Assembly: GCF_024198255.1 (NCBI RefSeq)
Contig: NZ_JAJVKW010000006.1
Location: 1 to 64,000, forward strand
Reading direction: 5' to 3'
Length of the DNA stretch: 64,000 bases
Source: Myxococcus guangdongensis
GTDB taxonomy: Bacteria; Myxococcota; Myxococcia; Myxococcales; Myxococcaceae
Part shown: in pieces, positions 1 to 64,000 of the stretch
Position numbering within the stretch: the first letter of the stretch is position 1
Layout: each line of letters begins with the position of its first letter
The notes under the pieces: generated by a model
The model's input: the letters and a program-made list of their open reading frames with translations, nothing else
Told to the model about the DNA's origin: nothing
Database searches by the model: none
Translations under genes and position numbers: made by a program

Positions 1-113
1 CGTTTGAACTGCTCCCACCGTCGGTTCTTCGGTCGGTCCTCGAAGGGGCCGGCCACCAGCCTGCACTTCTCTTCCTCGGTCATCTCTCGCTGCTGCCCGT
101 TCTGCTCTGCCAT
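1..113 (-). CDS. Hypothetical protein, N-terminal 37 residues only (gene runs off the left edge)
   Basis: Reading leftward from an ATG at 113, the frame stays open to the window edge. The product begins MAEQNGQQREMTEEEK and is charged and hydrophilic, as expected for a real soluble protein. The start is supported by an AAGGGGG purine run about eight bases upstream on that strand. It faces away from the gene at 361, and the two share the control region 114-360. No family can be recognised from 37 residues. Confidence 0.55.
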   Translation of the reverse strand, partial: MAEQNGQQREMTEEEKCRLVAGPFEDRPKNRRWEQFK

Positions 114-232
114 GTCCTGCCCCCTTGGTATCGCTGTGCTTCGAGACGTCCTCGCTGGCCACCCAGCTCGCGCCCGCCCAGCCCCGCTCTCCCTCCCGGG
201 AGCCCCATCCGTCCGTCGAATCAACGAAGCGG

Positions 233-261
233 AAGATATGATGACGAATTTGGTTTCGCAA
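233..261 (-). promoter_or_regulatory. Candidate leftward sigma-70-type promoter
   Basis: On the minus strand, TTGCGA (261-256) and TATCTT (238-233) are separated by exactly 17 bases. Each hexamer matches the vegetative consensus at four of six positions. It would drive the truncated gene starting at 113. It lies seven bases from the palindrome at 269-282, so a repressor bound there could cover it. This is a motif match only. Confidence 0.35.
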
Positions 262-268
262 TCGAAAA

Positions 269-318
269 CGTAAACGTTTACGAAATTGACTTGTGGGTCT
301 ATACGCTTGCGTAAGCGT
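269..318. promoter_or_regulatory. Two operator-like palindromes between divergent genes
   Basis: CGTAAACGTTTACG at 269-282 is a perfect 14-bp palindrome. ACGCTT at 303-308 and AAGCGT at 313-318 form a second inverted repeat around GCGT. The two share the near-identical decamers CGTAAACGTT (269-278) and CGTAAGCGTT (310-319), 41 bp apart, which is close to four helical turns. A TTGACT hexamer (286-291) lies between them. The layout suits cooperative binding by one dimeric regulator controlling the genes at 113 and 361. The regulator itself is not identified in the window. Confidence 0.5.
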
Positions 319-360
319 TGACCCTACTGAGGGCGACCGCCTAGAGAGCGAGGAAGAATC

Positions 361-720
361 GTGACTGCTGCACGAAAGGTGGGAGCTGTGGCGCAAGTAC
401 CCGACAGAGAAGCCCCCAAAGAGTCGATGGCCGTCAGGGTCGAGCCCGAACTCAAGGCGAAGCTCGAGCAGGCCCACGAGATCGAGCGGAATGGGCCACC
501 ACCCCGGCCAACCCTGAAGGTTGGCCGGACTCACGAGTACGCTCTTGGCCTCGGTCTTGACCTCTACTTCGCCTTCGACTCCCTCGGAGCCAAGAGGATG
601 ACCGAGTTCATGAAGTGGCACGGCGGAGAGCGCCAAGATGCGCTGACGGACCTGCTGCGCCGTGGCCTTGAGTCGGTCGAGCGCGAGATGGGGACGCCGG
701 GGAAGCCTGGAAAGAAGTGA
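361..720 (+). CDS. Hypothetical 119-residue element protein, possibly ribbon-helix-helix-like N-terminus
   Basis: It starts at a GTG preceded by AGGAAG. Near the N-terminus, residues 22-35 (SMAVRVEPELKAKL) have the alternating pattern of a ribbon-helix-helix beta-strand followed by a basic helix, as in small phage and plasmid regulators or mobilisation proteins. The rest (ALGLGLDLYFAFDSLG and a C-terminal LRRGLESVE helix) is not recognised, and the last residues are GKPGKK. It follows the operator-like region, so it may be the regulator or a regulated gene. The RHH reading is weak and rests on pattern alone. Confidence 0.6.
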   Translation: MTAARKVGAVAQVPDREAPKESMAVRVEPELKAKLEQAHEIERNGPPPRPTLKVGRTHEYALGLGLDLYFAFDSLGAKRMTEFMKWHGGERQDALTDLLRRGLESVEREMGTPGKPGKK

Positions 721-790
721 GGAGCAGCACCCGAAGCGGACTACCGTCCTGTCATTGCCGCAGACCGAGCAGGCACCCGTGGAGAACAGC

Positions 791-1741
791 ATGCGAGCAG
801 GCGTGAATAGTCGGCCCGATGGTACGTCGGAGCCGGCGCGCGCAGGTGGGCGAGTGGAGAAGAGAAGTCCGCGCGAACAGTCCGACCGGCCGACGGACCG
901 GGTTGGGCCGTACCATCTTGGTCGGTGTATCGAGAGAGGCACGCAGCACGGCGACCTGTACCTCGCTCGTCACGTGAAGTCGGGAGAGGCGGCCTATTTG
1001 GCGCGTCCGATACTTGAGGAGGCGATGCTCCTCCCCACCACGCCGCTTGAGGTGGTGGACCAGTTCCCGAGTGCGACGGTTGAGGTGGCGTTCCAGTGCT
1101 CGGACTCTCCCGCCTACCGGGCCATGGTGGTACGTCCAGCTCGCGGCGCGTTACCGGCTCGGCTCAATGAGGAGCTGACCGCTGTGAGCGAAGAGCTACC
1201 GAAGATGATGGAGCACGCGATGTCGCGTGCTGATGTGAGGGAGCACCTGCTCTCTCCCCGGGTCACGGCTGCGCAGCGATGGAAGGGCCGTATTCGGAGG
1301 CAAGCTGCTCAGGCCCGAAGAGTCGCAGTGCTGCGATGGAAGGATGCTGCCCTTGTGGTGGCCGTCGCCGGGTTCCTTGGGGTGCTCCTTCAGCGCTCGC
1401 CCAGGGCAGAGCCTGAGTCTGTGCCCATGGCGGCTCCCAGTGGGCAGCAGGAACTCGCGACCAGTCTTGCGGAGGCCGCAATCGAGGAACTCGTTCCTGC
1501 CGTGCCGTTCTTCGAGAACGCAGGGGCTATTGCCCGAGACATGCCCGGTGCGGCGTTCGAGGGGCAGAAGAAGCCTCCGTGCACCGGCGAGCACGAAGAG
1601 CTCGTTGGCGGGTGTTGGGTCGCCATCAAGAAGGCTCCTCCGTGTGGCGACAGCTACTACGAGAAGGGCGACACCTGTTACGCGCCTGTCTGGGTCGTCA
1701 AGGTCGACGGGAAGAAGAAGCCTCCTGCTCCTGCTCCGTGA
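791..1741 (+). CDS. Kinase N-lobe-like membrane protein with C-terminal Cys motif (myxobacterial type)
   Basis: The frame is open from 662, but ATG 791 has a well-placed GGAG six bases upstream and gives 316 residues. Near residue 45 the stretch VGPYHLGRCIERG...DLYLARH resembles the glycine loop and first strands of Ser/Thr protein kinases. There is no catalytic HRD or DFG segment, so it cannot be an active kinase. A single membrane helix (AALVVAVAGFLGVLLQ, about residues 185-200) follows a basic region. The C-terminus carries PPC...GGCW...PPC...YYEKGDTCYAPV, a Cys module that myxobacterial kinase-associated proteins often have after the membrane helix. The gene lies inside the integrated element. 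Its function is unknown, and a decoy or sensor role is only a guess. Confidence 0.65.
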   Translation: MRAGVNSRPDGTSEPARAGGRVEKRSPREQSDRPTDRVGPYHLGRCIERGTQHGDLYLARHVKSGEAAYLARPILEEAMLLPTTPLEVVDQFPSATVEVAFQCSDSPAYRAMVVRPARGALPARLNEELTAVSEELPKMMEHAMSRADVREHLLSPRVTAAQRWKGRIRRQAAQARRVAVLRWKDAALVVAVAGFLGVLLQRSPRAEPESVPMAAPSGQQELATSLAEAAIEELVPAVPFFENAGAIARDMPGAAFEGQKKPPCTGEHEELVGGCWVAIKKAPPCGDSYYEKGDTCYAPVWVVKVDGKKKPPAPAP

Positions 1742-2329
1742 GGCCTTGATATTCTCTCGCTGTACCGGTACTGACTGACTTGTAGTTTCCGCAGTCCCCG
1801 CTGTGCTCTGAGCGGCGGGTCTACTTCATAGTCTTCTTCAAGATGCGCCGGCTGGTCGTCATGGGCTCGCCGTCGCTAGGGCCCTGCAAACGCGTGATGG
1901 CGTGCGGGTGTGTCCGCGGGTTCTCGCTGGTGCCTCAGAGCCACCAGCGCGACCCGTCTTTGGAGGCGCCATGGAGTCGGGTCTCGCCACGTTGAAGTCG
2001 CTCCTGCTCCTGGATGCTGTGCTCCTCGCAGCACTCGTTGTGCCTCCTCTCCAGTGGACTGTGGGTCCGCCGAACGAGCCCCTTCGGACTTCGTGCCGGA
2101 CTGCTGGCCGCACCCTCGTCGCATGTTGGTCCTGCCGCGTAGGACCTACTTCGTGGTTGCTGCAGCGGACCGCCGGCCCTCCTTGAATTGGCGCGGCAGT
2201 TGCTTCGTGTACGTGTAGCTCGGCTCATGTGGTTGAGCGGGAGCTTCTCGGGCACTCTGGTTACCTATTGGGTTGTTGATCAGGGTTCATACCTAATTTT
2301 TGTTCAGCGACGCCTGAGCGAGGGAAGTG
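1742..2329. other. Gene-poor 588-bp stretch inside the element
   Basis: No reading frame here has a convincing start or recognisable protein. The open frames on both strands are short, Arg/Pro-rich and mutually overlapping, as expected by chance at high GC. A weak hairpin (CCGCT 1798-1802 with AGCGG 1811-1815) could end transcription from the upstream gene. The last 70 bases before the HTH gene are AT-richer (about 2265-2305) and probably hold its promoter, but no clean -35/-10 pair was found. Confidence 0.5.
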
Positions 2330-2659
2330 ATGAACGAGTGCAGCACCGTTGGTTCGGAACAGCAGGCGGTTTCCAGTGAGGGAGGTCCGCCGCGGAAGAA
2401 GTTCGCCCGGCGCATGCCGGTTCCGCTGGAGGAGTTGCCGAAGGATATGTGGCTGGTCGAGCACGTAGCCAAGGCGTTGGGCCGCTCGGAGTCGTGGGTC
2501 TACAAGCGTGTTGCGGAGGGAGTGCTGCCGCACACGAAGCGGACAGGGGGCTTGGTCTTCATCCCGGCCCACGTGATGACCTGGCTCACGGCGGAGGACG
2601 ACTCGCCGAAGGCGTCACGGCGGACCACTCGCGCCAAGTCCGCGCGTTCGAGGGCGTGA
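2330..2659 (+). CDS. Excisionase-like helix-turn-helix protein (AlpA/MerR-type winged helix)
   Basis: The product has 109 residues. After a charged N-terminus, the segment WLVEHVAKALGRSESWVYKRVAEG, followed by a GGLVFIP strand and HVMTWL, is the winged-helix fold of excisionase and AlpA-type DNA-binding proteins. The tail is Lys/Arg-rich. ATG 2330 is preferred over the in-frame GTG at 2327 because GAGGG lies five bases upstream. It ends three bases before the integrase GTG, so the two are probably co-transcribed, the common xis-int arrangement. Likely role: recombination directionality factor or regulator of the integrase. Family assignment is good; the exact role is inference. Confidence 0.8.
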   Translation: MNECSTVGSEQQAVSSEGGPPRKKFARRMPVPLEELPKDMWLVEHVAKALGRSESWVYKRVAEGVLPHTKRTGGLVFIPAHVMTWLTAEDDSPKASRRTTRAKSARSRA

Positions 2660-2662
2660 CCA

Positions 2663-4324
2663 GTGGCGTCCGTCCGCAAAATTGGAAAGAAGTGGTACGC
2701 GACGTGGAAGTACGCCGATGGGAAGGCGCGGGAGAAGGTAACCCCCGCCAGGACCAAGGCGGAGGCGATGCTCCTCGCGAACGAGAAGGAGTTGAATGCC
2801 TGGAAGGACGCCCAGGGCATCACCGCTTCCCCGGTCGAAATCACGCTACAGGAGGCGTACGACACCCAATTCAAGGCCGTCGTCCTTTCGCATGCCAGCG
2901 GCGACACCATCAACGGGCGGTGGCAGAACCACATCCTCCCGGAGCTGGGGGCGAAGCTCATCCACATCATCCGGCCGGCGGACATCAGCGTGCTCCTCCG
3001 GTCCAAGCTGCGGGACGACGAGGACAACAACGATGACGCTGATGGTGAGGAGGACGAAGAGGGACTCGCTCCTCAGACGGTGAAGGCCATCAGGAGCCAT
3101 CTCCAGGCCTTCTTCACCTGGGCGAAGAAGGAAGCGCAGATTTTCAGCGGAGAGAATCCAGCTGCGCTCTCGTGGGACCCGGAACTCCCGGAGCCGGAGC
3201 CTCGAGTGCTCGACCTGTCCGAGGCGGAGGTCATCGCCCGGCACTCCACGAACCAGGACATCGAGGACTTCATCCTGGTGGGGCTCTACACGGGGATGCG
3301 GCGCGGGGAGATTATCGGTTGCCCCAAGAAAAACGTGCACTTGGAGGACCGCACCCTTCTTCTTTCTCGTTCGGGCTCGCGGAAGCGTACGAAGACGAAG
3401 CGCATCCGGCAGGTACCCATTCCCCTCGCCCTCGTCCCGGTCCTTGCCCGGCGCCTCGCGGATCCGCAGAGCGAGTGGCTCTTCTGGGGCCGCGACGGGA
3501 AGCGGCTCAAGAAGGACTACAAGATCTGCAGCCGGTTCCGCACGGCCATGAAGCGCGCCGGCATCGTGGAGGGCTACAGGTTCACCTGCACCGCGCCGAA
3601 GACACGGGCACCTGGGGAGCGGAACGGCCGGGCCAAGCTGACGGCAGACCAAGTGGCCGACCTCCGAAAGCGGGCTGCTGCGGGGACGACCCAGGCCGAG
3701 CTCTCTCGGCAGTTCGGCGTGGCGGCCAGAACGGTTGGGATGATTGTCCGCGGAGAACTCTGGGGCAGGGGGACGAACAAGCACGGAGGGTGTGGGTTCT
3801 CCGCTCTCCATCCGGACGAGGCGCCTCGGAACTGCCCCACCTGCGCGGCACCTATGAAGGTGGAGGTCGTCCCGGCAGACCACATCTTCAAGGACCTCCG
3901 TGCGTCCTATTTGACCCACGTCGTGGAGCGCACCGGAGACGTCAAGGTGACCCGGGACCTCGGTGGCCACACCGGAGAGCGGACCACGATGCGCCACTAC
4001 CTCGCCCGAAGGATGGCGCACCTCAAGGCCAAGGTGGACGAGGCGTTCGCGGGAATGGGCGCCTCCGACTCCTCTTCCGGTCCGTTTCCGATCGGAAACG
4101 GAGAAGAGGTGCCAGTTGCTGTCAGAAGCTGGAGTCAGCCGGCGTACGAAGGAGGAACGGTGCTAGTAACTGCGAATAGTTACGGAAATTGGGCGGGGAG
4201 TTACCAAGTCGGAGGTCGACCTTCTAAGTCGGGGGTCGCAGGTTCGAGTCCTGCCTGGGGCGCCATGCTGGCCGGTGTGTCTGTTGTGATTTGGGCCTTG
4301 AACTGGCCCGGCTTTCCACGGTAG
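2663..4324 (+). CDS. int: Tyrosine site-specific integrase with HTH/zinc-ribbon insert; ORF crosses attR
   Basis: The product has 553 residues, longer than most phage integrases (350-450). An N-terminal Arm-type region (about 1-50) and a SAM-like core-binding domain (about 60-175) precede the catalytic domain. Catalytic residues visible are R213 (TGMRRGE), K247, the box II motif as KDLR (410-413, Lys in place of the usual His), H436 (LGGH) and nucleophile Y446 (RHY). Between K247 and box II sits an insert: an HTH (325-366, LTADQVADL...QFGVAARTV) and a Cys/His cluster (H374, C377, H383, C391, C394). Residues from about 518 onward are encoded by the tRNA-Arg fragment and then by the chromosome, so the C-terminus depends on integration state. 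It starts at GTG 2663, just after the HTH gene. Confidence 0.93.
   Translation: MASVRKIGKKWYATWKYADGKAREKVTPARTKAEAMLLANEKELNAWKDAQGITASPVEITLQEAYDTQFKAVVLSHASGDTINGRWQNHILPELGAKLIHIIRPADISVLLRSKLRDDEDNNDDADGEEDEEGLAPQTVKAIRSHLQAFFTWAKKEAQIFSGENPAALSWDPELPEPEPRVLDLSEAEVIARHSTNQDIEDFILVGLYTGMRRGEIIGCPKKNVHLEDRTLLLSRSGSRKRTKTKRIRQVPIPLALVPVLARRLADPQSEWLFWGRDGKRLKKDYKICSRFRTAMKRAGIVEGYRFTCTAPKTRAPGERNGRAKLTADQVADLRKRAAAGTTQAELSRQFGVAARTVGMIVRGELWGRGTNKHGGCGFSALHPDEAPRNCPTCAAPMKVEVVPADHIFKDLRASYLTHVVERTGDVKVTRDLGGHTGERTTMRHYLARRMAHLKAKVDEAFAGMGASDSSSGPFPIGNGEEVPVAVRSWSQPAYEGGTVLVTANSYGNWAGSYQVGGRPSKSGVAGSSPAWGAMLAGVSVVIWALNWPGFPR
4216..4265 (+). other. attR: 3' fragment of tRNA-Arg(UCU)
   Basis: The sequence folds as an anticodon arm (TCGAC 4216-4220, loop CTTCTAA 4221-4227, GTCGG 4228-4232; anticodon TCT), a variable loop, a T arm (GCAGG / TTCGAGT / CCTGC, 4238-4254), a 3' acceptor strand CTGGGGC (4255-4261), G73 and an encoded CCA. 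No matching 5' acceptor strand (GCCCCAG) or D arm lies upstream, so this is a fragment and not a tRNA gene. It sits inside the 3' end of the integrase ORF. The intact tRNA, or the other attachment site, should be at the unseen left end of the element. Confidence 0.85.
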
Positions 4325-4358
4325 GGAAGCCCCCGCTTCAAACGCCGTAGCGGTAACG

Positions 4359-4432
4359 GCGGCCATAGCTCAACTGGTTAGAGCGCTGGACTGTGACTCC
4401 AGAGGTTGCCGGTTCGACCCCGGTTGGCCGCC
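4359..4432 (+). tRNA. tRNA-His (GTG)
   Basis: Cloverleaf: acceptor GCGGCCA (4359-4365) pairs with TGGCCGC (4425-4431). The anticodon stem CTGGA/TCCAG encloses CTGTGAC, and the T arm contains GGTTCGACC. The base before the acceptor is G (4358) and the discriminator is C, which form the G-1:C73 pair special to tRNA-His. A complete CCA is not encoded. Confidence 0.95.
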
Positions 4433-4457
4433 CACCTTTTCCCCCTGTTCGTAGGTT

Positions 4458-4531
4458 GCGCTCGTAGCTCAACTGGATAGAGCACTGGGCTTCGAACCCA
4501 GGGGTTGGGGGTTCAAGTCCCTCCGAGCGCG
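4458..4531 (+). tRNA. tRNA-Arg (TCG)
   Basis: Acceptor GCGCTCG (4458-4464) pairs with CGAGCGC (4524-4530), with G as discriminator. Anticodon stem CTGGG/CCCAG carries loop CTTCGAA, giving anticodon TCG. The T arm is GGGGGTTCAAGTCCCTC. CCA is not encoded. It lies 25 bp after tRNA-His, so the two may share a transcript. Confidence 0.95.
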
Positions 4532-4653
4532 CTCTCCTCTTCTTCCGCAGGCCCCGGACTCCTTCGTGGAAGTCCCGCGTGGCGCCGCGAAGAAGGCCCC
4601 CGCCGGAAGATGTCCGACGGAGGCACGCTTCACTTCATCGCATCCGCCGTGAC

Positions 4654-5736
4654 TCAGGCGTGGGACGCGCCGTTGCTCTTGTCCGCCGTGGACGGGACTC
4701 GGCAGCGCAGCTCCGTCTCCGCCTCCAGCGCGAGCAGGTTCTCCCGCATCGCCTTGGCCCAACGCGCGCGGGGTTGCTCCATCAGCTTCTCGTTCGCCAG
4801 CTCGATGGTCTCCGTGAGCTCCTCGTCCGAGAGCTCCGAGGCCGTCTTGCCCTTGTACGGGCCGAACGCCACCAACACCGCGCTCGCCTTGGGCGGCGGG
4901 GGCGCCGCCTCCACTTCCTTCGGGGGGAGCGGGGCCAGCGGCAGGTCCACGTCCAGCTTCGCGGGGGCCGGCTTCTCCTCCTTCGCGGGCGCGGTGGCCA
5001 GCGGGGTGGGGAAGGACGCCTTCACCGGGCCGGTTCTTGCGCCCAGCACCTCGTAGGCGCCGCTCGCGGGGGCGGGCTCGGGGTGGGCCGAGGACGAATC
5101 GAAGTCCTCCGCTGGCATCTCCTCCCGGACGTACAGTCCGCCGAAGGCTTCGGGGTACGCCTTGCGCAGGGCCGCCACCCGGGCGCACTTCTCGATCATC
5201 GTCGTGGGAATCTTGGCCCACAGCGGCGTCTGCTGGACGTAGCCGCTGAAGTCCAGCCACACCACCACGGGCAGCTTCCCGTCGCGCACCACCCGCGACC
5301 AGGCGCCCACCAGCGCGCCCTTGCGCTTGGCCGGGTTGAACCGGTGCACCACTTCTCCCCGGCCCTGGTCCACCACGATGTCGTCCTCGGCGAACACGGC
5401 GCTCGCCTGGATGCCCTTGAAGTCCGGGAAGCGCTCCGCGCGCGCGAGCATGCCGGCCTCGGAGGGCTGGAACTCGTACTTCGTCACCCAGTTGGGGCGC
5501 TCCCGGTTGCCGATGTTCTGCCTCCGCGCGACGCAGAAGGCTTCCTTGAGCAGTGGATCCAACCCGCTGCGCTTGCACTGCTCGATGAAGAGGGCGAACT
5601 CGTCCTCGCTGATGCCCCGGGGGCAGATGGTGCGCCGAATCAACTCCATGCGCTCCCGGCTCCAGCCGCCGAGCGCCGAGCCGGTGTCTTCCACCTTGGG
5701 GGGGATGTTGGCTTCCGTCACTGTCGTCTCCTGCAT
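4654..5736 (-). CDS. bet: Red-beta/Bet-family single-strand annealing protein with C-terminal extension
   Basis: The product has 360 residues. Residues about 25-215 match the Bet/RecT-type phage recombinases: RRTICPRGISEDEFALFIEQC followed by SGLDPLLKEAFCV, then WVTKYEFQPSEAGMLARAER and a conserved AKIPTTMIEKCARVAALRKAYPE segment. Such proteins anneal complementary single strands during recombination. A Pro/Ala-rich linker (about 240-305) leads to a separate C-terminal module with VAFGPYKGKTASELSDEEL, resembling the FGxYKGK domain seen at the end of some exonucleases. The frame is open up to 5880, but ATG 5736, preceded by AGGACG, begins where similarity starts. It stands alone between tRNA genes, with no exonuclease or other phage gene beside it. 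Confidence 0.85.
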   Translation of the reverse strand: MQETTVTEANIPPKVEDTGSALGGWSRERMELIRRTICPRGISEDEFALFIEQCKRSGLDPLLKEAFCVARRQNIGNRERPNWVTKYEFQPSEAGMLARAERFPDFKGIQASAVFAEDDIVVDQGRGEVVHRFNPAKRKGALVGAWSRVVRDGKLPVVVWLDFSGYVQQTPLWAKIPTTMIEKCARVAALRKAYPEAFGGLYVREEMPAEDFDSSSAHPEPAPASGAYEVLGARTGPVKASFPTPLATAPAKEEKPAPAKLDVDLPLAPLPPKEVEAAPPPPKASAVLVAFGPYKGKTASELSDEELTETIELANEKLMEQPRARWAKAMRENLLALEAETELRCRVPSTADKSNGASHA

Positions 5737-6101
5737 ACGTCCTGCGCGAAAAGGGCGGACGACCTCCGTCCGCCCGCCTGTGCCTCGGCGGTTCACGTGC
5801 TCAGAGTCCCGAATGGGGGCGCGTGCGAGTCCCGTGCGCCCGAGCACTTCGGACACACGGGTCGCCGTGGCCACGTTCAACAGTGGGCCCGTGGCTCTGT
5901 TTCATGCGGGAGGGAGCCATTCCCCGCGCCAGCCCGTCGGGCGGGCGGCGTGGCGTCCCATCCCGGACTGCGCGTCCGCGTGGAGATCGCCGTGCGTGGG
6001 GAATGCAGGGGAGACAAAAATACTTTTGACAGCGCGGGCGGCCTTCTGTAATTACCGCCGCCACTTGGACGTCACGCAGCCGACGGGCCAAGCGCAGTGC
6101 C
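5737..6101. other. 365-bp intergenic region between bet (leftward) and tRNA-Lys
   Basis: It holds the promoter of tRNA-Lys near its right end and presumably the unrecognised promoter of bet. The frame in front of bet stays open for another 48 codons but has no supporting ribosome site. Nothing else recognisable was found. Confidence 0.5.
6026..6054 (+). promoter_or_regulatory. Sigma-70-type promoter of tRNA-Lys
   Basis: A perfect TTGACA (6026-6031) is followed by a 17-base spacer and TAATTA (6049-6054). An alternative -10, TGTAAT, lies two bases earlier. The AT-rich tract AAAAATACTTT just upstream could act as an UP element. Transcription would begin near 6061, about 40 bases before the tRNA. 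Confidence 0.7.
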
Positions 6102-6174
6102 GGGAGCGTAGCTCAATTGGCAGAGCAATGGACTCTTAATCCATAGGTTGTGGGTTCGATTCCCTCCGCTCTCA
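6102..6174 (+). tRNA. tRNA-Lys (CTT)
   Basis: Acceptor GGGAGCG (6102-6108) pairs with CGCTCTC (6167-6173) with one G-T pair, and the discriminator is A. Anticodon stem ATGGA/TCCAT encloses CTCTTAA, giving anticodon CTT. The T arm is GTGGGTTCGATTCCCTC. No CCA is encoded. A strong terminator follows immediately. Confidence 0.95.
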
Positions 6175-6175
6175 T

Positions 6176-6215
6176 ACGGGGTCTCTCCAGCGATGGAGAG
6201 ACCCCGTTTGTTTTT
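6176..6215 (+). terminator. Rho-independent terminator after tRNA-Lys
   Basis: A perfect 13-bp stem (ACGGGGTCTCTCC, 6176-6188, with GGAGAGACCCCGT, 6195-6207) and a six-base loop are followed by TTTGTTTTT (6207-6215). This is a textbook intrinsic terminator. Confidence 0.95.
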
Positions 6216-6290
6216 CCGCATCACGCGTCGGCCGGGTGACGCGCGGCGGACGTTTCGCGGTATGTACGGCAGAAGGCACGCGGCGCATCC

Positions 6291-6372
6291 GGGCGGGTGG
6301 CGAAACTGGTAGACGCACCAGACTTAGGATCTGGTACCGCAAGGTGTGAGGGTTCGAGTCCCTCCTCGCCCA
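6291..6372 (+). tRNA. tRNA-Leu (TAG)
   Basis: Acceptor GGGCGGG (6291-6297) pairs with CTCGCCC (6365-6371), discriminator A. The anticodon stem CCAGA/TCTGG carries CTTAGGA, giving anticodon TAG. A long variable arm (GTACCGCAAGGTGT region) and the 82-base length fit a class II tRNA-Leu. It is separated from tRNA-Lys by a terminator, so it must have its own promoter. Confidence 0.95.
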
Positions 6373-6473
6373 TTTCGCGTTGACCCGTTCGTGCCTATCC
6401 CCTAAAGGCGCACGTCCCACTTAACCGGCGCCGCTCGGGACGACTGTCCGAGAAGGCGGCGAGCGAGGCCCGT

Positions 6474-7751
6474 ATGAAGGTCCAGGTCGAAGAGCTCTCT
6501 CCCATCGAGAAGAAGCTCTCCATCGAGGTCGAGTCCGCCCGCGTGGCGGAAGAGCTGAACCGCGCTTACTCCAAGCTTGGCCAGCAGGTGCGGTTGCCGG
6601 GCTTCCGACAGGGCAAGGTGCCCCGCCGCATCCTCGAGCAGCGCTTCAAGGACCAGGTCGAGGACGAGGTCATCCAGCGCGTGGTGCAGACGGCCTACCT
6701 GGACGCGGTGCGCGAGCACAACGTGGAGGTGGTGGCCAGCCCGCAGGTGACCAACCAGGGTCTCAAGGCCAACGCGCCCTTCAGCTTCGAGGCCCGGGTG
6801 GAGGTCAAGCCCAAGGTCGAGGCGAAGGAGTACGCGGAGCTGCCGCTGACCAAGGCGGACACCACCGTCACCGACGAGCAGATCAACGAGCAGCTCGGCC
6901 GCATGCGCCAGTCGCTGAGCCGGCTGGAGCCCGTGACGGACCGCGACTCGGCGGCCTCGGGTGACTATGCGACGGTGGACTACGACGCCACCGTGGACGG
7001 CCAGCCGTTCGCCGGCGGCAAGGCCGAGGGCATCACCGTCCAGGTGCAGCCCGGTGAGCTGGTCGAGTCGAAGATCGCCGCCCTCGAGGGCGTGAAGGTG
7101 GGCGAGTCCAAGGACGTCGACTACGTCTTCCCCGCCGACTACCGGGTGGAGGAGGTGCGGGGGAAGACGGGCCGCTTCCACGTCACCTTGAAGGAGATCA
7201 AGAAGGAGATCTCCCCCGAGCTCAACGACGAGCTCGCGAAGGAGACGGGCATCGCGCAGACGCTCGAGGAGCTGCGCGCCAAGCTGCGCACCGACATGGA
7301 GCGCGCGCGTCGTTCGCAAGCGGACAACGACGACCGCGAGGCGGTGATGAAGGGCCTCGTGGAGCGCAACCCGTTCGAGGTCCCCCGCGCCATGGTGGAG
7401 CGCGCGATGGACTCCATGCTGCGCGGCGCCCTGCAGCAGCTGCAGCGCTCGGGCGTGGACCCCAGCCGTCTGAACCTGGACTTCAACCGCCTGCGCGAGG
7501 AGATGCGCGAGAAGGCGACCCAGGAGGTGAAGGGGACGCTGCTGCTGGAGGCCATCGCCCTCAAGGAGGGCATCCAGGCGAGCGACGCGGACGTGGACGC
7601 TCGCATCGAGCAGCTCGCCGTGGAGGCGGGCCAGCCGGTGGAGGCCGTGAAGCGCTACTTCAAGGGTCCGGACGAGCGCCTCGGGTTGTCTCTGCGACTG
7701 CGCGAGGAAAAGACGATTGAATTCCTGAAGGGCCGGGCGAAGTATTCCTGA
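6474..7751 (+). CDS. tig: Trigger factor, ribosome-associated chaperone and prolyl isomerase
   Basis: The product has 425 residues, close to the family length. The N-terminal ribosome-binding domain carries the signature GFRQGKVP at residues 43-50. A PPIase domain occupies about 155-245 ([19 protein letters not shown]..., VQVQPGELV), and the helical C-terminal arms (about 250-425) form the substrate cradle. Trigger factor binds L23 at the exit tunnel and shields nascent chains. It lies directly upstream of clpP and clpX, an order conserved in many bacteria. Start ATG 6474 gives the canonical [15 protein letters not shown]-terminus. Confidence 0.97.
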
Positions 7752-7800
7752 GGTTCTCCGTCCCTAGCGCCGTCTATCCGAGCCTTCTCTCGAGGTCGCC

Positions 7801-8421
7801 ATGCCCTTCATGCCCGTTCCCTACGTCATCGAGCAGACGCACCGCGGTGAGCGCTCGTACGACATCTACAGCCGGCTCCTGAAGGACCGCATCATCATGC
7901 TGGGCACCGAAATCGACGATGACGTGGCCAACGTCATCGTCGCCCAGCTGCTGTTCCTCGAGTCCGAGGACCCGGACAAGGACATCAACATCTACATCAA
8001 CTCGCCGGGCGGCTCCGTCACGGCGGGCATGGCCATCTACGACACGATGCAGTACGTCAAGCCGCCGGTCTCCACCATCTGCGTGGGGCAGGCGGCGTCG
8101 ATGGGGGCCGTGCTGCTGCTCGCCGGGACGAAGGGCAAGCGCTACGCCCTGCCGTCCAGCCGCATCATGATCCACCAGCCGCTGGGTGGGGTGCGGGGCC
8201 AGGCGACGGACATCGAAATCCAGGCCCGCGAAATCCTGCGGATGAAGGCGAAGCTCAACGAGCTCATCGTCAAGCACACCGGGCAGTCCATCGAGCGCGT
8301 GGAGAAGGACACGGACCGCGACTACTTCATGGGCGCCACGGAGGCGAAGGCCTACGGAATCATCGATGAAATCCAGAACCCCCGCAAAGTGGTGGGCCTG
8401 GGCAAGGACGAGAAGAAGTAG
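7801..8421 (+). CDS. clpP: ATP-dependent Clp protease proteolytic subunit
   Basis: The product has 206 residues. The serine protease triad is visible as S100 (GQAASMGA), H125 (MIHQP) and D174 (RDYFMGA), at the spacing usual for ClpP. The N-terminus [13 protein letters not shown] is typical, and the extra Met at position 4 is an alternative start. The tetradecamer degrades substrates unfolded by ClpX, encoded next. It follows tig by 49 bp and is probably in the same transcript. A hairpin with a T-rich tail (8454-8500) separates it from clpX. Confidence 0.97.
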
Positions 8422-8453
8422 ACGTTTGCCGGGGCTCGACGCCTCGGCCGGTG

Positions 8454-8500
8454 GCCGGAGCCGCGGGAATTCGCCCCCGCGACTCCGGCTTTCTGCTTTC
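8454..8500 (+). terminator. Terminator or attenuator between clpP and clpX
   Basis: GCCGGAGCCGCGGG (8454-8467) pairs with CCCGCGACTCCGGC (8476-8489) with a single C/A mismatch, followed by TTTCTGCTTTCT. The gap to clpX is 213 bp, so clpX may have its own promoter or be expressed by read-through. Confidence 0.7.
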
Positions 8501-8634
8501 TGCGCCGACCCACTCCCCCTGTTAAGTACAGGGAAGGCGCGTGGACGTCCCTGATGGGGGCTGACTAGATTGGCCTGGAGCCGAGGCGGGTGGCGCTCGG
8601 GGCGGGCGGCTTTACAGGCGCAGCGAGGGATTTC

Positions 8635-9918
8635 ATGGCGGGCAAGAACGTGGAGAAGCGAGACAACCAGACCCTCTGCTGCTCCTTCTGCGGCAAGTCG
8701 CAGAAGGAGGTGAAGAAGCTCATCGCGGGGCCGACGGTCTACATCTGCGACGAGTGCATCGGGCTGTGCAACGACATCATCGCGGAGGAGATCGACCGCG
8801 AGGAGACCAAGGACACCAAGCTGCGCATCCCGCGGCCCTCCGAAATCAAGGCCGTGCTCGACGAGTACGTCATCGGCCAGGAGCGCGCGAAGAAGACGCT
8901 GTCGGTGGCCGTGCACAACCACTACAAGCGCATCGAGTCCAAGGTCGCGCTCGAGGACGTGGAGCTCCAGAAGAGCAACATCCTCCTGCTCGGCCCGACG
9001 GGCAGCGGCAAGACGCTGCTGGCCCAGACGCTGGCGCGCATCCTCAACGTCCCCTTCACCATTGCCGACGCCACGTGCCTCACCGAGGCCGGCTACGTGG
9101 GCGAGGACGTGGAGAACATCATCGTCAACCTGCTGCAGGCCGCCGACCATGACATCGAGCGGGCCCAGCGCGGCATCGTCTACATCGACGAAATCGACAA
9201 GATCGCCCGCAAGTCGGAGAACCCCTCCATCACCCGCGACGTCAGCGGCGAGGGCGTCCAGCAGGCGCTGCTCAAAATCATCGAAGGTACGGTGGCCAAC
9301 GTTCCGCCCAAGGGTGGCCGCAAGCACCCGCAGCAGGAGTTCCTGCAGGTGGACACCACCAACATCCTGTTCATCTGCGGCGGCGCGTTCGGCGGGCTGG
9401 ATCAGGTCATCGAGCGGCGCCTGGGTGGCCGCAGCCTGGGCTTCGGCGCGGACATCCAGTCGAAGAAGCAGCGCAACCTGTCGGAGCTGCTCAAGCACGT
9501 GGAGCCGGAGGACCTGCTCAAGTTCGGCATGATTCCGGAGTTCATCGGCCGTCTGCCCATCATCACCGCGCTGGAGGAGCTGGATGAGCCCGCGCTCATC
9601 AACATCCTCAACCAGCCGAAGAACGCGCTGACCAAGCAGTACAAGAAGCTCTTCGAGCTGGACGGCGTGGCGCTGAAGTTCACCGACGGCGCGCTCAAGG
9701 CCATCGCCAGCGAGGCCATCCGCCGCAAGGCGGGCGCCCGCGGCCTGCGCTCCATCCTCGAGTCGGCCATGCTGGACGTGATGTACGAAATCCCGTCCCG
9801 CAAGACGGTCCGCGAGGTGCTCATCTCCGAGGAGGTCATCCTCAAGAAGAGCGAGCCCGTCGTGCTCCACGCGGCGCCGGAGAAGGAGCCCGCCGAGCCG
9901 AAGAAGGAATCCGCGTAA
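8635..9918 (+). CDS. clpX: ClpX, AAA+ unfoldase subunit of the ClpXP protease
   Basis: The product has 427 residues. The N-terminal zinc-binding domain has C16, C19, C38 and C41 (CSFC...CDEC). The AAA+ module has Walker A GPTGSGKT (120-127), Walker B IVYIDEID (about 181-188) and the sensor and arginine-finger region around [14 protein letters not shown] 8635 is chosen over an in-frame ATG at 8590 because GAGGGA lies eight bases upstream and the protein then begins at the conserved zinc domain. The tail after residue 410 is Glu/Pro/Lys-rich. A GC hairpin (9934-9940/9954-9960) follows the stop. Confidence 0.97.
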
Positions 9919-9933
9919 GTCGCGGACTCTTCC

Positions 9934-9960
9934 GGGCCGCTCCTCTGGATGGGGCGGCCC
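9934..9960 (+). terminator. GC-rich hairpin after clpX
   Basis: GGGCCGC (9934-9940) pairs with GCGGCCC (9954-9960) across a 13-base loop. No T-tract follows, so termination is uncertain. Confidence 0.4.
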
Positions 9961-10099
9961 CTGGGATGTGACGGAGCGCGTCAAGGGCCCTGCGACGGCT
10001 CCGACGCGCTCCTCGCATTCAGGGCGGGCGGGGTGGCGCAGGCCTGTAGCCCACGGTTTTTGTGGGACGGGCGAGGGCGTTTCTGTATGTGCTGGCTCC

Positions 10100-12280
10100 A
10101 TGAGACAGCTCCCCGTGCCTGCCTTGTTGATGCTCGTTGCCTGTGCTGGCTCGACGCCGGCGAAACGGGAGGTGCCCGTGGAGGCGCCGGCCCAGGAGGA
10201 ACACGCGCGCATGGCTTACCCGGCGACTCGGGTGGACGCGGTGGTGGACACGGTGCACGGGGTGCAGGTGCCGGACGCCTTCCGCTGGCTGGAGGACGAG
10301 AAGGCCCCGGACGTCCAGGCGTGGATGAAGGCGCAGGACGTGCTCACGCGCGACGCGCTGGCGAAGTCGCCCGTGCGTGACGCGCTGGCCAAGCGCTTCC
10401 GCGAGCTGTTCTACGTGGACTCCATCTCCATGCCGGCGCGCCGCGCGGGCCGCTACTTCTACGTGCGCACGCACAAGGACAAGGAGAAGGCGGTCCTCTA
10501 CTGGCGTGACGGCGAGCAGGGCCAGGAGAAGGTGCTCCTGGACCCGAACGGCTGGAGCCAGGACGGCTCGGTGTCGCTGGGCACGTGGTCGCCGTCGTGG
10601 GACGGCAAGAAGCTGGTCTTCGCGCAGAAGCCCAACGCGGCCGACGAGGCCGTGCTGCACGTGGTGGACGTGGACTCGGGTGAGTGGTCCAAGGTCGACG
10701 TCATCGAGGGCGCCAAGTACGCGCAGCCCAAGTGGACGCCGGACGGCAAGGGCTTCTATTACGAGTGGCTGCCCACCGACGCGGCCATCCCCGTGGACGC
10801 GCGCCCGGGCTACACCAGCTTGCGTTTCCACAAGCTGGGGGAGGCGCCCTCCAAGGACGCGGAGATCCACCCGCGCACGGGAGACCCGTCCACCTTCCTG
10901 CAGGGTGACTTGAGCCGGGACGGCCAGTTCCTGTTCGTCTCCATCCTGCGGGGCTGGATTGAGAACGACGTCTACTGGAAGCGGCCGGGGGAGAAGGACT
11001 TCCGCCTGCTGGTGAAGGGGCAGGGCGCCAAGTACAGCGTGCAGGCCTGGAAGGGCCGCTTCTACGTCACCACGGACGAGGGCGCCCCGCGCCAGCGCGT
11101 CTTCGAGGTGGACCCGGCGAAGCCCGCGCGCGCCCAGTGGAAGGAAATCGTCCCGCAGGACCCGGTGGCCGCGCTCCAGTCGGTGAACATCGTCGGTGAG
11201 CACCTGGCGCTGGAGTACATGAAGGACGCGACGACGCTCGTCCGCGTGGCCACCCTGAAGGGCAAGCCCGTGCGCGAGGTGGCGCTGCCCGGCGTGGGCG
11301 CGGCCTCCAACCTGACGGGCCTGGAGGACCAGGACGAGGCGTACTTCGTCTTCACGTCCTTCACCACGCCCCGGCGCGTCTACAAGACGTCCGTCAAGAC
11401 GGGCGAGTCCACGCTGTGGGCGCAGGTGGAGGTGCCCATGGACCCGGCGGCCTACACCGTGGACCAGGTCTTCTACCCGTCCAAGGACGGCACCCGCGTG
11501 CCCATGTTCCTGGTGCACAAGAAGGACCTGAAGCGCGACGGCAACGCGCCCACGCTGCTCTACGGGTACGGCGGCTTCAACGTGAACATGGAGGCCACCT
11601 TCCGTGGCAGCATCCTGCCCTGGCTGGACGCCGGCGGCGTCTACGCGGTGGCCAACCTGCGGGGTGGGGGCGAGTACGGCGCCGAGTGGCACGAGGCGGG
11701 CCGCATGGCGAAGAAGCAGAACGTCTTCGACGACTTCCACGCCGCCGCCGAGTACCTCGTGCGTGAGAAGTACACCCAGCCCCGCCGCCTGGCCATCCAG
11801 GGAGGCAGCAACGGAGGGCTCCTGGTGGGGGCGGCCATGACTCAGCGCCCGGAGCTGTACGGGGCGGTGGTGTGCCAGGTGCCCCTCTTGGACATGGTGC
11901 GCTACCACCTCTTCGGGAGCGGCCGGACGTGGATTCCCGAGTACGGGACGGCGGAGAAGGCCGAGGACTTCCAGGTGCTGCACGCCTACTCGCCCTACCA
12001 CCACGTCAAGCCGGACGTGACCTACCCGGCGCTCCTGATGATGTCCGCGGACCACGATGACCGGGTGGACCCCATGCACGCTCGCAAGTTCGTGGCGGCG
12101 GTGCAGCAGGCGGCGGGCAACCGGGCCAAGGCGCTGCTGCGCATCGAAATGAACGCAGGACACAGTGGCGCGGACCAGGTGGCCAAGAGCATTGAATCCA
12201 GCGCGGACCTGTATGCGTTCCTTTTCGAGGCGTTGGAGGTTGGTGGGCTACAGGGTGGGGAGGCAGCGCAGGCCCGCTGA
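10100..12280 (+). CDS. Prolyl oligopeptidase family serine peptidase, predicted lipoprotein
   Basis: The product has 726 residues (family S9A). The start at ATG 10100 begins MRQLPVPALLMLVACAGS, a short signal peptide with lipobox LVAC, so the enzyme is probably anchored in the envelope. Residues about 40-440 are the seven-bladed propeller that limits access to small peptides. The C-terminal alpha/beta hydrolase domain carries S570 (GGSNGG), the Asp in DHDDRVDP (651-658) and H688 (NAGHSG). It cleaves after proline in short peptides. It sits between clpX and lon in the proteolysis block, yet as a lipoprotein it works in a different compartment from those cytoplasmic proteases. Confidence 0.95.
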   Translation: MRQLPVPALLMLVACAGSTPAKREVPVEAPAQEEHARMAYPATRVDAVVDTVHGVQVPDAFRWLEDEKAPDVQAWMKAQDVLTRDALAKSPVRDALAKRFRELFYVDSISMPARRAGRYFYVRTHKDKEKAVLYWRDGEQGQEKVLLDPNGWSQDGSVSLGTWSPSWDGKKLVFAQKPNAADEAVLHVVDVDSGEWSKVDVIEGAKYAQPKWTPDGKGFYYEWLPTDAAIPVDARPGYTSLRFHKLGEAPSKDAEIHPRTGDPSTFLQGDLSRDGQFLFVSILRGWIENDVYWKRPGEKDFRLLVKGQGAKYSVQAWKGRFYVTTDEGAPRQRVFEVDPAKPARAQWKEIVPQDPVAALQSVNIVGEHLALEYMKDATTLVRVATLKGKPVREVALPGVGAASNLTGLEDQDEAYFVFTSFTTPRRVYKTSVKTGESTLWAQVEVPMDPAAYTVDQVFYPSKDGTRVPMFLVHKKDLKRDGNAPTLLYGYGGFNVNMEATFRGSILPWLDAGGVYAVANLRGGGEYGAEWHEAGRMAKKQNVFDDFHAAAEYLVREKYTQPRRLAIQGGSNGGLLVGAAMTQRPELYGAVVCQVPLLDMVRYHLFGSGRTWIPEYGTAEKAEDFQVLHAYSPYHHVKPDVTYPALLMMSADHDDRVDPMHARKFVAAVQQAAGNRAKALLRIEMNAGHSGADQVAKSIESSADLYAFLFEALEVGGLQGGEAAQAR

Positions 12281-12441
12281 CACCGGGAGGGAACGTCCGA
12301 GGAAGCTTCGGGTGTTCCCTTGATGGCAGCAGGTGGTTCCCCAATCTTGAGGCGGGGAACGGCACCTGAAACCGACGTGTTATAGACGTGCTTCACCCCG
12401 GGTGTGCGCTCGCCGGACGAGCAACCGGGCAACTCTTCAGG

Positions 12442-12462
12442 GGCCTACCCTCCCGGTAGGCC
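12442..12462 (+). promoter_or_regulatory. Perfect hairpin in the lon leader
   Basis: GGCCTACC (12442-12449) pairs perfectly with GGTAGGCC (12455-12462) around CTCCC, ending 16 bases before the lon start codon. No T-tract follows, so it is more likely a leader structure or an operator than a terminator. It could affect access to the ribosome-binding site. Confidence 0.45.
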
Positions 12463-12478
12463 AGCAGGTGGCGGATAC

Positions 12479-14935
<2,457 letters not shown>

Positions 14936-14953
14936 CGAGTCGGGGGTGACAGG

Positions 14954-14971
14954 GGAGGGCTTCGGCCCTCC
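14954..14971 (+). terminator. UUCG-capped hairpin after lon
   Basis: GGAGGGC (14954-14960), loop TTCG and GCCCTCC (14965-14971) form a very stable tetraloop hairpin 19 bases after the lon stop. Only TTG follows. It probably works with the second hairpin downstream. Confidence 0.6.
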
Positions 14972-14982
14972 TTGAAGTGCTC

Positions 14983-15040
14983 GAAGCCAGGACGTCCGTC
15001 GACCCACGAGGTCGCCGGGCTCCTGGCTTCTCTCTTTTCT
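14983..15040 (+). terminator. Second terminator after lon with T-rich tail
   Basis: GAAGCCAGGA (14983-14992) pairs perfectly with TCCTGGCTTC (15021-15030) across a 28-base loop, followed by TCTCTTTTCT. The 10-bp stem and T-rich tail support intrinsic termination of lon before the ABC transporter genes. Confidence 0.65.
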
Positions 15041-15107
15041 GGCGGGCAGACGGGGCGTCTGGCTTCTGTTGCCGGGCGTCCCTGGCTTCGGGGTACAACG
15101 GGGCCCG

Positions 15108-16808
15108 GTGGCTCCTCGCGCTCGACTCGCCTGGTGGTGTCTGTTGCTGGCCTGGGTGACCGGGGCCTGCGGGCCGTGCGGCTTCCAGCCGGAGTCGGGC
15201 GTCAAGGTGGTGGTGCCCGCGATGCCCACCACGCTGGATTGGAGCCATTCGGACCCGGAGAGCTGGGCGAACTACCCGGTGATGCTGGCGACGCAGAAGG
15301 GGCTGACGCTGCTGGGCGCGGACCACTCGGTGCGGCCGGGGTTGGCGGAGCGGTGGGAACGCGCTCGCGACGAGAAGGGCCGCGAGGTCTACGTCTTCCA
15401 CCTGCGGGGGGATGTGCGGTGGTCGGATGGCGCTCCGCTCGTGGCCCGAGACTTCGTCGTGGGGTGGCGGCGCGCGCTGCGGGGACGTGAGCGCGGGGAG
15501 ATGGCGGACCTGGAGGGTGCGTCGGAGGTGCTGGCGCTGCAGGACCGCATGGCGCCCGAGGCGGACATCCGCGCGGCGCTGGAGCACGTGGGCGTGGAGG
15601 CGGTGGACACGCGGACGCTCCGGGTGACGCTGGCGCATCCGCGCAGCTACTTCCTGGCCCGCATCGCGAACGTCTACATCTTCTACCCGGCGCCCTCGGC
15701 GGATTTGGAGGGGCGCTCGGATGAGGAGGTCCGTGACTATTTCGACCGGCCTCGTGATGGTCGGCCGCTGGCCTTGGGGCCGTATCGCGTGGAGAGCTGG
15801 GACCGGGCGGGGGAGCGGGTGCGGTTGGTCTACAACCCGCGCTCGGCATTTCCTCCGCCCATGGCTCCGGGCGAGGTGCCCGTGCCCGTCATCACGTTGA
15901 TGAAGTCGGAGATTGGTCCCGCGCTGTATGAGCGGGACCGGGTGGACTTCGTCTTCGTGGACAGCGCCGCGGCGCTGCGTGTGAAGCGTCCCGAGGACCT
16001 CCAGCGCGAGCCGCTGTTGTCGACGTACTACCTGGCGTTCAACACGGAGCGCGCGCCGTTGGACAGGCCCGAGGTCCGTCGCGCGCTGTCACGGGCGTTG
16101 GACCGTGAGGCGTTGATGGCGGGGTTGCTGCCGGCCGCGCGGCCGTCTCATGTGTTGCTGCCTCCGGAGCTGCCGGGGGCGGCGTCGGCCGAGGAGGCGC
16201 TGCGGCTGCCGCACTACGAGCCCGAGCGCGCGAAGGCGGACCTGGCGTCGGTGGTCGGGATGGAGCGGCCGTTGAGGCTGGTGTACCGCTCGGGGGACAA
16301 CTTCGTGCCGGAGGTGGCGATCGCCGAGCGCGTGGCGGCGCAGCTGGCCCGGGTGGGCGTGAAGGTGGAGCTGGAGGCGCGCTCCGACTTCACGGCGGAG
16401 ATTTCGCGGCGCACGGCGCAGGGGCCTCGCGCGTATGACTTGTACCTGCGCCGGTTGGGCGGGGACTACGCGCACCCGAACACGTTCTTCACGCTCTTCG
16501 AGCGCTCGGGCAATCACCAGACGGGCTGGGAGACGCAGGGCGGTGGCGAGCCCATGGCGCGCTTCGAGCGACTGCTGGAGGCCGGGGACGGCGAGGCGGA
16601 CGAGGCGCGCGCGCGGACGATGTACGTGCAGGCGCAGGAGGTGCTGGTGGGGGAGCAGGCGGTGATTGCGCCGCTGTACCACCCGGACCGCTACTTCCGA
16701 GCGCGCGACACGTTGCGCGGCCTGGATGTGGACCCGTTCAACTTCCTGGCACTGCGCACGCTGCGCAGGGCCGCGCCGCCGGTGGCGCCCACCGAGGTGG
16801 CGCGATGA
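15108..16808 (+). CDS. Peptide/nickel-type ABC transporter substrate-binding lipoprotein
   Basis: The product has 566 residues from GTG 15108. The N-terminus has a hydrophobic signal ending in a lipobox (WVTGAC), so it is lipid-anchored. The fold is the bacterial SBP family 5 type (OppA/DppA): [54 protein letters not shown], and [18 protein letters not shown] near the C-terminus. It would capture short peptides or similar ligands for the permeases that follow. Its stop codon overlaps the next start (ATGA at 16805-16808), so translation is coupled. The start is uncertain: the frame is open further upstream, but only this GTG places the signal peptide at the N-terminus. Confidence 0.9.
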
Positions 16809-17689
16809 TGGCCGTGGTCCAGAAGCTCGCGCGGCAGTTGGTGCTGGTGCCCGTGGTCGCGGTGGCCTCTTACTTCCTCATGGCCATGTTGCCGCTCACC
16901 ACGGAGAGCGACGCCAAGCGGCAGGCCTCCCCGGAGCTGATGGCGTCGTATCGACGGGACCTCGGCCTCGGTGAGCCGCTCGGCTTCCTGCGTCCCTGGG
17001 AGAAGCTGTGGCGCGGTGAGCGGCTGGGCACGAGCGCGCAGGGCATCACCGGCGACGAGCTGGCGCGCAAGCTGTCGGGCAGCGTGGGCGTGGGGTTGCT
17101 CGCGCTTCCCCTGGCCCTGACGTGGGCGCTGGGCTTCGCGCTGGTGCGCACGCGCTGGCGGCGAGGTCGGTGGTCCGCGCTGGGGGACGTCGTGCCGGCG
17201 CTGGCCTTCGGTACGCCCGTGTTCATCCCCGCGCTGTTGCTCGCGCCCGCGGTGGTGGAGCGTGGGCACATGCTGCCGGAGCTGTGCGCGGCGCTCGTCA
17301 CGTCCATCTGGCCGGGCATCTTCCTGGGCACGCTGGTGGGGGACTCGCTGGAGACGGAGCTGTCGCGCGACTATGTGCGCACCGCGCTGGGCAAGGGGCT
17401 GTCGCAGGGCACGGTGCTGCGTCGCCATGTGCTTCCGAACGTGCTGCCCGCGCTGCTCGATGCCGTGGGGCCGGTGGCCACGGCGCTGCTCGCCGGCTCG
17501 TTCGCGGCCGAGCGCGTGCTGGGGCTGCCTTACTTCGGACAGCTCTACGTGCTCGCGGTGCTCAACAAGCAGGTCGCCGTCGTCGTGGTGGCGACCACCA
17601 CGTTCGCCTCGCTGCTCGTCGTCGTGAGCCTCGCGGTGGAGGTGGCCCGCTACGTCGTGGACCCGCGCTCGCGTGAGGCCCGCGCATGA
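16805..17689 (+). CDS. ABC transporter permease, OppB/DppB type
   Basis: The product has 294 residues, with a membrane helix at the N-terminus (about 10-30) and four to five more after residue 95. The cytoplasmic coupling loop is visible as DYVRTALGKGLSQGTVLRRHVLPN, the EAA-type motif that contacts the ATPase. It overlaps the upstream binding-protein gene by four bases. No ATPase gene follows in the operon. The stop codon lies within the first of two 21-bp direct repeats (17672-17692 and 17782-17802). Confidence 0.9.
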   Translation: MMAVVQKLARQLVLVPVVAVASYFLMAMLPLTTESDAKRQASPELMASYRRDLGLGEPLGFLRPWEKLWRGERLGTSAQGITGDELARKLSGSVGVGLLALPLALTWALGFALVRTRWRRGRWSALGDVVPALAFGTPVFIPALLLAPAVVERGHMLPELCAALVTSIWPGIFLGTLVGDSLETELSRDYVRTALGKGLSQGTVLRRHVLPNVLPALLDAVGPVATALLAGSFAAERVLGLPYFGQLYVLAVLNKQVAVVVVATTTFASLLVVVSLAVEVARYVVDPRSREARA

Positions 17690-17802
17690 GCCTCCCTTCG
17701 AGGATGCATCCCGCGGACTGTCTCGGCATCGCGCCGTGCGACCTGGCCGACGTGCTCTGTGTCGCGGCGGTGAAGTGTCCTCGTGAGGCCCGCGCATGAG
17801 CC
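17672..17802 (+). repeat. 21-bp direct repeats exactly 110 bp apart at the permease junction
   Basis: CGTGAGGCCCGCGCATGAGCC occurs at 17672-17692 and again at 17782-17802. In the first copy ATGA contains the stop of the upstream permease; in the second it provides the start of the downstream permease. This is what a 110-bp insertion or duplication inside an original ATGA overlap would leave. The intervening DNA (17693-17781) encodes nothing recognisable. Confidence 0.85.
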
Positions 17803-18608
17803 GCATCCCCGCGCGTGCCCGCTTCGGACTCGTGCTCCTCGTCGGGCTCGGTGTCCTCAGTCTCGTCGCCGGGCGGCTGTTCCCGGACGTGCTCGCGAAC
17901 ACGTGCCCGTTGGGTGTGGACCCGACGCGTCCGGACCGTACCGTGTGCGAGCTGGCCTTCGGTGGCCTCTGGGTCTCCCTCGCCGTGGGCCTGTGCGCTG
18001 GAGGGCTCTCCACGCTCATCGGCCTCGTCGTCGCCGCGGTGGCGCGGCTCGCGGGTGGTGCGTGGGAGCAGGCCCTGCTTCGCGGCGTGGACGCGGTCTT
18101 CGCCCTGCCCGATGTGCTCGTGGTGATGGTGCTCCAGCTCGCCGGCCAGTCGCTCGCGGACGCGGGGCTCGGCGGTGGACTGGGGCCCTTCGGGTTGATG
18201 GTGATGTCGCTCGCGCTGGTCGGGTGGGCCGGGCCCGCGCGCATGTTCCGCAACCGGCTGGCCACGCTCGAGGGGCAGGAGTACGTTGCCGCGGCGCGCG
18301 CGCTCGGCGGTGGCGGCACCCATGTCCTGCGCGTCCACTTGTGGCCCGCGCTCAGGCCCTTCGCGCTCGCCGTGTTCCTGAGCCGACTGCCCACCGCCAT
18401 CCTCACCGAGTCCACCGTCAGCTTCTTCGGCATCGCTCGCATGGAGCCGATGTCCCTGGGCCGCTACCTGGGCACCAGCTACGCCGCGCTCATCTACGAG
18501 GGCGGCGCGCGCGTGGTGCTCCCCGCGTGGGCGCTGTTGGTGATGCTGGTGCTCGGCGCGTCGCTCGCCTCCCAGGCGCTCTCGGCGGGCCCTCGCAAGG
18601 CCTCCTGA
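17796..18608 (+). CDS. ABC transporter permease, OppC/DppC type
   Basis: The product has 270 residues. It starts at ATG 17796, which lies inside the second direct repeat. There is a first membrane helix near the N-terminus (FGLVLLVGLGVLSLVAG) and several more. The coupling loop reads GQEYVAAARALGGGGTHVLRVHLWPA. It pairs with the upstream permease to form the membrane channel of a peptide importer. The matching OppD/OppF ATPases are not in the window; they must be encoded elsewhere or shared with another importer. Confidence 0.88.
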   Translation: MSRIPARARFGLVLLVGLGVLSLVAGRLFPDVLANTCPLGVDPTRPDRTVCELAFGGLWVSLAVGLCAGGLSTLIGLVVAAVARLAGGAWEQALLRGVDAVFALPDVLVVMVLQLAGQSLADAGLGGGLGPFGLMVMSLALVGWAGPARMFRNRLATLEGQEYVAAARALGGGGTHVLRVHLWPALRPFALAVFLSRLPTAILTESTVSFFGIARMEPMSLGRYLGTSYAALIYEGGARVVLPAWALLVMLVLGASLASQALSAGPRKAS

Positions 18609-18701
18609 GGAGCAGGCGCCGTGGGCGTGTCCGCTTGGAATTCCCACCGAGGAAATGTGGGTTCCCATCACACGGAAACCTTTTGCCCAACCGGTGCCCT
18701 C

Positions 18702-19163
18702 ATGTCCCTGCCCACCACTGAAGAGTTGATCCCCGTGCTCGGCCCCGACGCGAAGGAGCGCACTGAGCGCAGTGACGAGTTGAAGGTGGAGCCCGTGCGC
18801 AGCGCGGTGCTCGTCGTGGAGGACGACCCGTCCCACCGCGAAATCCTCGTGGAGATGCTGGCCGGTTGGGGCTACGAGCCCCTGCCCGTGGGCAGCGCCG
18901 AGGAGGCGGAGTTCGCCGTGCGCAACAAGCGCATGGACGCCGCCATCGTCGACGTGTTCCTGCCTGGCCGCAGCGGTGCCACGCTGATGTCACGGCTTCG
19001 CGAGCGCTTCCCTCAGGCCGTGCTCATCGGCGTGAGCGCGATGAGCGACTCGGCCATGGCGCGCAAGTGCAAGGGCCTGGGCGCGGACCTGTTCATCGGC
19101 AAGCCGCTCAACCCCGAGCGCCTGTCCGAGGCGCTCCAGTCGAAGCACACCAGCTGGCACTGA
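18702..19163 (+). CDS. Stand-alone response regulator (receiver domain only)
   Basis: The product has 153 residues: a 33-residue N-terminal extension, then one CheY-like receiver domain. The acidic pair is in VVEDDPS, the phospho-acceptor is D84 (AIVDVFLPG), the switch Ser lies in GVSAMSD and the conserved Lys is K134 (FIGKPL). There is no output domain, so it probably acts by protein-protein contact or as a phosphorelay carrier. No histidine kinase lies nearby, so it is an orphan, as many myxobacterial regulators are. ATG 18702 is used because the upstream frame lacks a conserved N-terminus. Confidence 0.9.
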   Translation: MSLPTTEELIPVLGPDAKERTERSDELKVEPVRSAVLVVEDDPSHREILVEMLAGWGYEPLPVGSAEEAEFAVRNKRMDAAIVDVFLPGRSGATLMSRLRERFPQAVLIGVSAMSDSAMARKCKGLGADLFIGKPLNPERLSEALQSKHTSWH

Positions 19164-19250
19164 ACCGAGGGCGCAGCGGGGCGCCCGGCACCCGTCTTCC
19201 CAGGGCGGTTGCCGGTTGCGCCGCTCGCTCGAACGGTTGATGCTCGTCTC

Positions 19251-19796
19251 GTGAAGAACCTCGCTCCCGGCTTCCTGCTGGCCATGCCTCAGCTCGGGGA
19301 CCCGAACTTCTACCGCTCGGTCGTCTTGATGATCGAGCACGGGGAGTCCGGCTCCATGGGGCTCGTCGTCAACCGGGGCGCGCCCTTGACGCTGGGCGAG
19401 CTGGCCCGTGGTCAGAAGCTCGACATCCACGCGGACCGCTCCAGCCACCCCGTGTACCTGGGCGGCCCGGTGGAGCCCCAGCGTGGCTTCGTGCTGCACG
19501 ACGATGGTGGGGTGCTGGAGAAGCACTCCGTGCTGCCGGGCCTGTTCCTCAGCGTGACGCTGGACGCGCTGGGCCCGCTGTTGGAGCGCAGCGCGCCCCG
19601 GCTTCGCTTCTGCCTGGGGTATGCGGGCTGGGGTCCCAAGCAGTTGGAGAGTGAAATCGCCGCCGGCTCGTGGCTCTTCACGGAGGCCTCGAGCGAGGCG
19701 GTGCTGGGCCTGGAGCCTGGCAAGTTGTGGGAGACCACGTTGCGTGGCATGGGCGTGGACCCGGCCATGCTGGTGATGGGAAGGGGAATGAACTGA
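19251..19796 (+). CDS. AlgH/YqgE family protein (DUF179)
   Basis: The product has 181 residues from GTG 19251. The sequence shows the family features: NLAPGFLLAMPQLGDPNFYRSVVLMIEH near the start, GLVVNR, the GGPV strand and FCLGYAGWGPKQLESE. Its molecular role is not settled in any organism; it was named for an effect on alginate production in Pseudomonas. The stop overlaps the start of bolA (TGATG), showing tight coupling to the BolA-glutaredoxin pair. Confidence 0.92.
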   Translation: MKNLAPGFLLAMPQLGDPNFYRSVVLMIEHGESGSMGLVVNRGAPLTLGELARGQKLDIHADRSSHPVYLGGPVEPQRGFVLHDDGGVLEKHSVLPGLFLSVTLDALGPLLERSAPRLRFCLGYAGWGPKQLESEIAAGSWLFTEASSEAVLGLEPGKLWETTLRGMGVDPAMLVMGRGMN

Positions 19797-20053
19797 TGCT
19801 CGACGCAGAATTCGTCCGCAGCCGCATCCTGGAGGCCCTGCCGGGCTCCGAGGTGGAGGTCCATGACACCACCGGGACGGGGGACCATTTCGAGGCCCGC
19901 GTCGTCAGCGCGGACTTCGCCGGCAAGATGATGGTGCAGCAGCACCAGCTCGTGTATGCGCCGCTCCAGCAGTGGCTCAAGTCGGGCGAGCTGCATGCGC
20001 TCGCACTCAAGACCTATTCACCCGAGCAGTGGAAGAAGCTCGGGAACCGCTAA
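19796..20053 (+). CDS. bolA: BolA family protein
   Basis: The product has 85 residues. It has the BolA signature: VHDTTGTGDHFEARVVSADFAGKMMVQQHQLVY, with the conserved His in the loop that, with a CGFS glutaredoxin, holds a [2Fe-2S] cluster. It starts at the ATG overlapping the previous stop and is 12 bp before the glutaredoxin gene. BolA-Grx4 partners act in iron-sulfur cluster handling and iron sensing, so co-transcription here is functionally consistent. Confidence 0.94.
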   Translation: MLDAEFVRSRILEALPGSEVEVHDTTGTGDHFEARVVSADFAGKMMVQQHQLVYAPLQQWLKSGELHALALKTYSPEQWKKLGNR

Positions 20054-20065
20054 GGAGACACCCCC

Positions 20066-20386
20066 ATGAACCCCGACCTCAAGGCCCGGTTCGACAGCAT
20101 CACGCAGTCGCACCCCATCGTCCTCTTCATGAAGGGCAACGCCCTGTTCCCCCAGTGCGGCTTCTCCGCGCGGGCGCTGCAGATCCTGCAGCCCCACGGT
20201 GAGGTCTTCACGGTGGACGTGCTGGCGGACCCCGAGGTGCGCCAGGGCATCAAGGACTACACGAACTGGCCCACCATTCCGCAGATCTTCATCAAGGGGC
20301 AGTTCGTCGGCGGCGTCGACATCCTGACCGGGCTGGCCGAGAGCGGCGAGCTGGCGGACCTGGTCGCGGGCAAGTCCCCGGCCTGA
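20066..20386 (+). CDS. grxD: Monothiol glutaredoxin, CGFS type (Grx4/GrxD)
   Basis: The product has 106 residues. The active site CGFS begins at C31 (FPQCGFS), preceded by FMKG and followed by the WPTIPQIFIKGQFVGG cis-Pro and glutathione-binding region and a GGVDIL segment. CGFS glutaredoxins bind a [2Fe-2S] cluster as a homodimer or with BolA, which is encoded directly upstream. The ribosome site AAGGAG precedes the start. A perfect 8-bp hairpin (20404-20424) follows. Confidence 0.96.
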   Translation: MNPDLKARFDSITQSHPIVLFMKGNALFPQCGFSARALQILQPHGEVFTVDVLADPEVRQGIKDYTNWPTIPQIFIKGQFVGGVDILTGLAESGELADLVAGKSPA

Positions 20387-20403
20387 GCCGGGTGCCTCGG
20401 GGG

Positions 20404-20424
20404 GAGGGGAGACCCGCTCCCCTC
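20404..20424 (+). terminator. Hairpin after grxD
   Basis: GAGGGGAG (20404-20411) pairs perfectly with CTCCCCTC (20417-20424) around ACCCG. There is no T-tract. A TAGAAT hexamer at 20433-20438, just after it, could be the -10 of the next gene, but no good -35 was found. Confidence 0.5.
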
Positions 20425-20465
20425 GAAGGGGCTAGAATGGGAGGCCGCTACCGCGAGGAAACACC

Positions 20466-21893
20466 GTGGTCACCGCTACTCCGCCCAACACCTCCCAGAA
20501 GAACGAAGAGACCTCCGAGCCGTCGGGTGCCCCGGCGCCGGAGGCAGTCGTCCCCGCCAACGTCGTCGTGACGGAGGCCGCCCCGGGTGTCGTCGTGCCC
20601 GTCGCGGTGGACCCCGATGACCTGGTGGACACGGCGAAGACGCCCACGCTGATGGAGAAGGTGCAGGCGTTCCGTACGCGGCACGAGAAGTGGGAGATGG
20701 CCGCGTTCTTCTTCGGCGGCTTCCTCTACGACATCATCTCGCTCAGCCGCATCGACGACACGCTGACGCTGGTGCAGAGCTTCGCGTACCTGCTCGTCCT
20801 GGCGACGCTGCTGCTGCTCGAGCAGCGCTACCCGGAGGGGGTGGAGCCGCCGAAGCTCCTGGAGAAGGTGTGGCGTTGGCGCGAGGACGCCATCCACTTC
20901 TTCTTCGGCAGCCTGCTCAGCGTCTTCATGCTGCTCTTGTTCAAGAGCACGTCGGGCTTCACGCCCTACCTCTTCGTCATCGGCATGTTCGCGCTGCTGG
21001 TGGCCAACGAGCTGCCGCTGTTCCGCAAGATGGGCCCGGTGGTGCGCGTCTCGCTGCTGAGCCTGTGCGTGACGATGTACTTCGCGTGCCTGTTGCCGGT
21101 GGTCATCGGGCGCATCGGCTTCTGGGTGTTCCTGCTGGCGATGGCGCTGGGCTGCGCGAGCATGTACGGGCTGATGCGGCTGATGGCGCGCTGGCGTCCG
21201 GACATGCACTATCTGGTGCGCAACGTCGCGGTGCCGGGCTTCGGTGTGCAGGTGGCGCTGCTGGCCTGCTACCTGGTGGGCATCATCCCGCCCATCCCGC
21301 TCGCGGTGCAGTACTCGGGCATCTTCCACGACGTGAAGCGCGTCAGCCCGGGCGTGTACCAGCTGACGTCAGTGGATGACTCGGTCTGGTTCAAGCCGTG
21401 GACGTGGTTCGGTCCGGACTTCGTCATCCGGCCCGGCGACAAGCCGTACTATTTCTTCCGCATCTTCGCGCCGAAGAACTTCGCGCCCTACAAGGTGCGG
21501 GTGCGCTGGTTCTACGACCACCCGGAGAAGGGGTGGACGACGAACGGCAGCGGCTTCGTCGCCAACGTCAGCAGCAACGGGACGGATGGCGGCTATCGCT
21601 ACTACGCGACGACGTCCAACCTGAAGCCGGGCAACTGGCGGGTGGTGTTGGAGACGGAGGACGGGCACGAGATCAACCGCCTGTCCTTCACCGCGGGGGC
21701 GGACACCCGCACCGAGCCTCGTGAACTGGAGGTGAAGTACTCCACGCTCAAGGAGCTCCTCCCGCTGTCGACCGAGGAGTGGGAGAAGACGCGGAAGACG
21801 CCGGCCGCGCCCGCGGGTGGGTCGGTGCCCGGGACGGCGCCGGCTCCGGCCGATGAGGTTGCCCCGCAGGTGGCTCCCGCTCCGACGCCTTGA
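20466..21893 (+). CDS. DUF2914 membrane protein
   Basis: The product has 475 residues from GTG 20466 (GAGGAAAC upstream). A Pro/Val-rich cytoplasmic N-terminus (1-75) is followed by about six to seven membrane helices (about 80-280, such as FAYLLVLATLLLLEQ and SVFMLLLFK). A soluble C-terminal DUF2914 domain follows (about 320-420): VRVRWFYDHPEKGW...YRYYATTSNLKPGNWRVVLETEDG, a beta-sandwich fold probably exposed outside the membrane. The last 35 residues are Ala/Pro-rich. The function of DUF2914 is unknown. Confidence 0.85.
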   Translation: MVTATPPNTSQKNEETSEPSGAPAPEAVVPANVVVTEAAPGVVVPVAVDPDDLVDTAKTPTLMEKVQAFRTRHEKWEMAAFFFGGFLYDIISLSRIDDTLTLVQSFAYLLVLATLLLLEQRYPEGVEPPKLLEKVWRWREDAIHFFFGSLLSVFMLLLFKSTSGFTPYLFVIGMFALLVANELPLFRKMGPVVRVSLLSLCVTMYFACLLPVVIGRIGFWVFLLAMALGCASMYGLMRLMARWRPDMHYLVRNVAVPGFGVQVALLACYLVGIIPPIPLAVQYSGIFHDVKRVSPGVYQLTSVDDSVWFKPWTWFGPDFVIRPGDKPYYFFRIFAPKNFAPYKVRVRWFYDHPEKGWTTNGSGFVANVSSNGTDGGYRYYATTSNLKPGNWRVVLETEDGHEINRLSFTAGADTRTEPRELEVKYSTLKELLPLSTEEWEKTRKTPAAPAGGSVPGTAPAPADEVAPQVAPAPTP

Positions 21894-22102
21894 TGCGTGT
21901 GTCCGGGGGCCTCGCTCGCGGCGAGGCTCCCGATGCGCTCGGCAGACGGAGACGGGCCCTCGGGTGGACCTGTCACATCGCTCCGTGTCCGGCCCTTCGA
22001 AGGGGCTGCCTACATACCTGACATATCGCTGTCACGCCCGGTCGTCATGGTGCGTCTCACGAAGCCGCCGAGCTGTGCCGGACTCGCGAGGACCCACGCC
22101 CC

Positions 22103-23878
22103 ATGCTCCCCATTCCCCTGATGTTCCTTCCGTTTCCCTTCGTGCCCGTGGACGGGCAGCGCGCGAAGGCGCAGGGGCCGAACGAGGAGGGTGCTCGTCC
22201 CCGGCTGGTGGCGGTTCCTCGCGGCGCTGTGGAAGAGTTAATGTCGTCGCGCCGTGAGTCTCCGCCTGCCTCGCAGGGCTCGGCGCTTCGTGCTGCCGGG
22301 GAGGAAGCCGTGCCGTCGCGCCGCAAGTCACCATCTGCCTCGGCGGGCTCGGCGCCTCCTGGTGCTGTGGAACAGTCCGTGTCGTCGCGCCGCGAGTCAC
22401 GGTCTGCCTCGCGCGGCTCGGCGCCTCGAGACGCTGTGGAGGAAGCCGTGTCGTCGCGCCGCAAGTCACCATCTGCCTCGGCGGGCTCGGCGCCTCATGC
22501 TGCCGTGGAGGAGTCCGTGCCTTCGCGCCGCCGCGAGTCACGGTCTGCCTCGCGCGGCTCGACGCCTCGGGACGCTGTGGAGGATGCCGTGCCGTCGCGA
22601 CGCAAGCAGCCGTCGGCCTCGCAGAACTCGGCGCCTCGTGCTGCCGGGAAGGAGTCCGTGCCGTCGCGACGTAAGCAGCCGTCCTCCTCGCGCGCTTTGA
22701 CTCCTCGTGATGCGGTGCCGTCACCGCGCAAGCGTTCCTCCCCCACGCTGCGGAGCGCTGAGAAGTCGGTGCTGGCATCCGTGCTGACGACGCGCGAGCT
22801 GAACCGGGCATTGCTCGCGCGCCAGTTCCTGCTGCGACGGACCCGTGAGTCCGTGCTCCATGTTCTCGAGCATCTGGTGGGACTCCAGGCCCAGGCCGGC
22901 AATGCGCCCTATCTGGGCCTGTGGACGCGGATGGAGGACTTCCAGCTCGCGGACCTCACCCGGCGCTACGAGCAACGGGAGGTGGTGCGGGCGACGCTGC
23001 TGCGCTCCACGCAGCACCTGGTCACCGCGCGGGACTACCAGTCGCTGCGCCCCGCGCTCCAGCCCGTGTTGGACCGGATGTTCAGCCACAGCGCCTATCC
23101 GCGAGAGCTCGCGGGGCTGGACATGGACGCGCTGCTCGCCGAGGGACGCCAGCTCCTCTCGCGTGAGCCCCTGAGCTCGGTGGAGTTGGGGCGGCGACTC
23201 CAGGCTCGCTGGCCGGAGCGGGATGCCCAGTCCCTGGCGTTCGTGGTGCGTGTCGCCGAGTCACTCGTCACGGTGCCTCCGTTCGGCACCTGGGGCGTGG
23301 GCGGGGAGGTGGAGTTCACTCCGTCGGAGTCGTGGCTCGGTGCACCCTTGCAGCCCGCGCTCGCGCTGGAGTCACTGGTGCGGCGCTACCTGGGCGCCTT
23401 CGGTCCCGCGAGTGTGAAAGACATGCAGCACTGGTCCGGCTTCGTGCGACTGGGCGAAGTCTTCGAGCGGATGCGCGCCGAGCTGCGCGTGTTCCGCGAC
23501 GAGCAGGGCGTCGAGCTGTTCGACCTGCCCGACGCTCCCCGGCCCGACGGTGACACGCCGGTGCCCGTGCGCTTCGTGCCCGAGTTCGACAACCTGCTGC
23601 TGTCCCACTCGGACCGCGCGCGCATCATCTCCGAGCCGCATCGCAAGCGCGTCTTCACCGTCAACGGCATCATCCGTCCGACGGTGCTCATGGACGGCTT
23701 CGTGCGCGGCATGTGGAAGCTGAAGTGGGAGAAGACGCGCGTCACGCTGCACGTCTCGCCCTTCGCGCGACTGTCCGGTGGCGACCGCGAGGCGCTGACT
23801 CAAGAGGGGCTGCGTCTGCTCGCCTTCGCGGCGGCGGATGCCTCGACCCACGACGTGCGCTTCGCTCCGGTGTCCTGA
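22103..23878 (+). CDS. Winged-helix DNA-binding protein (HTH_42/AlkZ-like) with repetitive N-terminal extension
   Basis: The C-terminal 370 residues match the winged-helix family (DUF1006/HTH_42) that includes the AlkZ/YcaQ DNA glycosylases: LTTRELNRALLARQFLLRR, HLVGLQAQAGNAPYLGLWTR, RATLLRSTQHLVTARDY and FVPEFDNLLLSHSDRARI. The QxQ-type catalytic motif of AlkZ appears as QAQ. The first 200 residues are low-complexity: about seven copies of a 23-residue unit of the type SRRKSPSASAGSAP...AVEESVP. The true start is uncertain. ATG 22103 includes the whole extension; ATG 22241 or a later codon could be used instead. Related proteins normally begin near VLTTREL. Confidence 0.75.
   Translation: MLPIPLMFLPFPFVPVDGQRAKAQGPNEEGARPRLVAVPRGAVEELMSSRRESPPASQGSALRAAGEEAVPSRRKSPSASAGSAPPGAVEQSVSSRRESRSASRGSAPRDAVEEAVSSRRKSPSASAGSAPHAAVEESVPSRRRESRSASRGSTPRDAVEDAVPSRRKQPSASQNSAPRAAGKESVPSRRKQPSSSRALTPRDAVPSPRKRSSPTLRSAEKSVLASVLTTRELNRALLARQFLLRRTRESVLHVLEHLVGLQAQAGNAPYLGLWTRMEDFQLADLTRRYEQREVVRATLLRSTQHLVTARDYQSLRPALQPVLDRMFSHSAYPRELAGLDMDALLAEGRQLLSREPLSSVELGRRLQARWPERDAQSLAFVVRVAESLVTVPPFGTWGVGGEVEFTPSESWLGAPLQPALALESLVRRYLGAFGPASVKDMQHWSGFVRLGEVFERMRAELRVFRDEQGVELFDLPDAPRPDGDTPVPVRFVPEFDNLLLSHSDRARIISEPHRKRVFTVNGIIRPTVLMDGFVRGMWKLKWEKTRVTLHVSPFARLSGGDREALTQEGLRLLAFAAADASTHDVRFAPVS
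22247..22730 (+). repeat. Minisatellite, about seven copies of a 69-bp unit
   Basis: Each unit encodes about 23 residues, beginning SRRK/E and including (P/R)SAS..(S/T)(A/T)P and V(E/P)(E/D)(S/A)V. Alternate units are more alike (SRRKSPSASAGSAP and SRRESRSASRGSAP types), suggesting duplication of a two-unit block. Copy number probably varies between strains. Confidence 0.85.
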
Positions 23879-23890
23879 ACGCGTCAACCG

Positions 23891-23923
23891 CCCGGCCCTC
23901 GCCTCCAGCGTGGCGGGGCCGGG
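23891..23923. terminator. Bidirectional terminator between convergent genes
   Basis: CCCGGCCC-T-CGCC (23891-23903) pairs with GGCGGGGCCGGG (23912-23923) with one bulged T: a 12-bp GC stem 12 bases after one stop and 13 before the other. It would serve both the winged-helix gene and the aminopeptidase P gene. Confidence 0.65.
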
Positions 23924-23936
23924 GAGGTGACACGGA

Positions 23937-25547
23937 CTACTTGCGCTTGCCGGCCTTCGCCTTCTTCGCGGCGGGGGCCTTGGCCTTCTTCGCGGGGGCC
24001 TTCTTGCCCTTGGGCGCGGCGGACGTCTTCTCGGCGCTCCACACGCCGCTCATCCACGCCTCGATGTCCTTCACCGTGCGCGGGATGTTGCCGGACAGCA
24101 CCTTGCAGCCGCGCGCGGTGACGACCAGGTCGTCCTCGATGCGCACGCCGATGCCGCGGTAGCGCGCGGGCACCGTGAGGTCGTCCTTCTGGAAGTACAG
24201 GCCCGGCTCCACCGTGAGCACCATGCCCGCCTGCAGCTTGCCGTACTTGTACGCCTCCTGCCGCGCCTGCGCGCAGTCATGCACGTCCAACCCCAGCATG
24301 TGGCTGACGTTGTGCAACGAGTAGCGCTTGTAGAACTGGTGCTCGTCCTTGAGCGCCTCGGCGGCGTCCTCGAGGATGCCCAGCTTCTCCAGGCCCTCGG
24401 CCAGCACCCGCATGGCGGCGCGGTTGGGCTCCATGAAGTCGTTGCCCGGCTTCACCGCCGCGAACGCGGCCTCCTGCGACGCGTACACCAGCTCGTAGAT
24501 GGCCTTCTGCTCCGGCGAGAAGCGGCCCGTGATGGGCAGCGTCCGCGTGATGTCCGCCGTGTAGAGCGTGTGGCCCTCGACGCCCGCGTCCAGGAGCAGC
24601 AGGTCCCCGGGGACGAGCGGACCATCATTGCGGTTCCAGTGCAGCACGCACGCGTGCGAGCCGCTGGCGACGATGCTGTTGTAGCCCGTGTCGTTGCCCT
24701 CCACCCGCGCGCGCAGGTTGAAGATGCCCTCCACGTAGCGCTCCGTCTTCGCCACCTTCAGGCTGCGGATGACGTCCTCGAAGCCGCGCTGCGTGGCGTC
24801 GATGGAGATCTGCAGCTCGCGCAGCTCCTGCGCGTCCTTGATGAGCCGCATCTCCGACAGGAACGTGGCCAGCGCCTTGTCGCGCTCGCCGCCCTCGGCC
24901 ACCTCGGCGTCCACCTTGGCCGAGTGTCCGCGCAACACGCGCGTGGTCTTCGCCGAGCCCTTCAGGCCCTTGAGGTACGCGTTCAGCGTGTCCAGTCCCC
25001 GCGCCTCGTCGACGTCATGGCGCGCGCGGCTCTCCGGTACGCCCAGGCGCGGGCCCACCCACAGCTCGCCCTTCACCCGGTCCGTGAAGAACGTCGCGTC
25101 CGAGCGGCCCGGGTTGGGCTCCACGAAGAGGAGGTCCGTGTGGCCGCCGCCGTCCTTCGGCTCCAGCACCAGCACGCAGTCCGCCTCCATGTTGCCGGTG
25201 AGGTAGTAGAAGTCCGTGCCCGGGCGGAAGCGGTAGTACGTGTCGTTCGCGCGCACCTTCTCGTGGCCGGTGGGGATGACAATCGTCTCGCCGGGGAAGG
25301 CCTGCGACAGCGCCTTGCGACGGGCCTTGAAGGCCTCCGCGTACTTGATCTTCGGCGGCAGCTTCCCCGACGCGGGCTTCCACTTCTCCAGCATGAAGTC
25401 GAGCAGCGCCTGGGGCGGCAGCGAGTCGTGGCTCGCGGGCTTCGCCGCTGGAGCTTGCGGCTCGGACGTGACGAGGGACTGCTGCTCACCGACCGCGGGC
25501 TGCGTGCTGTCGGAAGCGACCGAGGACGAAGGGATGGACGTGGCCAT
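23937..25547 (-). CDS. pepP: Xaa-Pro aminopeptidase (aminopeptidase P, M24 family)
   Basis: The product has 536 residues. The N-terminal 45 residues are Ser/Ala-rich and variable. The creatinase N-domain (about 60-230) includes YYRFRPGTDFYYLTGN. The pita-bread catalytic domain has the metal ligands in LLDAGVEGHTLYTADITRTLP (two Asp), SHMLGLDVHD (His), VEPGLYF (Glu) and GVRIEDD (Glu). It removes N-terminal residues preceding proline and needs two Mn2+ or Co2+ ions. The C-terminal 30 residues are an unusual Lys/Ala/Pro tail like a histone tail. It follows rsmE by 33 bp on the same strand. Confidence 0.95.
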   Translation of the reverse strand: MATSIPSSSVASDSTQPAVGEQQSLVTSEPQAPAAKPASHDSLPPQALLDFMLEKWKPASGKLPPKIKYAEAFKARRKALSQAFPGETIVIPTGHEKVRANDTYYRFRPGTDFYYLTGNMEADCVLVLEPKDGGGHTDLLFVEPNPGRSDATFFTDRVKGELWVGPRLGVPESRARHDVDEARGLDTLNAYLKGLKGSAKTTRVLRGHSAKVDAEVAEGGERDKALATFLSEMRLIKDAQELRELQISIDATQRGFEDVIRSLKVAKTERYVEGIFNLRARVEGNDTGYNSIVASGSHACVLHWNRNDGPLVPGDLLLLDAGVEGHTLYTADITRTLPITGRFSPEQKAIYELVYASQEAAFAAVKPGNDFMEPNRAAMRVLAEGLEKLGILEDAAEALKDEHQFYKRYSLHNVSHMLGLDVHDCAQARQEAYKYGKLQAGMVLTVEPGLYFQKDDLTVPARYRGIGVRIEDDLVVTARGCKVLSGNIPRTVKDIEAWMSGVWSAEKTSAAPKGKKAPAKKAKAPAAKKAKAGKRK

Positions 25548-25580
25548 GGCCGATAACTCTCGGACAGCGGCCCACCCCCT

Positions 25581-26345
25581 TCAAGTGCCACCTGCATCGT
25601 GACGCGGAGCAGTGTCTTCCGCGAGAAGGGCTACTTGCCCGACGAGCACGGGAACCGCCGTCTCCACGCGGAGAATCCGGGGCCCGAGCGAGAACGGGCG
25701 GAAGCCGTGGGATTCCAACAATTGGGCCTCGAACGACACCCAACCTCCGTCGGGGCCGATGGCGAGCACGGAGCGTTGGCCGGGGGCCGCGGCCACCTGG
25801 CGCAGGGGCTGGGTCGCCGGAGGGTGGGGGAGCAGGCGGACGGCGCTGGTGGGGAAGACGCTGTCGAGCTCGTCCTCGACGAAGGGGCGGAAGCGCTCGC
25901 GGACGAGGACCTCCGGGAGGTGGGTGTCGCGCGCCTGTTCCAGGCCCTGGAGGAGCAGCTCCCGCACGAACGCGCCGTCGAGCACCTTGGAGTCGAAGTA
26001 GCTCTTCTCCACGCGGGCGGCGTTGACCAGGACGATGCGGTCCACGCCCAGCGAGGCCACGGCCGGGAGGACCTTCTTGAGGGCCTTGGGCCGGGGGATG
26101 GCGAGCAGCAGGTCGATGCCCGCACGGGGCGGTGGCGGCTCGGTGAGGGACACGCGCAGGTGGAGGACGCCGGCGCTGTTCTCCAGCACCTCTCCCGTGC
26201 CCGTCAGCCCGCCCAGGCGTCCCACGCGCAGGGATTCCCCAGGCTCGGCGCGCAGCACCTCCCGGGCGTGTTGGGCGCGGCGGCCGGTGAGCCGGGCGGT
26301 GCCGTCCGGCAGGAAGTCCTCGTCCAAGAGCAGCAGCAGGTTCAC
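25581..26345 (-). CDS. rsmE: 16S rRNA (uracil(1498)-N(3))-methyltransferase
   Basis: The product has 254 residues from GTG 26345. It has the SPOUT-family knot of RsmE near the end: AIGPDGGWVSFE then LGPRILRVETA. The N-terminal PUA-like domain (1-70) reads VNLLLLLDEDFLPDG...LTGRRAQHAREVLR. It methylates U1498 of 16S rRNA in the decoding centre. An open frame continues upstream to 27206, but it is antisense to the DTW gene and lacks similarity, so it was not used. It is probably transcribed with pepP. Confidence 0.93.
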   Translation of the reverse strand: MNLLLLLDEDFLPDGTARLTGRRAQHAREVLRAEPGESLRVGRLGGLTGTGEVLENSAGVLHLRVSLTEPPPPRAGIDLLLAIPRPKALKKVLPAVASLGVDRIVLVNAARVEKSYFDSKVLDGAFVRELLLQGLEQARDTHLPEVLVRERFRPFVEDELDSVFPTSAVRLLPHPPATQPLRQVAAAPGQRSVLAIGPDGGWVSFEAQLLESHGFRPFSLGPRILRVETAVPVLVGQVALLAEDTAPRHDAGGT

Positions 26346-26480
26346 GGGGGACCTGTGTACCCCGGCTGGAGGGGGCGTGGGGGGCTTCTTCCCCGCGGGA
26401 GCGCCTGGCGCCCTGGCTGGCGGAGGGCCCCTGTACCGGCAGTGCTTGCCCGGTTCCGGGCCGTGCCGTAAAGCCGGGCT

Positions 26481-27671
26481 GTGCGTTCCCTTTGTCTTCG
26501 CTGCCATCGCCCCGAGAGCGCTTGCTACTGCTCGCAACTGCCGCCCCGGCTGGACACGCGCACCCGCGTCGTCTTCCTCCAGCACCCCCGTGAGCGCCGG
26601 GTGGCCATCGGCACCGCGCGCATGGCGCACCTGGCGCTGGCCAACTCCGAGATTCATCAGGGCGTCGACTTCACGGGCCATGCCCGGCTGGAGGAGCTGG
26701 CGAAGGACCCGGACTCCGTCGCGGTGCTCTTCCCGGGGGAGGACGCCATCTCCGTGGAGGATGCGCGCGCGCGTCCGCCGAAGACGCTCATCGTCGTGGA
26801 CGGGACGTGGCCGCAGGCGAAGAAGGTCGTGTCGCGCAACCCGGTGCTCGCGGGACTGCCGCGCATCGGCTTCGTGCCTCGGCGTCCGAGCAACTACCGC
26901 ATCCGCGCGGAGCCGGCGGACCACTGTGTGTCCACCATCGAGGCGGTGGTGGAGATCCTCGGGCTGCTCGAGGGCCAGCCGGAGAAGTTCGACACGATGC
27001 TGCGCGCGTTCGAGTACATGGTCGACACGCAGCTGGGGCGTCAGTCGACGCGGACCTCGCCGAATCGTCGCCGCATCCACTACGGCCCGTGGCGTCCGCC
27101 GTTCGAGCTGCGCTCGCTGGCGCAGGCCTTCGAGAACCTGGTGGTGTTCTACGGCGAGGCCAACGCGCACCCGACGGGCGCGGACATCCCGGCGGAGTTG
27201 GTGCACATGGTCGCGTGCCGCCCTGCTTCAGGAGAGCGCTTCGAGGCCATCATCGCGCCGGAGCGGCCACTGGCTCGCAGCACGACGCTGCACGTGGAGC
27301 TGTCGGAAGAGGTGCTGCGCGCGGGCGAGTCTCGGGCCGCGGCGCTGGCTCGGTTCGAGCAATTCCTGCGGCCGGAGGATGAGCTGGCGGTGTGGACGAC
27401 GTTCGCGCTCGACCTGCTGTGGGAGGGCGGGGTGGCGCGCAGGTCCGCGAGGAACGTGCGGTTGGCCACTGCGCGCGCGCTGGAGGGCAAGGCGGGCGGA
27501 GTGGAGCACGCGATGGAGTTGCTCTCGGGGCCAGATGTGCCGCGCTGGGCTCCGGGTCGCGCGGGGACACGCATCCGCGCGCTGGAGTCGGTGCTGCGCG
27601 TGCTGGTGGAGCGAGGCCAGGCGAGCGAGCCGATGAAGCGGGTGAAGCAGCGCACCGGCACCGAGGGCTGA
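26481..27671 (+). CDS. DTW-domain tRNA-uridine aminocarboxypropyltransferase with extra C-terminal domain
   Basis: The product has 396 residues from GTG 26481. The N-terminal 200 residues are a complete DTW domain: zinc-type Cys CLRCHRPESACYC (5-17), FLQHPRER, the name-giving VVDGTWPQAKK and RIRAEP...STIEAV. Family members (TapT/TuaA) add the 3-amino-3-carboxypropyl group to a tRNA uridine. They are usually about 200-250 residues, so residues 205-385 are additional. That part reads VVFYGEANAHP...ERFEAIIAPERPL...RFEQFLRP..., with the spacing of a DnaQ-type exonuclease fold but without its acidic residues. It is divergent from rsmE, another RNA-modification gene. Confidence 0.88.
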   Translation: MRSLCLRCHRPESACYCSQLPPRLDTRTRVVFLQHPRERRVAIGTARMAHLALANSEIHQGVDFTGHARLEELAKDPDSVAVLFPGEDAISVEDARARPPKTLIVVDGTWPQAKKVVSRNPVLAGLPRIGFVPRRPSNYRIRAEPADHCVSTIEAVVEILGLLEGQPEKFDTMLRAFEYMVDTQLGRQSTRTSPNRRRIHYGPWRPPFELRSLAQAFENLVVFYGEANAHPTGADIPAELVHMVACRPASGERFEAIIAPERPLARSTTLHVELSEEVLRAGESRAAALARFEQFLRPEDELAVWTTFALDLLWEGGVARRSARNVRLATARALEGKAGGVEHAMELLSGPDVPRWAPGRAGTRIRALESVLRVLVERGQASEPMKRVKQRTGTEG

Positions 27672-27694
27672 CGCAGGGCCGCGGTGGATTTCAG

Positions 27695-27737
27695 CCAGAC
27701 ACGGGCGCGAGCGATGCGCCTCCTGTGTCTGGTTTCG
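27695..27737 (+). terminator. Hairpin after the DTW gene
   Basis: CCAGACAC (27695-27702) pairs perfectly with GTGTCTGG (27725-27732), with an inner GGCGC/GCGCC pairing, then TTTCG. It lies 24 bases after the stop. Confidence 0.5.
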
Positions 27738-27813
27738 TTGGTGATGTATCGCCCCGGATGTGCCGTCACTCGTTCCGGGCGCGTGCCCGGGCATTGAAGC
27801 GACGCTCGGGGGG

Positions 27814-29679
27814 CTACGGCAGGATGGCCGCGCCCGCCTCACGTACGTAGCGGCCTCGCGGGAAGTCCTTCAGGTACTGACGATACTCATGCTTCGCGTC
27901 CTGTCCCTGGAGTCGCTGTTCGAAGCAGCGTGCGCGCAGGTATCGCGCCTGTTCGCGGTGCTTCTTGCGCGGGCTCTTGTCGGCGATCTCCTCCAGGCCG
28001 GCGAGGTAGTTCTCGCAGCTGCGCTGGCTGAGCTGGAGCCGCGCGTAACCGAGGAACCGCTCGTCCGCGTCCTTCGACAGCAGCGCCTTGGGCTGGTGCG
28101 CGTCCTTCTTCGTGGGCGCGGCCTCCGCGACCTTCGTGGGCTGCGGTGGGGCGGCGGGGCGGGTCAGCGGTGTTCGCGGTGGGTTCATCCGCTCCGTCAC
28201 CGATGGGGCCGGATAGGGTGCGAAGTCCTGCGACGGGTCGAAGGGTGTGCTCGGCGCGGGGACCGCAGCGGGTGGAGGTTCGGCGGCGGCCATGGCGGCG
28301 GGCACCTCACCCTGGGGCGTGTCCTCGATGTCGGGGGGCACGGCCACGGAGTCAGGCAGCTCGGGCTCGGTGTTCCTCGCGCGCGACGGCGATAGCGACG
28401 CGACCACGAGCTGCTTCGACTGCGTCTTCCTCACCGGCGTCGTCGCGACGGCGGACTTCACCGCGTCCGGAGCCTGTGGCGCGTGGGCCACCGCGGGCAA
28501 CACGTCCTGTGCTCGTGACGGAGGGTTCGCGGCGGTGGGCACCGTGGTGCCGACATCCTGGGTCGAGGACTCCGTCGGAGGCTCGAACACCTCCAGGGCT
28601 TCGCGGTCCGGCTGGGACAGCTTCTCCTGCCTCAGGGCCTTGTCGCTGGCGAGCAGTTCGATGCGCTCGCCCGCGCTCACCATGCGCGCGGGCTGTCCTT
28701 CCAGCTCCACTCGCACGCGGCCCTCGGACACCGCCACGGATGCGCCCAGCGCCGTGCGCTCCACGGTGAAGACCGTGCCGACCACGGACACGCGCAGGCC
28801 CGCGACGTCCACCCGGAAGCCGCGGCGCTCCACGTGCGACGCCTTCACCGACAAGCGGCCCTGATGCACCGTGAGGTGCACGTCGCTCGGCTCGGCTTTC
28901 GACAGCTCCACTTCGGAGCCTGCGGACACGCGGACCTGACTCGCATCCGGCAGGCGCAACATGGCGGAGGCCTTCGCGGGTGTCTTCACCGCGACGCCCG
29001 AGCGCAATCGCATCCCGGCGCGCAGCGCTCGCTCCTGGCCGCCTTGTTCCTTGAGCACCGCTCCCGGAACGCTTTCGGCCCACGCGGGGTTGCCGTCCAT
29101 CGCGAGCGACTCCACCGCGCTCTCCGAAGAGGTCGTCAGCTCCGCGAGCGCGTCGCCCGTGGGGCCCGTCAGCGCCTCGCCTGTTGCTCTCGTCTGTCCC
29201 GCGAGCTCCTGACCCGTGCCCGCGGACCCGGTCGTCCGTCCCGCGAGCGCCTCGTCCGACGTCGAGGCCTTTCCCGCGAGCACCTCGCTCGAGGGCGTCC
29301 CCCGTGTCGCGGAGGTACTGACGAGGAAGAGCGCGAGCGCCACCGCACACGCCCCCGCGAGTGTCAGGGCCCACGGCCATCGCGCGTGCTGTGCCCCCGT
29401 GCTCGCGACCGCGTCGGTTCGCGCCCACGGCCATCGCGCGTGCTTCGCCTCCATGCTCGCGGCCGCCTTGGCTCGCAGGGCCGTGCCGACCGCGTCCCAG
29501 CGCACCACGGGCTCCACCTGCCGGGCCTCGTGCAACATCGCGCGGCTTGCGCGGACCTGCTCCCACTGACCCGTGCACGCGGGGCACTCGGACAGGTGCG
29601 CACGGATGCGCGCGGAGTCCTCGGCGGTCAGCTCGTCGGCCGCCAGTGACCACAGCACCCCTGCCTCAGGGTGAGCCAT
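27814..29679 (-). CDS. FecR-domain anti-sigma factor with zinc finger and C-terminal helical repeats
   Basis: The product has 621 residues. The N-terminal anti-sigma zinc finger has H28, C32 and C35 (HLSECPAC). A membrane helix (about 104-122) follows two copies of HARWPWA (80-86 and 98-104, 18 residues apart). A Gly/Thr/Ala-rich periplasmic stretch leads to a FecR domain (about 215-330: RAGMRLRSGVAVKTPAKASAMLRLPDASQVRV...GTVFTVER). A long Pro/Ala linker (340-530) precedes a C-terminal TPR-like region (RFLGYARLQLSQRSCENYL..., ARYLRARCFEQRL). It overlaps the upstream sigma gene by 14 bp. Likely role: holds the ECF sigma factor at the membrane until an envelope signal arrives. Confidence 0.88.
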   Translation of the reverse strand: MAHPEAGVLWSLAADELTAEDSARIRAHLSECPACTGQWEQVRASRAMLHEARQVEPVVRWDAVGTALRAKAAASMEAKHARWPWARTDAVASTGAQHARWPWALTLAGACAVALALFLVSTSATRGTPSSEVLAGKASTSDEALAGRTTGSAGTGQELAGQTRATGEALTGPTGDALAELTTSSESAVESLAMDGNPAWAESVPGAVLKEQGGQERALRAGMRLRSGVAVKTPAKASAMLRLPDASQVRVSAGSEVELSKAEPSDVHLTVHQGRLSVKASHVERRGFRVDVAGLRVSVVGTVFTVERTALGASVAVSEGRVRVELEGQPARMVSAGERIELLASDKALRQEKLSQPDREALEVFEPPTESSTQDVGTTVPTAANPPSRAQDVLPAVAHAPQAPDAVKSAVATTPVRKTQSKQLVVASLSPSRARNTEPELPDSVAVPPDIEDTPQGEVPAAMAAAEPPPAAVPAPSTPFDPSQDFAPYPAPSVTERMNPPRTPLTRPAAPPQPTKVAEAAPTKKDAHQPKALLSKDADERFLGYARLQLSQRSCENYLAGLEEIADKSPRKKHREQARYLRARCFEQRLQGQDAKHEYRQYLKDFPRGRYVREAGAAILP

Positions 29680-30331
29680 ACGGGCCTCCAGGGCGGCGGG
29701 TGGCGAGCAGTCGCTGCATGGCCTCGTTGAACTCCAATCTCGCGTGATGCAGGCGGCTGCGGACGGTGTTGGGAGAGCTTCCCACGGCCTCGGCGATTTC
29801 GTCCGGGCTCATTCCGCACAGCTCGTAGTACACGAAGACGATTCGCTTCTTCGGCTTGAGCCGCTCCAGCGCCAGCTCCACCAGCCGGGCCGCCTGCCTG
29901 CGCTGCGCCGCGGCCTCCGGGTCCTCGCCCGTCGACTCACACTCCGGAGGCTCCGCGACCGAGTCCTCCGGCCGCCTTCGCTTCCACCGCAGATGCGACA
30001 GCGCCACGTTCGAGCACACCCGATAGAAGAACGTCCGGAACCGCGACTCGCCCCGATAGCCCTTCACCGCCGTGAGCAGCCGCAAGTACGTCTCCTGGAG
30101 CAGGTCCTCCACGTCCACGCGATTGCCCACCAGGTGCCGCAAGGTGCGCGCCGCGTCCACCTTCGTCAGCTCATAGAGACGCTCGAAGGCGGTGAGGTCC
30201 CCGTCCTGGAGCCGGCCCACGAGCAGCCGCAGCTGCGGCTCATCCGACGTGGGAGGTATGGCCGGACCCGGCCCAGGACGCTCCTCGGGCGAGGCCGCGG
30301 TCGCCAGTGCCTGGGCATCACGGAAAATCAC
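29666..30331 (-). CDS. ECF-family RNA polymerase sigma factor
   Basis: The product has 221 residues. Sigma region 2 reads LQDGDLTAFERLYELTKVDAARTLRHLVGN then DVEDLLQETYLRLLTAVKGYRGESRFRTFFYRVCSN; region 4 reads LERLKPKKRIVFVYYELCGMSPDEIAEAVGSSPNTVRSRLHHAR. Start GTG 30331 is preferred over in-frame ATGs upstream (30394, 30415) because GGGAGGGAGAG lies just before it. It directs transcription of a target regulon when released by the FecR-type partner, with which it overlaps. Its own promoter should lie in 30332-30566, where an AT-rich palindrome stands out. Confidence 0.93.
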   Translation of the reverse strand: MIFRDAQALATAASPEERPGPGPAIPPTSDEPQLRLLVGRLQDGDLTAFERLYELTKVDAARTLRHLVGNRVDVEDLLQETYLRLLTAVKGYRGESRFRTFFYRVCSNVALSHLRWKRRRPEDSVAEPPECESTGEDPEAAAQRRQAARLVELALERLKPKKRIVFVYYELCGMSPDEIAEAVGSSPNTVRSRLHHARLEFNEAMQRLLATRRPGGPYGSP

Positions 30332-30455
30332 TGGACGCTCTCCCTCCGGGACCCGCCGCGAGGTTCTCCCTTGCAGGAGCGCCCCACCGTCCATGTGAAA
30401 GGTCCAGGTCAGCACACTACCTCCGTGCCCCTGGGTCGCCGCGGCGGCGTGTGAC

Positions 30456-30476
30456 GATCAAAAAAGATTTTTGATC
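30456..30476. promoter_or_regulatory. AT-rich 21-bp palindrome between sigma gene and divergent lipoprotein gene
   Basis: GATCAAAAA (30456-30464) and TTTTTGATC (30468-30476) are perfect inverted arms around AGA. They sit inside a wider imperfect arrangement with TGACG (30452-30456) and CGTCA (30479-30483). This block is strikingly AT-rich for this genome. It is placed symmetrically enough to control both divergent genes. It could also terminate leftward transcripts, but it precedes genes on both sides, so an operator is more likely. Confidence 0.6.
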
Positions 30477-30566
30477 AGCCGTCAGCGCCCCGGAGTCCAA
30501 CGCGGGTGAAACCGGACAACCCACCCGGTGGCCGGACCGGTTCCCCGTAGCTCGGAGTCCCCGCTC

Positions 30567-31745
30567 ATGAGGCACAACCCCCCGCGACGCCTGCTGGCGC
30601 CGCTGCTCGTGCTGTTCGCCTTCCTCCAAGGCTGCATCATCCACGAGCCCGATGACAGTTGGATGGACGACGAGGACGTCTGCTACTGCTCCACCAGCGC
30701 CGACTGTGACGGCGGCCAGTACTGCATCGGGGGCATCTGTCGCGACACCGGCCCCGGCACCCAGCGGTGTTCCTCCTCGCTCGAGTGTCCCGGCACGCAG
30801 ATCTGCCTCGACAACGTCTGTGCCCAGCCCTGTGTCCGCAACGGCGAGTGCCCCAGCGGCCGCTGCGAGGGTGGCTTCTGCACGCCTTCCCCCACGCCGC
30901 GCCCCGACGCGGGGAGCGACGGCGGGATTCCTCGTCCGGATGGCGGGACGCGCCCCGACGGCGGTCCTCGCCCCGATGGCGGCATCGACGGCGGCCCCGC
31001 GACGGACGCGGGCCCCGGCCCCACGTGCTGGGTGAACGCGGATTGCGGCGCGGGCAACTACTGCATCAACAACCAGTGCGTGCGCGGCTGCTCGACGGAC
31101 GCGCAGTGCTTCGGCGACGAGGCGTGCATCTCCGGCGTGTGCCGCCCGCGTCCGCCGGACCCGAACGCGTGCCGCTCGGCGCGTGATTGCTCGGACGGCA
31201 AGGACTGCGTGGACGGCCAGTGCCGTGCGCAGTGCGAGTCCACCACGCAGTGCCCCGAGGACTTCTCCTGCCAGATTGGCTACTGCCTGCCGATTCCCCA
31301 CGGCGGTGAGTGCCGCGCCAACTGCGACTGCCCCTCGGGCCAGGTCTGCACCAACGGCCAGTGCCGCTCGCCGCAGCCGGAGCCGGGCCAGACGTGCATG
31401 GCCAACTGCGACTGCCCCTCCGGCCAGGTGTGCACCAGCGGTTACTGCCGCGCGCCGACCCCGCCGCCTCCGCCTCCCGACGCGGGGCCGGGCCCGTACT
31501 GCTCCGCCAACTGCGACTGCCCCTCCGGTCAGGTCTGCACCAACGGCGCCTGCCGCGCGCCCACGCCGCCTCCCCCCGACGCGGGCACCAGCAACGTCTG
31601 CCGCGCCAACTGCGAGTGCCCGGAGAACCACGCGTGCACCGACGGCGTGTGCAAGCCCGTCAACCGCGGCAGCGGCAAGGCCTGCGTGGCCAACTGCGAG
31701 TGCCCCGCGGGCGAGCGCTGCGTCGAGAACGCGTGCTGGCTGTAG
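30567..31745 (+). CDS. Cys-rich repeat lipoprotein
   Basis: The product has 392 residues. It starts with a signal peptide and lipobox (FLQGC, C23). The mature protein is built of about nine to ten Cys-rich modules of the kind CxxNCDCPSGQVCTNGxCRxP. Each has about six Cys and resembles small extracellular disulfide modules (TIL/EB/EGF-like). They are separated by Pro/Asp/Gly linkers (PDGGTRPDGGPRPDGG). The last modules are near-identical. Myxobacteria encode many such proteins of unknown role, with adhesion or surface structure often proposed. It is divergent from the ECF sigma gene, so it may be a target of that sigma factor (inference). Confidence 0.88.
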   Translation: MRHNPPRRLLAPLLVLFAFLQGCIIHEPDDSWMDDEDVCYCSTSADCDGGQYCIGGICRDTGPGTQRCSSSLECPGTQICLDNVCAQPCVRNGECPSGRCEGGFCTPSPTPRPDAGSDGGIPRPDGGTRPDGGPRPDGGIDGGPATDAGPGPTCWVNADCGAGNYCINNQCVRGCSTDAQCFGDEACISGVCRPRPPDPNACRSARDCSDGKDCVDGQCRAQCESTTQCPEDFSCQIGYCLPIPHGGECRANCDCPSGQVCTNGQCRSPQPEPGQTCMANCDCPSGQVCTSGYCRAPTPPPPPPDAGPGPYCSANCDCPSGQVCTNGACRAPTPPPPDAGTSNVCRANCECPENHACTDGVCKPVNRGSGKACVANCECPAGERCVENACWL

Positions 31746-31760
31746 TCGGGTGACGTCCCG

Positions 31761-31791
31761 GGTGGCGCCCTCGCTTCGTCAGGGCGCCACC
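31761..31791. terminator. Bidirectional terminator, 11-bp stem
   Basis: GGTGGCGCCCT (31761-31771) pairs perfectly with AGGGCGCCACC (31781-31791) around a nine-base loop. It lies between convergent genes, and the methyltransferase stop codon (complement of 31779-31781) falls at its loop/stem border. Confidence 0.7.
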
Positions 31792-32780
31792 ATCCGCCAG
31801 CAGCGGTGGATGTCCTTGCGCTGGAAGTCCTCGGGGATGGAGCCGGGGGTGAGCTCCTCCACGGACTTCCAGCCGCGCGTCGCCTTGGCGTCCAGTTGGA
31901 AGCCGAGGAAGTTGTTGGAGAAGTAGAGGACGCCTCCGGGCGACAGCAGCGTCCGGAGCGCGTCCAGCATGCGCACGTGGTCGCGCTGCACGTTGAACGA
32001 GCCCGTCATCTTCTTCGAGGTGGAGAAGGAGGGCGGGTCGCAGACGATGACGTCGTAGCGCTCGGGGCCTCGGGCCTGGGCTTCCACCCAGGCCTTGGCG
32101 TCCCCGCGGACCAGCTCGTGGCGCGCGTTGGCGAGGCCATTGAGGTCCAGGTTGTCCTCGGCCCAGTCGAGGTACGTGTTGGACAGGTCCACCGTCACGG
32201 TGCTCGCGGCGCCGCCGGCCGCGGCGTAGACGGTGAACGCACCCGTGTACGCGAAGAGGTTGAGGAAGCGCTTGCCCCGGACCTCCTCGCGGACGCGCTG
32301 GCGCGTGTCGCGGTGGTCCATGAAGAGGCCGGTGTCCAGGTAGTCGCCCAGGTTGACCCAGAACTTCAGGCCGCGCTCCTCGACGACGAGCCGCCCGCTG
32401 CCCTCGCCCACGCGGCCGTACTGCGCGCGGCCCCAGGGCTGGGGTGTGTGCGTCTTCACGAACACGCGCTCGGCGGGTGTCTCAAGCACCTGCGTCACCG
32501 CGGCGAGGACCTCCTCGCGCTGCGTCTCGGCGGTGCCGGACTTGAGGGCCTTGCGGCGCGGGTACTCGGTGACGTGCACGCAGTCGCCGTAGAGGTCGAT
32601 GGCATAGGGGTACTCGGGAATGTCCCGGTCATAGACGCGAAAGGCCGTCAGCCCCTGGGCGCGAGCCCACCTGCGGAAGTGCTTCGAGCCCTTGCGCAGC
32701 CGGTTGGCGAACATGCCGACCTCCGCCTGGGGTGCCGCGTCGTCGCCGCCGTTGCCGTGAATACCTTGTGGGTCAGCCAT
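31779..32780 (-). CDS. Class I SAM-dependent methyltransferase, RlmK/RlmI-like
   Basis: The product has 333 residues. After an N-terminal segment with FRVYDRDIPEYPYAIDLYGDCVHV comes the Rossmann methyltransferase: FLNLFAYTGAFTVYAAAGGAASTVTVDLSNTYLDWAEDNL (motif I and the acidic end of strand 2) and the catalytic CDPPSFSTSKK motif. This layout matches the C-terminal half of RlmKL and RlmI, which make 7-methylguanine or 5-methylcytosine in 23S rRNA. The exact target is not certain. Start ATG (32780-32778) has GGAGGG ten bases upstream. It shares bases with the start codon of the divergent udgX gene. Confidence 0.88.
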   Translation of the reverse strand: MADPQGIHGNGGDDAAPQAEVGMFANRLRKGSKHFRRWARAQGLTAFRVYDRDIPEYPYAIDLYGDCVHVTEYPRRKALKSGTAETQREEVLAAVTQVLETPAERVFVKTHTPQPWGRAQYGRVGEGSGRLVVEERGLKFWVNLGDYLDTGLFMDHRDTRQRVREEVRGKRFLNLFAYTGAFTVYAAAGGAASTVTVDLSNTYLDWAEDNLDLNGLANARHELVRGDAKAWVEAQARGPERYDVIVCDPPSFSTSKKMTGSFNVQRDHVRMLDALRTLLSPGGVLYFSNNFLGFQLDAKATRGWKSVEELTPGSIPEDFQRKDIHRCWRMVAP

Positions 32781-33474
32781 GCCCAAGCGTCCCTCCGTCC
32801 AGACCACCGCGGCCCCACTCATCCCTGAGTCTCCGACGTACGACAAGCTCCGAGAGGCCGCATCGGCCTGTCAGGCGTGTCCCTTGTGGAAGACGGGCAC
32901 GCAAACCGTGTTCGGCGAGCCGGTGGGGAGGCCCGGTCCGGGCCCCAGGGTGATGCTGGTGGGGGAGCAGCCGGGAGACCAGGAGGACCGCGAGGGCAGG
33001 CCCTTCGTGGGGCCGTCCGGCAGGCTGCTGGACGAGGCGCTGGAGGAGGCCGGCATCGACCGCTCGCAGGTGTACGTCACCAACACGGTGAAGCACTTCA
33101 AGTGGACGGGGGAGGGCAAGCGCCGCATCCACGCGAAGCCGAACACGACGGAGGTGCGCGCGTGCCTGCCGTGGCTCGAGGCGGAGATCCAGGTGTTCCG
33201 CCCCGACCTCCTCGTGTGCCTGGGGGCCACCGCGGCGCAGGCGCTGCTCGGCAAGGACTTCCGCGTGACGCAGCAGCGGGGGCACCCGATTCCCTCTGAT
33301 TGGGCGCCCATCGTCGTGGCCACGGTGCACCCATCCTCCATCCTGCGTGCGCCGGACCCGGAGGCCCGGGCGCGGCAGCGCGAGGCGTTCGTGGAGGACC
33401 TGCGCGCGGTGGCGCGGCTCATCCGTGAGGCGTCCTCGGGCAGGGCAGGGGAGGACGCGCACGCGCCGATGTGA
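32779..33474 (+). CDS. udgX: UdgX-type uracil-DNA glycosylase (covalent DNA-binding family)
   Basis: The product has 231 residues. Motif A is GEQPGDQEDREGRPFVGPSGRLLD (62-85) and the C-terminal motif is HPSSILR (184-190). The diagnostic UdgX loop KRRIH is at 114-118; in studied UdgX proteins the histidine (here H118) attacks the sugar and leaves the enzyme covalently bound to DNA after uracil removal. Cys 31, 34, 129 and 147 fit the [4Fe-4S] ligands. Start ATG 32779 lacks a strong ribosome site and overlaps the start codon of the gene on the other strand. Confidence 0.92.
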   Translation: MPKRPSVQTTAAPLIPESPTYDKLREAASACQACPLWKTGTQTVFGEPVGRPGPGPRVMLVGEQPGDQEDREGRPFVGPSGRLLDEALEEAGIDRSQVYVTNTVKHFKWTGEGKRRIHAKPNTTEVRACLPWLEAEIQVFRPDLLVCLGATAAQALLGKDFRVTQQRGHPIPSDWAPIVVATVHPSSILRAPDPEARARQREAFVEDLRAVARLIREASSGRAGEDAHAPM

Positions 33475-33685
33475 GGGGCGCACACCAGGTCGAGGGTGGA
33501 GACGAGGGCGCGCCGAGGGGCCTGTCCGTCCACCCTCCGCGAGGAGCACCTGGGACGATGCGCATGCCCGCGTGAGGGCTTGCCCCCGCGTCGCCGGAGT
33601 GATTCATGGGGCTGAATGCCCGCGCGTCGTCGCGCCATGTTGCTCGGCATTGCGACCCATGCGCCAGCGGAGAAGACTCCGCGCC

Positions 33686-34447
33686 ATGAGCGTGCGCACC
33701 GAGAAGAACGGCCCCGTCACCACCGTCGTCCTCCACCGCCCCGAGGTGCGCAACGCCGTGGACGGCGCCACCGCGCAGCTGCTCGCGGACGCCTTCCGCG
33801 CGTTCGACGCAGACACGGAGTCGCGAGTCGGCGTCCTCTACGGCGATGGAGGCACCTTCTGCGCGGGCGCGGACCTCAAGGCCGTCTCGGAAGGGCGCAT
33901 GCCGCGCCTCCAGATGGACGGCGATGCCCCCATGGGGCCCTCGCGCATGGTGCTGAGCAAGCCCGTCATCGCGGCCATCAGCGGCCACGCCGTCGCCGGG
34001 GGCCTGGAGCTCGCGCTGTGGTGCGATTTGCGCGTCGTCGAGGAGGACGCGGTGCTCGGCGTCTTCTGTCGGCGCTGGGGCGTGCCGCTCATCGACGGCG
34101 GCACCGTGCGCCTGCCCCGGCTCATCGGGTTGTCCCGGGCCCTGGACCTCATCCTCACCGGGCGCCCCGTGTCCGCCCAGGAGGCGCTGGCCATGGGACT
34201 GGTCAACCGCGTGGTGCCCAAGGGCCACGCCCGTGAGGCCGCCGAGGCGCTCGCCCGGGAGGTGGCCGCCTTCCCCCAAGCCTGCATGAACGCGGACCGC
34301 GCCTCCGCCTACGCCCAGGGTGGGTTCCCCCAGGAAGAAGCACTGCGTCAGGAGTTCATCCGGGGCGTCAAGGTGCTGGAGTCCGAGTCCGTCCCGGGGG
34401 CCACCCGCTTCGCCCAGGGGGCCGGGCGGCACGGGAAGTTCGAGTAA
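33686..34447 (+). CDS. Enoyl-CoA hydratase/isomerase family protein (crotonase fold)
   Basis: The product has 253 residues. Crotonase signatures are clear: VVLHRPEVRNAVDG, GGTFCAGADLKAVSE (oxyanion-hole Ala-Gly-Ala-Asp), SGHAVAGGLELALWCDLRV and the C-terminal ALAMGLVNRVV. The second catalytic Glu of true hydratases is not evident in GVPLIDGGTVRLPRLIG, so it may be an isomerase or a specialised hydratase. The substrate is unknown. It starts at ATG 33686 and is followed 49 bp later by the PLP enzyme gene. Confidence 0.9.
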   Translation: MSVRTEKNGPVTTVVLHRPEVRNAVDGATAQLLADAFRAFDADTESRVGVLYGDGGTFCAGADLKAVSEGRMPRLQMDGDAPMGPSRMVLSKPVIAAISGHAVAGGLELALWCDLRVVEEDAVLGVFCRRWGVPLIDGGTVRLPRLIGLSRALDLILTGRPVSAQEALAMGLVNRVVPKGHAREAAEALAREVAAFPQACMNADRASAYAQGGFPQEEALRQEFIRGVKVLESESVPGATRFAQGAGRHGKFE

Positions 34448-34496
34448 TGCGGAGGTGCTGATGCGCGGCCCGGGGGCCTGTGTTAGTCCCCCCGCC

Positions 34497-35642
34497 ATGC
34501 GCTTCGACACCCTCGCCATTCATGCCGGCCAGGAGCCGGACCCCACGACGGGCGCCATCATGACCCCCGTCTACCTGACCTCCACCTACGTCCAGGACGG
34601 GCCGGGGGAACACAAGGGCTACGAGTACAGCCGTACGCAGAACCCCACCCGCAAGGCGCTCCAGGATTGTCTGGCCGCGCTCGAGGGCGCGAAGTACGGC
34701 GCCGCCTTCGCCTCCGGCCTCGCGGGCACCGACATGTTGATGCACATGTTGGATCACGGTGACCACGTCATCGTCTCCGACGACGTGTACGGCGGCACCT
34801 TCCGCCTGTTCGACAAGGTCTACAAGCGCTGCGGCTTGAACTTCTCCTTCGTCGACCTGTCCCAGCCGGGCGCCTTCGAGAAGGCGATTACGCCGAAGAC
34901 GAAGATGGTGTGGGTGGAGACCCCCACCAACCCGATGTTGAAGCTCATCGACCTGGCCGCCATCGCGCAGGTCGCCAAGAAGCACAACATCCTCGCCGTC
35001 GCCGACAACACGTTCATGACGCCGTACTTCCAGCGCCCGCTGGACCTCGGCTTCGACGTGGTGGCGCACTCCACCACCAAGTACCTCAATGGACACAGCG
35101 ACGTGGTGGGCGGCTTCGTCTGCACCAGCCGCGATGACGTGGCCGAGCGGATGTACTTCCTCCAGAACGCGGTGGGCGGCGTGTCCGGCGCCTTCGACAG
35201 CTTCCTCGTGCTGCGCGGCGTGAAGACGCTCCACGTCCGCATGGACCGCCACGCGCACAACGCGATGAAGGTGGCCCAGTACCTGGCCACGCACCCGAAG
35301 GTGAAGAAGGTCACCTACCCGGGCCTGGAGACGCACCCGCAGCACGCGCTCGCCAAGCAGCAGATGACGGGCTTCGGCGGCATGCTGACGTTCGACATCC
35401 ACGGCGGCCTCGAGTCGGCGCGCACCTTCCTCAAGACGGTGAAGGTCTTCGCGTGCGCCGAGTCGCTCGGCGGCGTCGAGTCCCTCATCGAGCACCCGGC
35501 CATCATGACCCACGCCTCCGTGCCCAAGGAGACGCGCGAGAAGCTCGGCATCGCCGACGGCTTCATCCGCCTGTCCGTGGGCATCGAGGACTCGCGGGAC
35601 CTCATCGATGACCTGGCCCAGGCGCTCGACGCGGCGAAGTAG
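34497..35642 (+). CDS. Cystathionine gamma-lyase/synthase family PLP enzyme
   Basis: The product has 381 residues, typical length. Features: FDTLAIHAGQEPDPTTGAI at the start, YSRTQNPTR, GLAGTDM, DDVYGGTFR, VWVETPTNPMLKLIDL, VADNTFMTPYFQRPL and the PLP lysine K195 in AHSTTKYLNGHSD, with SLGGVESL and LIEHPAIMTHAS near the end. The family covers cystathionine gamma-synthase, gamma-lyase and methionine gamma-lyase; sequence alone does not decide. A cystathionine beta-synthase gene lies 14 kb away (49628-50995), so the pair could form a reverse transsulfuration route from homocysteine to cysteine (inference). Confidence 0.93.
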   Translation: MRFDTLAIHAGQEPDPTTGAIMTPVYLTSTYVQDGPGEHKGYEYSRTQNPTRKALQDCLAALEGAKYGAAFASGLAGTDMLMHMLDHGDHVIVSDDVYGGTFRLFDKVYKRCGLNFSFVDLSQPGAFEKAITPKTKMVWVETPTNPMLKLIDLAAIAQVAKKHNILAVADNTFMTPYFQRPLDLGFDVVAHSTTKYLNGHSDVVGGFVCTSRDDVAERMYFLQNAVGGVSGAFDSFLVLRGVKTLHVRMDRHAHNAMKVAQYLATHPKVKKVTYPGLETHPQHALAKQQMTGFGGMLTFDIHGGLESARTFLKTVKVFACAESLGGVESLIEHPAIMTHASVPKETREKLGIADGFIRLSVGIEDSRDLIDDLAQALDAAK

Positions 35643-35674
35643 TCCGCGCCTCCGTCCTGCAGGCCGCTGACCCA

Positions 35675-35714
35675 GGGCCTCCTTGCTCCCCCTGCTCGGG
35701 ACGCATGGAGGCCC
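35675..35714 (+). terminator. Long-loop hairpin after the PLP enzyme gene
   Basis: GGGCCTCC (35675-35682) pairs perfectly with GGAGGCCC (35707-35714) across 24 bases, then TTCG. Termination is plausible but unproven. Confidence 0.35.
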
Positions 35715-35831
35715 TTCGTCCGTGCGCGCCCTGGCGGCCTCGACTCGCGCTCGGCTGCCCAGCCGCCTGGGAGGGAGCGCGACTGTCGGGTATCGGAATG
35801 TTCAGCGGTGCGGGCCGATTGGGGGCCGACC

Positions 35832-37703
35832 ATGAGCAACCGACCGAGTCTCTCCGCTTGCCTGCTGGGCGTGCTGTGTTCGGCCGCCTCCGGCTGTGAC
35901 GAGCCCCTCTCCGCCAACGACAAGTCCGCCCCCGTCGAGACGCCCGCCCCCGAGGCCGCCGTCGTCGCGGGCACTCCGCTGACCGCGCCCGACTGCCGCA
36001 TCCTCACCACGCAGCTCGCGACGGCGAGTGGCGATGACGGCGAGGGCAGCGTCGCCGCGAATTCTCAGGACGACGATGTGTCGACGCGCTGGAGCGGGCC
36101 GGGCGTAGGCGCGTTCCTCACGATGGACCTGGGCACCTCTCAGTCCATCGCGGGTGTCGCCGTGGCCTGGCACCGCGGCAACGAGCGACAGAACCACTTC
36201 GTCCTCTCCACGTCGATGGATGGCGTGAGCTTCACGCAGGCCCTCGCGGGCGACAGCGCGCTGAACACCCAGGCGCAGGCGTATGCGTTCAGCACGCGTC
36301 AGGCGCGCTACGTGCGCATCATCGTGAATGGGAACACGGTGAACGACTGGGCCTCCATCACCGAGGCGCGAGCGTGCGGTGAGCGCACGGTGCCGCCCGC
36401 GCCCATGGCGGACTCGGGGCCCGTGTTGCCGCGCCTGCCGTACCTCCAGAGCGTGGGCCCCACGAGCGCCCTCATCGCGTTCCGCTCGGGCGTGTCGTGC
36501 ACGCCCTTCGTGCGCTTCGGTGACGGCTCGTTGCTGGCGCGCACGGCCACGGCCACCGTCGCGGGCTGGCGTCACGTGGTGAAGCTGGAGGGGCTGCAGC
36601 CGGGACAGTCCTATGGCTACAGCGTGGAGGCGTGTGGCTCCGTCACGGGACTTCGGACGTTCCGCACGGCGTCGGCTCCGGGGACGCCGCGCGTGCGCTT
36701 CACGACGATGGGCGACTTCGGCACGGGCGGCTCCGCGCAGTCGAAGGTGATGGCGGTGATGAACAAGCCCGAGTGGCGCGGGGAGCTCCTCGTCGCGCTG
36801 GGGGACAATGCCTACGCGTCCGGCACGGACCAGGAGTTCCAGGACCGGATGTTCAAGCCCATGGCGGCGCTGCTGCGCGAGGTGCCGGTGTTCCCCGTGC
36901 TGGGCAATCACGAGTACGTGACGGACCAGGGCCAGCCCTACCTGGACAACTTCTACCTGCCGGCGAACAACCCCGCGAAGAGCGAGCGCTACTACTCGTT
37001 CGACTGGGGCAACGTGCACTTCGTGGCGCTCGACTCCAACTGCGCCATCGGCATGGCGTCCTCGGACCGATGCTCGCCGTCGGCGCAGCAGGCGTGGGCG
37101 GAGCAGGACCTGTCGGCGAGCAAGCTGCCGTGGAAGGTCGTCTTCTTCCATCACCCGGCCTGGTCCAGCGGCGAGCACGGCTCACAGCTCACCGTGCGTC
37201 GCGCCTATGCGCCGATGTTCGAGAAGCACGGCGTGGACCTGGTGCTCATGGGGCATGACCACAACTACGAGCGCAGCAAGCCGATGAAGGGCGACGCGGT
37301 GGCGCCGTCGGGCACGCGCGGCATCCCCTACGTCGTGGTCGGCAGCGGTGGCGCGACGCTGCGCTCCTTCCCGAGCAGCCAGCCCTCGTGGACGGCGCTG
37401 CGTGACAACCAGGTGTACGGCTTCATGGATGTCACCGTGGACGGAGGCACATTGACGGCGCGGCTCATCACCTCCACGGGCACCGTGCGCGACACCCTCA
37501 CGCTCACGAAGACGCTGCCGACGACGTGGCTGACGTCGACGAAGAAGCTGGAGTCGCTGGAGTCGGTGCCAGGGCCCATCGACGACCCGGCCCGCATGCC
37601 GGAGCTCCTGCGGGCCCGACCTCCGCTGCCCCCCGCGGACCGGCTGGAGGACGTGGCCGATGCGCCCGAGCCGCCCGTGCGCGGCGCGGCGGAGGTCCCG
37701 TAG
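35832..37703 (+). CDS. Calcineurin-like phosphoesterase lipoprotein with F5/8 type C domain
   Basis: The product has 623 residues. The signal peptide ends in a lipobox (SAASGC). A discoidin/F5-8C domain (about 45-185: VAANSQDDDVSTRWSG...YVRIIVNGN) probably binds sugars. A fibronectin-like domain of the purple-acid-phosphatase type (about 195-285: YLQSVGPTSALIAFRS..., GLQPGQSYGYSV) precedes the metallophosphoesterase (about 290-540). Its metal motifs are GDFG, GDNAYASG, GNHEY, FFHHPAWSSGEHG and GHDHNYER. It is likely an outer-membrane or surface phosphatase for scavenging phosphate or degrading phosphorylated polymers. The last 50 residues are Pro/Asp/Ala-rich. Confidence 0.93.
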   Translation: MSNRPSLSACLLGVLCSAASGCDEPLSANDKSAPVETPAPEAAVVAGTPLTAPDCRILTTQLATASGDDGEGSVAANSQDDDVSTRWSGPGVGAFLTMDLGTSQSIAGVAVAWHRGNERQNHFVLSTSMDGVSFTQALAGDSALNTQAQAYAFSTRQARYVRIIVNGNTVNDWASITEARACGERTVPPAPMADSGPVLPRLPYLQSVGPTSALIAFRSGVSCTPFVRFGDGSLLARTATATVAGWRHVVKLEGLQPGQSYGYSVEACGSVTGLRTFRTASAPGTPRVRFTTMGDFGTGGSAQSKVMAVMNKPEWRGELLVALGDNAYASGTDQEFQDRMFKPMAALLREVPVFPVLGNHEYVTDQGQPYLDNFYLPANNPAKSERYYSFDWGNVHFVALDSNCAIGMASSDRCSPSAQQAWAEQDLSASKLPWKVVFFHHPAWSSGEHGSQLTVRRAYAPMFEKHGVDLVLMGHDHNYERSKPMKGDAVAPSGTRGIPYVVVGSGGATLRSFPSSQPSWTALRDNQVYGFMDVTVDGGTLTARLITSTGTVRDTLTLTKTLPTTWLTSTKKLESLESVPGPIDDPARMPELLRARPPLPPADRLEDVADAPEPPVRGAAEVP

Positions 37704-37714
37704 CGGCTGAAGCC

Positions 37715-37745
37715 CTCGCCACGGCGGACCTCTCGCCGTGGCGAG
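37715..37745. terminator. Bidirectional terminator, perfect 12-bp stem
   Basis: CTCGCCACGGCG (37715-37726) and CGCCGTGGCGAG (37734-37745) pair perfectly around a seven-base loop, between the convergent phosphoesterase and S74 lipoprotein genes. Confidence 0.75.
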
Positions 37746-37756
37746 CCTTCACCCCA

Positions 37757-39196
37757 TCAGTGCCGCGAGTCCTTCGCCTGGATGGCCGCTTCGAGTCGGG
37801 ACAGGCCGCGCTTGAGCTCGGCGAGCTCGCTCTTGAGCGCATCGACCTCGGCGGTCTTCTCGCGCAGCTCGCGCGTGCGGACCTCCAGCGCCTGGATGGC
37901 GGCCAGGTTGACGCCGTCCATGTCCAACTGGCCGATGGTCTTGTCGCCCGCGCCCAGGCCGAACGCCGCGTGGAAGTCCTGCGCCACCGGACCCAGGTGA
38001 CGCACCTCGCTCGCCTCGCCCTTGAAGCGCCACGTGGTGATGGGCAGCCCCGCGACCTTCGTCAGCAGCGCCTCGCCATCGACCTGACGGAAGTCCTCCT
38101 TCAGGTTCCGGTCCGACGAGCACTCCCACCCCGCGGAGTTCGTGCGCAGCTCGCAGCGCGAGCCCAGGTTGGCGCTCGTGTAGAACAGGACGCCGCCCGC
38201 GGCGCGGACCATGAACTGGTTGTCGTTGGCGATGCTGGCCGTGCTCACGCCGGAGCGGTCTCCAAAGATGAACGCGCCCGTCTTCCCGTTCGTCGACACA
38301 TCCTGTCCGAACGCGAAGCTGTAGTTGCCAGTGGCCTGGACGCTCGCGCCCATCGCCACCGCGCCGCGGCCCGAGACGTTGTTCCCGGTGCCGAAGCCGA
38401 TGGCGGCAAGGCCGGTGACGTTGTTGCCGCTCCCCAGCGCGATGCCGCCCACGTCGCTGGTGGTGTTCCCAGCGCCCAGCGCGATGGAGCTGTCACCGCG
38501 CGCCATGTTGTCCTTTCCCATGGCGAAGGACGCGGTCCCCTTGGCCAGCGAGCGATAGCCACCCGCCCAGGAGAAGTCGCCGACGTTGCTCTCATCCCAC
38601 TGCGCCTCCGTGTAGCCCGCGCGGAACGCCGCGAAGCCCGGCGCCCACATCAGGCGAGTGCCCGTGCCCGACACCGGGAGCAGCCCCTTGTCCACCTCGC
38701 CGCTCGCCACCAGGCCTCCCGCCGAGTCCACGGTGAAGACCGGGAACTGCTTCCAGCTCGCGCCCGCGGAGGTGGTGTTCTGCACCTTCAGGAGCGCAAT
38801 CGAGGACTCGACGGTGGACGCCGCGTCGACGAGCAGGTCCGAGCGCGTCGACAGCTGGCCATGGGTGGTGCCCGAGCCCGAGAGCGCGAAGGAGCCCGTC
38901 TGCACCGCCAGGCTGTTCTGCACGTAGTGCGCGCTGCCCGCCAGGGGCGCTCGCGCGTCGGTGAGCCGGGGGTCGTTGGTGGGCACGGGCGGGTTGGCGC
39001 CGTCGTAGCGCACGCTCAACACGTTGCCTTCCAACGTCAGCCCCTCGCCCACCTCCCAGGCGGTGCCGCTCGGACCTTGAGGCCCTTGAGGGCCCTGCGG
39101 CCCCTGGAGTCCCTCGGCGCCGCGCGATCCATCCGAGCCACAGCCCAGCCCCGCGAAGGTGATGCCCAGCGCGGCCAGCCATGTCCTGACACCCAT
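37757..39196 (-). CDS. Lipoprotein with collagen-like repeat, YadA-type head repeats and S74 chaperone domain
   Basis: The product has 479 residues. The signal peptide and lipobox (FAGLGC) are followed by a short collagen-like stretch (GPQGPQGPQGPSG), a phage-tail-fibre-like region, and head repeats of trimeric autotransporter type about residues 215-310 (FAMGKDNMARGDSSIALGAGNTTS..IALGSGNNV). Residues about 360-455 are an intramolecular chaperone/peptidase S74 domain (SSDRNLKEDFRQVDGEALLTKV...RHLGPVAQDFHAAFGLG), ending in a coiled coil (TRELREKTAEVDALKSEL). S74 domains trimerise phage tail fibres and then cut themselves off before the Ser-Asp site. A cell-surface trimer anchored by lipid is the likely product. 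Confidence 0.9.
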   Translation of the reverse strand: MGVRTWLAALGITFAGLGCGSDGSRGAEGLQGPQGPQGPQGPSGTAWEVGEGLTLEGNVLSVRYDGANPPVPTNDPRLTDARAPLAGSAHYVQNSLAVQTGSFALSGSGTTHGQLSTRSDLLVDAASTVESSIALLKVQNTTSAGASWKQFPVFTVDSAGGLVASGEVDKGLLPVSGTGTRLMWAPGFAAFRAGYTEAQWDESNVGDFSWAGGYRSLAKGTASFAMGKDNMARGDSSIALGAGNTTSDVGGIALGSGNNVTGLAAIGFGTGNNVSGRGAVAMGASVQATGNYSFAFGQDVSTNGKTGAFIFGDRSGVSTASIANDNQFMVRAAGGVLFYTSANLGSRCELRTNSAGWECSSDRNLKEDFRQVDGEALLTKVAGLPITTWRFKGEASEVRHLGPVAQDFHAAFGLGAGDKTIGQLDMDGVNLAAIQALEVRTRELREKTAEVDALKSELAELKRGLSRLEAAIQAKDSRH

Positions 39197-39313
39197 TCGA
39201 ATCCTCCTGGCGAGATAGGGCCCGAAGTCTAGCGCCCTACGCGCCAGGTAATCTCGGAGAGATGGGTTCTCTCCGTGTCCTACCCGGGCTCCGGTGAACG
39301 ATACGCCCCTGGC

Positions 39314-40327
39314 TCAGTGGCTCGGCTCGCGCCAGGTGTGGGGACAGGCGCGGCATTGTCGGGCGCTGGGGGTCCTGGCGAGGACGCCACATTTCGGACA
39401 CCGGTTGATGACGACGGTGTCGGGGTGCTCGGCCAGGAGCCGGCGCTCGAGGTGGCGGGCCAGGCCTTCCTTCCCCTCCGCGAGCAGCGCGAGCACCTGG
39501 GGATGGTCCGTGGCCCAGCGGGGCCCGGCGTCGGTGTCGTACGTCTCCAGGAACGCGGCCCGCCGCTCCATGTCCGTGAGGTGCTGCCCGTAGTACCCGA
39601 GGAGATACGCGAGGAGTGGGTCCTTCGGCTCCTGGTTCCCCGTGCGTGGACCGATGCCGAGCCCCTCGCGGACGGTACGAGACTCGGTGTCACCCTGCGC
39701 GATGGCGGCTTCCTCGAACGTCAGGAGCCGCTCGACCAATGCGGAGGTGCGGACCTCGCGCACGCGCGCCACCTCGCGCAGGGCTTCACCGTGACGGTTC
39801 GCGCGGCGCAGCACGTCCACCCGTTGGAGGCCGCGCCATCCCTTCCAGTCGACATCCCCGCTGGGCTCCCAGTGTGCGGGAGGGGGCGTGGCCAGCATCA
39901 GGTCGGCGGCCTCGGAGAAGTACTGGCGTGCCGGCTTCGCCTTCTCGCAGAGCTCCAGCACCCAGGCCGCGAGGAGCCGGGCGGACACGGCATCATCGCG
40001 GTCTGCCGTGGCATCGGCCAGCATCACCCGGCGGAGGGCCCGGCGGACGGCAATGGCTCGACCCAGGCCGTTCGACAGGGCGCGATAAGCCTCCGAGCGG
40101 ACCACGTCGTCCGCGCTCGGGTGGGCGGTGGAGAGGTCCTCCGCGCAGTAGCCGCAGGTCGGACACACATGGAGGTTGAGGCTCAGATTGGAGAACGCCT
40201 GTCCCTCCGGACGGCCATCGAGTTCGGGAAGTTCTCTGCGGGTGATGTGGCGAGGAGGCCTGTGCTTGCTTTCGTTCGCGCAGACGGCGCACGTCACGGG
40301 CTGCTTGGTCGGGAGATGAGAAGACAT
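39314..40327 (-). CDS. Zinc-ribbon protein, DUF2225-like
   Basis: The product has 337 residues from ATG 40327. An N-terminal zinc site is formed by CAVC (residues about 13-16) and CPTCGYC (about 56-62), with AFSNLSLNLHVCPTCGY typical of DUF2225 proteins. A helical middle region (about 75-290) resembles tetratricopeptide-like repeats. A second zinc ribbon closes the protein (CPKCGVLARTPSARQCRACPH). No signal peptide, so cytoplasmic. DUF2225 has no assigned function. Confidence 0.75.
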   Translation of the reverse strand: MSSHLPTKQPVTCAVCANESKHRPPRHITRRELPELDGRPEGQAFSNLSLNLHVCPTCGYCAEDLSTAHPSADDVVRSEAYRALSNGLGRAIAVRRALRRVMLADATADRDDAVSARLLAAWVLELCEKAKPARQYFSEAADLMLATPPPAHWEPSGDVDWKGWRGLQRVDVLRRANRHGEALREVARVREVRTSALVERLLTFEEAAIAQGDTESRTVREGLGIGPRTGNQEPKDPLLAYLLGYYGQHLTDMERRAAFLETYDTDAGPRWATDHPQVLALLAEGKEGLARHLERRLLAEHPDTVVINRCPKCGVLARTPSARQCRACPHTWREPSH

Positions 40328-40399
40328 GCGAGTGATACGGAGTCTCCCATGAAAAGGGGCGCGGGCTTCGCGTGGCCCGCGCCCCTTCACTCCCCGTGC

Positions 40400-43300
40400 T
40401 CAGGGCGCGGGGAAGTGGTCGAAGTAGTGGTCCAGGGTGCGGGTGCCATCCGGCTGGTCGATGCCGGTGAAGAGCCAGGGCGGCACCACGCCGCCGAGGA
40501 CGGCGGGGACGTTCATGGGCTGACGCCGCCGGTCCTGGAACCGGGGCCCCGTCCCCGACGTCAGCGCGCCCAGCTTCAGTCCAGGCAGCTGCGTGGTGGG
40601 GGTGTGGCACGCGAGGCAGAACGCGTTGGCGCTGGTGTCCGGGCGCGGCGTGGTGGCCTGGAGCGTGGGCAGGCCCATCAGACTCGCGCGCAGGCAGCGC
40701 GACGCCAGGAGTGGGTCGACGCGGGGATTCTTGTGCACCCGGTCGATGCAGAGGTGGTCCCCGTACTGCGCCGGGTAGTCGAGCGGCTCCAGATACGAGC
40801 CCAGCCGCAGCTGCTCGCAGATGCTCCAGCGCGCGCCGGGGTAGCGACTCGAGCGGAAGCGCAGCTTCTCCAGCGTGGGGTCCCACGGCTCGCCCCGGCG
40901 CAGGCCGATGTCCACCGTCGTCCCGAGCGCCTGGTTGCACATCAGCTCATCCGTCCACCCGGCCTGGATGTCCGCGGGCGACAGCGCGTAGATGCGCAGC
41001 TCGTCCACCCACCCGAAGAAGGGCAGCCGCGGCTGCCCCGGCACGAAGGCGGGCCCCGGGTCGCTCACCGTCATCCACGTCCACCCGCTCATCGAGTTCC
41101 ACATCGGGTCGAAGCCGATGTCGTGGGGCGCGACGGTGAGCGTCGAGTGCCAGGTCCCATCGATGTAGAACGCCACCTTCCGCTGCCCCTGCTCGGTCAT
41201 CACCTTCATGCCGAACTGGAAGTAGCGGCCGGGCTGCACCAGCGTGCCCAGGTGCGTGGTGAAGCGCTGCCCCGTCGCGCCGTTGTACACGTCCAGCTCG
41301 TGCCACAAGTTGCCGTTGGCGTCCCTCGCCTGGACCAGGCCCACCCACGAGTTGTCGGAGAAGTAGAACAGGGTGCGGGGCGTGCCCCGGACCTGCGTCG
41401 CGCCGGGCCGCACGAACAGCTCCTCGCGTGAGTCGAGCCACAGGCTGAACAGCCAATCGCGCCGCGAACCATCCACCGGATAGCCCATGTCCATGAAGTC
41501 ATTGCGGCCATCCAGCCAGACGCCCTTGCCGCTGACGCCGCCCAGCGCCACGGGTTCGACGCGCGCGCCGCCGCGCAGCCGCACCGAGGACGGAGGCTGG
41601 GGGCCATCCATGCCGGACATCGGGCCGCCCGTGGCCGCGTTCTGCACCAGCGGGTTGCGCTTGAAGGCGAAGGCCGCGAGCGCGCCTCCCCGCACGTAGG
41701 CATTCACGTCGCCCAGGGGCACGAAGCCATCCTGGGGGAAGGTCTCCGCGCGCGTCGCGGTGGCGTGGGGATTCACGTCCATGCGCATGGCCGCGTTCAT
41801 GTGCGCCACCACGAAGGCGCGCTTGTGCAGGTAGTCGTCGAACGCCACCTCCGCGTTGCGCTGGTTGGTGGACTGGACGTTCCACACCACGTCGAACGGC
41901 AGCGTGGGGCGCATCCCATCGAAGTGGTTGAGCTGGTTCTCGAACGAGAAGAACTGTGAGCTGCCCTTGGGCGAGAAGGTGATGTCGTCGCCCGAGTACA
42001 GGCGCAGCGAGTAGGTGCGCTGGAGGTTGTCCTCGGTGTTGCCCGTCATGTCGGTGAGGTTCAGCCCATTGTCGAGGATGACCGCCTTGCCCCGCGTCCA
42101 CGCGCCCAGGACGCTGATGGCCTGCGCGGGCGCTCGGTCCGGGTTGAACCGCGCCCGGTCCGAGTCGGGGGGCTGGCTGGAGGTGGAGTCCGTCAGCGCG
42201 GGGGCGGCGCTGCCGCGGTCCTCGCGCACCACCTGCCTTGCGTAGTAGCCGTCATGCGGGTGGTTCTTCGCGGCGAAGAACAGGTTCTTCCCCTCGCGGT
42301 CCATCCACGGATAGGCCCATTGATTGAGCGTGCCGAAGGGGATGGGATTGCCCAGCGTGTCCCGGAACGGCTGGGACCTGCGCCCGGCGACGACCTGCGA
42401 CTTCGCCATCTCGTAGCGGGTGTTCACCGCCGGGTCCATCGGCATCATGCTGATGGGCTTGAAGTGCCTCCACTCCGACGCGCGACAGCTCACGTCCGAC
42501 GCGGCGTAGTACAGCCCGTGCATGTTGACGACGAGCAGCTTGCCGTCTCCGCTCACCGCCGGCTCGAAGAGGGCATAGGGCTTCTGTCCCGTGCCAGGGG
42601 TCCACCCCACGACGCCGCTCCAGTTGCCGCCATTGCCGATGACGGCGTCCCCGTCATCCTCCACTTGATAGACGTTCTGGAAGCTCTGCCGGTCGAAGAA
42701 CTGGCACCACTTGGGCGCGGCGGCGGAGGTGTCCCGGAAGTAGAGGGGCTCGGGCAGCGGCCACACCATCACCGGGGTGTAGCAACGGAAGGTCGGGCTG
42801 GTGCTGAACAGTCGGGGCCAGTCGATGGTGTCCGGAGCGGTGGGGCGGGCGTACGCGGAGCCCGCGCTCATGTCGCTCCAGTTGGACTCGTGGATGTTGA
42901 ATGGACGGAAGGGCGGCAACTGCCAGGTGGGCAGCGCCTTGACCTCACCCTCGGGGTTGCGCGGATACACCCAGAGCCCCCAGCCGGAGGCGTCCCCCGT
43001 CGTCGCATTGCCGGTCGTCAGCGCCTTGGGATTGCGCGCGAAGACCGTCAGGTCCACCGAGCGCAGCTCCCAGTGGTTCCCCGCGGACGACACCAGGCCG
43101 TAGACGAGCGAGATGTCGTAGCAGTCGCCCTGGATGAGCGGCGAGCCCGCCTCGTAGCGCGCCGAGCACGCCACCGGGTTGCGCCCGTGGGTGCCCTGGG
43201 TGATGGCGCTCATCGAGTCCTCGCACGTGGTGCTGTGCAGCGCGTCCGGGAAGTCGCCGTTGTTCTTCGCCGTGAGGAACGTCGCCATCGGGTTGAAGTA

Positions 43301-43939
43301 GGTGAACGGATGCAGCCGTGCCCCGGGCTGCCTCGGCTGGACGAAGTGGGTCCCCTGGGTGGCGAAGTCGTAGCGGAAGTCGTGCCCGAGCGTCTCGGGA
43401 CGGAAGGTGTAGAGCGTGGAGCCCTCCGCGCAGCCTCGACAGCCGCCGCGCACGAAGAGCCGTCCGTCGTTGGTGCCACGGTTGTACGGCAGCACCTGGA
43501 TGGCCTGGGCGGCGTCCGCTGTCTCCGGCAGCTTCGGTGCCCCCCAGCCCTGGTCGTACTCGGCCGGTGGGAACGGCTGCATCACCCCGTTCAGCGCCGG
43601 GGGCCGCAAGGACAACGGAGACGTCGCGGTGGGCCGGTGGGGGCGCCACGCCGTGCTCAGCTCCCGGAAGATGCTGGGGCGCTGCGGGTTCTCCTCGTTG
43701 TAGCAATTGTCGATGAGGGAGTAGTCGTTCGTCCCCGTGGGACACGGGGGCGCCGCCACGTAGGCCACTTCGCGGAACCACGTCGGTGGGTCCAACCGGG
43801 CCTGGGTCGTGGAGACGGGCTCGACGACAGGCGTCACGGGCTCGGCTGAATCACAGCCGGAACTCCACGTGAGCAGGGATACCCATAAGAAAAACGTTCG
43901 AGTCGAGCGAGCTGAGGAATCCAGGAACATGGACGCCAT
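40400..43939 (-). CDS. Very large secreted lipoprotein with LamG-like domain and CxxCH haem motif
   Basis: The product has 1179 residues. The signal peptide ends in a lipobox (WSSGC, about residue 29). The first 780 residues have many aromatic residues and motifs such as GGCRGCAEG and FEPAVSGDGKLLVVNMHGLYY, not assigned. A concanavalin-like LamG domain (about 785-1010) includes GKGVWLDGRNDFMDMGYPVDGSRRDW...FGMKVMTEQGQRKVAFYIDGTWHSTL...WVDELRIYALS. Near the C-terminus, FCLACHTPTTQLPGLKLGAL has a CxxCH haem-attachment motif. It is probably an outer-surface protein. Start ATG 43939 has only a weak ribosome site, and ATG 43930 is an alternative. Confidence 0.8.
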   Translation of the reverse strand: MASMFLDSSARSTRTFFLWVSLLTWSSGCDSAEPVTPVVEPVSTTQARLDPPTWFREVAYVAAPPCPTGTNDYSLIDNCYNEENPQRPSIFRELSTAWRPHRPTATSPLSLRPPALNGVMQPFPPAEYDQGWGAPKLPETADAAQAIQVLPYNRGTNDGRLFVRGGCRGCAEGSTLYTFRPETLGHDFRYDFATQGTHFVQPRQPGARLHPFTYFNPMATFLTAKNNGDFPDALHSTTCEDSMSAITQGTHGRNPVACSARYEAGSPLIQGDCYDISLVYGLVSSAGNHWELRSVDLTVFARNPKALTTGNATTGDASGWGLWVYPRNPEGEVKALPTWQLPPFRPFNIHESNWSDMSAGSAYARPTAPDTIDWPRLFSTSPTFRCYTPVMVWPLPEPLYFRDTSAAAPKWCQFFDRQSFQNVYQVEDDGDAVIGNGGNWSGVVGWTPGTGQKPYALFEPAVSGDGKLLVVNMHGLYYAASDVSCRASEWRHFKPISMMPMDPAVNTRYEMAKSQVVAGRRSQPFRDTLGNPIPFGTLNQWAYPWMDREGKNLFFAAKNHPHDGYYARQVVREDRGSAAPALTDSTSSQPPDSDRARFNPDRAPAQAISVLGAWTRGKAVILDNGLNLTDMTGNTEDNLQRTYSLRLYSGDDITFSPKGSSQFFSFENQLNHFDGMRPTLPFDVVWNVQSTNQRNAEVAFDDYLHKRAFVVAHMNAAMRMDVNPHATATRAETFPQDGFVPLGDVNAYVRGGALAAFAFKRNPLVQNAATGGPMSGMDGPQPPSSVRLRGGARVEPVALGGVSGKGVWLDGRNDFMDMGYPVDGSRRDWLFSLWLDSREELFVRPGATQVRGTPRTLFYFSDNSWVGLVQARDANGNLWHELDVYNGATGQRFTTHLGTLVQPGRYFQFGMKVMTEQGQRKVAFYIDGTWHSTLTVAPHDIGFDPMWNSMSGWTWMTVSDPGPAFVPGQPRLPFFGWVDELRIYALSPADIQAGWTDELMCNQALGTTVDIGLRRGEPWDPTLEKLRFRSSRYPGARWSICEQLRLGSYLEPLDYPAQYGDHLCIDRVHKNPRVDPLLASRCLRASLMGLPTLQATTPRPDTSANAFCLACHTPTTQLPGLKLGALTSGTGPRFQDRRRQPMNVPAVLGGVVPPWLFTGIDQPDGTRTLDHYFDHFPAP

Positions 43940-44027
43940 GTACCAAGGCAGACGGACATGGCGTCAATGGGGCGGGGTGACCCCACCGGAATGCGTGGCC
44001 CTCTGTCTTCAGGACCTTGGCGGGTGT

Positions 44028-44294
44028 CTACATGCAGCGGTTTTCACAGACACCCAACAGGCAGAACCAACACGGGCCCACGCAGGTGGGGCGACAGGCC
44101 GCGTTGGAGTGCTCGCTGGTGGCGAGCGTCATGTCCGAGGGCGGCAGGCTCACCGTCTCCTCACAGGTCGTCTCGCTCGCGTCCTGGACGAGCGCGGCGG
44201 AGGTCTCCCCCGTGGACAGGGCGGCGAGCCCCACCACGAGCAGGGTGCACAGCAACATGAACAGGGACCGCTGGCGCTCGAGCTTCGCGAACAT
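44028..44294 (-). CDS. Small secreted cysteine-rich peptide (88 residues)
   Basis: It starts at ATG 44294 with a perfect AAGGAG ribosome site eight bases upstream. The N-terminus has a signal peptide (LFMLLCTLLVVGLAALSTGETSAA). The mature part is acidic and then ends in a compact Cys cluster (ACRPTCVGPCWFCLLGVCENRC: six Cys in 22 residues). Four of these Cys plus the earlier TTCEE could form disulfides or bind metal. It lies 89 bp upstream of the 1179-residue lipoprotein gene on the same strand. No family was recognised. A toxin-like, bacteriocin-like or structural peptide are all possible. Confidence 0.75.
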   Translation of the reverse strand: MFAKLERQRSLFMLLCTLLVVGLAALSTGETSAALVQDASETTCEETVSLPPSDMTLATSEHSNAACRPTCVGPCWFCLLGVCENRCM

Positions 44295-44440
44295 CCGTGT
44301 CTCCTTGGTGATGTCGGGATGAGGCCCCGTCAGTCTGTCATGAAGCGTACTTAATAAGGAAATCTAGCAATCGATGAGGCGAGGCGGGGCGGGGACGCAA
44401 GGCGTTGCCGCGGCACGTCGAGCGGCCTATGGAAGAGGTC

Positions 44441-44899
44441 ATGCGCTACTTCGACGACTTCCAACCCGGTGAGGCGAGTGAGGCCGGGCCCTATGTGGTC
44501 TCCCGCGAGGAGATCATCGCCTTCGCGAAGCAGTTCGACCCCCAGCCCTTCCACCTGAGTGACGAGGGTGGGCGTGAGGGCATCTTCGGTGGCCTCATCG
44601 CGAGCGGGTGGCACACCGCGTCCATCTGCCACAAGCTCGCGGTGGAGCACCTGTTGAGCAAGACGGCGAGCCTGGGCTCACCGGGGCTGGACGAGCTGCG
44701 CTGGCTCAAGCCCGTGCGTCCCGGTGACGCGCTCACCGCGCGCTTCGAGGTGCTCTCCACCACGCCGTCGCGCAGCAAGGCGGACCGAGGCGCCATCAAG
44801 TTCCGCTTCGAGGTGCGCAACCAGCATGGCGAGGTGGTGATGACGGAGGTCGCCAACGCGCTGTTCGCCCGCAGGCCCGAGGGGAGCGCGGCGAAGTAG
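44441..44899 (+). CDS. MaoC-like (R)-specific hydratase family protein
   Basis: The product has 152 residues. Hot-dog fold: RYFDDFQPGE at the start, EIIAFAKQFDPQPFHLSDE (hydratase 2 motif with the catalytic Asp and His), GIFGGLIASGWHTAS, then LDELRWLKPVRPGDALTARFEV. Such proteins hydrate enoyl-CoA in the R configuration or act in related acyl-CoA chemistry. ATG 44441 preceded by GAAGAGG is preferred over ATG 44429 and 44405. Substrate unknown. Confidence 0.9.
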   Translation: MRYFDDFQPGEASEAGPYVVSREEIIAFAKQFDPQPFHLSDEGGREGIFGGLIASGWHTASICHKLAVEHLLSKTASLGSPGLDELRWLKPVRPGDALTARFEVLSTTPSRSKADRGAIKFRFEVRNQHGEVVMTEVANALFARRPEGSAAK

Positions 44900-44904
44900 G
44901 GCTC

Positions 44905-44925
44905 CTCGGGGCGAGGTTTCCCGAG
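44905..44925. terminator. Hairpin after the MaoC-like gene
   Basis: CTCGGG (44905-44910) pairs with CCCGAG (44920-44925). An alternative fold pairs GGGCTC (44899-44904) with GAGCCC (44923-44928). The remaining 230 bp to the next stop codon hold nothing recognisable. Confidence 0.4.
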
Positions 44926-45159
44926 CCCGTGCGGCCGTCCTCTCGCGCATCAGGTCTCGCCTTGGAGCATCGCGAGCCGGGGCTCCGCACCCGGCCACCC
45001 GCTTGTCGTGCCCCGGGCAGGCCCCCGGGGCAATGAGACGCGAGCCTGGGGGCATCTCCTCGCGCGCCGGGTCGTGCCGAGGGCTCGCACCTCGGCGCGG
45101 CGCGCACCGGCCCCGGCGCGCGATGGAGGGAGACGGGCGACGCCCTTCGCGGGGGCCGG

Positions 45160-45975
45160 TCAGCGCTCCGCCATCAGCTTGTTGAGCACTGGATAGGAGA
45201 TGCCCGCCTCCGGCGCGGGAGCGGCGGCGCCGTCCCGCAGGAACTCCGTGGAGAGCGCGGCCACGCGGCCCAGGATGGACTGCGCCATGCCGGCGCCGGC
45301 GCTGACGCGGCGCACGCCGAGCGTGGCGAGCTCCGACGCGGCGGGCAACCCCGTCATCGCCATCAGGTTCACCGGCAGCCCCGCCTCCGACGTCACGACG
45401 CGAATCTCCGCGGGCGACTTCAAGCCCGGCACGAAGAGCCCGTCCGCGCCCGCCGCCTTGTAGCGACGCGCCCGCGACAGCGTCTCCTCCACGCGCTTGT
45501 CCGCGGGGCCGATGCCCTTCAGGAACACATCCGTGCGCGCGTTGATGAACAAGTCCAACCCACGCCCGGCCACCGCGCGCTTCACCGCTTCAATCTTCGC
45601 GCACAACAGGTCCGCACTCCCCGAGCCGTCCTCCAGGTTGATGCCCACGCCCCCCGCGTCGAGCACGCCGAGCGCCACCTCACCCACCACCTTCGGGTCG
45701 TCCGAGTAGCCGCCCTCCATGTCCACCGTCAGCGGCACCTTCACCACGCGTGCGATGGAGGCCACGGTGTCCAGCAGCCGGCTCACCGGCAGCGCGTCTC
45801 CGTCCGGATACCCCTGCGCCCACGCCACGCCCGCGCTCGTGGTGGCGAGCGCCTTGGCGCCCAGGCTCTCCATGACGCGCGCGCTGCCCGCGTCCCATGC
45901 GTTGACCAGCAACAACAGCCCCGCCTCGTGAAGCTGGCGGAAGGCTCGAATCGAATCAGGAGGCGCGACAGGCAT
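45160..45975 (-). CDS. Isocitrate lyase/PEP mutase superfamily enzyme
   Basis: The product has 271 residues. TIM-barrel features: FRQLHEAGLLLLVNAWDAGSARVMESLGAKALATTSAGVAWAQGYPDGD, VPLTVDMEGGYSD (metal Asp and Glu), GVGINLEDG and LFINARTDVFL. These fit the oxaloacetate decarboxylase / 2-methylisocitrate lyase-like branch of the superfamily. It lacks the KKCGH loop of true isocitrate lyases, so the reaction is not certain. It lies 44 bp downstream of ogt on the same strand. Confidence 0.88.
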   Translation of the reverse strand: MPVAPPDSIRAFRQLHEAGLLLLVNAWDAGSARVMESLGAKALATTSAGVAWAQGYPDGDALPVSRLLDTVASIARVVKVPLTVDMEGGYSDDPKVVGEVALGVLDAGGVGINLEDGSGSADLLCAKIEAVKRAVAGRGLDLFINARTDVFLKGIGPADKRVEETLSRARRYKAAGADGLFVPGLKSPAEIRVVTSEAGLPVNLMAMTGLPAASELATLGVRRVSAGAGMAQSILGRVAALSTEFLRDGAAAPAPEAGISYPVLNKLMAER

Positions 45976-46019
45976 GGGGTGGTCCTCGAGGGGTGTGGGG
46001 GCGTGGGCCCGCGTCGACG

Positions 46020-46556
46020 TCAGGACTTCAAAAGGGGCAGGGCCCTGGACTCGTGGCTGAGTAACCAGCGCTTGCGCTGGATGCCACCTCCATAACCCGT
46101 GAGCGAGCCATTGGCGCCCACCACGCGGTGACACGGCACGACGATGCCCACGGGGTTCGCGCCATTGGCCAGTCCCACCGCGCGCACGGCCGTGGGCCGG
46201 CCGATTCGCCGCGCGAGCTCCGAGTAGGAGACGGTGCTCCCACACGGAATCGAGCGCAGCGCGGCCCACACCTCGCGCTGGAAGTCGGTGCCCGCGGTCC
46301 TCACGGGCAGCGTGTCGATGACGTCGAGCTTGCCGGAAAAGTACGCGCGCATCGTGACGGTGAGCCCGCCCGGGTCGCGCGCCTCCTCCAGCGTGTAGCC
46401 CTTCTCGCCGTAGTGCAGGCGCAGCAACTGGAGCATGCGCGCCTCGTGCTCGGTCCAGTCCACGGCGCGCAGGTGGCCCTCGCGGTCCGCGATGATGACC
46501 AGCTCGCCGATGGGCGTGTCCGTCCTGTCGATGAGGAATCGAGTCGTCTCAGCCAT
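46020..46556 (-). CDS. ogt: Methylated-DNA--protein-cysteine methyltransferase (Ogt/MGMT)
   Basis: The product has 178 residues. The active-site motif PCHR is present with C142 (VGIVVPCHRVVGANGSLTGYGGG), together with FQREVWAALRSIPCGSTVSYSELA and the Asn hinge. It removes alkyl groups from O6-guanine and O4-thymine by suicidal transfer to the Cys. It overlaps the end of the Ada-AlkA fusion gene by eight bases, so the two alkylation-repair proteins are made together. Confidence 0.96.
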   Translation of the reverse strand: MAETTRFLIDRTDTPIGELVIIADREGHLRAVDWTEHEARMLQLLRLHYGEKGYTLEEARDPGGLTVTMRAYFSGKLDVIDTLPVRTAGTDFQREVWAALRSIPCGSTVSYSELARRIGRPTAVRAVGLANGANPVGIVVPCHRVVGANGSLTGYGGGIQRKRWLLSHESRALPLLKS

Positions 46557-48045
46557 GACGCACCTCCGGAAGTCGAGGCCGCGGTCCCGGGTCCGCGGCC
46601 CACAGGTGTTGCGCGGCGTAGGCCCGCCAGGGCCGCCAGGGCTCCGCGCGCCGCAGCAGCGCCTCGGGCGTGGGGCGCGCGCCTTCGTGCGTGGCCGCGC
46701 TCCTCAGGAGCGCCACGTCGCTCGCGGGGAACGCGTCCGTCTCGCGCAGCGCGCGCAGGGCGATGTACTGCGCGGTCCACTCGCCCACGCCGCGGATGGA
46801 GCGCAGCCGGGCGATGCCCTCCTCGACGGTGCCGAACGGCTGGAACAACAGCGGGTCCGCCAGCGCCGCCTCCGCCATGGCCTTGAGGGTCGCCTTGCGC
46901 GCGGATGGCATGCCCAGCGTGCTCAAGTCCGCACGGGCCACGCTCTCCGGTGACGGGAACACCCGCGTCAGCCCCGAGGGCAGGCCCTCCACGGACGCCT
47001 CGGCGCACAGCGCCACCAGTCGCCCCGCGAGCCCGCGCGCCGCCGTCACCGTCACCTGCTGGCCGAGGATGGCGCGCACCGCCAGCTCGAACCCGTCCCA
47101 GGCGCCCGGGGCCCGCAGGCCGGGCCTCTGCGCCACGAGGCTCGCGAGGAACGGGTCCTTCGACAGGTGCTCGCCAATCGCCTCGATGTCCGCGCCCACG
47201 TCGAACACGCGGCGCACCCGCGCGACGATGGCCGGCAGCGCCTGCACCCGCGCGAAGCGGATGCGCACCACCAGGTTGTTGCGCCCCGGCTCGTGCGACA
47301 CCTCCACCGTGCCCACGGCGCCGTCCTGGGACACGGTGCGCTGGTAGCTCGCGCCATGCACGCGCTCCACGCCCTCGATGGCGCGCGCGGAGAGATAGGC
47401 GAGCATCGCGGCCCAGTCGTACGGAGGCCGGTAGCGCAGCCGCAGCGTCACCCCCGCGTCCGCGGGCTCCTCGGTCATGCTCTTGCGGCGCAGCGCGCCC
47501 GGCGGCCGCTGGTAGAGCGCCTGGAAGGTCTCGTTGAAGCGGCGGATGCTTCCGAAGCCCGAGGCCAGCGCCACCTGCGACAGCGGCATCCCGGTCTCCT
47601 GGATGAGCTGCTTGGCGAAGAGCACGCGCCGCGTCTGCGCCACGGCCACCGGCGTCGCGCCCAGGTGCTGCTTGAACAGGCGGCGCAGCTGCCGGTCGCC
47701 CACGCCCAGCCGCTCGGCGAGCGCGTCCACGCCCGCCTCGCCTCCGTCCAGCGCGCCCTCCGCGATGAGCGCGAGCGCGCGCGACACGGTGTTGGACGTG
47801 CCCCGCCACGAGGCCAGGTCTGGCGCCGTCTCCGGGCGGCAGCGCAGGCACGGCCGGAAGCCCTCCTCCTGCGCGGCGGCGGCCGACGCGTGGAAGCGGC
47901 AGTTCTCCTGCTTCGGCGTGCGAGCAGGGCAGACGGGGCGGCAGTAGATGCCGGTGGACGTCACCCCGACGAAGAGTCGGCCGTCGAAGCGGGCATCCCG
48001 CGACTGGAGCGCGCGGTAGCAAGCGTCTGTGTCGAGCAGGTCCAT
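46549..48045 (-). CDS. Ada N-domain / AraC HTH / AlkA DNA glycosylase fusion
   Basis: The product has 498 residues. The Ada zinc domain has C35, C39, C66 and C69 (IYCRPVC, CLRC), spaced as in E. coli Ada; one Cys accepts methyl groups from phosphotriesters and turns the protein into an activator. An AraC helix-turn-helix follows (about 90-185: VDALAERLGVGDRQLRRLFKQH..., SQVALASGFGSIRRFNETF). Residues about 200-480 are AlkA: VRAILGQQVTVTAARGLAGRLV, the HhH SIRGVGEWTAQYIALRAL and catalytic Asp in FPASDVALLRSA. ATG 48045 is used; ATG 48096 is an alternative. The gene probably senses methylation damage and controls its own operon. Confidence 0.95.
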   Translation of the reverse strand: MDLLDTDACYRALQSRDARFDGRLFVGVTSTGIYCRPVCPARTPKQENCRFHASAAAAQEEGFRPCLRCRPETAPDLASWRGTSNTVSRALALIAEGALDGGEAGVDALAERLGVGDRQLRRLFKQHLGATPVAVAQTRRVLFAKQLIQETGMPLSQVALASGFGSIRRFNETFQALYQRPPGALRRKSMTEEPADAGVTLRLRYRPPYDWAAMLAYLSARAIEGVERVHGASYQRTVSQDGAVGTVEVSHEPGRNNLVVRIRFARVQALPAIVARVRRVFDVGADIEAIGEHLSKDPFLASLVAQRPGLRAPGAWDGFELAVRAILGQQVTVTAARGLAGRLVALCAEASVEGLPSGLTRVFPSPESVARADLSTLGMPSARKATLKAMAEAALADPLLFQPFGTVEEGIARLRSIRGVGEWTAQYIALRALRETDAFPASDVALLRSAATHEGARPTPEALLRRAEPWRPWRAYAAQHLWAADPGPRPRLPEVRHG

Positions 48046-48188
48046 GCCCTGGACAGTGTCACCCGAGCGCCCCGCACGCTCGCGGTTTTCGGACATGAAT
48101 GGCCCGACCCGCCGCTGCCTTTCCTGGCGGACACCGCCCGGCTACGCTCACGCGGTCAGCCCTGTCACGGGCCTTGGGGGAGCACGAG

Positions 48189-49535
48189 ATGATCATCGTC
48201 TACCAGTCGCTGGAATCCACCGGAAAGAAGGAGGACTCCCTGGGGACGGCGCTCATGGGCAACTCGTTCAAGCACGGGACCCAGTCCCACGCGGAGGACA
48301 TCTACACCCTCGACGACGACCGGAAGCTGACCTACCAGACGCCGGTCTACGACCTGGTCGCGAAGAAGATGACCTTCCCCTCGTCGACGATTGAGTTCGC
48401 GACCCAGAACGAGTCGAAGAAGCTCTCGGCCCGCTACGACAAGGAGCGAGGCGAGCCCGGCGAGGGCAAGGCGCTGCTCTTGAGCTTCATGAAGGGCGTC
48501 ATCGACACCATCACCAAGAGCGTGATGAACCGGACGCGCTCCAAGGGCGAGCTCCCCAGCGTGCGCCTGCCGGACATCATCGTGTTGGGCGAGGCCTTCA
48601 CGACAGACCTGCTCCAGGACCTGGGGGTGAGCTCCGTGGGGGGCTATCGGGTCGTCACGGGGATGAACCCCACGGGGGACTCACGCCACCGCTTCACCGT
48701 CCTCTTGCGCGAGGACCTGAACCTCCGAGACAGCGACATCGAGCTGTTCCCGTACACGCTCACCTCCGACGACAACAAGGACGAGCAGGCCCGCTGCGTC
48801 ATCCTGAGGGTCATGGGCTGGCTGATGGCGTTCGTGCACACGCCCAACGCCATCTGCAAGGACAGCACGCGGGTCATCAAGTATCTGGCGAACAACGCCA
48901 GGAACGTCACCACGAAGGAGAAGCTCGACCTGGTGATGGGCGACACCAACCAGCCGAAGAGCGACTTCGTCCCGAGCACCCTGAAGAATCAGCTCGGCGG
49001 TGGGGACTGGGTGTCGAGCGTGCTCGACGACCAGCAGGAACTCGTCGGCTTCGGCGGGCACAACGTGTTCAGCATCTCGGGCACGAACAGCACCTTCAAG
49101 ACGCACTTCGACATCGCGTGCACGCCGCACATGACGGCGGTGGTTCGCGACGGGAAGGTGTTCGGGTTCGACGAGAACGACTCCACCGCCAACCCGGCGT
49201 TCGTCTTCCACGGGCTGACGGACAAGTTCCTCGCCCTGGACGGAAAGGCCTACGCCTACAGCGACCACAACGGCGTCATCGTCGAGGTGCTCCGCCAGAA
49301 GTCGGTCCACGCCCAGCGCGAGAAGAAGCGGAAGGAAGAGCGCTGCTCGGACTGCCGCCGCCCGCTGACGGCGCTGGACCAGCTCGCCGGCAGGCACCTG
49401 ACGTGTCGCTACGCGCCCCTGGCCCTCCGGTGGACTCCGCTCGAAGACGAGGGCGACGATGACGACCTGCCCGAGCGTCAGTTCAAGAAGCGCAAGCTCA
49501 ACACGTCCTCCGGGGACGGAACCGGGGCCAGCTAG
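48189..49535 (+). CDS. Unassigned protein with endonuclease/exonuclease/phosphatase (DNase I-like) fold motifs
   Basis: The product has 448 residues from ATG 48189 (MIIVYQSLES). No named family was recognised, but the metal and catalytic motifs of the EEP superfamily appear in order: PDIIVLGE (E135), the His in FVHTPN (H217), GDTN (251-254) and YSDHNGVIVEV (SDH 358-360). Residues 84-125 are charged and the insert before GDTN differs from usual EEP proteins. The C-terminus has CSDC...C (386-406), which may bind zinc, then an acidic run (EDEGDDDDLPE) and a basic QFKKRKL. No signal peptide. It has no operon partner; a bidirectional terminator follows. Confidence 0.7.
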   Translation: MIIVYQSLESTGKKEDSLGTALMGNSFKHGTQSHAEDIYTLDDDRKLTYQTPVYDLVAKKMTFPSSTIEFATQNESKKLSARYDKERGEPGEGKALLLSFMKGVIDTITKSVMNRTRSKGELPSVRLPDIIVLGEAFTTDLLQDLGVSSVGGYRVVTGMNPTGDSRHRFTVLLREDLNLRDSDIELFPYTLTSDDNKDEQARCVILRVMGWLMAFVHTPNAICKDSTRVIKYLANNARNVTTKEKLDLVMGDTNQPKSDFVPSTLKNQLGGGDWVSSVLDDQQELVGFGGHNVFSISGTNSTFKTHFDIACTPHMTAVVRDGKVFGFDENDSTANPAFVFHGLTDKFLALDGKAYAYSDHNGVIVEVLRQKSVHAQREKKRKEERCSDCRRPLTALDQLAGRHLTCRYAPLALRWTPLEDEGDDDDLPERQFKKRKLNTSSGDGTGAS

Positions 49536-49560
49536 CGCGCACGGGCCCCGCGAGCACGAA

Positions 49561-49591
49561 GGGCCTCCCACCGACGAACGGTGAGAGGCCC
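49561..49591. terminator. Bidirectional terminator
   Basis: GGGCCTC-C-CACCG (49561-49573) pairs with CGGTG-A-GAGGCCC (49579-49591) with one mismatch around ACGAA, between the EEP-like gene and the convergent cystathionine beta-synthase gene. Confidence 0.65.
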
Positions 49592-49627
49592 TCCGTGTGA
49601 ACGACGTCGGTGCCCGGAGGCGCGGCG

Positions 49628-50995
49628 TCAGGCCGCGGTGCGGTGCAGGAAGTCGATGAGGTCGATCTTCGTGACGATGGCGACCACCTTCTCGCCATCC
49701 TTCACGACGGCCACGTTGTCCTGCGCGAAGACCTCGCGCAGCCGCGCGATGCTCGTGTCCAGCGACAGCGCGCCCTGCAGCGGCGCGACGATGGCGTCGA
49801 TGCTGTCGGCGAACTTCACCTTCCCGGCGACCAGCGCGTTGAGCAAGTCGTACTCGTGCACCATGCCCACCGCGCGGCCGTCCTCGGTGACGACCGGCAT
49901 CTGGCTGATGCCATGGCCGCGCATCGTCTCCACGACCTGGTCCACCCGGTCGCCCTTGCGCGCCGTCTTCACGTCGCGCTGCTTGCTGCCCAGGATGTCG
50001 CGCACGGTGCCCGTGCCCTTGTCCTCGGCGAAGCCGTTGTCGCGCATCCACTCGTCCGAGTGGAACTTGCTGATGTAGCTGCTGCCGGAGTCGGGCAGCA
50101 CCACGACGATGGTCTTCCCCTTGCCCACTTCCTTCGCCAGCTGCACGGCCACGTGCACCGCGGCGCCGGAGGAGCCACCCGCGAAGATGCCCTCCTCGCG
50201 CGCGAGCCGGCGGGCGGCGGCGAAGCACTGGCGGTCATCGACCTGGCGCACGTCGTCCACGACCTTGAAGTCCATGGCGCCGCACAGCATGTCCTCGCCG
50301 ATGCCTTCCACCTTGTAGACGTGCGGCTCGGTCAGCTTGCCCGTCTTGAAGTAGCCCTCGTAGACGGAGCCCTCGGGGTCCACGCCCACGTTCTTCAGGC
50401 CCGGAATCTTCTCCTTGAGGAACTTGCCCGCGCCGCTCATCGTCCCGCCGGTGCCCAGGCCGGAGACGAAGTAGTCCACCTTGCCGCCCGTCTGCTCGAG
50501 GATCTCCGGGCCGGTGAGGGAGTAGTGCGCCTCGATGTTGTCGGGGTTGTGGTACTGGTTCAGCATGAACGCGCCCGGCGTCTCGCGGTGCAGGCGCTTG
50601 GCGGTCTCGTAATAGCTGCGCGGGTCCTCGGCCGGCACGTTCGTCGGCGTCACCACCACCTGCGCGCCCAGCGCCTTCAGGCGGTTGATCTTCTCCAGGG
50701 ACATCTTGTCCGGCATGGTGAAGATGCACTTGTAGCCCTTCACCGCCGCCGCCAGCGCCACGCCCATGCCGGTGTTGCCGGACGTGTTCTCCACGATGGT
50801 GCCGCCGGGCTTGAGCTTCCCCTCCCGCTCGGCCTTCTCGATGATGTACAGCGCCATGCGGTCCTTGATGGACGCGCCGGGGTTCATGAACTCGCACTTG
50901 ACGAGCACCGTCGCGTCGTTGGGACCGACGAGCTTGTTGAGTTTGACGAGCGGCGTGTTGCCAATCGCGCTGAGGATGTTGTCGTGGATGTCCAT
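49628..50995 (-). CDS. Cystathionine beta-synthase (PLP enzyme with two CBS domains)
   Basis: The product has 455 residues. The catalytic domain (1-320) carries PLP lysine K44 (NPGASIKDRMAL), NTSGNTGMG for the PLP phosphate and GLGTGGT. Residues about 335-455 hold two CBS domains (VDQVVETMRGHGISQMPVV, ALSLDTSIARLREVF...VAVVKDGEKVVAIVTKIDLIDFL), which in eukaryotic CBS bind S-adenosylmethionine. The layout fits cystathionine beta-synthase better than cysteine synthase, but O-acetylserine activity is possible. ATG 50995 is used, although a GTG sits directly before it. A putative -10 (TATAAG) lies 41 bases upstream. Confidence 0.93.
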   Translation of the reverse strand: MDIHDNILSAIGNTPLVKLNKLVGPNDATVLVKCEFMNPGASIKDRMALYIIEKAEREGKLKPGGTIVENTSGNTGMGVALAAAVKGYKCIFTMPDKMSLEKINRLKALGAQVVVTPTNVPAEDPRSYYETAKRLHRETPGAFMLNQYHNPDNIEAHYSLTGPEILEQTGGKVDYFVSGLGTGGTMSGAGKFLKEKIPGLKNVGVDPEGSVYEGYFKTGKLTEPHVYKVEGIGEDMLCGAMDFKVVDDVRQVDDRQCFAAARRLAREEGIFAGGSSGAAVHVAVQLAKEVGKGKTIVVVLPDSGSSYISKFHSDEWMRDNGFAEDKGTGTVRDILGSKQRDVKTARKGDRVDQVVETMRGHGISQMPVVTEDGRAVGMVHEYDLLNALVAGKVKFADSIDAIVAPLQGALSLDTSIARLREVFAQDNVAVVKDGEKVVAIVTKIDLIDFLHRTAA

Positions 50996-51030
50996 CACGG
51001 CTTCCAGAAAAAAGGGGGTTCGCGGCGCGT

Positions 51031-51059
51031 CTTATATGCCGCCCGCGCGGCCCGGTCGA
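51031..51059 (-). promoter_or_regulatory. Candidate promoter of the cystathionine beta-synthase gene
   Basis: On the minus strand, TCGACC (51059-51054), a 17-base spacer and TATAAG (51036-51031) form a vegetative-type promoter, with a good -10 and a moderate -35. The leader before the start codon is about 30 bases. Confidence 0.45.
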
Positions 51060-51350
51060 CAGCGGGAGACCATCTCCCCCGTCGGGGAGCAACAGTGTGC
51101 TCCCCGGGGGCCTTCCCCGCTGTGCTCATCCCACTGTCCCCGGGGGTAGGGCGCTGTCGGGGCCTGCTCTGTCTGGGGGCGACCGGCCTCGCGACGCGGC
51201 GCGACGGACACGGGCAGGCCCGTCGCGTACGTGACAGGCCGGGCGGCCAGGGGGCATCCGCCGTGTCCGGCCTTTGACGCGGAAAGTCGCCCCTCCCATA
51301 CTCGCGGGCCATCTTCTTCTCGAAGATCCCCATTGGAGAACCCCGTCGAT

Positions 51351-52391
51351 ATGGAACTCGAGGCCGCCCTGCGCGACCAGGTGGGACAGGCCATTGGCCG
51401 TCCCGTACCCCAGGCTCCCATCAAGAAGCTGAAGGGAGACGCGAGCAACCGCTCGTACTACCGCGTCGGCGCCCCCCCGGAGAGCTGGGTGGTGATGGAG
51501 ATGCCGCTGGACGCGAAGAAGAAGAGCGAGGAGGCCACCAAGGGTGAGCCGCCCAAGGAGCTGCCCTTCGTCAACGTGCACCGCTACCTGGAGAAGCTGG
51601 GCGTGCGCGTGCCGCGAATCCTGCGCTACGACGAGCCGGCGGGGATGATGGTGCTCGAGGACCTGAGCGACATCACCTTCGAGTCCGCGCTGGAGGGCGG
51701 CAAGCACCGCGAGGCGCTCTACACCCGCGCGGTGGACCTGCTGGCGAAGCTGCGCGCCCAGGCGGAGAAGCACCAGGACCCGGACTGCCTGGCCTTCACG
51801 CGCGCGTTCGACGAGGACCTGTACGACTGGGAGCTGCACCACTTCCGCGAGTGGGGCCTGGAGGCGTGGAGCGGCAAGCAGCCCACGGCCGACGAGCGCG
51901 CCGAACTGGACGCCATCTTCCGCGACATCGCCAAGCAGCTGGCCGCCGCGCCCCGAGGCTTCACGCACCGCGACTACCAGAGCCGCAACATCATGGTGAA
52001 GGAGGGCGAGCTGGTGGTCATCGACTTCCAGGACGCGCTCCAGGGCCCGCGCCAGTACGACCTGGTGGCGCTGCTGCGCGACAGCTACGTGGAGCTGGAC
52101 CGCGCGTTCGTGGATTCGATGCTGGACCGCTACATCGCCACGTTCCAGCAGGAGACGGGCGAGCGCATCGACCCGGTGGCGTTCAAGGCGTTCTTCGATT
52201 TGCTCACCGTGCAGCGCAAGCTGAAGGACGCGGGGCGCTTCGAGTTCATCAACCGCGTGAAGGGCAACCCGGGCTTCCTGGTGTCCATCCCGGCGTCGCT
52301 GCGCTACGTGCGCGAGGCGCTGCGGCACCGTCCTGAGCTCGCGAGGCTGCAGGCGCTGGTGGCGAAGTACGTCCCGGAGCTGGCCGCCTGA
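51351..52391 (+). CDS. amgK: N-acetylmuramate/N-acetylglucosamine anomeric kinase (AmgK), APH fold
   Basis: The product has 346 residues. Aminoglycoside-phosphotransferase fold: PIKKLKGDASNRSYYRV (P-loop-like), VVMEMPLD (Lys/Met strand), catalytic loop GFTHRDYQSRNIMV and VIDFQDALQGPRQYDLVALL (metal DFQD). The GDASNRxYxR start and DFQDA motif are typical of AmgK, which phosphorylates MurNAc and GlcNAc at C1 in peptidoglycan recycling. A MurU-type nucleotidyltransferase follows 28 bp later, the known AmgK-MurU pairing that bypasses the fosfomycin-sensitive MurA step. Confidence 0.9.
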   Translation: MELEAALRDQVGQAIGRPVPQAPIKKLKGDASNRSYYRVGAPPESWVVMEMPLDAKKKSEEATKGEPPKELPFVNVHRYLEKLGVRVPRILRYDEPAGMMVLEDLSDITFESALEGGKHREALYTRAVDLLAKLRAQAEKHQDPDCLAFTRAFDEDLYDWELHHFREWGLEAWSGKQPTADERAELDAIFRDIAKQLAAAPRGFTHRDYQSRNIMVKEGELVVIDFQDALQGPRQYDLVALLRDSYVELDRAFVDSMLDRYIATFQQETGERIDPVAFKAFFDLLTVQRKLKDAGRFEFINRVKGNPGFLVSIPASLRYVREALRHRPELARLQALVAKYVPELAA

Positions 52392-52419
52392 GTCGGGCAC
52401 CGAGGGAGGGGAGGCGACG

Positions 52420-53451
52420 ATGAAGGCGATGGTCCTCTGCGCGGGGCTGGGCACGCGGCTGCGTCCGCTGACGGAGCGCTGGCCCAAGCCCGCGCTGCCG
52501 CTGTTGGGGCAGCCGCTGCTCCGCTACCACCTGGCGGTGCTGAAGGCCGCGGGCGTGACGGCGGTGGGCATCAACACGCACCACCTGCCGGACACGATGG
52601 AGGCGGTGGCGCGCGAGGAGTGCGCGCGCGCGGGGCTGCCGCTGCACGTGGTGCGCGAGCCCGTCATCCAGGGCACGGGTGGCGGCATCCGGGGCCTGAG
52701 GGACTTCCTCTCCGACGGGGACTTCCTCGTCTTCAACGGGGACATCCTCTACCCGGTGGACCTGCGGCCCGTGGTCGCCATGCACCAGGCGTCCGGTGCG
52801 CTGGCGACCATGGTGTTGCAGCCGATGCCGGAGGGGGAGAAGTACGCGGCGGTGGAGCTGGACGGCGCGGGGCAGGTCCAGCGCATCGCGGGCCATGGTC
52901 CCGGAGGCGAGGGCCTGACGCCGTGGCACTTCACCGGCGTGCACGTGATGTCTCCGCGCGTCTTCGACTTCATGAGCGCGCAGGGGCCCGAGGACATCAA
53001 CCGGGAGGTCTACGCGCGCGCGATGACGGCGGGGCAGGTCGTGCGGGGCGTCCGCGTGGATGGGTACTGGTCCGACCTGGGGACGCCGTCGCGCTATCTG
53101 GCCACGGTGCGAGACGTGCTCGCGGGGCAGGTGCGGCTGGAGTGGCTGGGCGCGGCCTCGCCGCTCGCGGGGACGGTGCGGGGGCCGGGCGCGTCGTGGG
53201 CGCATCCGGAGGCGGACGTGCGCGCCGCCCGGGTGGAGGGGCCCGCGTACTTCGAGCGGGGCGTGTCGCTCGCGGAGGGCGTCGTCGTGGGCGCGGGTGT
53301 GTCGCTCGGCGCCGAGGTGAAGGTGGGCGCGGGGGCACAGCTCCGCCGCGCCGCCGTGTTCGAGGCGACGGAGATTGCCCCGGGCGAGACGCTCGAGGAG
53401 GTCCTCGCCTGGACGCAGCACCGGATTCCCGCGCCGCTCACCGGGCGCTGA
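52420..53451 (+). CDS. murU: MurU-like N-acetylmuramate-1-phosphate uridylyltransferase with C-terminal beta-helix
   Basis: The product has 343 residues. The nucleotidyltransferase domain starts MKAMVLCAGLGTRLRPLTERWPKPALPLLGQPLLRY and continues with GTGGGIRGLRDFL and VFNGDILYPVDL (metal Asp). Product-side motifs DGYWSDLGTPSRYL follow. Residues about 255-330 form a left-handed beta-helix-like region (GVSLAEGVVVGAGVSLGAEVKVGAGAQLRRA), which is longer than in Pseudomonas MurU. With AmgK it should make UDP-MurNAc from recycled sugar. A mannose-1-phosphate guanylyltransferase role is the main alternative. Confidence 0.85.
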   Translation: MKAMVLCAGLGTRLRPLTERWPKPALPLLGQPLLRYHLAVLKAAGVTAVGINTHHLPDTMEAVAREECARAGLPLHVVREPVIQGTGGGIRGLRDFLSDGDFLVFNGDILYPVDLRPVVAMHQASGALATMVLQPMPEGEKYAAVELDGAGQVQRIAGHGPGGEGLTPWHFTGVHVMSPRVFDFMSAQGPEDINREVYARAMTAGQVVRGVRVDGYWSDLGTPSRYLATVRDVLAGQVRLEWLGAASPLAGTVRGPGASWAHPEADVRAARVEGPAYFERGVSLAEGVVVGAGVSLGAEVKVGAGAQLRRAAVFEATEIAPGETLEEVLAWTQHRIPAPLTGR

Positions 53452-53846
53452 ATCCCTCGCGCTGGGAGGGTGACCGGCGCGCGCTGAACGCCGGGTCGCC
53501 TGGCCGCGCCCGTGTTCGCGGGTGGGTGTCCCGGTTGCTCGACCGTCCGACCTCGCGGGAGGACGTCTGTCGGGCATGAGCGTGCGGTGGTCCTCCTGTT
53601 TCCTCGACAGGCCTTCGCGAGGGAGGGGCCGCCCCGGGTGGATGTGGAAGGCCGCTCCCGCTCGTGCCGGGCATGACGGAGGGCCCGCGCTGCCGGCAGG
53701 AGGGCCGGCACCGCGGTTCAGCTGGGTCGGCGAGCAGCCGCGGTGCTCCTTCCGTCCGTCGCCGCCGGGAGCGCCACGTCTTACTGTTCGTGCTGGTGCC
53801 TCGTTCGCGCAGGTCCGCGTCCGGCGCCCGATGGGAGGTCGGGGGA
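53452..53846. other. 395-bp gap between murU and treZ
   Basis: No supported gene, hairpin with T-tail or promoter was identified. The in-frame extension upstream of treZ (to 53664) is Arg/Gly/Ser-rich and unlike TreZ, so it is treated as non-coding. Confidence 0.5.
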
Positions 53847-55751
53847 ATGACGTGGCGAGGGACGTTGGGAGCCAGGCCCGTGGGGCCGGGCGGCACGCAC
53901 TTTCGAGTCTGGGCGCCCCGCCGTCGCATGGTCGAGGTCGCCGTCCAGGGCGCGGCGCGTCCGCTGGCCCTCACCCGGGATGCGCGAGGCTACTTCGAGG
54001 GCGTCCATCCCGTGTCGGTGGGCGCGCTGTACAAGTATCGGCTCGATGATCGCGAGGAGTTCCCCGACCCCGCGTCGCGCTTCCAGCCCGACGGGCCGCA
54101 CGGACACAGCGAGGTGGTGGACCCGTGGACGCACGCATGGAGCGACGGCGACTGGAAGGGGCTCGCCTCCATGCGAGGCCAGGTGCTGTACGAGCTGCAC
54201 GTGGGCACCTTCACGCCCGAGGGCACCTACGAGGCGGCCCGCGAGAAGCTGTCCCTGCTCGCGGAGCTGGGCATCACCTGCCTGGAGCTGATGCCGCTGC
54301 ACACGTGTCCTGGCCGCTTCAACTGGGGTTATGACGGCGCGCAGCTCTTCGCGCCCACTCCCGCCTACGGTCGCCCCGAGTCGCTGCGAGCCTTCGTGGA
54401 GGCCGCGCACCGGCTGGGCCTCGGCGTGGTGCTGGACGTCGTCTACAACCACCTGGGCCCGGACGGGAACTACCTGGCCCAGTACGCCCCTGGCTACTTC
54501 ACGAAGAAGTACCCGAACGAGTGGGGCGAGCCGACGAACTTCGATGACGGCGAGGACGCGGGGCCCTGCCGCGATTTCTTCGTCGAGAACGCCTGCGCGT
54601 GGATGGCCGAGTACCACTTCGATGGCTTGCGCCTGGACGCGACGCAGAGCCTCTATGACGACGGGCCCCGGCACATCGTCCAGGTCATCACCCAGGCCGC
54701 GCGCGAGGCGGCGGGTGGACGCGCCGTGCTCATCATCGCGGAGAACGAACCCCAGGATGCGCGGTGCGTCCGCGTGCCCGAGCAGGGCGGCTGGGGCGCG
54801 GATGGGCTCTGGGTGGATGACTTCCACCACTCGGCCCGCGTCGCGGCCACCGGGCGCGCCGAGGCGTACCTGCAGGACTACCGCGGCAACGCGCAGGAGC
54901 TCCTGTCGTGCGTGCTGCGCAACTCCCTCTACCAGGGCCAGTACTACCGCTGGCAGAAGAAGGCCCGCGGCGGTCCTCTCTGGCGCGTGCCCGCGAGCGC
55001 GTGTGTCTTCTACCTCCAGAATCACGACCAGCTCGCCAACATGCTCGGAGGCCACCGGCTGCACCACGTCGGCGGCGAGCGTCGCGCGCGGGTGCTCACC
55101 ACGCTGTGGCTCCTGTCGCCCCAGACGCCCCTGTTCTTCATGGGCCAGGAGTGGTTCGCCGACTCCCCGTTCCATTACTTCGTGGACCACAAGCCGGAGC
55201 TGCAGGCGGTGGTGCGCCAGGGACGCGACGCGTTCATCGGCCAGTTCGAGAGCGCGCGCCACGCCCTCGAGCGCGAGGGGTACGAGGAGCCCCTGGATGA
55301 GCGCGCCTTCCACCGCTCCCGACTCGACTGGAGTGAGCGGGAGCGACGCGTGGGGCCGCTCACGTTGCACCGCGAGCTCTTGCGCCTGCGCCGCGAGGAC
55401 CCGGTGCTCGCCCGGCAGGAGGGGGGCCAGCTGATGGGGGCCGTCCTCTCCGAGAGCGCCTTCCTGCTGCGCTACCTGGGAAGCGAGGCGGAGGGGGACC
55501 GTCTGTTGCTCGTCAACCTGGGGAGCGAGCTGGAGCTGTCTCCTTGTCCCGAGCCATTGTTGGCCCCGCCCCGGGATGAAGGGTGGCGTATCGGACTGTC
55601 CAGTGAAGAGGTTCGATTCGGAGGGACAGGCTCTTGCTCACTGGATTCACTGAGGGTCGAGACGTCGTGGCGCGTGCCGGGGATGACCGCCCTGTGGATG
55701 ACGAGCACCCGGGAGCGCAGGACCCGCCCCGGGCCTCGGATGGCAGGATGA
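53847..55751 (+). CDS. treZ: Malto-oligosyltrehalose trehalohydrolase (GH13, TreZ-type)
   Basis: The product has 634 residues. The N-terminal E-set domain reads GARPVGPGGTHFRVWAP. The GH13 barrel has GLGVVLDVVYNHLGPDGNYL, the nucleophile region FDGLRLDATQSLYDD, acid/base IIAENEPQD and YLQNHDQLANML. These motifs match trehalohydrolase more closely than branching enzyme. TreZ releases trehalose from maltooligosyl-trehalose made by TreY; treY is not in the window. ATG 53847 has GGGGGA just upstream. Its stop overlaps the next start (ATGA). Confidence 0.88.
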   Translation: MTWRGTLGARPVGPGGTHFRVWAPRRRMVEVAVQGAARPLALTRDARGYFEGVHPVSVGALYKYRLDDREEFPDPASRFQPDGPHGHSEVVDPWTHAWSDGDWKGLASMRGQVLYELHVGTFTPEGTYEAAREKLSLLAELGITCLELMPLHTCPGRFNWGYDGAQLFAPTPAYGRPESLRAFVEAAHRLGLGVVLDVVYNHLGPDGNYLAQYAPGYFTKKYPNEWGEPTNFDDGEDAGPCRDFFVENACAWMAEYHFDGLRLDATQSLYDDGPRHIVQVITQAAREAAGGRAVLIIAENEPQDARCVRVPEQGGWGADGLWVDDFHHSARVAATGRAEAYLQDYRGNAQELLSCVLRNSLYQGQYYRWQKKARGGPLWRVPASACVFYLQNHDQLANMLGGHRLHHVGGERRARVLTTLWLLSPQTPLFFMGQEWFADSPFHYFVDHKPELQAVVRQGRDAFIGQFESARHALEREGYEEPLDERAFHRSRLDWSERERRVGPLTLHRELLRLRREDPVLARQEGGQLMGAVLSESAFLLRYLGSEAEGDRLLLVNLGSELELSPCPEPLLAPPRDEGWRIGLSSEEVRFGGTGSCSLDSLRVETSWRVPGMTALWMTSTRERRTRPGPRMAG

Positions 55752-57766
55752 GCCGCATGCGCGGACTGCCAGAGGTGAGGTTCGGATGGCCCGGGGGCGC
55801 CCCGGCGGCGGAGGTGCTCGGCCGGGAGTGGCTGGTGACGAATGGCCTGGGGGGATACGCCTCCAGCACCCTCGCGGGGGTGAACTCACGCCGCTACCAC
55901 GGCCTCTTCATCCCCAACCTGCCCGAGCGGGGCCGCACCGTCATGCTGTCGCGGCTCATCGAGACGGCCCGGGTGGAGGGGCAGGTGTACCGGCTCGAAG
56001 GCGAGGTGCGCGCGGACGGGACGCTGGCGGGCGACACGTCGCTGTTGCGTGGCTTCCGTTTGGATGGCCTCATCCCCGAGTGGGACTACGTGTTGGGCCC
56101 CACGCGGCTTCGTCGCAGGCTGGTGCTGGTGCACGGCGAGAACACGCTCTTCATCGAGTGGGCCCACCTGTCCGGGCCCGCCGTGAAGCTGCGCCTGAGG
56201 CCCTTTCCCACCTTCCGCATCCACGAGCACGACTTCCCCCACGGCTACTGCCAGCCCAAGGTCATCCTCCAGGGGGAGCGCATCGAGATGTGCGCGGACA
56301 AGGACGCGGAGCCCTTGCGCTTGCGGCTGTACGCGGACGGCGCGGTGCCCTTCGTGGCGCTGCCGGAAATCTCGCCGCCGCTGCTGTACCGCACCGAGCG
56401 CGCGCGGGGGATGCCGCATGTGGAGACGCAGGCGAGCCCCGGCTACTTCGAGTGCACGGTGAAGCCCGGAGGCCGGCTGGCGCTGGGCGCCACGGTGCGG
56501 GACTGGGCGGCGTTGGACCGAGACCCGGCCATCAGCTTCGACATGGAGCGCGAGCGCGAGTGGCGCCTGTTGGAGCGGGCGCCGGCGCAGGCCCGGAAGG
56601 ACACGGCGGCGCGGCTGGTGCTCGCGGCGGATCAGTTCATCGTGGACCCCATGCGTCCGCGCGACGACGCGTGGGCGCGGGCCATCGGCGAGGATGCGCG
56701 CAGCGTCATCGCGGGCTACCCGTGGTTCACGGACTGGGGCCGCGACACGATGATTTCGCTCGAGGGCCTGACGGTGTCCACGGGCCGCTTGCGCGAGGCG
56801 GCGGCGATTCTGCGCACGTTCCGCCACCACATCCGCGACGGCCTCCTGCCCAACCTCTTCCCGGAGGGCGGCGCCGAGGGCCTGTACCACACGGCCGACG
56901 CCACGCTCTGGTTCTTCCACGCGGTGGACCGCTACGTCACGGCGTCCCGGGACGAGGAGCTCCTGCGCGAGTTCTTCCCCACGCTGGAGGACATCGTCCA
57001 GAAGCACTTGAAGGGCACCCGCCACCACATCCGCATCGACCCGGATGACGGGCTGTTGACGCAGGGCGAGCAGGGCTACCAGCTCACCTGGATGGACGCG
57101 AAGGTGGATGGCTGGGTGGTGACGCCCCGGCGGGGCAAGGCGGTGGAGCTCAACGCGCTGTGGTTCAACGCCGTGAAGCTGATGGCGGAGTGGGCCGGGC
57201 AGCTGGGCGTGGACCCCTCGCCGTACACCCAGGCCGCCGAGCGCGCGCAGGCGTCGTTCAACCAGCGCTTCTGGAATCCGCGCGCCGAGTGCCTGTTCGA
57301 CGTGGTGGACGCGGAGGGTGGAGGCAACGACGAGGCGGTGCGGCCGAATCAAATCTTCGCCCTGTCGCTCAAGTACCCGGTGCTCGCGCGCGACAAGTGG
57401 GCCGCGGTGGTGCGCAAGGTGGAGGAGGAGCTGCTCACGCCCGTGGGGCTGCGCTCCCTGGCGTCGGACCACGCCGACTACAAGGCCACCTACGATGGGG
57501 ACCTGCGCGCGCGCGACGCGGCCTATCACCAGGGCACGGTGTGGAGCTGGCTCATCGGCCACTACGTGGACGCGGCGCTGAGGGTGCAGCCGGACCGTGC
57601 CCACCTGCGCGACGTCATGGACGGCCTGGAGGCGCACCTGCGACAGGCGGGCGTGGGGCAGGTGAGCGAAATCTTCGACGCCACGCCCCCCTTCCGTCCC
57701 AGGGGGTGCATCGCCCAGGCGTGGGGCGTGGCGGAGGCGCTGCGCGTCTTCCTGCGAACCGCCTGA
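55748..57766 (+). CDS. Glycogen debranching enzyme, amylo-alpha-1,6-glucosidase type
   Basis: The product has 672 residues. The N-terminal GDE_N domain has REWLVTNGLGGYASSTLAGVNSRRYHGLF; the C-terminal (alpha/alpha)6 barrel has AGYPWFTDWGRDTMISLEGL (catalytic Asp) and GYQLTWMDAKVDGWVVTPRRGKAVELNALW. It hydrolyses alpha-1,6 branches, giving linear maltodextrins that TreY/TreZ could turn into trehalose. It overlaps treZ by four bases, so the two are translationally coupled. Its stop codon lies in the first of three tandem hairpins. Confidence 0.92.
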   Translation: MSRMRGLPEVRFGWPGGAPAAEVLGREWLVTNGLGGYASSTLAGVNSRRYHGLFIPNLPERGRTVMLSRLIETARVEGQVYRLEGEVRADGTLAGDTSLLRGFRLDGLIPEWDYVLGPTRLRRRLVLVHGENTLFIEWAHLSGPAVKLRLRPFPTFRIHEHDFPHGYCQPKVILQGERIEMCADKDAEPLRLRLYADGAVPFVALPEISPPLLYRTERARGMPHVETQASPGYFECTVKPGGRLALGATVRDWAALDRDPAISFDMEREREWRLLERAPAQARKDTAARLVLAADQFIVDPMRPRDDAWARAIGEDARSVIAGYPWFTDWGRDTMISLEGLTVSTGRLREAAAILRTFRHHIRDGLLPNLFPEGGAEGLYHTADATLWFFHAVDRYVTASRDEELLREFFPTLEDIVQKHLKGTRHHIRIDPDDGLLTQGEQGYQLTWMDAKVDGWVVTPRRGKAVELNALWFNAVKLMAEWAGQLGVDPSPYTQAAERAQASFNQRFWNPRAECLFDVVDAEGGGNDEAVRPNQIFALSLKYPVLARDKWAAVVRKVEEELLTPVGLRSLASDHADYKATYDGDLRARDAAYHQGTVWSWLIGHYVDAALRVQPDRAHLRDVMDGLEAHLRQAGVGQVSEIFDATPPFRPRGCIAQAWGVAEALRVFLRTA

Positions 57767-57837
57767 GCAGGCTCAGGCGAGGGCTGCGAACCGCCTGGGG
57801 GGAACCCAGGCGGGGCTTCGAACCACCCGGAGCAGAC

Positions 57838-57850
<13 letters not shown>
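57760..57850. terminator. Three tandem hairpins between convergent genes
   Basis: Hairpin 1: CGCCTGAG (57760-57767)/CTCAGGCG (57772-57779). Hairpin 2: CCGCCTGGG (57791-57799)/CCCAGGCGG (57805-57813). Hairpin 3: CCACCCGG (57823-57830)/CCGGGTGG (57843-57850). All stems are perfect and each is preceded by a shared CGAACC(G/A)CC motif, with a period of about 32 bases. The debranching-enzyme stop codon is inside hairpin 1 and the phosphatase stop codon inside hairpin 3. Confidence 0.8.
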
Positions 57851-58602
<752 letters not shown>

Positions 58603-58692
58603 GCGCGGGGACTCTTCTAAGGGGACGAGAAACTGGCGGAGCACGTTAACAAAGCGCTCGGAAATCGGTCAAAACTCCTGCGCATCGGGCGG

Positions 58693-59070
58693 TCAGCCAG
58701 GGGACATCGGGGGTGGGGAGGCAGGCTCGAAGCTCAAGCGGTCCCCTTCCTGGGTGCCGCTGGCGGCGAGCACGCCCGCGGGCAACTCCAGCACGGAGCG
58801 TGCCTGGAGGTACACGGAGGTCGCCCGCCAGGGAGGCAGGGCCATCATCTGCTTGACGATGCGCCCCTGGGCGTCCAGGAAGGCGACGTCGATGGGAATG
58901 CGCATGAAGAACGTGTGGATGGAGTTACAGGGCTGGATGTGGAGGCCCTCGCCCACGGCGAGCTCGGTGCGGCCCATCAACCCCTTGAAGCGGTGGGCGA
59001 AGGACGTGGCCTTCTCCGCCCGGTCCGCCAGCGGCCTCTGCCGCGTCTCGTTGGTCACCTTCCAGCGCAT
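58693..59070 (-). CDS. DUF192 family protein
   Basis: The product has 125 residues. It shows the DUF192 pattern: RFKGLMGRTEL, GLHIQPCNSIHTFFMRIPIDVAFLDAQGRIV and VLELPAGVLAASGTQEGDRL. Many relatives are secreted, but no signal peptide is present here. The function is unknown. It lies 90 bp upstream of the PP2C gene on the same strand and 17 bp from the divergent trmL start. Confidence 0.9.
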   Translation of the reverse strand: MRWKVTNETRQRPLADRAEKATSFAHRFKGLMGRTELAVGEGLHIQPCNSIHTFFMRIPIDVAFLDAQGRIVKQMMALPPWRATSVYLQARSVLELPAGVLAASGTQEGDRLSFEPASPPPMSPG

Positions 59071-59087
59071 GTAGCGCGTTCTACCCC

Positions 59088-59591
59088 ATGCTCGAGCCCC
59101 TGGCGCGTCCTCTGCATCTGGTCCTGGTCTCTCCCCAGATTCCCCCCAACACGGGCAACGTGGCCCGGCTGTGCGCGGTGACGGGCTGCCGGCTCATCCT
59201 GGTGGAGCCCCTGGGGTTCTCCATCGATGACCGCCAGCTCAAGCGGGCGGGGTTGGACTACTGGGACAAGGTATTTCTCCGCCTGTATCCAACGTATGCG
59301 GCCTACGTGGAGGCGTATCCGGAGGCGCGGCGGTGGTTGTTCTCGGCGCGGGCCCAGACGTCGTTGTTCGAGGCGCGGTTCGAGGCGGGGGACCACCTGG
59401 TGTTCGGCTCGGAGGTGACGGGGTTGGTGCCGGAGGTGATGGAGGGGGGGACGGGGACGGCGGTGACGATTCCGATGTTGGAGGGGGTGCGGAGCATGAA
59501 CCTGTCCACGGCGGTGGGGGTGGGGACGTATGAGGCCCTGCGACAGGTCTGTTTCAGCGGGGTGGGCAGGCGGGCACCCTCGGCAAGTTGA
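59088..59591 (+). CDS. trmL: tRNA (cytidine/uridine-2'-O-)-methyltransferase TrmL
   Basis: The product has 167 residues, typical length. SPOUT-family motifs: [17 protein letters not shown] (motif 1), [12 protein letters not shown] (motif 2) and [26 protein letters not shown] (motif 3, knot). TrmL methylates the ribose of the wobble base in tRNA-Leu. A tRNA-Leu(TAG) gene is in this window, but TrmL targets the CAA and UAA isoacceptors in E. coli. Confidence 0.94.
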
Positions 59592-59625
59592 GGGGCGGTG
59601 TGGAGGGACTACACTGGGGCGCAGG

Positions 59626-62600
59626 ATGACCCCGTCGCAGGCCGCCGAAGCGCTGTATTCCGCCCACAAGTCCCGAGCCACGGGCTGGTTGACGCTGTCC
59701 GCTGGAGGGCGCGAGTCGCGGCTGTCCTTGCGCGAGGGTGACCTCGTGGGGGCTCGGCTGGGGTTTGGCTATCAGAGTCCGGCGCAGGCGTTGTTGCAGG
59801 GTGGCCTGTTGGACGCGGAGGCGTTGGACGGGTTGTGGGCGCGGGGTGGGGCGGGGACGCCGGACGAGGATTTGTTGGAGGCGCGGGGGCTGGCCGCGGA
59901 GGTGGTGGCGGAGCAGCAGGTGCTCGCGCAGGTGCGCCGGCTGAGTGAACTGGCGGAGCGCGCGGCCTTCGAGGCGGGGAGTGTGGAGGCGGAGTTCGAG
60001 CCCATCTCCGGGGTGAGGGTGGTGCGGGCCGCGCTGGAGCGGGGTGGGGCGGAGGGGGCGGGGACGCGGGTGTATCGGTGCGCGGAGGTGTCCGCGTGCG
60101 CGCCGTGGGTGACGGATGCGGCGGAGCGGGAGCTGCTGGAGACGCTCGGGGAGTTCCGGCGGCCGGAGGGGTTGACGCCCGTGCACGAGGCGTTGCTGCT
60201 CGTGCTGGAGCGGGAGGGGGCTGTCGAGGCGTTGTCGGTGGAGGAGTGGGAGGCGCTGGAGGAGGCGCGGCGACGGGCGGAGGAGGAGGCTCGTCGGGCC
60301 GAAGAGGCTCGGCTGGCGGAGGAGGCTCGCCTCGCCGAAGAGGCTCGTGTCGCGGAAGAGGCGCGACTGGCTGAAGAGGCTCGTGTCGCGGAAGAGGCGC
60401 GACTGGCTGAGGAGGCTCGTCTCGCTGAAGAGGCTCGTGTCGCGGAAGAGGCTCGCCTCGCTGAAGAGGCTCGTGTCGCGGAAGAGGCGCGACTGGCTGA
60501 GGAGGCCCGTCTCGCTGAAGAGGCGCGACTGGCGGAGGAGGCTCGCCTCGCTGAAGAGGCTCGTGTCGCGGAAGAGGCGCGACTGGCTGAGGAGGCTCGT
60601 CTCGCTGAAGAGGCTCGTCTCCGTGCTGAGGAAGAGCGTCGGGCCGAAGAAGCTCGCCTTGCCGAAGAGGCTCGCCTCGCTGAAGAAGCTCGTGTCGCGG
60701 AAGAGGCGCGACTGGCTGAGGAGGCTCGCCTCGCTGAAGTGGCTCGTCTCCGTGCTGAGGAAGAGCGTCGGGCTGAAGAGGCACGACTCCGTGCGGAGGA
60801 AGAACGACGGGTTGAAGAGGCCCGTCTCGCTGAAGAGGCTCGGCTGGCAGAAGAGGCCCGTGTCGCCGAAGAGGCGCGACTGGCGGAAGCGGCTCGGCTG
60901 GCAGAAGAGGCCCGTGTCGCCGAAGAGGCGCGACTGGCGGAAGCGGCTCGCGTCGCCGAAGAGGCCCGCCTCGCTGAAGAGGCCCGTGTCGCTGAAGAGG
61001 CTCGTGTCGCGGAAGAGGCGCGACTGGCGGAAGCGGCTCGCGTCGCCGAAGAGGTCCGCCTCGCTGAAGAGGCGCGGCTGGCGGAAGAAGCTCGTCTCGC
61101 TGAAGAGGCGCGGCTGAAGGAAGAGGCCCGCGTCGCTGAAGAAGCGCGACTGGCGGAAGAGGCTCGTGTCGCGGAAGAGGCCCGCCTTGCTGAAGAGGCT
61201 CGCGTCGCGGAAGAGGCGCGACTGGCGGAAGAGGCTCGTGTCGCGGAAGAGGCCCGCCTTGCTGAAGAGGCTCGCGTCGCGGAAGAGGCGCGACTGGCGG
61301 AAGAGGCGCGACTGGCGGAAGAGGCTCGTGTCGCGGAAGAGGCCCGCCTCGCTGAAGAGGCCCGCGTCGCTGAAGAAGCGCGACTGGCGGAAGAGGCTCG
61401 TGTCGCGGAAGAGGCCCGCCTTGCTGAAGAGGCTCGCGTCGCGGAAGAGGCGCGACTGGCGGAAGAGGCTCGTGTCGCCGAAGAGGCCCGCCTCGCTGAA
61501 GAGGCCCGCGTCGCTGAAGAAGCGCGACTGGCGGAAGAGGCTCGCCTCGCCGAAGAGGCCCGCGTCGCTGAAGAGGCCCGCCTCGCTGAAGAGGCTCGTG
61601 TCGCGGAAGAGGCCCGCGTCGCTGAAGAGGCTCGGCTCGAGGAAGAAGCCCGTGCCGCTGAAGAGGCTCGGCTTCGTGCGGAGGAGGAGCGTCGAGCTGA
61701 AGAAGCGCGACTAGCGGAAGAGGCCCGCGTCGCTGAAGAGGCTCGGCTCGAGGAAGAAGCCCGTGCCGCTGAAGAGGCTCGGCTTCGTGCGGAGGAGGAG
61801 CGTCGAGCCGAAGAGGCCCGCCTCGCCGAAGAGGCGCGACTGGCGGAAGAGGCCCGCCTCGCAGAAGAAGCTCGGCTTCGTGCGGAGGAGGATCGTCGAG
61901 CTGAAGAGGCGCGACTGGCCGAAGAGGCGCGCCTCGCCGAAGAGGCCCGTGTCGCGGAAGAGGCGCGACTGGCGGAAGAGGCGCGACTGGCGGAAGAGGC
62001 CCGCCTCGCAGAAGAGGCTCGGCTTCGTGCGGAGGAGGAGCGTCGAGCTGAAGAAGCGCGACTGGCCGAAGAGGCCCGTGTCGCGGAAGAGGCCCGCCTC
62101 GCAGAAGAAGCTCGGCTTCGTGCGGAGGAGGAGCGTCGAGCTGAAGAGGCGCGACTGGTCGAAGAGGCCCGTGTCGCGGAAGAGGCGCGACTGGCGGAAG
62201 AGGCCCGCCTCGCAGAAGAGGCTCGGCTTCGTGCGGAGGAGGAGCGTCGAGCTGAAGAGGCGCGACTGGCCGAAGAGGCGCACCTTGCGGAAGAGGCGCG
62301 ACTGGCGGAAGAGGCTCGGCTTCGTGCGGAGGAGGAGCGTCGAGCTGAAGAGGCGCGACTGGCCGAAGAGGTGCGCCTTGCGGAAGAGGCGCGACTGGCC
62401 GAAGAGGCCCGTGTCGCGGAAGAGGCCCGCCTCGCTGAAGAGGCGCGACTGTCCGAAGAGGCCCGCCTCGCAGAAGAGGCTCGGCTTCGTGCGGAGGAGG
62501 AGCGTCGAGCTGAAGAGGCGCGACTGGCCGAAGAGGCCCGCCTCGCCGAAGAGGCGCGACTGGCGGAAGAGGCCCGCCTCGCAGAAGAAGCTCGGCTTCG

Positions 62601-64000
62601 TGCGGAGGAGGAGCGTCGAGCTGAAGAGGCGCGACTGGTCGAAGAGGCGCGCCTTGCGGAAGAAGCCCGTGTCGCTGAAGAGGCCCGCCTCCGAGCAGAA
62701 GATGAGCGTCGGGCTGAAGAGGTCCGCCTCGCGGAAGAAGCTCGGCTTGCTGAAGAGACGCGTCTTCGTGAAGAGGAAGAACGTCGGGCTGAGGAGACTC
62801 GTCTCGTTGAGGAAGCGCGATTGGCTGAAGAGGCTCGCGCTACCGAAGCGGCTCGGCATGCGGAGGAGGCCCGAGTCGCCGAAGAGACTCGCCTCGCTGA
62901 AGAGGCTCGTCTTCGTGCAGAGGCAGAGCGTCTCGCGGAAGAAGCCCGTCTCGCTGAAGAGTCCCGCGTCGCCGAAGAGACTCGCCTCGCTGAAGAGGCT
63001 CGTCTTCGTGCGGAGGAAGCCCGTCTCGCTGAAGAGGCCCGTCGTGCCGAAGAACTCCGACTCGAGGTCGAGCGTCGCAGGGCTGACGCGGTTCGCCGCG
63101 CGAAAGAGGCACGTCAGGCCGAACAGGCCCGCCTCGCGGAGGAACAGCACCAGGCCGAACAGGCCCGCCTCGCGGAGGAACAGCACCAGGCCGAACAGGC
63201 CCGTCTCGCGGAGACCCAGGCCCTTCAACTCCCAGCCCCCACGGCCCCCACGCAGGAGGACATCGGCGAGCTGATGCTCGACGTCGGCGACATCATCCCC
63301 GCCGACGACGTCGAAGAAGCCCCGTCTCCCACCTCGTCACGCGCCTCCAACGTCCCGCCGCTCGCGGCATCCTCCCTCACCCTCCAGGGCGAGAGCCGCG
63401 AAGCCCTGCGCTCCGCCAGGGACCGCGCCCAGGCCGAACTCCTCCATGACATGGAGGAGGCCCTGCGCCGCTCGAAGTCGCAGCCGCTCGAGCCCTGGCT
63501 CGCGGAGGAGCCGGCCCGCTCCGTCGTCCCGCCCACCCGCACCAAGGACCGGGTCCCCGTCCAGGATGAGTCCTGGCGTGCGACGCAGACCTCCCTCACC
63601 TCGGAGCCGGAGCCCGAGGACCTCCCCCTGCTCGAGGCCGAACCCGAGCCCGAACTCTGGGCGGAAGCCGTCCCCGCCGCCGAGCCGCTCCCCACCCCTC
63701 CACCCCGCGCCGCCTCCGGTCCCCCTGTCCTCACCCCGGTCGAGCCCCCGGTCCTGATGCCGGACCTGGACACCCTCATCGAGGGCTCTCCCGAGAGTGA
63801 AGACGATGACAGCCTCTGGGCCTCCCGCCCGGCCCCCGTCGCCGCGCCGCCCCCCCTTCGCCTGGGCCCCACGCCCGCCAAGAACAAGCGGGCCAGCGAG
63901 GACGACCTGTGGCGCATCGTCTCCTTCGACAAGGACGAGGCCGCCGAGACCCTGACCGCCTCCTTCGAAGCCGCCCTCCAGCAGGTGGATGCCCACCTGG
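59626..64000 (+). CDS. Giant Glu/Ala/Arg-repeat protein with DUF4388-like N-terminus (C-terminus beyond the window)
   Basis: Reading from ATG 59626, the frame is open to the end of the window (at least 1458 residues). Residues about 15-80 ([35 protein letters not shown]...) resemble DUF4388, a small myxobacterial signalling module. A globular part continues to about 205. Residues about 212-1196 are an almost unbroken array of six-residue units AEEAR(L/V), with interspersed [12 protein letters not shown] blocks. After it come an acidic, Pro-rich region ([22 protein letters not shown]...) and the start of a further domain ([30 protein letters not shown]). No membrane helix or signal peptide is seen. 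Open frames on other strands and phases here are by-products of the repeat. Confidence 0.88.
60259..63213 (+). repeat. 18-bp (six-codon) tandem repeat array, about 160 units
   Basis: The basic unit encodes AEEAR(L/V). A longer block encoding [14 protein letters not shown] recurs nine times between 61668 and 62640 at intervals of about 90-160 bp. Synonymous changes differ between units, but long stretches near 61150-61470 are almost identical, indicating recent internal duplication. The array should be prone to length change by recombination. Confidence 0.95.

Follow-up and report, generated by a model that had tools for sequence, protein, structure and literature searches.

A predicted single alpha-helix of about 1000 residues between the DUF4388-like and J-TPR ends of a putative Hsp70 co-chaperone in Myxococcus guangdongensis

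A gene of Myxococcus guangdongensis encodes a protein of 1837 aa in which a DUF4388-like N-terminal domain is followed by a very long charged tract, an acidic linker and a J domain with TPRs; as the far end consists of a J domain and TPRs, the protein is a putative DnaK/Hsp70 co-chaperone carrying a giant spacer, predicted from its sequence to be one single alpha-helix. The gene starts near the end of the window, which is the whole stretch of 64,000 nucleotides analysed (positions 1 to 64,000 of contig NZ_JAJVKW010000006.1), and its features are collected in Table 1. The frame that begins with an ATG is open up to the window end and reaches its stop in the continuation of the contig without any frameshift, and the start Met is invariant across 19 aligned family members. 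A frameshift artefact is rejected on the basis of the intact frame and of the agreement of 15 single-contig genomes. The first-pass annotation had described a giant Glu/Ala/Arg tract of about 985 residues in a gene supposed to be intact, with a further domain past the acidic region: the tract is confirmed in an open frame, its measured length is 1004 residues, and the observation extends past the window, where the further domain turns out to be the J domain and the TPRs.

Table 1. Features of the gene and of its upstream neighbour on contig NZ_JAJVKW010000006.1
Feature	Position	Strand	Remarks
SpoU/TrmL-like tRNA 2'-O-methyltransferase, upstream neighbour	59088..59591	+	named by reading the sequence, not by a family search
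DUF4388 - single-helix - J - TPR gene	59626..64000 in the window, to stop 65139 on the contig	+	open frame
Divergent DUF4388/PATAN-like N-terminal domain	59626..60219	+	residues 1-198
Predicted single alpha-helix tract	60220..63231	+	residues 199-1202, 1004 aa without Pro/Gly
Acidic Pro-rich linker	63232..64000, to about 64440 beyond the window	+	residues 1203-about 1605
J domain	64441-64641		same contig, beyond the window
TPRs	about 64756-65061		same contig, beyond the window

The tract, which is the longest Pro/Gly-free run of the protein, is composed of short repeats, namely 82 AEEARL, 29 AEEARV, 11 RAEEER and 1 RAEEDR units, and Tandem Repeats Finder describes it as 150.8 copies of an 18-bp unit with 70% matches. 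Its 132 hexads are written in 63 DNA versions that encode 14 peptides; the codon differences between units are for the most part synonymous (19,813 synonymous vs 2,542 non-synonymous in pairwise comparisons, L/V position excluded), these and the other codon counts treating the units as independent though they are not. A 200-aa piece of the tract gave 10 matches at E<=1e-5 in the 11.2-Mb genome (150 of 1,320 first-look candidates scored), all within the gene itself.

The charge pattern is that of a single alpha-helix, with dense opposite-charge pairs at i+3/i+4, few like-charge pairs, no Pro or Gly and no hydrophobic seam at helical angles. In particular, the favoured E->R(+3) and R->E(+4) pairs number 343 (z 24 against shuffles) and like-charge i+3/i+4 pairs 25 (z -20), and across 44 family tracts the corresponding z values are at least 14.6 and at most -11.0. 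The hydrophobic power at helical angles is lower than in shuffled sequences, the hydrophobic moment is 0.037 in comparison to 0.161 for the heptad AEEAKKA, and the strict best a/d occupancy has a mean of 0.24 against 0.30 in shuffles; since each hexad turns the Leu/Val position by 120 degrees, the power between 80 and 130 degrees peaks at 120 (3.5) and not at 100-103 degrees (0.04 at 102.86). A heptad coiled coil is rejected, as the hydrophobic a/d stripe is absent, and the earlier preference for a long single helix over such a coil is borne out by both the salt-bridge geometry and the low hydrophobic power. The AF2 model of residues 1-285 contains a mostly confident helix at 205-284, whose start has block means of 93-97 over residues 211-280. 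A PDB sequence search with 400 tract residues gave no match, and the Pfam matches inside the tract obtained with the whole protein (Plasmodium_HRP, LED_rpt) are spurious and due to low complexity.

At the N-terminus, a resemblance to DUF4388 (PF14332), as proposed in the first-pass annotation, is seen at 17.5-17.8 bits, under the Pfam cut-off of 25; a match at E<=0.05 is found in 18 of 19 family members (best 7.8e-7), and in the helix-less proteins of other families the same model reaches 28.0-58.6 bits, above the cut-off in the four scanned. This domain is poorly modelled by AF2 (block means 36-62 for residues 1-140), and a PDB fold search with the model returned nothing at E<=0.001; no match was obtained with NCBIfam on the N-terminal part, or when a profile of the N-terminal alignment was searched against the PDB.

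The C-terminal part matches Pfam DnaJ (PF00226) with 46.8 bits vs a cut-off of 27.8, and the HPD motif follows the tract in all 45 non-truncated family loci, its H, P and D being invariant among 15 aligned C-termini. The Pfam list of this 646-aa part (E<=0.01) comprises DnaJ and eight TPR families, with three TPR families above the cut-off and ARM_TT21_5th and ANAPC3 under it, while DnaJ C-terminal and zinc-finger domains are absent. These domains mark the J-domain proteins of classes A and B, and the protein described here is presumably of the class C type. None of the NCBIfam DnaJ models comes near its cut-off, the best match reaching 45.5 of the 377.2 bits required. Among the best 50 matches listed by a fold search with the C-terminal part, TPR structures prevail, designed arrays coming first and RPAP3, SGT and CHIP lower. 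Most of the acidic Pro-rich linker has low pLDDT where the C-terminus of an orthologue was modelled.

The gene order is conserved: in 61 of 69 loci the gene is directly followed, in the same orientation, by one for a REC-DUF4388-TM-TPR protein, and a relative of the methyltransferase-like upstream neighbour is found in the locus of all 45 non-truncated family members. Of the 12 loci with a helix-less protein, 11 contain the REC gene (E<=1e-3) and seven the methyltransferase-like gene. If the DUF4388-like domain is an anchor, its most probable partner in the membrane would be the neighbouring REC-DUF4388-transmembrane-TPR protein.

The family search gave a match in 85 of 96 genomes and none in 11; 40 of the 85 were picked by hand, long contigs being preferred, and L117-L121 were added later. 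Thirty-one of the first 52 loci (L031-L061), J-domain-only or distant, were excluded before counting, and of the other 21 (L010-L030) eight were used, as 12 begin at a contig end within the ORF and the tract of L022 is interrupted by an in-frame stop; several shorter ORFs (e.g. G073, G075, G025, G005) lie outside the family counts. In 44 of the 45 non-truncated family loci the tract measures 313-1279 residues (480-1279 in the 15 single-contig genomes), and in the remaining one 71. The closest relative, whose J-TPR part is 98% identical, has a tract of 1147 residues, a difference of 14%; the alignment of the two tracts has, on one side, gaps of 1 (five), 3 (one), 7 (five), 12 (one), 13 (three), 14 (one) and 42 (one) residues and, on the other side, six gaps of one residue. 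The repeat period is 6 or its multiples in most lineages, 8 in L096 and 19 in L093, with a secondary period of 20 in L073-L076.

Elsewhere in the order, the matching protein of 12 loci from other families lacks the tract, so that the helix was, most simply, inserted and then grew. The order search gave matches at E<=1e-25 in 104 of 145 genomes, some with a second, weaker match, which shows that there are paralogues, and a small number of the loci from outside the family may be among them; the tree takes in 11 of the 12 helix-less loci (L110 was dropped), and L104, L112 and L116 lie on long branches, so that their orthology is less sure.

The sequence of the tract favours a single alpha-helix, and in cells this helix may be monomeric. 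That Arg- and Ala-rich helices instead pair sideways or coil into rods, filaments or a polar or cytoplasmic scaffold is unlikely, even though among designed repeats the Arg-only AEEERRR aggregates, AEEEKRR oligomerises and the Ala-rich AEEAKKA apparently dimerises (PMC5347031) and the tract itself is Ala-rich with basic residues that are nearly all Arg. In three of the 44 family tracts (L073, L074 and L075, probably from Corallococcus) the hydrophobic power at 95-106 degrees lies above the 95th percentile of the shuffled sequences; against lateral association stand the mean hydrophobic moment, which in every one of the 44 tracts is lower than in its shuffled version, the rotation of Leu/Val with its power peak at 120 degrees, and the net negative charge (334 acidic and 197 basic in 997 residues). 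A disordered polyampholyte or a condensate-forming linker is scarcely credible: the tract is of low complexity and highly charged, and the adjoining linker is mostly unstructured in AF2, but Ala, Glu, Arg and Leu are helix formers, their i+3/i+4 pairing is regular, Pro and Gly are missing from all 1004 residues and AF2 builds a helix on the part of the tract that it was given.

The variation in length bears on two other readings. The role of ruler or rigid strut suggested in the first-pass annotation agrees with a contour length that is indeed about 150 nm and with a folded domain at each end; an exact ruler, however, is rejected because the tract length varies, even between near-identical orthologues, and a single helix bends over about 15 nm (PMC5347031), which reduces the 150-nm contour to an rms span of about 64 nm, so that a ruler of exact length or a rigid, mechanical strut serving motility or polarity machines, a role suggested by analogy, is very unlikely. 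Neutral or selfish expansion, in which a GC-rich repeat lengthens by slippage and is tolerated for its position in a linker between two domains, the length having no function, would account for the rapid change in length and for the lineage-dependent period; it is nevertheless considered improbable, since at least 313 residues are kept in 44 of 45 loci, the salt-bridge pattern and the composition are maintained despite unit turnover, the 1004 residues contain no Pro or Gly, and non-synonymous differences between units are rarer than synonymous ones, a contrast exaggerated by the recently shared origin of the units.

The interpretation of the tract in the first-pass annotation is thus partly supported, and the preferred reading, to which about even chances are given, is that of a J-domain co-chaperone of the class C type whose J/TPR end is joined to a DUF4388/PATAN-like end by a long single-helix leash. 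The N-terminal end would be the anchoring or sensing one, perhaps anchored via the neighbouring REC-DUF4388-TM-TPR protein, and the J domain with the TPRs would form the client/Hsp70 end; the helix, which with its persistence length of about 15 nm and rms span of about 64 nm would behave as a semi-flexible leash more than as a strut, would keep the J/TPR end apart from the anchored end yet in reach, and a DnaK-type chaperone could then be called in and triggered to act on clients tens of nanometres away from the anchor. A broader proposal, possible and put forward tentatively, is a tethered chaperone reach system of the Myxococcaceae, in which the co-chaperone acquired a single-helix leash and lengthened it to as many as about 1280 residues, the length being loosely set by repeat turnover while the helix physics and codons are selected; if true, Hsp70 would act 40-90 nm rms (480-1280-residue tracts) from a membrane-linked REC-DUF4388 partner. 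A bacterial family whose putative co-chaperone keeps a predicted single helix of about 300-1280 residues, and which can be compared with helix-less relatives, raises in a genetically tractable host the questions of the length limit of single helices in the cell and of distance as a regulatory variable for Hsp70 co-chaperones.

In M. xanthus 16 J-domain proteins have been counted, and a different one, DnaJ1, has been studied (PMC10313047). A literature search that left aside subscription journals and supplements gave, among the matches listed, no publication describing the DUF4388-helix-J-TPR protein, and no experiment on it or DK1622 locus tag for the gene was found. The SAH (ER/K) domains of INCENP and myosin are likewise rich in Glu, Arg and Ala, show E->R(+3)/R->E(+4) pairing without a heptad stripe and link two functional domains, and the 213-aa helix of INCENP, for which a 'dog leash' role has been proposed (PMC4571873), is the analogy on which a leash role may be suggested here. 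SAHs typically have 40 to about 200 residues (PMC5347031), in comparison to about 1000 in this tract, which also differs from them in its nearly exclusive use of Arg as basic residue, in its Ala-rich hexads and in belonging to a putative bacterial co-chaperone.

In Zuotin (Zuo1), a eukaryotic J-domain co-chaperone, two contact sites are likewise set apart by a long helix, that of the middle domain (PMC6519820); membership of this family is rejected, as no Zuotin-type Pfam match (homology domain or 4-helix bundle) is found at E<=0.01. The tract is also far longer than the Zuotin helix. A further comparison is offered by the helix-less DUF4388-J-TPR proteins (12 loci: L104-L108, L110-L116), whose J-TPR part matches and 11 of which match the family N-terminal profile; in the four scanned, DnaJ like DUF4388 is above the cut-off in all and a TPR model in two, whereas the charged helix is missing and the longest Pro/Gly-free run is of 23-42 residues. 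In cyanobacteria, DnaK1-DnaJ3 at the type IV pilus motors are an example of a dedicated J protein with DnaK at one cell site (PMC9239167); the comparison covers the site-specific role of the J protein, and the pilus link is that of the cyanobacterial system.

The reading frame that opens at the ATG at 59626 has no stop up to the end of the window, which covers bases 1 to 64,000 of contig C6 in a genome of 11.2 Mb in 53 contigs, and runs on unbroken beyond it until a stop at contig position 65139; the giant repeat protein proposed by the first-pass annotation is real, its gene is intact and its product, with 1837 residues, is larger than reported. A second in-frame ATG at 59530 is upstream but within the preceding gene; all 19 aligned members of the Myxococcaceae share the Met at 59626. 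Judged by the J-TPR part, the nearest relatives of the gene are those of Myxococcus species, with 89–90% identity to M. qinghaiensis, M. llanfairpwllgwyngyllgogerychwyrndrobwllllantysiliogogogochensis, M. eversor, and M. dinghuensis and 98% to one further genome of the same genus.

Features of the studied protein and of its downstream neighbour
Feature	Position	Basis
Divergent DUF4388 (PATAN-like) domain	residues 1-198	Pfam match below the cut-off
Tract without Pro or Gly	residues 199-1202	
Acidic/Pro-rich linker	after tract, before J domain	
J domain	residues 1606-1672	Pfam
TPRs	from residue 1711	Pfam
REC-DUF4388-Pro-rich-transmembrane-TPR protein, 907 aa	L009:7295-10018, contig C6 just past the window	Pfam

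The DUF4388 score of this protein (17.5–17.8 bits) is below the cut-off of 25, and the domain is matched at E<=0.05 by 18 of 19 family members (best 7.8e-7). AF2 is weak on this N-terminal domain (block means 36–62 over residues 1–140) and confident on a helix beginning at residue 205 (93–97 over residues 211–280); in the C-terminus of the orthologue L010 it reaches 92–96 for most of the TPRs and 66–76 for most of the J domain, while most of the linker scores low. None of the 19-residue segments of the protein has the hydrophobicity needed to span a membrane (the highest value is 0.76), which makes a cytoplasmic location probable.

The tract is made of 82 AEEARL and 29 AEEARV hexads with seven-residue RAEEERR-type inserts, and it contains 349 opposite charges at i+3 and 208 at i+4 against 5 and 20 like charges. 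The pairs described as favoured in PMC5347031, E to R at +3 and R to E at +4, number 343 (z = 24 versus shuffles), like-charge pairs have z = -20, and the Leu/Val power between 80 and 130 degrees peaks at 120, with 0.004 at 100 and 0.04 at 102.86; pairs and periodicity favour a single helix over a coiled coil, as the first reading had held. The local hydrophobic moment, with Ala at half weight, is 0.037 versus 0.076 for the shuffles of the tract, 0.161 for the AEEAKKA heptad, which apparently dimerises, and 0.071 for the monomeric designs of the same source; AEEERRR, which aggregates, also has 0.071, and so a low moment alone is no proof of a monomer. The helices might instead associate sideways or as coiled coils: the basic residues of the tract are nearly all Arg, and PMC5347031 reports that the Arg-only AEEERRR aggregates and AEEEKRR oligomerises, while three of 44 family tracts (L073–L075) exceed the shuffled 95th percentile in hydrophobic power at 95–106 degrees. 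Against such association, the mean moment is lower than that of its own shuffle in 44/44 family tracts, and none of them has a favoured-pair z below 14.6. On sequence evidence, the tract is best read as a predicted single helix.

With the J-TPR part as a query (E<=1e-40), 85 of 96 family genomes gave a match. Of 49 family loci analysed, four are cut by contig ends; in all the other 45 the HPD motif is present and the locus includes the REC gene and, upstream, the methyltransferase-like gene, while phmmer finds the N-terminal domain in the same ORF in 43 (not in L092 and L093). The Pro/Gly-free tract has 313–1279 residues in 44/45 loci and 71 in L097, from a 4.4-Mb genome; the later-added L117 and L120 have 121 and 406. 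A contig end falls inside the studied ORF at the start of 12/21 family loci of the first locus comparison; assembly error does not account for the tract, however, since it spans 480–1279 residues in 15 genomes listed as single-contig. A 200-residue tract piece searched against its own genome gave 10 matches, all in the studied gene (150 of 1,320 first-look candidates scored). In L022 (Corallococcus sp. AS-1-6) the ORF is interrupted within the tract by an upstream stop, which leaves an open frame of 928 aa; either the gene is truly truncated or the assembly has slipped in the repeat. In the J-TPR tree L026, whose record carries the title Comamonas sp. KCTC 72670, falls with Myxococcus, and its match coordinates are those of G066, a genome listed in Myxococcus; probably the organism given in the title is wrong or the assembly is a mixture.

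The component parts are of known kinds; their combination, the family-wide conservation, and the length of the tract set this protein apart, the size quoted as typical for single helices being 40 to ~200 residues (PMC5347031), several times fewer than here. L062, the closest relative, shares 98.5% identity in the N-domain, 98.0% in J-TPR, and 88.1% at aligned tract positions, yet its tract has 1147 residues versus 1004, with 17 gaps on the side of the studied protein of 1 (five), 3, 7 (five), 12, 13 (three), 14, and 42 residues; such unequal lengths between near-identical orthologues argue against the exact ruler once suggested. The proposed strut fits less well than a leash: at the persistence length of ~15 nm given in PMC5347031, a 150 nm helix has a computed rms end-to-end distance of ~64 nm (72–79 nm at 20–25 nm), and the 213-residue single helix of INCENP is described as a dog leash for Aurora B (PMC4571873).

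In 12 non-truncated loci from other families of the order (best-matching protein each), the J-TPR part occurs without such a tract, the longest Pro/Gly-free run being 23–42 residues. The family N-terminal profile matches 11/12 of these proteins, and the loci contain a REC-gene relative (E<=1e-3) in 11/12 cases and the methyltransferase-like gene in 7/12; of four proteins scanned, all exceed the cut-offs for DUF4388 and DnaJ, and two exceed a TPR cut-off. In the J-TPR tree, midpoint-rooted with L110 omitted, L097 and L117, whose tracts are the shortest of the family, branch early within it with weak support, and L104, L112, and L116 have long branches. Most simply, these tract-less proteins and early-branching short tracts suggest that the helix was inserted between DUF4388 and J-TPR and lengthened afterwards; the insertion may be older than the family, or may have occurred more than once, given the charged, helix-like sequence in the contig-end loci L102, L103, and L109 of two further families.

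The REC-DUF4388-TM-TPR protein has a 19-residue hydropathy of 2.54 at residue 666. In 61/69 loci, 7 of the 12 helix-less other-family loci among them, its gene directly follows that of the co-chaperone on the same strand; in L103, L114, L115, and L117 it shares the strand beyond the gap limits set, the best match of L107 is on the opposite strand, and L102, L104, and L110 gave no match at E<=1e-10. The J domain with its HPD motif implies work with a DnaK, and the co-chaperone could be tied to the membrane through the REC domain or through the DUF4388 domains of the two proteins. For M. xanthus, 16 J-domain proteins (PMC10313047) and many annotated hsp70 genes (PMC8265645) are reported; the cyanobacterial DnaK1-DnaJ3 pair is reported to act at type IV pilus motors (PMC9239167), and two PATAN proteins to co-occur with SgmX in M. 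xanthus (PMC11580455). These reports are leads that point to a possible role in surface motility or polysaccharide and do not count as evidence of it.

At the DNA level the tract is an 18-bp unit in 150.8 copies, with a longest exact repeat of 125 bp, and its 132 hexads comprise 14 peptides but 63 DNA versions. Other frames are also open (182–505 codons); the coding frame is nevertheless fixed by the synonymous excess in pairwise codon differences between hexads (19,813/22,355, L/V position excluded). The 18-bp period creates such spurious frames on both strands over window positions 60347–63274, which automatic gene callers could mis-annotate. In 44/44 genes, the studied one (tract at window 60220–63231) and 43 further orthologues, GC at the third codon position is lower in the tract than in the sequence that follows (here 0.57 vs 0.92), and in 41/44 tracts the leading Glu-Glu codon pair is GAA-GAG; in a control biased by its choice of 28 window ORFs with high GC3, GAG-GAG makes up 0.78 of 51 pairs. 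The Shine-Dalgarno-like AGGAGG is under the mean of synonymous shuffles in 43/44 tracts, and in 9/9 tracts with enough pairs GAGGAG is less frequent ahead of Ala than ahead of Arg. Internal Shine-Dalgarno sites are possibly avoided, or the codon bias may come from shared repeat ancestry; many RAEEER units of the studied gene retain GAG-GAG-GAG.
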